Assembly (NCBI GenBank): GCA_029932675.1
Contig: JAOZPP010000064.1
Location: 1 to 19,478 of the forward strand
Length of the DNA: 19,478 bases
Origin: a bacterium
Lineage (GTDB): Bacteria > SM23-81 > DAOVCL01
Direction: 5' to 3'
Under the pieces are notes generated by a model. It was not told the origin of the DNA. It did not search any database and was given only the letters and a program-made list of their open reading frames with translations. Below, piece by piece: positions 1 through 19,478 of the stretch. Each line of letters begins with the position of its first letter. Positions within the stretch are counted from its first letter, which is position 1. Position numbers and translations under genes: made by a program.

Positions 1-783
1 ATTACCCATATAGAGGTGCAAAGGGCACACCAGAGTGATGCAGAGGCGCTCATTCTGGCGATAAAGAGAACTAAAGAGCGGGGCTGTGCCCCCCAAGAGC
101 TGGCGGCAGATACCTCCTATGGCAGTGATGAGAACCTCCGGAAAGCAGCCCAGTTAGGGGTAGAGGTCATCTCTCCTGTAGGGGGCCGCAGGCCCTCTAA
201 GTTAGGGTTAGAGCACTTCCGTTTCTCCCAGAGGGGAGGAGAGGTAGAAGCCTGTCCCCAAGGCCATAAGCCAGAGAAGTGGTGGAAGAGGGAGAAGGGG
301 AGGTTTGTGGCTCTCTTCTGTTTGGAGCATTGTCGGGGATGTGCCCTCAGGGCTGAGTGTCCTGTGCAATTAGGGAAGAAAGGGGGCTATCTGCGTTACT
401 CTGCCCAGGGGATAAGGCTGGCAGAGAGGAGGATCTACCAAGAGAGTGCTGCCTTCCGGGAGAAGTATCGCTGGCGAGCAGGGTCAGAGGGGACGCACTC
501 CCATCTCAAGTGGGATACTGGAGCAGGGAGGTTACGGGTAAGAGGGTTTGCTGCTGTGCGCTACTGTGTGACCCTCAAGGCCCTGGGGCTGAACATCCTC
601 AGGGTGACCTCTGCCCAAATTGCCAGACTGAAGGCCGAAAGTGCCTCTATTAAGGGTATTCTCTCCAAAATCTCTACCTTTTTGCGGGCTAAAAAGAGGT
701 CCCGGACCTTTCCTTCACTAATTGTGGCCTCTTTTACCCAATTCCGCCTATCAAAGAGCGTCTGCCTCCAATGGGCAGCTTAA
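1..783 (+). CDS. IS1182-family-like DDE transposase, C-terminal part
   Basis: This encodes the C-terminal portion of a cut-and-paste transposase. The frame is open from base 1, so the true start lies upstream; a GTG at 16 is only an internal codon. The visible part has the second catalytic Asp in AADTSYGSDENL, a cysteine cluster (CLEHCRGCALRAECP) typical of IS1182 and DDE_Tnp_1_6 proteins, and the final Glu in EGTHSHLK followed by the family hallmark GRLRVRGFAAVRYCVTLKALGLN. Nothing in the visible part is broken. The stop TAA (781-783) falls directly before the remnant methyltransferase gene, so the element has most likely inserted into that gene. Family assignment rests on motif recognition; a related DDE family is possible. 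Confidence 0.85.
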   Translation: MTHIEVQRAHQSDAEALILAIKRTKERGCAPQELAADTSYGSDENLRKAAQLGVEVISPVGGRRPSKLGLEHFRFSQRGGEVEACPQGHKPEKWWKREKGRFVALFCLEHCRGCALRAECPVQLGKKGGYLRYSAQGIRLAERRIYQESAAFREKYRWRAGSEGTHSHLKWDTGAGRLRVRGFAAVRYCVTLKALGLNILRVTSAQIARLKAESASIKGILSKISTFLRAKKRSRTFPSLIVASFTQFRLSKSVCLQWAA

Positions 784-801
784 ACTTTTTGCCGTGCCAT
801 C
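1..801 (+). mobile_element. IS1182-like insertion sequence, right (3') part
   Basis: The window opens inside the transposase gene and the element ends just after its stop codon. The right boundary is inferred, not seen as a repeat: from about 796-803 the plus-strand frame reads straight into conserved DNA-methyltransferase sequence ([10 protein letters not shown]), so the element must stop at or just before there. The left end and its inverted repeat lie outside the window, so terminal repeats and target duplication cannot be checked. Confidence 0.7.
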
Positions 802-1923
802 ATAATAAAAGTTTCATCCAACGAAGGCGATCTGGTTGCCGACTTCTTCTGCGGCAGCGGCACTACCGCGGCAGTGGCGGAAAAACTGGGCAGAAAATGG
901 ATCGCCTGCGATCTGGGCAGGTTCGCCATTCACACCACCCGCAAGCGTCTTATTCAGGTGCAGCGTGAACTGAAAAAAGCAGGCAAATCCTATCGCGCTT
1001 TTGAGGTGCTCAATCTGGGCAAATACGAACGGCAGTTCTTTTTCGGTGTGCCCGCCAACATACCACAAGAGCAGCAGGAACAACTGCTGGAAGCCAAACA
1101 GGAAAAGTATGTTAATCTCATTTTAGAGGGCTATTCGGCACAGCGGGTGGAAGGGCACAAATATCTGCACGGCAAAAAAGCGGGGCGCTTTGTGCACGTG
1201 GGGCCGCTCTCGGTGCCGGTCACCAAGATGCTGGTGGAGGATGTTTTTGAAGAATGCCGTCAAAACCTGATTACCCAGGTGGATATTTTAGGCTTTGAGT
1301 TTGAAATGGGACTGGTGCCTTACATTAAAGAAGAGCTGCGAGAGAAAGGGGTTGATATCCGCCTGCGTTACATCCCAAAAGAAGTGTTTGACAAGCGGGC
1401 GGTGGAGAAAGGACAGGTGAAGTTTTATGACGTTGCTTATTTACAGGTAAAACCGCACATCAAAGATAAAACCGTCAAAATTGAACTGACCAATTTCACT
1501 ACCTACTACACGCAGGATGATCTGGAGGAGATGGAGAAATCGCTTAAAAAAGGTGGAGCCAAAGTCGTCATTGAAAACGGTCAAATTACCAAATTGATTA
1601 AAGATAAAAGCGGCATTTTAAAACGGGAAGTGCTCACAAAGAACTGGGTGGATTGGATAGACTACTGGTCGGTGGATTTCGATTATGAGAGCAAAAAAGA
1701 GATTATTCGGGTTGAAGAAGACGGTGAAATCAAAGAAGTTTGGACTGGCAACTACATTTTTGAAAACATCTGGCAGTCGTTCCGAACTAAAAAGAGCCCC
1801 AAAAACGAATTGATTACAGCACCTCACACTTATGAAAAGGCAGGCAAATATAAAATTATGGTTAAAGTTGTGGACATTGTTGGAGTAGATACCTCGCATG
1901 TGGTGGAAGTGGAAATAAAGTAA
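802..1923 (+). pseudogene. DNA amino-methyltransferase (N4/N6 type), 5' end lost to an IS
   Basis: Reading in frame 1 from about 802 gives a conserved AdoMet-binding motif I ([14 protein letters not shown]) and then [24 protein letters not shown], as in type III Mod-like and related adenine/cytosine-N4 methylases. In proteins where motif I follows the catalytic DPPY motif (the beta-type order), DPPY lies N-terminal to this point. It is absent here, so the piece is probably inactive. A start at GTG 874 would cut motif I in half and is not credible. The C-terminal region (about 1640-1920) reads [14 protein letters not shown], then WQSFRTKK, then [17 protein letters not shown], which resembles a PKD/Ig-like beta strand pattern. 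The frame is otherwise intact to TAA at 1923. The missing 5' part may sit on the far side of the IS. Confidence 0.8.
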
Positions 1924-1929
1924 AAGACG

Positions 1930-2048
1930 GTATAACCATTAGCTGTACTTGACGGCGGGGCTGTGCGGTTTTTCAAGCTTTGTAGCCTGCATTAGTTTTT
2001 CGGTTTTATGAAAGTCTGCGCTCTTCAAATCCCTGCGAGAGGTTATAC
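1930..2048. repeat. Inverted repeat GTATAACC/GGTTATAC flanking 110 bp
   Basis: GTATAACC (1930-1937) and GGTTATAC (2041-2048) are perfect 8-bp inverted copies around the non-coding gap after the methyltransferase remnant. The arms begin and end like integron attC simple sites (…TAAC / GTTA…), and the length (119 bp) is in the attC range. However, I could not find a convincing inner L''/L' pair, and each arm departs from RYYYAAC/GTTRRRY at one position. The interval holds no gene. Confidence 0.35.
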
Positions 2049-2078
2049 AAAAGGTTAAACCCATGACGAGAAAATGCT

Positions 2079-2651
2079 GTGAAACTGCCTGAATATGTGT
2101 TTCTGGTCTTGAACCTGATTTTGGGCTTCGGCTGCGCAGTGCCCGTTGCCAAACTCTTTACGGGTTTGAAGGTCACACCATCCAAAACCTATTGGATGTA
2201 TGTACTTCTGATTGGCGTCTATTTCGTCGAATGCGTTGCCTTCTCTGCAGGGATGGCGACGAATGTCTTCTCTGTTGCTCTCGCGCTCCTGTGGGGCCTC
2301 GCACTTGGCTTTTGGCTTCGAGGTTCTGACTCTCTGGTCAGAGAGGTTAAGAAAGCTGCCTTGTGTTTTTCGCTGTACACCACTCTCCCTGCGGTTTCTT
2401 TTCTCTCTATTCCAATTGTGATGGGTTTGGGAGGATGGTCCATTTTCACCGTCGAAGGGGGTCACCGTTTTGGGATACCAGCCTTCATCCCTTGGCCGAT
2501 GAACACCATTCTTGGTTTCTGTGCTACCGTGTCGTTGACCGCGGTCGTATGCAAGACCCTTATCACAACTGGCTTGGCTATGTTCCTCGTTCGACACTGG
2601 CGAAGGCCTTTGTCTACTGGACCCTCTGTGAATAAAACGAATGCCGGATAA
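2079..2651 (+). CDS. Hypothetical multi-pass membrane protein (190 aa)
   Basis: I do not recognise the family. The product is hydrophobic with about five probable membrane spans: residues ~5-27, 38-60 and 64-80, a stretch around 95-120, and ~145-170. Short charged loops follow (RGSDSLVREVKK) and the polar C-terminal tail is ~20 residues. GTG at 2079 is taken as the start because an in-frame TGA occurs at 2064-2066 and no ATG lies between; the ribosome site is weak (GACGAGAAA). The gene is bracketed by GTTAAAC (2054-2060) and GTTAGGT (2678-2684), with only 18 and 26 bp between gene and core, as in an integron gene cassette. A long antisense frame covers it, but the plus-strand product has a coherent membrane-protein composition. 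Its role is unknown. Confidence 0.65.
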   Translation: MKLPEYVFLVLNLILGFGCAVPVAKLFTGLKVTPSKTYWMYVLLIGVYFVECVAFSAGMATNVFSVALALLWGLALGFWLRGSDSLVREVKKAALCFSLYTTLPAVSFLSIPIVMGLGGWSIFTVEGGHRFGIPAFIPWPMNTILGFCATVSLTAVVCKTLITTGLAMFLVRHWRRPLSTGPSVNKTNAG

Positions 2652-2684
2652 CAAGCGGGTCGAGTCAACCGCAAACCGTTAGGT
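2646..2684 (+). other. attC-like site (candidate recombination core)
   Basis: The TAAC overlapping the stop codon (2649-2652), then AA, GCGGGT (2655-2660), a 7-nt loop, ACCGC (2668-2672) and GTTAGGT (2678-2684) follow the order R'', L'', loop, L', R' of an attC. GTTAGGT fits the GTTRRRY core, and GCGG(G)T/ACCGC can pair with one bulged G. At ~39 bp it is shorter than described attC sites, and R'' (GGATAAC) misses the consensus, so it may be degenerate or a chance match. Confidence 0.35.
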
Positions 2685-2718
2685 GTGCGGAGTTCAACCC
2701 ATCAAAGGAGGATGCCCT

Positions 2719-2916
2719 ATGAATTTGAAGAATATCCTGCGTGGCTTCGTAGTCTATTTCGGGCTCGTCATCATCGTTAGTGCGGTTGTTAGCTATTTGT
2801 ACAGCCTTGTTGCGCATGGTCACGGCACTATAGATTGGCAGTCCTCTTTCCGACTTGCGATTATCCTCGGAATCGCCCTGCCCATCGTGAGTGAGTTGGA
2901 ACGCAAGAAGGGATAG
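2719..2916 (+). CDS. Small two-span membrane protein (65 aa)
   Basis: ATG at 2719 is preferred over the upstream in-frame GTG/ATG frames because a strong ribosome site, AAAGGAGG (2705-2712), lies 6-7 nt before it. The product has two hydrophobic segments, residues ~9-29 (FVVYFGLVIIVSAVVSYLYSL) and ~43-58 (LAIILGIALPIVSELE), joined by a short His/Gly/Asp loop (HGHGTIDWQ), and ends in ELERKKG. No family is recognised. It lies 67 bp after the preceding membrane gene on the same strand, just beyond the GTTAGGT core. No second attC-like structure is visible downstream, so it is not clearly in a cassette of its own. Confidence 0.65.
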   Translation: MNLKNILRGFVVYFGLVIIVSAVVSYLYSLVAHGHGTIDWQSSFRLAIILGIALPIVSELERKKG

Positions 2917-3071
2917 TTGGATCAAACCTTCTCCTCTTCTCAATTAAAGTCAAGGGTGACACTCTCATAGCAAGGGGAAATGCTCTTTCTTTTTGGGGGC
3001 CTCACCAGAATTTGCATTCACTGTGATACTTACTCATTCATCACGGGCAATCGAACGAGGTGCTCCCTCAT
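2917..3071. other. Intergenic, nothing recognised
   Basis: This is the first half of a 322-bp gene-free stretch. I see no coding signal, tRNA or clear -35/-10 pair. The second half carries the structured leader described separately. Confidence 0.5.
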
Positions 3072-3194
3072 TCAGTTGAGCCAATCGTCAGGCTTAAGGG
3101 CTCCCGGGAGGCCAAATCTGCCAGGGAAAGTGAGGTGATAGGTTTTTGCTGGCGCTGAGCTCTCCTGAGCTCTAAGTCCCTAAGGTTCAACTGA
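3072..3194 (+). promoter_or_regulatory. Candidate structured 5' leader RNA
   Basis: TCAGTTGAGCC (3072-3082) can pair with GGTTCAACTGA (3184-3194), 11 bp with one G-U. Inside it, CTTAAGGGCT (3093-3102) pairs with AGTCCCTAAG (3175-3184) with one mismatch and one G-U. Inner hairpins are GCCAG/CTGGC (3120-3124/3149-3153) and GAGCTC-TCCT-GAGCTC (3157-3172). The fold ends 30 nt before the ribosome site AAGGAGG of the secreted-protein gene, so it would lie in its leader. I cannot match it to a known riboswitch; a MITE-like palindrome is the alternative. Confidence 0.4.
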
Positions 3195-3238
3195 GTTAGT
3201 TGGGGCGATTTTGTGCCCGTAAACAAGGAGGTTTTCAG

Positions 3239-4531
3239 ATGAAAAGGGCAATAACCTTCGGATGCTGGTCCCTTGTAGTGCTCTTTATGAGTGCCAGCGC
3301 ATTTGCCTGGGGATCGGCGACTCATGCCTATTTCGCCAAGGAGCTTGGTGAAAAATGGGGGTATTTGAACCTTCAGGAGATCTATGGCTCAATGCTCCCC
3401 GATATGTTTAACCTTATGTATGGTTCACCTTACAAGGACTTCTTGTGGTATGAGACCCACTATGAGTTTGACAGGGTAGTGGAAGGAGCTTGGGGAAGGG
3501 GGCTAAGGGCCTTTGCCTATGGCTTTGTCAGCCATAACGATGCTTGGGGGGCTGACTATACTGCTCACCATAATGCTCAAGCTACTGAGGAGTTTCCAGA
3601 GAAGGGCTATATAATTGCCAAAAGGGACGAATTAGCCCCTCAGTTGGTGCCAAAGGTCAAGGACTTCTTGGTTAACTCCGGTGTGCCCCCTGAGGTAGCT
3701 CAAGCTCTGGCCATGGAACTTGCTCCTGGGTTGGCCGAGAACTTCGTGGAGACCGCAATAGATATATTAATCAAGCGGAACGAAGATCCCGCGGTAGGAT
3801 TAAGGATACTGCTTTCGGCTCAACTGCGCAGCTTTGGAGTCCCTTTCTTATTGACTAAGGCCTATGCAAGGGAGTTTGCTGAGGAGTTCAATTTGCCACT
3901 CAGGGAAGCGAGCCAGATGATCATTGGAGCTGAGCGGAATTTTCGGGAGCTGATGAAGTTTTATGGAGGGGTATTAATCAAAAGCGAGCCAGAGGCAATC
4001 AACCTCCTGGCAGTTCAAGGAGCTACCCTTGCCGAATCCTTTCTTCAGACCGCAACCGGGTATGAGGTGGCGGTGCCGCCGGAAAGCATAGCGGTGATCC
4101 TTCGTGATTATGCCATCCCCTTAGTTGAGGCCGACTATGCAGAAGAGGTATCGGCTACATTGGCCTATCTTGAAGAACAGATGGCCAAGGGAGGGATAAG
4201 TGGTGGTTCTTCTCCTTTCGCTTTCCGGACCAATGCCAAACCTGAGACGGAAGCCGAAAGGGGAACGGCAGGGTTTCGCTTGGAGCAGAACCGGCCCAAC
4301 CCCTTTAACCCAACTACCACCATAGGCTATTTTCTCCCTCAGGAGGTCCATGTGAGGGTAGTGGTTTACAACTCCCTCGGCCAAGAGGTAGATGTCCTCG
4401 TGGACGCAGATCAATCAAGAGGGTATCATGGGGTTACTTGGAATGGCAGTGGTTTGGCCAGTGGTCCCTATTTCTACCGTATAGAGGCAGGGGACTTTAA
4501 AGCATCTAAGAGGATGTTCTTGTTAAAGTAG
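3239..4531 (+). CDS. Secreted zinc-phospholipase-C/S1-P1-like protein with T9SS sorting domain
   Basis: The start is ATG 3239, 8 nt after AAGGAGG (3225-3231), giving 430 aa. Residues 1-23 are a signal peptide ending SASAFA, and the mature protein would begin with Trp24 (WGSATH). In zinc-dependent phospholipase C a mature N-terminal Trp binds zinc through its backbone. Other likely ligands are His29, Asp55, His74, His99, Asp106 and His110 in a helical domain. The last ~80 residues are a Por/type IX sorting domain: N-x-PNPFNPTTTIGY, YNSLGQEV, GYHGVTWNG, SGPYFYRIEAG, RMFLLK. The protein is thus predicted to cross the inner membrane by Sec and the outer membrane by T9SS. Substrate is unknown; a phosphoesterase role is inferred only from the metal-site pattern. 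It stands alone, with a possible structured leader, and converges on the radical SAM gene. Confidence 0.8.
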   Translation: MKRAITFGCWSLVVLFMSASAFAWGSATHAYFAKELGEKWGYLNLQEIYGSMLPDMFNLMYGSPYKDFLWYETHYEFDRVVEGAWGRGLRAFAYGFVSHNDAWGADYTAHHNAQATEEFPEKGYIIAKRDELAPQLVPKVKDFLVNSGVPPEVAQALAMELAPGLAENFVETAIDILIKRNEDPAVGLRILLSAQLRSFGVPFLLTKAYAREFAEEFNLPLREASQMIIGAERNFRELMKFYGGVLIKSEPEAINLLAVQGATLAESFLQTATGYEVAVPPESIAVILRDYAIPLVEADYAEEVSATLAYLEEQMAKGGISGGSSPFAFRTNAKPETEAERGTAGFRLEQNRPNPFNPTTTIGYFLPQEVHVRVVVYNSLGQEVDVLVDADQSRGYHGVTWNGSGLASGPYFYRIEAGDFKASKRMFLLK

Positions 4532-4541
4532 ATATGGTTTG

Positions 4542-4570
4542 AGGGATAGATCTTACCCCTGCTTATCCCT
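4542..4570. terminator. Possible bidirectional hairpin between convergent genes
   Basis: AGGGATA (4542-4548) and TATCCCT (4564-4570) can form a 7-bp stem with a 15-nt loop, in the 42-bp gap between two convergent genes. There is no T-run on either strand, so it is not a textbook intrinsic terminator. Confidence 0.35.
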
Positions 4571-4573
4571 GTA

Positions 4574-5905
4574 TTAGGTGGAGGAAACCAAAGCTACATT
4601 ACGGTAATTGATATTTGACTGCCAAGCGAACATTGTGGCCATCCGGCTGCGAGTGTGGCGAAAGGTCTGCATAGCCTTATATATGAGCATAGGCCAGGCA
4701 TACATCTGTCGATTGCACTCCCCCATTATCTGCGTCAGGAGGGCCGGGTCAATCCCTCGGGGTCGGTGGACTACCTCAGTCATATCATAATGGTCCCAGT
4801 CCCCGGGAAAGTGGGTATAAAGAAGCCGTCCCTCCTGGCGCAGACGATCGAAGAGCCGAGTCCCCGGTAGGGGGGTCAGATATGTCGTCTGCATTACATC
4901 TACCGAACTGTGAATTATATATTTGGCGCGCCGCCAGAGTTTCTGGGGATTATCGCCGTCCATTCCAAAGATGAATGCCCCTAGGACAGCGATTCCCGCC
5001 CGGTGAATACGCTGGAAGACCTTCTGGTAATTTTCCACCCCTCGTTTAAGATTAAGCTGCTTGTTTGCCTCTTTGAGGGCGTCCACCTCCTCTGCCTCCA
5101 GCCCTAAGAAGACCATCTTGCATCCCGCCTTAGCCGCCCAGTGAAGCACTTCCTCGTCATCGGCAAAGTTGAGAGAAGCCTGACAGAACCACCATTTATC
5201 CATTCCCCTCTCTACCATTCCGCGGAAGATGGTTAAAGCTTGCCTCCGTGCCTCCTCGCCGTAGCCAATGATGTTGTCGTCCACGAAGAAGACCATCTTC
5301 TGGGAGATTCCCTCCATCTCCTTAAGCACTTCCTCCGGCGGACGACGGCGATAACGCCGCCCATTGAAGGCGGTGACCGAGCAGAAATTACAATTCATAG
5401 GGCAACCCCGTGAGGTCTGCACGGAGGCGAACATATAGTTGGGGTGAAATAGATCTCTGCGGGGGAAAGGCATACCGGTTAGATCCCCCCATTTACCCTG
5501 GTAGACCTGGCGTAGTTGCCCCGCTTCCTTGTCCGCCATCACCTTCGCCCAGACCCCCTCCGCCTCGCCGATGACCACTGCATCGACAAATTGTAGGGCT
5601 TCCTCTGGACACATCGAGGCATGGATTCCCCCCATTACTACTGGAACACCTCGCTCCCTATAAACAGCGGCGATCTTGTAGGCCCGACTGGCAGAGGCGG
5701 TGAATGCGGTGATCCCCACCAGATCCGCTTTTTGATAAGCAAATGGTTCCCAATTCTCGTCTATCAATTCCACCTCCCAGGATTTGGGGGTCAATGCGGC
5801 GACAATTCCCAGACCAAGGGGAGGAAAGCGGGAGCTCTTGTTGGCTGTGAGGCCGCTCCGCATTGGATTCACCGGATTGATCAAGATCAACTTCTTCCTT
5901 TGCAT
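4574..5905 (-). CDS. B12-binding-domain radical SAM protein
   Basis: This is a 443-aa class B-type radical SAM enzyme. Residues 1-~130 form a cobalamin-binding-like Rossmann domain (LILINPVNP, PPLGLGIVAALTP, DLVGITAFTASASRAY, VVMGGIHASMCPEEAL, DAVVIGEAEG). The radical SAM core follows, with the [4Fe-4S] ligands Cys168, Cys172 and Cys175 in SRGCPMNCNFC, then VFFVDDNI, FLGLEAE and GAFIFGMDGDN. The C-terminal ~100 residues are helical with LTPLPGTRLFDRL. Family members modify unactivated carbons or methylate; the substrate here cannot be read from sequence. ATG 5905 is preceded by AGAGG 9 nt upstream. It lies 54 bp downstream of the hydrolase gene on the same strand and may be co-transcribed with it. 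Confidence 0.88.
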   Translation of the reverse strand: MQRKKLILINPVNPMRSGLTANKSSRFPPLGLGIVAALTPKSWEVELIDENWEPFAYQKADLVGITAFTASASRAYKIAAVYRERGVPVVMGGIHASMCPEEALQFVDAVVIGEAEGVWAKVMADKEAGQLRQVYQGKWGDLTGMPFPRRDLFHPNYMFASVQTSRGCPMNCNFCSVTAFNGRRYRRRPPEEVLKEMEGISQKMVFFVDDNIIGYGEEARRQALTIFRGMVERGMDKWWFCQASLNFADDEEVLHWAAKAGCKMVFLGLEAEEVDALKEANKQLNLKRGVENYQKVFQRIHRAGIAVLGAFIFGMDGDNPQKLWRRAKYIIHSSVDVMQTTYLTPLPGTRLFDRLRQEGRLLYTHFPGDWDHYDMTEVVHRPRGIDPALLTQIMGECNRQMYAWPMLIYKAMQTFRHTRSRMATMFAWQSNINYRNVALVSST

Positions 5906-5959
5906 CCTAAGAACCTCTTCACGGTAGTAGGTTGAGCCTTTTTGTTCTGATCAACGAGA

Positions 5960-6691
5960 TCAAAGAGGCAATTCCTCCTTGAGGATTCGAAAGAATTCCT
6001 TCCTGGCTTTCCTCTCCATCCAGGGGGTGTGTCCACAGTTCTTGAGCAGGATGAGTCGAAAATCCTTTAGGATGGCCGACAAGGGTTTTTGCACCCCCTC
6101 AGCCGGATGGGGGTCATAGTCGCCGTGGATTGCCACAACCGGACAACTGACATCTTTCCCGAATTCCAGAAGCTTCCCGCTCTTCCTCAGTTCCGCCGCC
6201 TCTTTCCACACCCTTTGGAAGATGTCAAACCGGCAATCAATTGCTTTGTGCCTTATTGGATTACAGGCATCGGCCTTGGAAAAGATTGCCCCAAGCCGGG
6301 CAAGAACCCGGTTTTTGTCTTTAACTTCTGGATCATCTAAAATTCTGATGAGGGATTTGACCTCCTTCCTTTCCCTCTCATTGAGGCGGTTTAACCTGGT
6401 CTGGCGAATTCCTACCGCATATCTTTCCTCAAAAGGGCCACTTCCGATGAGTATCAGTTTTCTAACCAAGGGAGGATAATTAGCGGCGAGTATGAAACTG
6501 AGCCAAGCTCCCCAGGAATAGCCAATGAGGATGACTGGAGGGTCTCCCTCCTCCCTTAGAACCGTTTTTAACTCCTCAATCTGCCCTTCAAGCGATAGCG
6601 CAGTTTGAATCGGCTCCAAAACACCCCATCTCGAGGCGAGCTCCCGGGCTACCGGGGCCATCTCTCCCCCTCCACCTGGGCCGCCATGCAC
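5960..6691 (-). CDS. Alpha/beta hydrolase, real N-terminus probably upstream of the GTG
   Basis: The product has HGGPGGGGEM (oxyanion loop), the nucleophile elbow GYSWGAW with Ser59, an acid in HGDYDPHP (Asp191 or Asp193) and His221 in NCGHTPW, so the Ser-Asp-His triad is complete. The GTG at 6691 puts HGGPG at residue 2, while relatives usually carry a strand before it. The same frame is open upstream to 6772 and encodes a plausible beginning (FKIKNLRRYGKPPFIIAAV directly before HGGPG), yet contains no ATG, GTG or TTG. The true start may be a rare codon (CTG 6730, ATC 6739), or the 5' end may be damaged. Substrate is unknown. It is followed by the radical SAM gene. Confidence 0.78.
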   Translation of the reverse strand: MHGGPGGGGEMAPVARELASRWGVLEPIQTALSLEGQIEELKTVLREEGDPPVILIGYSWGAWLSFILAANYPPLVRKLILIGSGPFEERYAVGIRQTRLNRLNERERKEVKSLIRILDDPEVKDKNRVLARLGAIFSKADACNPIRHKAIDCRFDIFQRVWKEAAELRKSGKLLEFGKDVSCPVVAIHGDYDPHPAEGVQKPLSAILKDFRLILLKNCGHTPWMERKARKEFFRILKEELPL

Positions 6692-6811
6692 GGCGGCGAT
6701 TATGAACGGTGGCTTGCCGTATCTCCTCAGATTCTTGATTTTGAATGCCTTGTGAGCGTAGGGAGCTAAGTTCTAATCTAAGTTTATCGTCCCTTGCTTT
6801 TCCCCATAAGA

Positions 6812-7054
6812 CTAATACTCCCTGCCTCGTCGGGCACCGGAGAGCCCAGTCAATACAGCAAGAAAGATGGCAACTTTGAGGGCAGTGAACCAGGATAACG
6901 ACCGGGCTATCAAACCTTGTTGCACAGCTCCAGGGAAGAGATCGGGAATCGTCCAAGCCCATACTATTTTTACCAAAAACAGGGCTATGATAAAAGCTCC
7001 CACAGAGAAGACAAGAACACCAGGGCCAATAGCGATCCACCAAGCTTTTCTCAT
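6812..7054 (-). CDS. Small membrane protein, two spans (80 aa)
   Basis: No family is recognised. Residues ~4-29 (WWIAIGPGVLVFSVGAFIIALFL) and ~58-72 (ALKVAIFLAVLTGLSG) are hydrophobic; between them lies an amphipathic stretch (TIPDLFPGAVQQGLIARSLSW), and the end is basic (ARRGREY). ATG 7054 follows a strong ribosome site, AAAGGAGG, 10 nt upstream, which supports it as a real gene. It precedes the hydrolase on the same strand by about 120 bp, and the hydrolase's disputed 5' end lies in that gap. Confidence 0.65.
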   Translation of the reverse strand: MRKAWWIAIGPGVLVFSVGAFIIALFLVKIVWAWTIPDLFPGAVQQGLIARSLSWFTALKVAIFLAVLTGLSGARRGREY

Positions 7055-7167
7055 TGGTCTAATCCTCCTTTTATCCAGTTATCCAGTGAAGCTTCCTCTC
7101 AAATCGAGGAGGCGCGGAGCAAGTCCGATGCTATTTTTGGGTGGGTTACATCTCCCCCCGATAAGTA

Positions 7168-7201
7168 GACAGGGTGAATAAAAATCCTGTTTTATCCTGT
7201 C
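7168..7201. repeat. Imperfect hairpin between genes
   Basis: GACAGG (7168-7173) with CCTGTC (7196-7201), and ATAAAA (7178-7183) with TTTTAT (7190-7195), can form a bulged stem. It lies downstream of the DUF3795 gene on the minus strand and could help end its transcript, though no T-run follows the stem. Confidence 0.3.
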
Positions 7202-7295
7202 CCCCAAAGCCCCGCCGCAAGAGGCTAAGTCCTAAACTTGGATGTTAGGCAAATCATTGCTATCTATATGGTTATTCCTTATAGGGCCATTTCTC

Positions 7296-7754
7296 CTATG
7301 GGTCCTCTCTTAATCTTACGCCACACTGGTAACATTTTTCTTCCTCACTAATCGGTTTTCCACAGGAGGGACATCTCCATTTTTGGGCTTGTTCCTCTAA
7401 CCATCTTTCTACACCAACCGATTTAATACGCAGCAAATTTTTACCGAGATCCATGCCAATTTTAGCATGTGCTTCTGCCAATTCTTTCCATTCTTCGCAC
7501 CCCCCCTGTTCAAACTCCATGCATTCATAGCAGAACTCAAGCCCTTTTGCCTCTAAGCATGCGCGCCTTGGGCAATGATTATAAGGCCAGCAAGTTTTGT
7601 CCACTACCTGATATCCCTGACAGTACAGATTTCTATCAGGGGGGCAGGTTGTTTTCATCACTTTTAACAGCTCGCCTCCGTCTTCACACGCCCGATAGAT
7701 AGAACAGGCACCGCAATAGTGTCCGCATCTTCCGGCAAGATTCTTGTTTATCAT
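7296..7754 (-). CDS. DUF3795-like cysteine-rich protein with C-terminal zinc ribbon
   Basis: The 152-aa product begins MINKNLAGRCGHYCGACSIYRAC, the usual opening of DUF3795 proteins, and holds many further cysteines (TCPPDRNLYCQGY, CWPYNHCPRRACLEAKG, FCYECMEFEQGGC). The last ~25 residues form a zinc ribbon, CPSCGKPISEEEKCYQCG. The Cys-rich N-terminal part likely binds zinc or an Fe-S cluster; the family's function is unknown. ATG 7754 follows GGAAGGGG at close spacing. It lies 104 bp downstream of the methyltransferase gene on the same strand. Confidence 0.8.
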   Translation of the reverse strand: MINKNLAGRCGHYCGACSIYRACEDGGELLKVMKTTCPPDRNLYCQGYQVVDKTCWPYNHCPRRACLEAKGLEFCYECMEFEQGGCEEWKELAEAHAKIGMDLGKNLLRIKSVGVERWLEEQAQKWRCPSCGKPISEEEKCYQCGVRLREDP

Positions 7755-7858
7755 CTTTCCCCTTCCTCTAAAGATCGATTGGCGGTGGTGATTATCCGCC
7801 GGGAGATCACCAGATTATCGCCAGATACGAAAGATAACGAGTTCATAAGATTTGATCT

Positions 7859-8533
7859 TCATAAGGGGGTGATTTCGCAAAAGAGGCTTGATTCGTCCAC
7901 CTCCACAATCCGAGTATGGACGTTAAATGCGGAGGTTAATGCCCTGAATTGTGTGGGTCGCACCGTTGTTGCTTTGAAGCCGTCCTTGCAGACTATTACC
8001 CCATCACTGGTTTTCTCCTCATCGATTTCCCCAATAAGCCCAGCCTCTGACTGAAGCCGAAACCATTCCAACCGATGCTTCCAAAATTTATCGGAATAGC
8101 TTGAAAAAAGAACGGTTCCTCCTTGCTTAGTTACACGGATGCCTTCCTGAATTAAGTCTCGTTGATTAACATGAAAAGCAGAGATTCCGTTTTGGATGCA
8201 GACAACCAGGTCAAAAACCCTGTCGGGGAAAGCCAGTTGCACCGCATTCATATTCAGGAGATAGCAGTTGAAAATGCCCCTTAGAGTTTTCCGGCCCAAT
8301 GATAGACTACCAATGGAGGTATCTATTCCGATGACTGTGCGGGCTTTTTTAGCAAGCATCGGGAGTATTCGCCCGTAACCACAACCCATCTCTAAGGCTA
8401 AATCTCCCGGGTGGGTTCTCTGAAGGACATAGTTTACCTCTGCTTCCAGATATTGTTGCACCCGGGGAGGAGCGATCTCGTAACAGCGCTTCAGCCGCTG
8501 GGCAGAGAGTTTTTCACTATAATAGCCACTCAA
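7859..8533 (-). CDS. Class I SAM-dependent methyltransferase
   Basis: The 224-aa protein carries motif I at residues ~45-56 (LALEMGCGYGRI), the acidic motif II end in VIGIDTS, and the post-I/motif IV region FDLVVCIQNGISAF. The C-terminal part (GEIDEEKTSDGVIVCKDGFKATTV) lacks a recognisable substrate domain. The start is TTG 8533: an in-frame TAA lies 6 nt upstream and the next candidates are far inside, but no good ribosome site precedes it. Methyl acceptor is unknown. An unrelated methyltransferase remnant lies just upstream. Confidence 0.82.
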   Translation of the reverse strand: MSGYYSEKLSAQRLKRCYEIAPPRVQQYLEAEVNYVLQRTHPGDLALEMGCGYGRILPMLAKKARTVIGIDTSIGSLSLGRKTLRGIFNCYLLNMNAVQLAFPDRVFDLVVCIQNGISAFHVNQRDLIQEGIRVTKQGGTVLFSSYSDKFWKHRLEWFRLQSEAGLIGEIDEEKTSDGVIVCKDGFKATTVRPTQFRALTSAFNVHTRIVEVDESSLFCEITPL

Positions 8534-8627
8534 TGGTTAGTATCATACCGTTGTGAAAGAGACCCTTTTAGTTTGGCTGTGCATTTAGCCTAGACCATTT
8601 AGCTTATGCAAATCGTGGTAGAGGTAG

Positions 8628-8659
8628 TACCAAACTCGATCTAAAGGAGAGGTTTGGTA
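8628..8659. repeat. 8-bp inverted repeat at the end of the methyltransferase remnant
   Basis: TACCAAAC (8628-8635) and GTTTGGTA (8652-8659) flank a 16-nt loop that contains the remnant's stop codon. It sits where the remnant departs from its family, so it may mark a deletion joint or serve as a hairpin. Confidence 0.4.
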
Positions 8660-8799
8660 TGGGGCGCCGCGGATACGACAGGGTCAGCGTGCTTTTTCAC
8701 CTGATTAATCCAGAAAGGGATATCCTGGGTGTAATTTTTATACCGTTGGTCGTAATGCCTACCATCAAAATAGAGTAGCTCAATCTCCGGAGGTCTCAT
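8641..8799 (-). pseudogene. 5' remnant of a SAM-dependent methyltransferase (52 codons)
   Basis: ATG 8799 is preceded by a strong ribosome site, AAAGGAG (8 nt spacing), and opens MRPPEIELLYFDGRHYDQRY, then YTQDIPFWINQVKK and ADPV. This matches the start of class I methyltransferases, where the next residues should be the motif I glycines (…DPVLELACGTG). Instead the frame runs VVSAAPHTKPLL and stops at TAG (8643-8641), so the enzyme is truncated exactly before its AdoMet site. Beyond the stop, another frame encodes a protein-like stretch (LDRVWYYLYHDLHKLNG) of unknown origin, suggesting a deletion that joined two genes. A plus-strand 39-codon frame starting at 8659 with its own GGAGAGG was judged chance. 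Confidence 0.65.
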
Positions 8800-8876
8800 A
8801 GCGTATTCTCCTTTGTTTCATAACCCTAATGGCGACTTCACCCAAAGTTTTTGGCATAGTGGATGCCCGTAGATGT

Positions 8877-9632
8877 TTAAATTACCCCCCAAATAACATG
8901 CCATATTACATCTGTCCAAAAGTGTATGCCAACAGCAGCTAAAAAGCCAAACTCCCTAAAGTAATAGGCAGCAAAGATCGAAACCACCCCATTAAGGAGG
9001 ACAATCTCGCTCAGAAGCGCAAATGGGATTCCGCCTATTTTCTTCAGCCCAAAAAGAACCATAATTGAGGGAATATGCGCAGAAGCAAATATCAGGGCGG
9101 AAAAAATAGTGATAATCCAGAAGACTTGATTTTGTCGTCTCTGTTTTAAGGCCACATAGGAAATGAGCCAAACCCAGAATGGGATGAAGAACAGACGGAA
9201 TATCAATTCCTCTCCGATCCCAGCAACGGCTGAAGCGACAAAAGAAGTGGGGAACGGTGGGTGGGGAAGTGGTCCCAATGATGAATAGAAGGGGCTTAAA
9301 ATTGCATCAACAAGGATGAAAAATATCCCAATCCCTGCCCCGATAAGTGCGGGAACTAAAAACCTTTGTCTGTTGGAAATTTTTGGATCCCAAAGTTCAG
9401 GGAAACCAAGTTTTTGTGAAAGCCTTAGTCCGAGAAGCCCTAAGCCTCCGTAAAGAGTAAGTATGATAAATATGTTTACAACAGCAAGCACAGGCTTTGA
9501 AGCCGGCAGTTGCTGGTGAGGCAGAGTCTGTAAGGAGGAACTTTGAGGCAAAAAGATATTGATCGCTACAAGGAGGGCAAGGATTATAATGAGCCCGCTG
9601 TAAATTCTGATCGATTGTGGCAGTTCTCGCAT
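8877..9632 (-). CDS. CPBP family intramembrane metalloprotease (CAAX/Abi-like)
   Basis: The 251-aa polytopic membrane protein has the three conserved motifs of the family. Glu141-Glu142-xxx-Arg146 is in GIGEELIFRLFF, His186 in FASAHIPS, and His237/Asp241 in VGIHFWTDVIWH. About seven hydrophobic spans are visible, starting at residues ~11-28 and ~47-69. Members cleave in the membrane, as in CAAX processing or bacteriocin self-immunity; the substrate here is unknown and no bacteriocin gene is next to it. ATG 9632 follows GGGGGAAAG. It is about 60 bp downstream of the IS-broken gene's 3' end on the same strand. Confidence 0.88.
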   Translation of the reverse strand: MRELPQSIRIYSGLIIILALLVAINIFLPQSSSLQTLPHQQLPASKPVLAVVNIFIILTLYGGLGLLGLRLSQKLGFPELWDPKISNRQRFLVPALIGAGIGIFFILVDAILSPFYSSLGPLPHPPFPTSFVASAVAGIGEELIFRLFFIPFWVWLISYVALKQRRQNQVFWIITIFSALIFASAHIPSIMVLFGLKKIGGIPFALLSEIVLLNGVVSIFAAYYFREFGFLAAVGIHFWTDVIWHVIWGVI

Positions 9633-9690
9633 GATTTACTTTCCCCCACACCCCATAAGAGGGTGCATTAGACGAAGTTCCAGGTGAACG

Positions 9691-9879
9691 CTACCGCATA
9701 TTATACCAAGGGCCTGACTCGAGGTCGCTAAAGAAAAGCTCCCTATCCTCTTTAGCTTTTATTTTTTCTCCAGCCTCCTTTGCCAGGTTAATGTATTCTT
9801 CGCACTTGGATTTTTCCCTACTAACGGCATAGGCCCTTGCCATCGCTTCATAGGCATAGGCAAGATCAAAGTCTGGAGT
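9691..9879 (-). pseudogene. 3' part of a helical-repeat-like gene split by the IS3 element
   Basis: From the target-site copy (9877-9879) the frame reads P-D-F-D-L-A-Y-A-Y-E-A-M-A-R-A-Y-A-V, a TPR-like helical pair, and ends EDRELFFSDLESGPWYNMR with stop at 9691-9693. Placed after the 5' part (11194-11619) with one copy of the 3-bp duplication removed, the two reading frames join exactly as …FGDW-T-PDFDL…. The fragment cannot be expressed from its own start, apart from a TTG inside the IS end. Confidence 0.8.
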
Positions 9880-9908
9880 GCACCCCAAAGAGGGGACAAT
9901 CAGTTAAG
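9880..9908 (+). repeat. Right inverted repeat of the IS3-family element
   Basis: It begins GCACCCC and contains the orfB stop codon (9900-9902 on the minus strand). The AGT target copy lies immediately outside at 9877-9879. Confidence 0.85.
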
Positions 9909-10856
9909 CAACTTCTGCTCTGATTTGGCCAGTTTTTCTCTGGAAGCTAGGTTTTCCTCAAATTCAACTGGAGGAAGGTAGCCAAGTGACGAATGTAGAC
10001 GCCTTTGGTTATATACCTGCTCCAGGAAATGGCCAATACTCTGCTTGGCCTCGCCTTTGCTCTGGTATTCGCACAGATTAACTTCCTCCGCCTTGAGGGT
10101 CTTAATGAAGCTCTCCGCCTTTGCGTTATCATAGGGGTTAGCCTTGCGGCTCATTGAAATGCGAATATCATGGACCTTGAGCACTTCGATGTATCTGTCA
10201 CATGCATATTGAACCCCTCGGTCGGAGTGGTGGACCAGCCCAGGCTTAACATGACGAGTAGAGAGCGCCATCTGCAGGGCTCCTACCGTGAGCCGGGCAT
10301 CCAAATGCTCCTCCAGCGCCCAGCCAATGACTCTGCGGCTGTAGGCATCCAGGATCACTGCAAGATAGAGAAACTGCTGGGCCAGACGAACGTAGGTGAT
10401 ATCCGCTACCCAGAGTTGATCGATACCGCTCAGATGCAGCTCCGGTACCAGGTTGGGATAACAGGGGATCCTGTGTCGAGAATTTGTGGTAACAGGTACC
10501 CAAGGTCGTCTCTTGCGGAGGCACAGTAGGTTATCCTCTCGCATCAGTCTCAACACCCGTTTGTGGTTGACCTGATATCCCTGGCGTTGCAACTGTTTTG
10601 TCACCCGACGATAACCATAGCCCGGCACCTCCAGGACAATTCGCTGGATCTGGTCCCGCAATATCACCTCCTGGGTCAATCCCCATCTCGGCCTCTGAGA
10701 GCGTTGCCGGTAGAAGTGACTGCGGCCTATCTCCACCAACTCACACATCCGATGGAGAGATAACGGAAACCTGATAGCTTCCTGCATAGTGCTTAACTCC
10801 TCTTCGATTAGGCGATGCATACGGGCTACATATCCTGGACAGCCTTCTCTAAGCAC
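9900..10856 (-). CDS. IS3-family transposase OrfB (rve integrase core)
   Basis: The 318-residue frame has an HTH_21-like segment (residues ~60-118: YGYRRVTKQLQRQGYQVNHKRVLRLM) followed by the DDE integrase core. Catalytic residues are Asp152 (WVADITYV), Asp212 (HHSDRGVQY) and Glu248 (NAKAESFIKTLK), giving 35 residues between the last two as in DD35E enzymes. The C-terminal YNQRRLHSSLGYLPPVEFE is typical. GTG 10856 is the first codon of the track, but the frame is open further upstream to the slippery run, so the active transposase is expected as an OrfAB fusion made by -1 frameshifting. No internal damage is visible. Confidence 0.95.
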   Translation of the reverse strand: MLREGCPGYVARMHRLIEEELSTMQEAIRFPLSLHRMCELVEIGRSHFYRQRSQRPRWGLTQEVILRDQIQRIVLEVPGYGYRRVTKQLQRQGYQVNHKRVLRLMREDNLLCLRKRRPWVPVTTNSRHRIPCYPNLVPELHLSGIDQLWVADITYVRLAQQFLYLAVILDAYSRRVIGWALEEHLDARLTVGALQMALSTRHVKPGLVHHSDRGVQYACDRYIEVLKVHDIRISMSRKANPYDNAKAESFIKTLKAEEVNLCEYQSKGEAKQSIGHFLEQVYNQRRLHSSLGYLPPVEFEENLASREKLAKSEQKLLN

Positions 10857-11122
10857 TCTAAGGCTTTTTTTAAAAAAGCATTCTCCGCCGTCAGTTGGCC
10901 CAGCAATCGCTCCAGCTCTGCGATCTTTGTCTGCTGTCGATACAGATGACCATTGCCCTGGAAGGCTGTATCAGGTTTTTCTCGATACTCCCTTCTCCAA
11001 CGTGCAATAGTAGCAGGGTGTACTTGGTAACTCCGAGATACCTCAGCCAAAGGCCTCTGGGCCTCCAGCTCTCTGATTACCTTAAGCTTGAATTCCCTGG
11101 AGAACCTTCTCCTTTGAGCCAT
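10826..11122 (-). CDS. IS3-family OrfA (HTH DNA-binding subunit)
   Basis: The 98-aa protein opens MAQRRRFSREFKLKVIRELE and has the helix-turn-helix PLAEVSRSYQVHPATIARWRREY, followed by a leucine-zipper-like coiled coil (IAELERLLGQLTAENAFLKKAL). It binds the IS ends and represses or assists transposition. ATG 11122 is preceded by AAGGGGG. It overlaps orfB by 31 bp, with the -1 slippery site inside the overlap region's upstream edge. Confidence 0.93.
   Translation of the reverse strand: MAQRRRFSREFKLKVIRELEAQRPLAEVSRSYQVHPATIARWRREYREKPDTAFQGNGHLYRQQTKIAELERLLGQLTAENAFLKKALECLEKAVQDM
10865..10871 (-). other. -1 ribosomal frameshift heptamer A-AAA-AAA
   Basis: On the minus strand T6 is followed by A7 and then G. 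In the orfA frame this reads TTA-AAA-AAA-GCC, so the heptamer A-AAA-AAA is phased for a -1 slip into the orfB frame, which is open from there without a stop. This is the usual way IS3 elements make the OrfAB transposase. Confidence 0.8.
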
Positions 11123-11164
11123 TTTTGCACCCCCTTGCAGGTAGAACTCTACATCACAATATAA

Positions 11165-11193
11165 CTTAACTCCCTGTCCCCTGCAAGGGGTTC
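11165..11193 (-). repeat. Left inverted repeat of the IS3-family element
   Basis: On the minus strand it reads GAACCCC, a 4-base spacer region, then AGGGGACA and AGTTAAG. The AGT target copy follows at 11194-11196. Confidence 0.85.
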
Positions 11194-11619
11194 AGTCCAG
11201 TCCCCGAACTTGTTTTCATCTGTGATGTCCATACATCTCTTAGCATAATGAAGCGCGGATGCGGGTCTGTTTAGAACGGCATACACATGGGATATCAGCC
11301 ATTCACCTCTCTGCAAATTTACCTCAGTTCCGACTTTGCTCCAATGGAAACAAGAGGCATGGGCTGCGTGGACCATCATCTCATCATCTTTTTTGATTCT
11401 ATTATCTCTTTCTAAAAGGCTCCAAACAAGATTATTCAAGTCAACCGCGAACTTCTTATGGCATTCTTTTTCTGAATATTTCTTCTCTTCGATCATCTTC
11501 CCTCCTATATGTCCCTGTCCAAACGAATGTCCTAAAATTCCACTAATAAAAACGATAAACACGAAGGGTATGGACCATTTCTTCACCCTCTTATTCGGGA
11601 TATTTTTTCCTTCAATCAA
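11194..11619 (-). pseudogene. 5' part of the helical-repeat-like gene split by the IS3 element
   Basis: The fragment encodes KKFAVDLNNLVWSLLERDNR, then HAAHASCFHWSKVGTEVNLQRGEW and LHYAKRCMDITDENKFGDW, paired amphipathic helices resembling a TPR-like cytoplasmic protein whose function I do not know. In the interrupted state it runs 14 residues into the IS and stops. Two starts are possible, each with a good ribosome site. TTG 11619 (AGGAGGGG) adds a hydrophobic N-terminus (WSIPFVFIVFISGILG) like a signal peptide; ATG 11496 (AGGAGGG) gives a purely soluble protein. The soluble form fits the rest of the sequence better, but the upstream segment looks more like coding sequence than chance. Confidence 0.78.
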
Positions 11620-11820
11620 TTACCCCTCCTTTTATGCTGTTTCATCTCACGGGGATTGTTAAGTGAAACGACCCCGGCACTGACAGGCAGCCAGGGTTGA
11701 TGTCGAAGGCAGAAAATGACTGAGAACCTACCGTTTTATGTATAGGTGAAGTTGCCAAAGGCATTTTGGTCAGATGCTGGGAGCAATGAGCCACCTACCC
11801 GCTGTTAGATGACAGTGCAT

Positions 11821-12126
11821 TCAACTCTTTACCACTTGTATACCCATTATTTTAACACCATTTTTTGTTTCCATCGATAAGGTTGCTGGTTCAGTAATAA
11901 GGCACTGACCCTCTTTGATGGTTACTTTGTCCTGATTAACCTTTACTTCCGCCGATCCTTCGATAACATAGAAAATAACGTAAGAAGGCATTTCACAGGT
12001 CGGCATTTCTCCACCGGCTGGAAGCTCAATAATTCTTGCTTTAAATTCCTGGGCTTTATAAAAGACATTCTTGTCCCTTTCTTCATACGGATATGGCACC
12101 ATTGCTTTAAGGTCAAATACTTGCAT
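11821..12126 (-). CDS. Small cupin-domain protein (101 aa)
   Basis: This single-domain cupin has the beta-strand pattern FKARIIELPAGGEMPTCEMPSYVIFYVIEGSAEVKVN, then VTIKEGQCLITEPATLSMETKNGVKIMGIQVVK. The usual motif 1 histidines are absent: the G(x)5HxH core is replaced by GGEMPTCEMPS, so metal binding through His is doubtful; Cys43-like and Glu residues could substitute. ATG 12126 follows AGGAGAGGAG. It lies 23 bp after the second permease half and probably shares its transcript, which suggests a sensor or accessory role. Confidence 0.78.
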   Translation of the reverse strand: MQVFDLKAMVPYPYEERDKNVFYKAQEFKARIIELPAGGEMPTCEMPSYVIFYVIEGSAEVKVNQDKVTIKEGQCLITEPATLSMETKNGVKIMGIQVVKS

Positions 12127-12149
12127 AATACTCCTCTCCTAAGATTTGT

Positions 12150-12683
12150 TTACTTTTTATCACTCCATACAATTATTCTCTCGATAGAAACCCCCATGAT
12201 GATTACAAAAATAATTGTTAAGAGAAGCCTCATTGCCATGAATCTTGGTCCAAGAAATTGGAGCTCTACCAGCTCTTGAGGGATCTTGATACATCCCCAG
12301 GCTGAAAGGAAAATAATAATGTTAGAAATACGCGCCCCCTTCTTGAGTAAAACGGAAGCCATAGGGAAAACCACATAAAGAGGACCCGTTGGTAGTGCAC
12401 CCATAAATACAGAGAGAAAAATACCTTTTATTCCAGCACTTTTCCCTAAATATTTCACCACCACTTCCTTTGCCACAAACGCCGCAAAAAGCCCCATCAA
12501 CACCATTACTGCAGGTAGTATCATAATCATTTCAATGAAGAATTCCCGAGAAGCTGTGGTTACCGCTTCTCGCCTATCAGGGAAAATTGATAGCAGAATT
12601 ATCGTAATAAGTAAGGCAATCCCCAAAAGGATTGCATCCCTTATTGTACCTTTTCTTTGTTTTTCTTTTAGAGTCTCTTTCAA
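12150..12683 (-). CDS. Half-size permease, C-terminal-type half (ArsP/YraQ-like)
   Basis: The 177-aa membrane protein has about five spans: ~15-35, ~48-72, ~85-113, ~122-138 and ~150-170. A conserved loop, MGALPTGPLYVVFPMASVLLKKGARISNIIIFLSAWGC, resembles the repeat seen in predicted permeases of the ArsP_1/DUF318 group. The start is TTG 12683, overlapping the stop of the preceding half-gene as TTGA, so translation is likely coupled. It is half the length of the full-size family proteins, and its partner supplies the other half. The substrate is unknown. Confidence 0.7.
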   Translation of the reverse strand: MKETLKEKQRKGTIRDAILLGIALLITIILLSIFPDRREAVTTASREFFIEMIMILPAVMVLMGLFAAFVAKEVVVKYLGKSAGIKGIFLSVFMGALPTGPLYVVFPMASVLLKKGARISNIIIFLSAWGCIKIPQELVELQFLGPRFMAMRLLLTIIFVIIMGVSIERIIVWSDKK

Positions 12684-13144
12684 AGTATCTTTCCCATAAT
12701 AAGTGCAATAGCAATTGCAATGATGAAACTCGTCCCATTTCTGAGTAAAGCCAATTTTTTTCCTAATTCTCTTATCTCTAAGGGTAGGGTAGCCACCCCA
12801 ATCATAGTTAATGTGGTAATAAACACTGCGACTGAAGTAACTGATGCCCCACTTTTAAAAAGCGATGCCGCCAATGGAAATGAAATTAAAGAAGGGATAT
12901 GTAAGATCGCCCCTAATAATGCGATAATGAGTATTCCACAAAACCCTGCCTGTTCACCAACGATCTTGGAAATTTGACTTTGTGGCACGAAACCTAAAAG
13001 CAAGCCAATTAGGATTATGATAATAAGAACCGTGGGAAGGATATGGAAGAATGACTTTAGTGCCACTATTAATGATTGTTTCGCCTTTGTCTGATCTTTA
13101 ACCCAAGCAAAGACCAGGCATCCAAAGGCAAAGATGTTTATCAA
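12680..13144 (-). CDS. Half-size permease, N-terminal-type half (ArsP/YraQ-like)
   Basis: The 154-residue membrane protein has spans near residues 2-14, 32-51, 65-81, 95-115 and 134-152. It carries ILHIPSLISFPLAASLFKSGASVTSVAVFITTLT, the counterpart of the loop in the following gene. The given start is TTG 13144, but the best ribosome site (GGGAGGTG at 13170-13177) is 25 nt upstream of it. The frame is open back to a TGA at 13171, so a rare ATC start at 13165 would fit the spacing and add FHSTAI to the first span. It overlaps the next gene by 4 nt. Confidence 0.68.
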   Translation of the reverse strand: MINIFAFGCLVFAWVKDQTKAKQSLIVALKSFFHILPTVLIIIILIGLLLGFVPQSQISKIVGEQAGFCGILIIALLGAILHIPSLISFPLAASLFKSGASVTSVAVFITTLTMIGVATLPLEIRELGKKLALLRNGTSFIIAIAIALIMGKIL

Positions 13145-13276
13145 TATGGCAGTTGAGTGAAAGATATTTCACCTCCCTCTACAAACAAAATGAGTTTCCT
13201 TCCTTTCTTGGCGATCCAACGATACCTAATATTTTCATCGCTTATCACCCCCTTTGTATGGGAGGTGAGCAATTTG

Positions 13277-13347
13277 ACCTAACGGGACGGCGGGTAAGCG
13301 AATTTGGGTGGAGTAAACTCCGCCGCTTACTCGCCGTCCCGTTAGGT
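13277..13347. repeat. 71-bp near-perfect palindrome with ACCTAAC…GTTAGGT ends
   Basis: The arms are 24 bp each (13277-13300 and 13324-13347) with a single G/A difference that still pairs as G-U in RNA. The loop contains a second small stem, GGAG-TAAA-CTCC. The ends fit the integron attC consensus (RYYYAAC / GTTRRRY), but the stem lacks the usual unpaired spacers. It lies 29 bp after the stop of the DUF1428-like gene, where it could also end transcription, though no T-run is present. A REP or MITE-like element is equally possible. Confidence 0.75.
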
Positions 13348-13376
13348 GCTGTCGCTGAAGCGTTCATTATGCTCCT

Positions 13377-13739
13377 CTAATAAGTAACTTGCTCAAACTC
13401 GCCGCGCACAATATGCGATGCCGAACCAACCAATTGAATAATACGTTCATACAATGGATCGATCTTTGGATCGGCATTGACTTTCTTCATCACTTCTTCA
13501 CACTGTTTGACATTCTGGTAACAGTCCAAGCCTATCCAGATTTCCTCGCCTTCCGCTGCGGGTAAGACTTCCCACAATCCTTTCAAACCATACTTAGATT
13601 TTCTGTTATGCAGGAAGAAAAGCTCTTCTCCATCAGCACCATACTTGTGATAAATTTGGCGTGCCTTTCGCATGATGTTGAGAAATTCTTCGCGATGCCC
13701 CTGCTGGACACGATAAATATACAGTTGAAGATAACTCAT
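13377..13739 (-). CDS. DUF1428-like ferredoxin-fold (dimeric alpha-beta barrel) protein
   Basis: ATG 13739 was chosen over an upstream ATG (13790) because GAAGGAGAAGAGG lies directly before it and the extra 17 residues (PRSASRRNCYNEGEEV) look non-coding. The 120-aa product starts MSYLQLYIYRVQQGHREEFL and continues IYHKYGADGEELFFLHNRKS, EIWIGLDCYQNVKQCEEVMKKVNADPKIDPLYERI, the pattern of NIPSNAP/DUF1428-type dimeric barrels. Function is unknown; such proteins are often small enzymes or stress proteins. The 71-bp palindrome follows its stop by 29 bp. Confidence 0.7.
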   Translation of the reverse strand: MSYLQLYIYRVQQGHREEFLNIMRKARQIYHKYGADGEELFFLHNRKSKYGLKGLWEVLPAAEGEEIWIGLDCYQNVKQCEEVMKKVNADPKIDPLYERIIQLVGSASHIVRGEFEQVTY

Positions 13740-14123
13740 TACCTCTTCTCCTTCATTATAGCAATTGCGCCTCGATGCGGAGCGAGGCAACCCCTAACTT
13801 TTCCCCTATTTAGTGCAAGGTTGGGGCCTTTACCCAATCTGGAGACGGGCTAAACAGGGTAGAGATGTAGAGGGGTGGTAGCTCCTGATTGGTTGCCACT
13901 TTGCTGCGTTGTGATTTTTGACCTAAGTATTTCGCATTTCAAACTAAGCTTACAAGTAAGCATAACAATTTAAGTAAGTTCAGTCAAGGGATTTTTGGGG
14001 AACTGTCCTTGCCATCCACAACAGAAAGCTCTGGACAACTGCTTGCTAATTGGATAGATTAGGGGGAACTTTTGCAGGGCTGAAGGGTTAAAAGATAACT
14101 TAGCCTTTTAAAACCGTGAAGTT
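13740..14123. other. Intergenic spacer between divergent genes
   Basis: This 384-bp stretch holds no gene and must contain the promoters of the flanking divergent genes. A perfect 14-bp palindrome, GCTTACAAGTAAGC (13948-13961), could be an operator, followed by a related half GTAAG at 13973-13977. A TTGACC hexamer occurs near 13917, but no convincing -10 follows at the right distance. I see no MoxR gene here, which usually precedes DUF58 genes. Confidence 0.5.
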
Positions 14124-15002
14124 ATGCTACCCAAGGAGATACTAAAGAAGATCCGCCGCATAGAGATAAGGACAAACAATCTGGTAAATAGCGTCTTCTG
14201 TGGTGAATACCAGAGCGTCTTTAAAGGGCGGGGGATGGAGTTCTCCGAGGTGAGGGAATACCAGCAGGGGGATGATATCAGGACTATCGACTGGAATGTC
14301 ACCGCCAGAATGGGCCATCCCTTCGTCAAGAAGTTTGTAGAGGAGAGGGAACTAACGGTGATGCTCTTAGTGGATGTCAGCTCCTCTGGCGAGTTCGGTA
14401 CGGTGAAGCAGATGAAGGGGGAGATAGCAGTGGAGATCTGTGCGCTTTTGGCCTTCTCTGCCATTAAGAACAACGATAGGGTGGGCCTGATCATCTTCAC
14501 CGACAAGATAGAGAAGTTCATCCCGCCGAAGAAGGGGAGAAAGCACGTCCTCAGGGTGATCAGGGAGTTGCTCTATTTTAAACCGGAAGGCAATCAGACG
14601 GATATCTCTGCAGCGTTGGCCTATCTGCGCAATGTGGTGAACAGGAGGAGCGTGGTCTTCCTTGTCTCCGATTTTATGGCTAAGGGATATGAAAAGGCAC
14701 TCAAGGTTGCTCACCATCGACACGACATAATTGCCATCACCATAACAGACCCCCGGGAGATGGAGCTTCCTAAGTTGGGGTTTATCCAGCTTGAGGATGC
14801 AGAGACGGGGGAGGAGATCCTTATAGACACCTCAGATCCTGAGCTGAGGAGGTCATTCTTGGGAATTTCCTCGAGGGAGAAGGAGGAGAGGGACAGGTTG
14901 TTTAGGTCGATAAATGTCGATCAAATAGACATCACTACGGATAAGTCTTACATTATGCCGTTAATGCAGTTTTTCCGGATGAGGGCGAACAAGTTCCGGT
15001 AG
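14124..15002 (+). CDS. DUF58 (von Willebrand A-like) protein
   Basis: The 292-aa product has the DUF58 signature FKGRGMEFSEVREYQQGDDIRTIDWNVTARMG, then a vWA-like fold with a MIDAS-type DxSxS at Asp84-Ser86-Ser88 (MLLVDVSSSGEF), DRVGLIIFTDKIEKFIPPKKG and FLVSDFM. Family members usually work with MoxR AAA+ ATPases in assembling or maturing envelope or enzyme complexes; no MoxR gene lies in the upstream 384 bp, so a partner would be outside the window. The start at 14124 is preceded by only a weak site. It opens the plus-strand operon and precedes the TPR/SurA-like gene by 14 bp. Confidence 0.9.
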   Translation: MLPKEILKKIRRIEIRTNNLVNSVFCGEYQSVFKGRGMEFSEVREYQQGDDIRTIDWNVTARMGHPFVKKFVEERELTVMLLVDVSSSGEFGTVKQMKGEIAVEICALLAFSAIKNNDRVGLIIFTDKIEKFIPPKKGRKHVLRVIRELLYFKPEGNQTDISAALAYLRNVVNRRSVVFLVSDFMAKGYEKALKVAHHRHDIIAITITDPREMELPKLGFIQLEDAETGEEILIDTSDPELRRSFLGISSREKEERDRLFRSINVDQIDITTDKSYIMPLMQFFRMRANKFR

Positions 15003-15016
15003 GCAAGGGGGGATCG

Positions 15017-15955
15017 ATGTCAGAGAGAAGAGATCTATCCCTTTTTGTGATCATCATCCTGATGCTCGGCTTTCTTATCCTCCTCCAACTAAGGAGTAAG
15101 GGGAGGAGGGAGGGAATCCCCAGCAGAGAGAGCAGAGAATTGGCCAACGAATTGGCCGAGAAGGAGCTATATGAACAGGCCATAGCCGAATATGACCGCT
15201 ACCTCCAGGACCCTACACTTCCTCCCAAGCTGAGGGCCAATACCAACTACTTGGTGGGAAACCTATATATGGAGAAGCTCCATGACTACCGGAACGCTAT
15301 GGCTAGGTACATTAAGGCGAAGTTCCTCTATCCTCAAACCGAATTAAAAAATGAGATTAACCGGAAGATAGTGGAGTGTCTGGAGCGGGTGGGCAGGTCA
15401 TTGGATGCCCAACAGGAGATGGAGAGTGCCACCTCCTTGGGAGGGGAAAAGCCCCAGGGCAGAGGACCCGTGGTGGCCAGGATAGGGCAAAGGGAGATAA
15501 CCTTGGGGGAGCTTAATGATCAGATAGAGAAACTCCCCCCATATATGAGGTCCTCCTTCCAGGAGAGGGAGAAGAAGGTAGAATTTCTCAAACAGTATCT
15601 CGCCACTGAGCTTATGTACGATACAGCGAAGAGGAAGGGGTATGATCGGGACAAGGATATCATCGAAGGGGCATTCCAGGCAAAGAAGAACCTGATGGTA
15701 CAGAAACTCATCCAGGATGAGATAAAGAGTGCCGTCCATATAGATGATTCCGACTTAAGGCTTTACTATGAGGCCCATAGGGATAGGTATGTGGAGGAAA
15801 AAGGGGGCAAGAAGAGGCAGCTTTCCTTTCTCGAGGTGAGGGAGAGGGTAAGGGAAGAGCTAACCCAGGAGAGGGAGAACCAGGCCTATGAGAAGTTGGT
15901 GCAAAGGATGTTGAACGCAGAGGACGTGAGGATATATGATGATTTGGTAAAGTAA
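15017..15955 (+). CDS. Membrane-anchored TPR plus SurA/PpiC N-terminal-like protein without parvulin core
   Basis: The 312-aa product begins with one span at residues 8-24 (LFVIIILMLGFLILLQL) and is predicted to face the periplasm. Residues ~40-140 are TPR-like helices (ELYEQAIAEYDRYLQD, YRNAMARYIKAKFLYP). The next part, from about 152, matches the N-terminal chaperone domain of SurA/PrsA-type peptidyl-prolyl isomerases: VVARIGQREITLGELNDQI, YLATELMYDTAKRKGYDRD, LRLYYEAHRDRY. The chain then passes directly to the C-terminal helix REELTQERENQAYEKLVQRML with no parvulin domain between. It is therefore likely a chaperone-like scaffold. ATG 15017 follows AAGGGGGG, 14 bp after DUF58. Confidence 0.82.
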   Translation: MSERRDLSLFVIIILMLGFLILLQLRSKGRREGIPSRESRELANELAEKELYEQAIAEYDRYLQDPTLPPKLRANTNYLVGNLYMEKLHDYRNAMARYIKAKFLYPQTELKNEINRKIVECLERVGRSLDAQQEMESATSLGGEKPQGRGPVVARIGQREITLGELNDQIEKLPPYMRSSFQEREKKVEFLKQYLATELMYDTAKRKGYDRDKDIIEGAFQAKKNLMVQKLIQDEIKSAVHIDDSDLRLYYEAHRDRYVEEKGGKKRQLSFLEVRERVREELTQERENQAYEKLVQRMLNAEDVRIYDDLVK

Positions 15956-16039
15956 GCTTAAAGTTAGAGATCTCTACCCGTTAGTGGCCCCCTGTAGTTT
16001 AAAAGGGGTAAACCTTAATGAATATAGTAAGGGGGGAAT

Positions 16040-16648
16040 ATGAAAGCGTTAGGGGTAGCTTTTAGTGCTCGCCAGGAGGGAAATTGCCTGAAATCTCTCG
16101 ATTATTGTCTGACCGCTTTAAAGGAGAAGGGTTATAAGGTCAAACTGATAAATGTTTATGATCACCAGATAACCCCTTGCAGTCATTGTGGATATGAGTG
16201 TTTTTCCTCTACAAATGAGGGGAAAACCGCACCCTGTCCCCTCCAGGATGATGTTCCCTGGATCTATCAGATGTGTAAGCAGGCAGATCTGATCCTCTTC
16301 GCCATTCCTACCTATGGAGGGCATCTTTCCAGCCTATATATGGCTTTCGGGGAGAGGGGACAGGCGCAGTTCTCCAGTTGGGAGGAGTTCCGACAAGGTT
16401 TCTCCTCTAAGGTCAATTTGATCATTATAGGGAACCTTAGCTCTGGGGGCGATATGGCCCTGCACGAGGCACTCTCCGACTTCTATAACTTTGAACCATT
16501 CCCCGAAGTTTTGCTCCTTTCGGCCAGGCATTGGGGGAGGAATTCGCTGAAAGGGGACTTAGTGGAGGAACCGGAGATAAAGGGGAGACTAACCCAGTTC
16601 GTTGATCGTATTCTCAGTAGGGAAAAAGAGAAAGGAGGTCAAGATTGA
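16040..16648 (+). CDS. Flavodoxin-fold (NADPH-dependent FMN reductase-like) protein with cysteine motif
   Basis: The 202-aa protein opens with a phosphate-binding pattern for FMN (VAFSARQEGNCLKSLDYCL) and has the flavodoxin-like strand DLILFAIPTYGGHLSSLYMAF followed by NLIIIGNLSSGGDM. A cysteine group, CSHCGYECF plus a later Cys in APCPLQDD, resembles the compact CxxC…C motif of iron-sulfur flavoproteins, though only a cluster-binding role, not activity, can be inferred. ATG 16040 follows GGGGGG. It lies 84 bp after the SurA-like gene and its stop overlaps the ABC ATPase start, which ties it to the export operon. Confidence 0.8.
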   Translation: MKALGVAFSARQEGNCLKSLDYCLTALKEKGYKVKLINVYDHQITPCSHCGYECFSSTNEGKTAPCPLQDDVPWIYQMCKQADLILFAIPTYGGHLSSLYMAFGERGQAQFSSWEEFRQGFSSKVNLIIIGNLSSGGDMALHEALSDFYNFEPFPEVLLLSARHWGRNSLKGDLVEEPEIKGRLTQFVDRILSREKEKGGQD

Positions 16649-17583
16649 TCGAAGTGGAGAACCTAACCAAGTATTATGGCTCGCAGATGGCCATTGAGGA
16701 TGTGAACTTTACGGTGGAGAAGGGGGAGATTTTGGGCTTTTTAGGCCCTAATGCGGCAGGGAAGACCACCACGATGAGGATCCTCACCTGCTATATGCCA
16801 GCCACAAAGGGGACGGCCAGGGTTGCGGGATACGATGTCTTTGAGGATTCCCTCCAGGTAAGGAGGAGAATCGGCTATCTTCCGGAGAACCCACCCCTCT
16901 ACAACGATATGTCGGTGAGCTCCTATTTAGGGTTTGTCTCCAGGATAAAAGGGATAGAGTCCAACCAGAGGGCGAAGAGGGTAGAGGAGGTGATGGAGAG
17001 GTGCAGCATTACAGAAGTAAAGGATAGGGTAATCGGTAAGCTCTCCAAGGGCTACAAACAGAGGGTGGGGTTGGCTCAAGCGTTGATCCATGATCCGGAA
17101 GTCCTTATCTTAGATGAGCCTACCGTGGGCCTTGACCCGAAGCAGATAATCGAGGTGAGGGAACTGATCAAGAGCTTGGGAGGAGATCACACCGTAGTGG
17201 TGAGTTCCCACATCCTTCCCGAGGTCTCTATGACCTGCCAGAGGGTAGTGATCATAAATGAAGGGAAGGTGGTTGCTGAGGATACTCCGGAAAACCTTAC
17301 CGCCAAGCTCAAGGGCTCGGAAAGCATCTATCTGGAGGTTGAAGGCCCTCAGGAGGAGATACTTCAGGCGTTGAAAGGGGTAAAGGGGATCTTGGAAGTA
17401 AAGGCTGAACCCAAAGATGGCCGAAGTGCCTTCTATTTAGAGTCCGAACTGAAGAAGGACATCCGCAGGGAGCTCTCCTCTCTGATCGTGGGTAAGGGAT
17501 GGGGGCTATATGAGATAAGGTCGCGGGGGATGAGCTTAGAGGAGATCTTCCTCCATCTTACTACTAAGGAAGAGGAGGTGTAA
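16645..17583 (+). CDS. ABC transporter ATPase, GldA/NatA-like
   Basis: The 312-aa ATPase has Walker A GPNAAGKTT (residues 34-42, with Ala in place of the usual Gly at the fourth position), IGYLPENPPLYND at the Q-loop region, the signature LSKGYKQR, Walker B VLILDEPTVGLDP and the switch His in VVSSHILPEVS. A C-terminal extension of about 90 residues follows, as in gliding-type and drug/Na+ exporter ATPases. The start is TTG 16645, overlapping the flavodoxin stop (TTGA), with AAAGGAGG upstream. It pairs with the permease 3 bp downstream and should energise export of an unidentified substrate. Confidence 0.93.
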   Translation: MIEVENLTKYYGSQMAIEDVNFTVEKGEILGFLGPNAAGKTTTMRILTCYMPATKGTARVAGYDVFEDSLQVRRRIGYLPENPPLYNDMSVSSYLGFVSRIKGIESNQRAKRVEEVMERCSITEVKDRVIGKLSKGYKQRVGLAQALIHDPEVLILDEPTVGLDPKQIIEVRELIKSLGGDHTVVVSSHILPEVSMTCQRVVIINEGKVVAEDTPENLTAKLKGSESIYLEVEGPQEEILQALKGVKGILEVKAEPKDGRSAFYLESELKKDIRRELSSLIVGKGWGLYEIRSRGMSLEEIFLHLTTKEEEV

Positions 17584-17586
17584 AGG

Positions 17587-18366
17587 ATGAGGAACATAGG
17601 AGCCATTTTCGGAAAGGAGATGAAATCGTATTTTGTCTCCCCAATTGCCTATGTGGTGATCGCGGTATTTCTGGTGATCTCCGGCTACTTCTTCTATGGG
17701 ATGCTCTCCAGCTTTGTGCAGCTCTGCATTAGAGCTAACCTCCAGGCTCACTACTACCGGATGGCCCCTCCCAAGCTCAATGTGAACGAGTGGGTGATTA
17801 GGCCACTCTTTCACAATTTGAGTGTAATAGGCATCTTTATGCTCCCCTTAATAACTATGAGGCTCTACTCCGAGGAGAAGAGGTCGGGAACGATTGAGCT
17901 TCTCTTGACCTCTCCCATCACCCGAGTAGAGACCTTGTTGGGGAAGTTCTTAGCCGCTTTAGCCCTTTATGGGATAATGATAGGCGCTACTCTCCTCCAT
18001 CAGGTTTTCCTCTTCGGCTATGGGAACCCGGAAGGGGGGCCAGTCCTCTCTGGGTATATTGGCCTGTTGTTGGAAGGTGCGGCCTTCCTCTCCGTTGGGC
18101 TTCTCATCTCCTCCCTCACCAAGAACCAGATTATTGCCGCAGTAGGGAGCTTCGGCGCCTTCCTCATCCTCTGGGCCATTGGTTGGTTAGCTGATTCCAC
18201 CGGTCCGGGGTTAGGGAAGGTTCTCTCCTCTTTATCGCTTATCGAGCACTTCGACAATTTTTCTAAGGGGATAATAGACACTGGTGATCTGATCTTCTAT
18301 CTATCCTTTATCTTCTTGGGTCTATTTCTGACCTATAGGTCAGTGGAATCAGAAAGGTGGAGGTAA
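17587..18366 (+). CDS. ABC-2 type permease, GldF-like
   Basis: The 259-aa membrane protein starts MRNIGAIFGKEMKSYFVSPIAYVVIAVFLVI, the usual N-terminal cytoplasmic helix and first span of ABC-2 permeases, and has six spans in all. Typical features are the long extracytoplasmic loop (LQAHYYRMAPPKLNVNEWVIRPLF), the conserved EEKRSGTIELLLTSPIT at residues ~97-115 and a final WAIGWLADSTGPG segment. ATG 17587 lies 3 bp after the ATPase stop, and the GldG-like gene begins 1 bp after this stop. Together the three make a gliding-type ABC complex; despite the name, such sets occur in non-gliding bacteria. Confidence 0.92.
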   Translation: MRNIGAIFGKEMKSYFVSPIAYVVIAVFLVISGYFFYGMLSSFVQLCIRANLQAHYYRMAPPKLNVNEWVIRPLFHNLSVIGIFMLPLITMRLYSEEKRSGTIELLLTSPITRVETLLGKFLAALALYGIMIGATLLHQVFLFGYGNPEGGPVLSGYIGLLLEGAAFLSVGLLISSLTKNQIIAAVGSFGAFLILWAIGWLADSTGPGLGKVLSSLSLIEHFDNFSKGIIDTGDLIFYLSFIFLGLFLTYRSVESERWR

Positions 18367-18367
18367 G

Positions 18368-19478
18368 ATGAAGAAGAGAATTGATCTAATTATGCTCTCG
18401 GGAGGTATCCTCATAATCGTTGGCCTATTGGTATTCGGCATCTTGGGAAAGATGACCATTATCCCTGCGGCTATCCTCCTGGTGGGTTTAGGGCTTTTCT
18501 GCTTCATCATTATAGCTAACTTTGAGGCAGTAAGGAGAGTCCTGAAGGGTAGGTCTTTAAAGTATGGGGTAAATGCGGTGATAATTACCCTCTTTATGAT
18601 CGGGATTTTGGTCTTTATTAACCTGCTGGCCATAAGGCATCATCATCGCTGGGATCTAACCCATGCGAGGAGGTTCAGCCTATCGGACAAAACCGTTAAG
18701 GTGCTCAAATCCCTGGATAGGGATGTCCTCATCTCCGCCTTCTTTAAGGGGGAGGAGAGGAAGTTAGCGGATCTTCTCTCCCAGTATTCCTATCGTTCAC
18801 CCAAGGTGAAATATAGGTTCATCGATCCGGATAAGGAGCCCGGACTTACCCGGAGGTACGGGGTCACCTCCTACGGCACGGTGGTAGTGGAATGTGGAGA
18901 GAAGGAGGAGAAATTAGATCAGGCCACGGAATCTGAGTTAACCAATGCTATCCTCAAGGTCTCCCGGAAGGGGAAGAAGGTCATCTATTTCTTGACCGGA
19001 CATGGGGAGAGGGACATCGAGTCTACCGATCCCCAAGGTTACAATAAGGCAAAGAAATCAATAGAGGCAGAGAACTATGAGGTTAAGACCCTCCTCTTGG
19101 CCAGGGAGAAGGAGATTCCGGACGATTGTGCTGTCTTGGTGGTGGCGGGTCCCCAGAAGCAATTCTTCGCGGACGAAGCTAAGACTATAGCGGAGTATCT
19201 GAAGAAAGGGGGGAAAGCGTTCTTTATGCTTGATCCCCCACCCGCTTTGGGGCTGGAGGATTTTATGGGGGATTGGGGCTTGAGGATCGGGAAGGATATA
19301 GTCTTAGATGCCAGTGGGGTGGGAAGACTATTTGGTGCCGGTCCAGCGATGCCCTTAGTGAACAATTATGGCAGACATGCCATAACCAAAGGGTTTAATT
19401 TGATGACCTTCTTTCCTGAGGTGAGATCAGTTACTCCGGAGGAGAAGCCTGGACCAGGATTAGAGGTCACCTCCCTGG
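18368..19478 (+). CDS. GldG-like ABC auxiliary protein (3' end beyond window)
   Basis: The frame is open from ATG 18368 to the end of the window (370 codons). Three hydrophobic segments lie at residues ~7-27, ~31-51 and ~64-85. They are followed by a large extracytoplasmic part with the family start LTHARRFSLSDKTVKVLKSLDRDVLISAFFKG. Further family blocks are VVVECGEKEEKLDQATESELTNAIL, VIYFLTGHGERDI, and a beta-strand region with VLVVAGP and YLKKGGKAFFMLDPPP. This matches the ABC_transp_aux/GldG family associated with GldA and GldF. The usual partner downstream (often DUF4340) would lie outside. Confidence 0.9.
   Translation, partial: MKKRIDLIMLSGGILIIVGLLVFGILGKMTIIPAAILLVGLGLFCFIIIANFEAVRRVLKGRSLKYGVNAVIITLFMIGILVFINLLAIRHHHRWDLTHARRFSLSDKTVKVLKSLDRDVLISAFFKGEERKLADLLSQYSYRSPKVKYRFIDPDKEPGLTRRYGVTSYGTVVVECGEKEEKLDQATESELTNAILKVSRKGKKVIYFLTGHGERDIESTDPQGYNKAKKSIEAENYEVKTLLLAREKEIPDDCAVLVVAGPQKQFFADEAKTIAEYLKKGGKAFFMLDPPPALGLEDFMGDWGLRIGKDIVLDASGVGRLFGAGPAMPLVNNYGRHAITKGFNLMTFFPEVRSVTPEEKPGPGLEVTSL

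Follow-up and report, generated by a model that had tools for sequence, protein, structure and literature searches.

A recurring TPR-SurA-like chaperone gene in MoxR-DUF58-Bat operons, and a genus-specific flavodoxin-like insertion beside it

Operons uniting MoxR, DUF58 and Bat genes are widespread, and their function is described as unsettled in PMC3557215, which also quotes the proposal of Tang et al. that Bat proteins export reducing power. The closest described example is the Bacteroides aerotolerance (Bat) operon of B. fragilis, Leptospira, Riemerella and Francisella, in which MoxR and DUF58 are followed by BatA-BatB-BatC-BatD. A predicted archaeal secretion or remodelling complex (Makarova et al. 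2015, PMC5898192) likewise has a GldG-related protein (arCOG01314), a vWA protein and a MoxR-family ATPase encoded in one locus, although the available portion of that paper describes no SurA-type chaperone and the archaeal surface lacks such a periplasm. Among chaperones, the nearest parallels are the E. coli pair YfgM and PpiD, which are TM-anchored, periplasmic and found together at SecYEG (PMC9643414), and the parvulin-containing proteins PEB4 and HP0175. The SurA core works largely without its PPIase domains (PMC2556385).

The locus compared here occupies one end of a 19,478-nt bacterial contig (JAOZPP010000064.1), the whole of which is called the window. Its features are as follows.

14124-15002, plus strand: DUF58 (VWA-type) gene, 292 aa (PF01882, 2e-87)
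15017-15955, plus strand: TM-TPR-SurA-like chaperone gene, 312 aa (TM + 3 TPR + SurA-type core)
15956-16039, plus strand: spacer of 84 nt between the SurA-like and flavodoxin genes
16040-16648, plus strand: FMN_red/flavodoxin-like gene, 202 aa (PF03358, 4.7e-14)
16645-17583, plus strand: GldA-like ABC ATPase gene, TTG start
17587-18366, plus strand: GldF-like ABC-2 permease gene
18368-19478, plus strand: GldG-like ABC_transp_aux/DUF7088 gene, cut by the contig end

The original prediction of a DUF58, SurA-like, flavodoxin and GldA/F/G series, with the flavoprotein stop overlapping the ATPase start, is borne out in both respects; the overlap measures 4 nt (TTGA). The DUF58 protein retains the MIDAS-like residues DVSSS ... 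T ... D. The arrangement is not due to chance, as homologous blocks are found in many distant genomes. In relatives the MoxR, DUF58 and BatA-BatB-BatC-BatD order is that of the Bat operon, and in the window the likeness lies in its continuation, which has BatD-type and BatA genes. Unlike the Bat operon, the block has behind DUF58 a TM-TPR-SurA gene and the GldAFG-DUF4340 module, and in this genome it is split into three places.

The SurA-like gene is a genuine, optional and recurring component of the MoxR/DUF58/Bat operon. In a survey sample of 386 genomes, a DUF58 orthologue (E<=1e-50) is encoded in 195 and the full TPR plus SurA architecture in 28. Directly downstream of DUF58 and on the same strand, with gaps of 15-304 nt between match ends, lie 26 of those 28 copies, a count obtained with a profile that was made from two operon-linked proteins and so favours the finding of linked copies. 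Put the other way, the gene directly follows DUF58 in 26 of the 195 sampled genomes with the orthologue (~13%), and it does so too on named Zixibacteria and UBP14 contigs. The recurrent order in the sampled genomes is MoxR-DUF58-[TPR-SurA]-(GldAFG-DUF4340)-Bat. One genome, G061, which consists of a single contig, has in one run MoxR-DUF58-TPR-SurA-GldA-GldF-GldG-DUF4340-BatDs-BatA-BatB, which is the window order minus the flavodoxin gene. From the relatives as a whole, the ancestral order would have been BatD-short, MoxR, DUF58, TM-TPR-SurA, GldA, GldF, GldG, DUF4340, BatD-short, BatA, BatB, BatC, BatD and TPR-SH3. The original prediction had looked to relatives for both the chaperone and the flavodoxin gene at this position: the first is there, as the counts show, but the second occurs in no relative's block.

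The gene is missing from the block of G003, a member of the same phylum, where DUF58 and GldA stand about 30 nt apart. Joint horizontal acquisition of TPR-SurA and the operon from a donor resembling G061 was considered but is not supported, as MoxR, DUF58, BatA and BatB are slightly nearer to G061, and GldA, GldF and GldG nearer to G003. Loss in G003 is the simpler explanation, though not a proven one.

The AlphaFold2 model of the window protein (pLDDT 88) places a TM helix, TPR helices (36-142) and a SurA-like core within one predicted chain. As Foldseek and VIA-align searches with this full model gave TPR proteins only, the core was modelled separately (pLDDT 94). It then aligned with PEB4 (3rfw) at Z 10.9 and rmsd 3.2 over 156/167 residues, across PEB4 22-273, and with HP0175 at Z 9.3; a profile search of the PDB also found PEB4 (3.7e-18) and HP0175. 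What is common to these proteins is the fold of N-domain plus long C-terminal helix, whereas no TPR part is aligned. SurA_N_3 is matched by 12 of 20 TPR-SurA members. The models, the PEB4 match and the profile all give the window protein the SurA N-domain and C-terminal helix core of the SurA/PpiD type, an assignment to be read with the caution that sequence alone separates SurA-type cores poorly from their PrsA/PpiD relatives. The parvulin domain falls below detection in 17/20 members. In the window protein Rotamase_2 scores 20.7 bits against a cut-off of 27, over its first half only, and the model has a short hairpin. A significant PPIC domain is present in the members from G061 (9.6e-21) and G231 (2.2e-12) and a marginal one in a third. 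Since so few members keep the parvulin domain, prolyl isomerization would be dispensable for this protein.

The block is probably the middle of a dispersed MoxR-DUF58-Bat operon with a Gld-type ABC module, to which TM-TPR-SurA would contribute a periplasmic chaperone subunit. Our best reading is that the optional subunit, with its predicted chaperone function, is what is new, the MoxR-Bat(-Gld) envelope machine being already known though unexplained. The cytoplasmic AAA+ ATPase MoxR and the VWA protein DUF58 would act from inside on the membrane VWA proteins BatA and BatB, on BatD-type beta proteins and, where present, on the GldAFG/DUF4340 exporter. TM-TPR-SurA, presumably anchored in the inner membrane, would form the periplasmic arm, with a SurA core that holds unfolded chains on their emergence or until they are assembled and with TPRs that dock the protein onto the complex, much as YfgM (TPR) and PpiD (SurA-like) come together at SecYEG. 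Topology, complex formation, holdase function and clients are all inferred here. The comparison has its limits: YfgM and PpiD are two proteins rather than one polypeptide, PpiD keeps its parvulin domain and the linked genes differ.

Alternatively, the protein could be a general periplasmic holdase co-transcribed with the Bat genes by happenstance, without being tied to them physically or functionally. Its optional occurrence and generic SurA core would suit such a role, and this genome has other SurA/PpiD-type genes, in tandem on contig C8. The position right after DUF58 is, however, held in numerous families spanning two or more phyla, which is tighter than random neighbours usually show, and we consider mere co-transcription unlikely. 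An export machine that includes a step of folding, as originally suggested, remains no more than plausible. A bolder proposal, which we offer tentatively as possible rather than probable, would make MoxR, Bat and Gld one ATP-driven envelope assembly/export machine in which TM-TPR-SurA is the subunit dedicated to holding clients in the periplasm, equivalent to YfgM-PpiD in one chain but mostly without parvulin. Bat would then be a device for protein folding/export rather than a pathway of oxygen tolerance as such. A periplasmic chaperone gene that recurs in so fixed a place is a concrete handle by which MoxR-DUF58-Bat is linked with the folding or export of proteins at the inner membrane; none like it was found in the non-subscription literature, where our search returned no paper combining MoxR, DUF58 and SurA and none on Zixibacteria with MoxR.

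In this genome the operon is broken into three places: C73, C50/C82 and C61. C82 is the sole contig that extends the window, sharing with it exactly the last 55 bp, and GldG, which continues on C82 at L004:1-474, reads as an uninterrupted frame of 509 aa once the two are joined. DUF4340 comes next, as had been anticipated, and is followed by BatD-type and BatA genes. C61, for which no overlap with C82 was found, carries BatB-BatC-BatD-LepB-TPR/SH3, and C73 carries BatDs2-MoxR with a terminator-like hairpin right after MoxR. All genomes of the source phylum are fragmented assemblies, and the breaks, like the deletion in a congener described below, could partly be assembly artefacts. The original prediction had remarked on a DUF58 gene without adjacent MoxR. 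That is correct for this contig, on which no MoxR is found, but it is not a trait of the system: in almost every relative inspected MoxR stands immediately before DUF58, and its orthologue is present on C73, so the separation is a lineage-specific break. On the strength of the same orthologue, a MoxR-independent DUF58 system was rejected. Because of the 84-nt gap behind it and its separation from the ancestral partners MoxR, BatB and BatC, co-expression of the SurA-like gene in the window is not assured; promoter and terminator scans near the window genes gave matches at chance level only.

The ABC genes find their best NCBIfam matches in GldA, GldF and GldG, which could mean that they encode the gliding-motility transporter and that the block serves gliding or type IX secretion. 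This genome also encodes SprA, the type IX translocon, and a neighbouring protein has a Por_Secre_tail-like sorting domain. None of the three scores, however, comes near its curated equivalog cut-off (329.5 against 402.6 bits for GldA, 156.2 against 288.5 for GldF and 85.9 against 389.9 for GldG, the last being cut by the contig end), and on this ground a gliding locus was rejected. SprA and GldF do not go together, as SprA is present in G001 and G002, both without GldF, and the linkage observed is to Bat genes. A gliding or type IX function is therefore improbable. A search with the GldL model gave no match, but neither did its control, so the negative carries no weight.

The flavodoxin-like gene is a recent, genus-specific insertion before GldA and no part of the recurring operon. 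Elsewhere it was found only in a congener (78%), where it is intact; none of the 384 genomes sampled from other genera has it (E<=1e-12). In the congener it is followed by the first 29 GldA codons, which run on in frame into the last part of DUF4340; about 4.2 kb is deleted, removing GldA-GldF-GldG-DUF4340, and no GldF is found in that genome. Homology between window and congener begins at about 16019, within the spacer before the flavodoxin gene, so the SurA-like gene does not lie upstream of it in the congener, and neither does DUF58. The 3' end of the flavoprotein gene includes the ribosome-binding sequence of the ATPase, AAAGGAGGT. G003 has no flavodoxin gene, yet its GldA has an identical TTG start and ribosome-binding sequence, so the overlap reflects the way in which the insertion was fitted to a gene already in place.

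These observations bear on the redox step of the original prediction. Spelled out, it would make the whole block, flavodoxin included, one export machine, with electrons from the flavoprotein holding exported chains or Bat proteins in the reduced state. The overlap with GldA, seen also in the congener, and the older idea, cited in PMC3557215, that Bat exports reducing power speak for such a machine. Against it, only two genomes of one genus have the flavoprotein gene, which persists in one of them after loss of the ABC genes, the overlap is explained by the G003 sequence, and the flavodoxin-like fold begins right at the start of the predicted protein, in whose sequence no export signal is seen. 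Redox-coupled export was thus rejected, and we rate it very improbable. The missing MoxR and the flavodoxin gene are both lineage accidents, cues that had been misleading.

The flavoprotein itself is an FMN_red family member (PF03358, 52.7 bits in the window and 56.4 in the congener, against a cut-off of 24). It resembles NADPH-dependent FMN reductase and Cd1-type flavoproteins (PF03358; 7d38) in fold family and in having a cysteine-containing loop before a conserved DD, the match to 7d38 being weak (2e-6). Its cysteine spacing, CX2CX3CX11C in the window protein, differs from theirs and is long beside the compact motif that holds the 4Fe-4S cluster of iron-sulfur flavoproteins; the four cysteines are conserved in the window species and its congener.

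The block opens with a DUF58 gene and runs up to the right end of the window:

14124-15002, DUF58 gene
15017-15955, TM-TPR-SurA-like gene
16040-16648, FMN_red flavoprotein gene
16645-17583, GldA-like ATPase gene, its TTG start lying in a 4-nt overlap with the flavoprotein stop
17587-18366, GldF-like ABC-2 permease gene
window end, GldG-like gene, interrupted by the contig end

The source genome is 97% complete in 116 contigs, of which the window is C50. The last 55 bases of the window are the exact start of contig C82, and across this join GldG is a single frame of 509 aa. It is followed on C82 by DUF4340, as originally predicted, and then by a short BatD-type protein and BatA.

A profile built from two sequences (window and genome G006) was used to search 386 genomes and found the full TPR+SurA architecture in 28. 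Twenty-six of these copies lie on the same strand directly downstream of a DUF58 orthologue, a count limited by the derivation of the profile from linked genes, which biases it toward linked matches. The SurA-like gene thus holds in relatives the position expected for a genuine block member. The usual order is BatD-short, MoxR, DUF58, TPR-SurA and then either BatD-short/BatA or GldAFG-DUF4340; a relative (G061, locus L087) has exactly the window order, the flavoprotein excepted. Named contigs carrying the block come from Zixibacteria and UBP14 bacteria. Of the 386 genomes, 195 have the DUF58 orthologue itself, many of them with a gene for a BatD-type protein or GldA in the following position instead. 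Therefore, the TPR-SurA chaperone is an optional part of the operon. In relatives, a small TPR lipoprotein-like gene, similar to the TPR portion of TPR-SurA, often lies 5' of the BatD-short gene upstream of MoxR:

L087, 5930-6553
L083, 12019-12519
L085, 5989-6396
L092, 6099-6542

The predicted structure of the whole TPR-SurA protein (pLDDT 88) has a TM helix and three TPR hairpins, together with a SurA core whose C-terminal helix is long. A separate model of the core (pLDDT 94) matches PEB4, a SurA-like chaperone (Z 10.9, rmsd 3.2, 156/167 residues) with a weak Foldseek E-value of 0.012, and sequence profiles are concordant. The match covers the N-domain and C-terminal helix and skips the intervening parvulin domain, where the model places a short hairpin. 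Among the 20 aligned family members, the parvulin domain is significant in those of G061 and G231 and marginal in a third. PPIase-bearing members are ungrouped on the tree, and the window protein pairs with that of G061 (support 87/81), so the PPIase domain was gained or lost more than once. Loss is consistent with E. coli SurA, in which most activity resides in the N+C core (PMC2556385).

The flavoprotein, originally taken as part of the block, has a different history. Among other genomes, a search at E<=1e-12 finds the gene solely in the congener G001 (78%), with the TTGA overlap with GldA kept. There the GldA sequence breaks off after 29 residues and the frame continues into the terminal part of DUF4340; ~4.2 kb is missing, and the junction carries a short shared AGAT. 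This fusion ORF (L110:863-1318, contig C126; the first 29 GldA codons plus the last part of DUF4340) is likely a deletion scar. A truncated BatD-type gene follows it. The G001 genome has no GldF, and upstream homology with the window stops ~20 bases before the flavoprotein start. With the ABC genes deleted and the flavoprotein present, the latter is thus retained without the machine. The gene is an insert into the block. Because G003, a same-phylum relative lacking it, has the same GldA ribosome-binding sequence and TTG start, the overlap is a trace of how the insertion joined GldA.

No MoxR gene adjoins DUF58 in the window, as was noted originally, but the orthologue of the DUF58-linked MoxR survives elsewhere. 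Both MoxR genes of the source genome lie on other contigs. That on C73 is preceded by a BatD-type gene, is 78-82% identical to the DUF58-adjacent MoxR of G003 and G061, and has a terminator-like hairpin directly 3' of its stop codon; that on C59 is grouped with a paralogous DUF58 and a VWA gene. C61 carries BatB-BatC-BatD, an inserted LepB-like gene and a TPR-SH3 gene. G003 carries MoxR-DUF58-GldA-GldF-GldG-DUF4340-BatD-BatA-BatB-BatC-BatD-TPR/SH3 as a single run. The operon of the source genome is therefore scattered over at least three places, a reading that, like the G001 deletion, carries the caveat that these genomes are fragmentary assemblies. A retropepsin-like aspartyl protease gene (PF13650; L109:558-971, on C61) stands directly upstream of the displaced BatB-BatC-BatD. 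Near the region whose operon was broken up, the window has a DDE_Tnp_1_6-type transposase gene at its left end (1-783) and an IS3-type orfA/orfB pair (9900-11122).

An earlier proposal quoted in PMC3557215 holds that MoxR ATPases act as chaperones, perhaps inserting metal into the MIDAS of VWA proteins. PMC5898192 describes a predicted archaeal secretion or remodelling complex of GldG-like, vWA and MoxR proteins, and in Flavobacterium membrane recruitment of GldA requires GldF and GldG (PMC9127263). To these we would add, by analogy, a membrane-anchored periplasmic holdase whose TPRs would serve as a docking arm and which would take up clients on the periplasmic side; its topology, partners and clients are inferred. 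In combination, the MoxR-Bat-Gld products may form an envelope assembly or export machine. The TPR-SurA protein would resemble YfgM and PpiD (PMC9643414) in one chain.

SprA, the type IX secretion translocon, is encoded in all four genomes sampled from the phylum (G000:C25, G001:C173, G002:C258, G003:C94), including two without GldF. The window encodes a secreted protein (3200-4531) with a Por_Secre_tail-like C-terminal sorting domain scoring just below the curated cut-off. It also has two overlapping half-length ArsP_1-type genes:

12150-12683, minus strand, PF03773
12680-13144, minus strand, PF03773

Each matches the same first half of the permease model, as though a permease that normally has two repeats had been divided between two half-genes.
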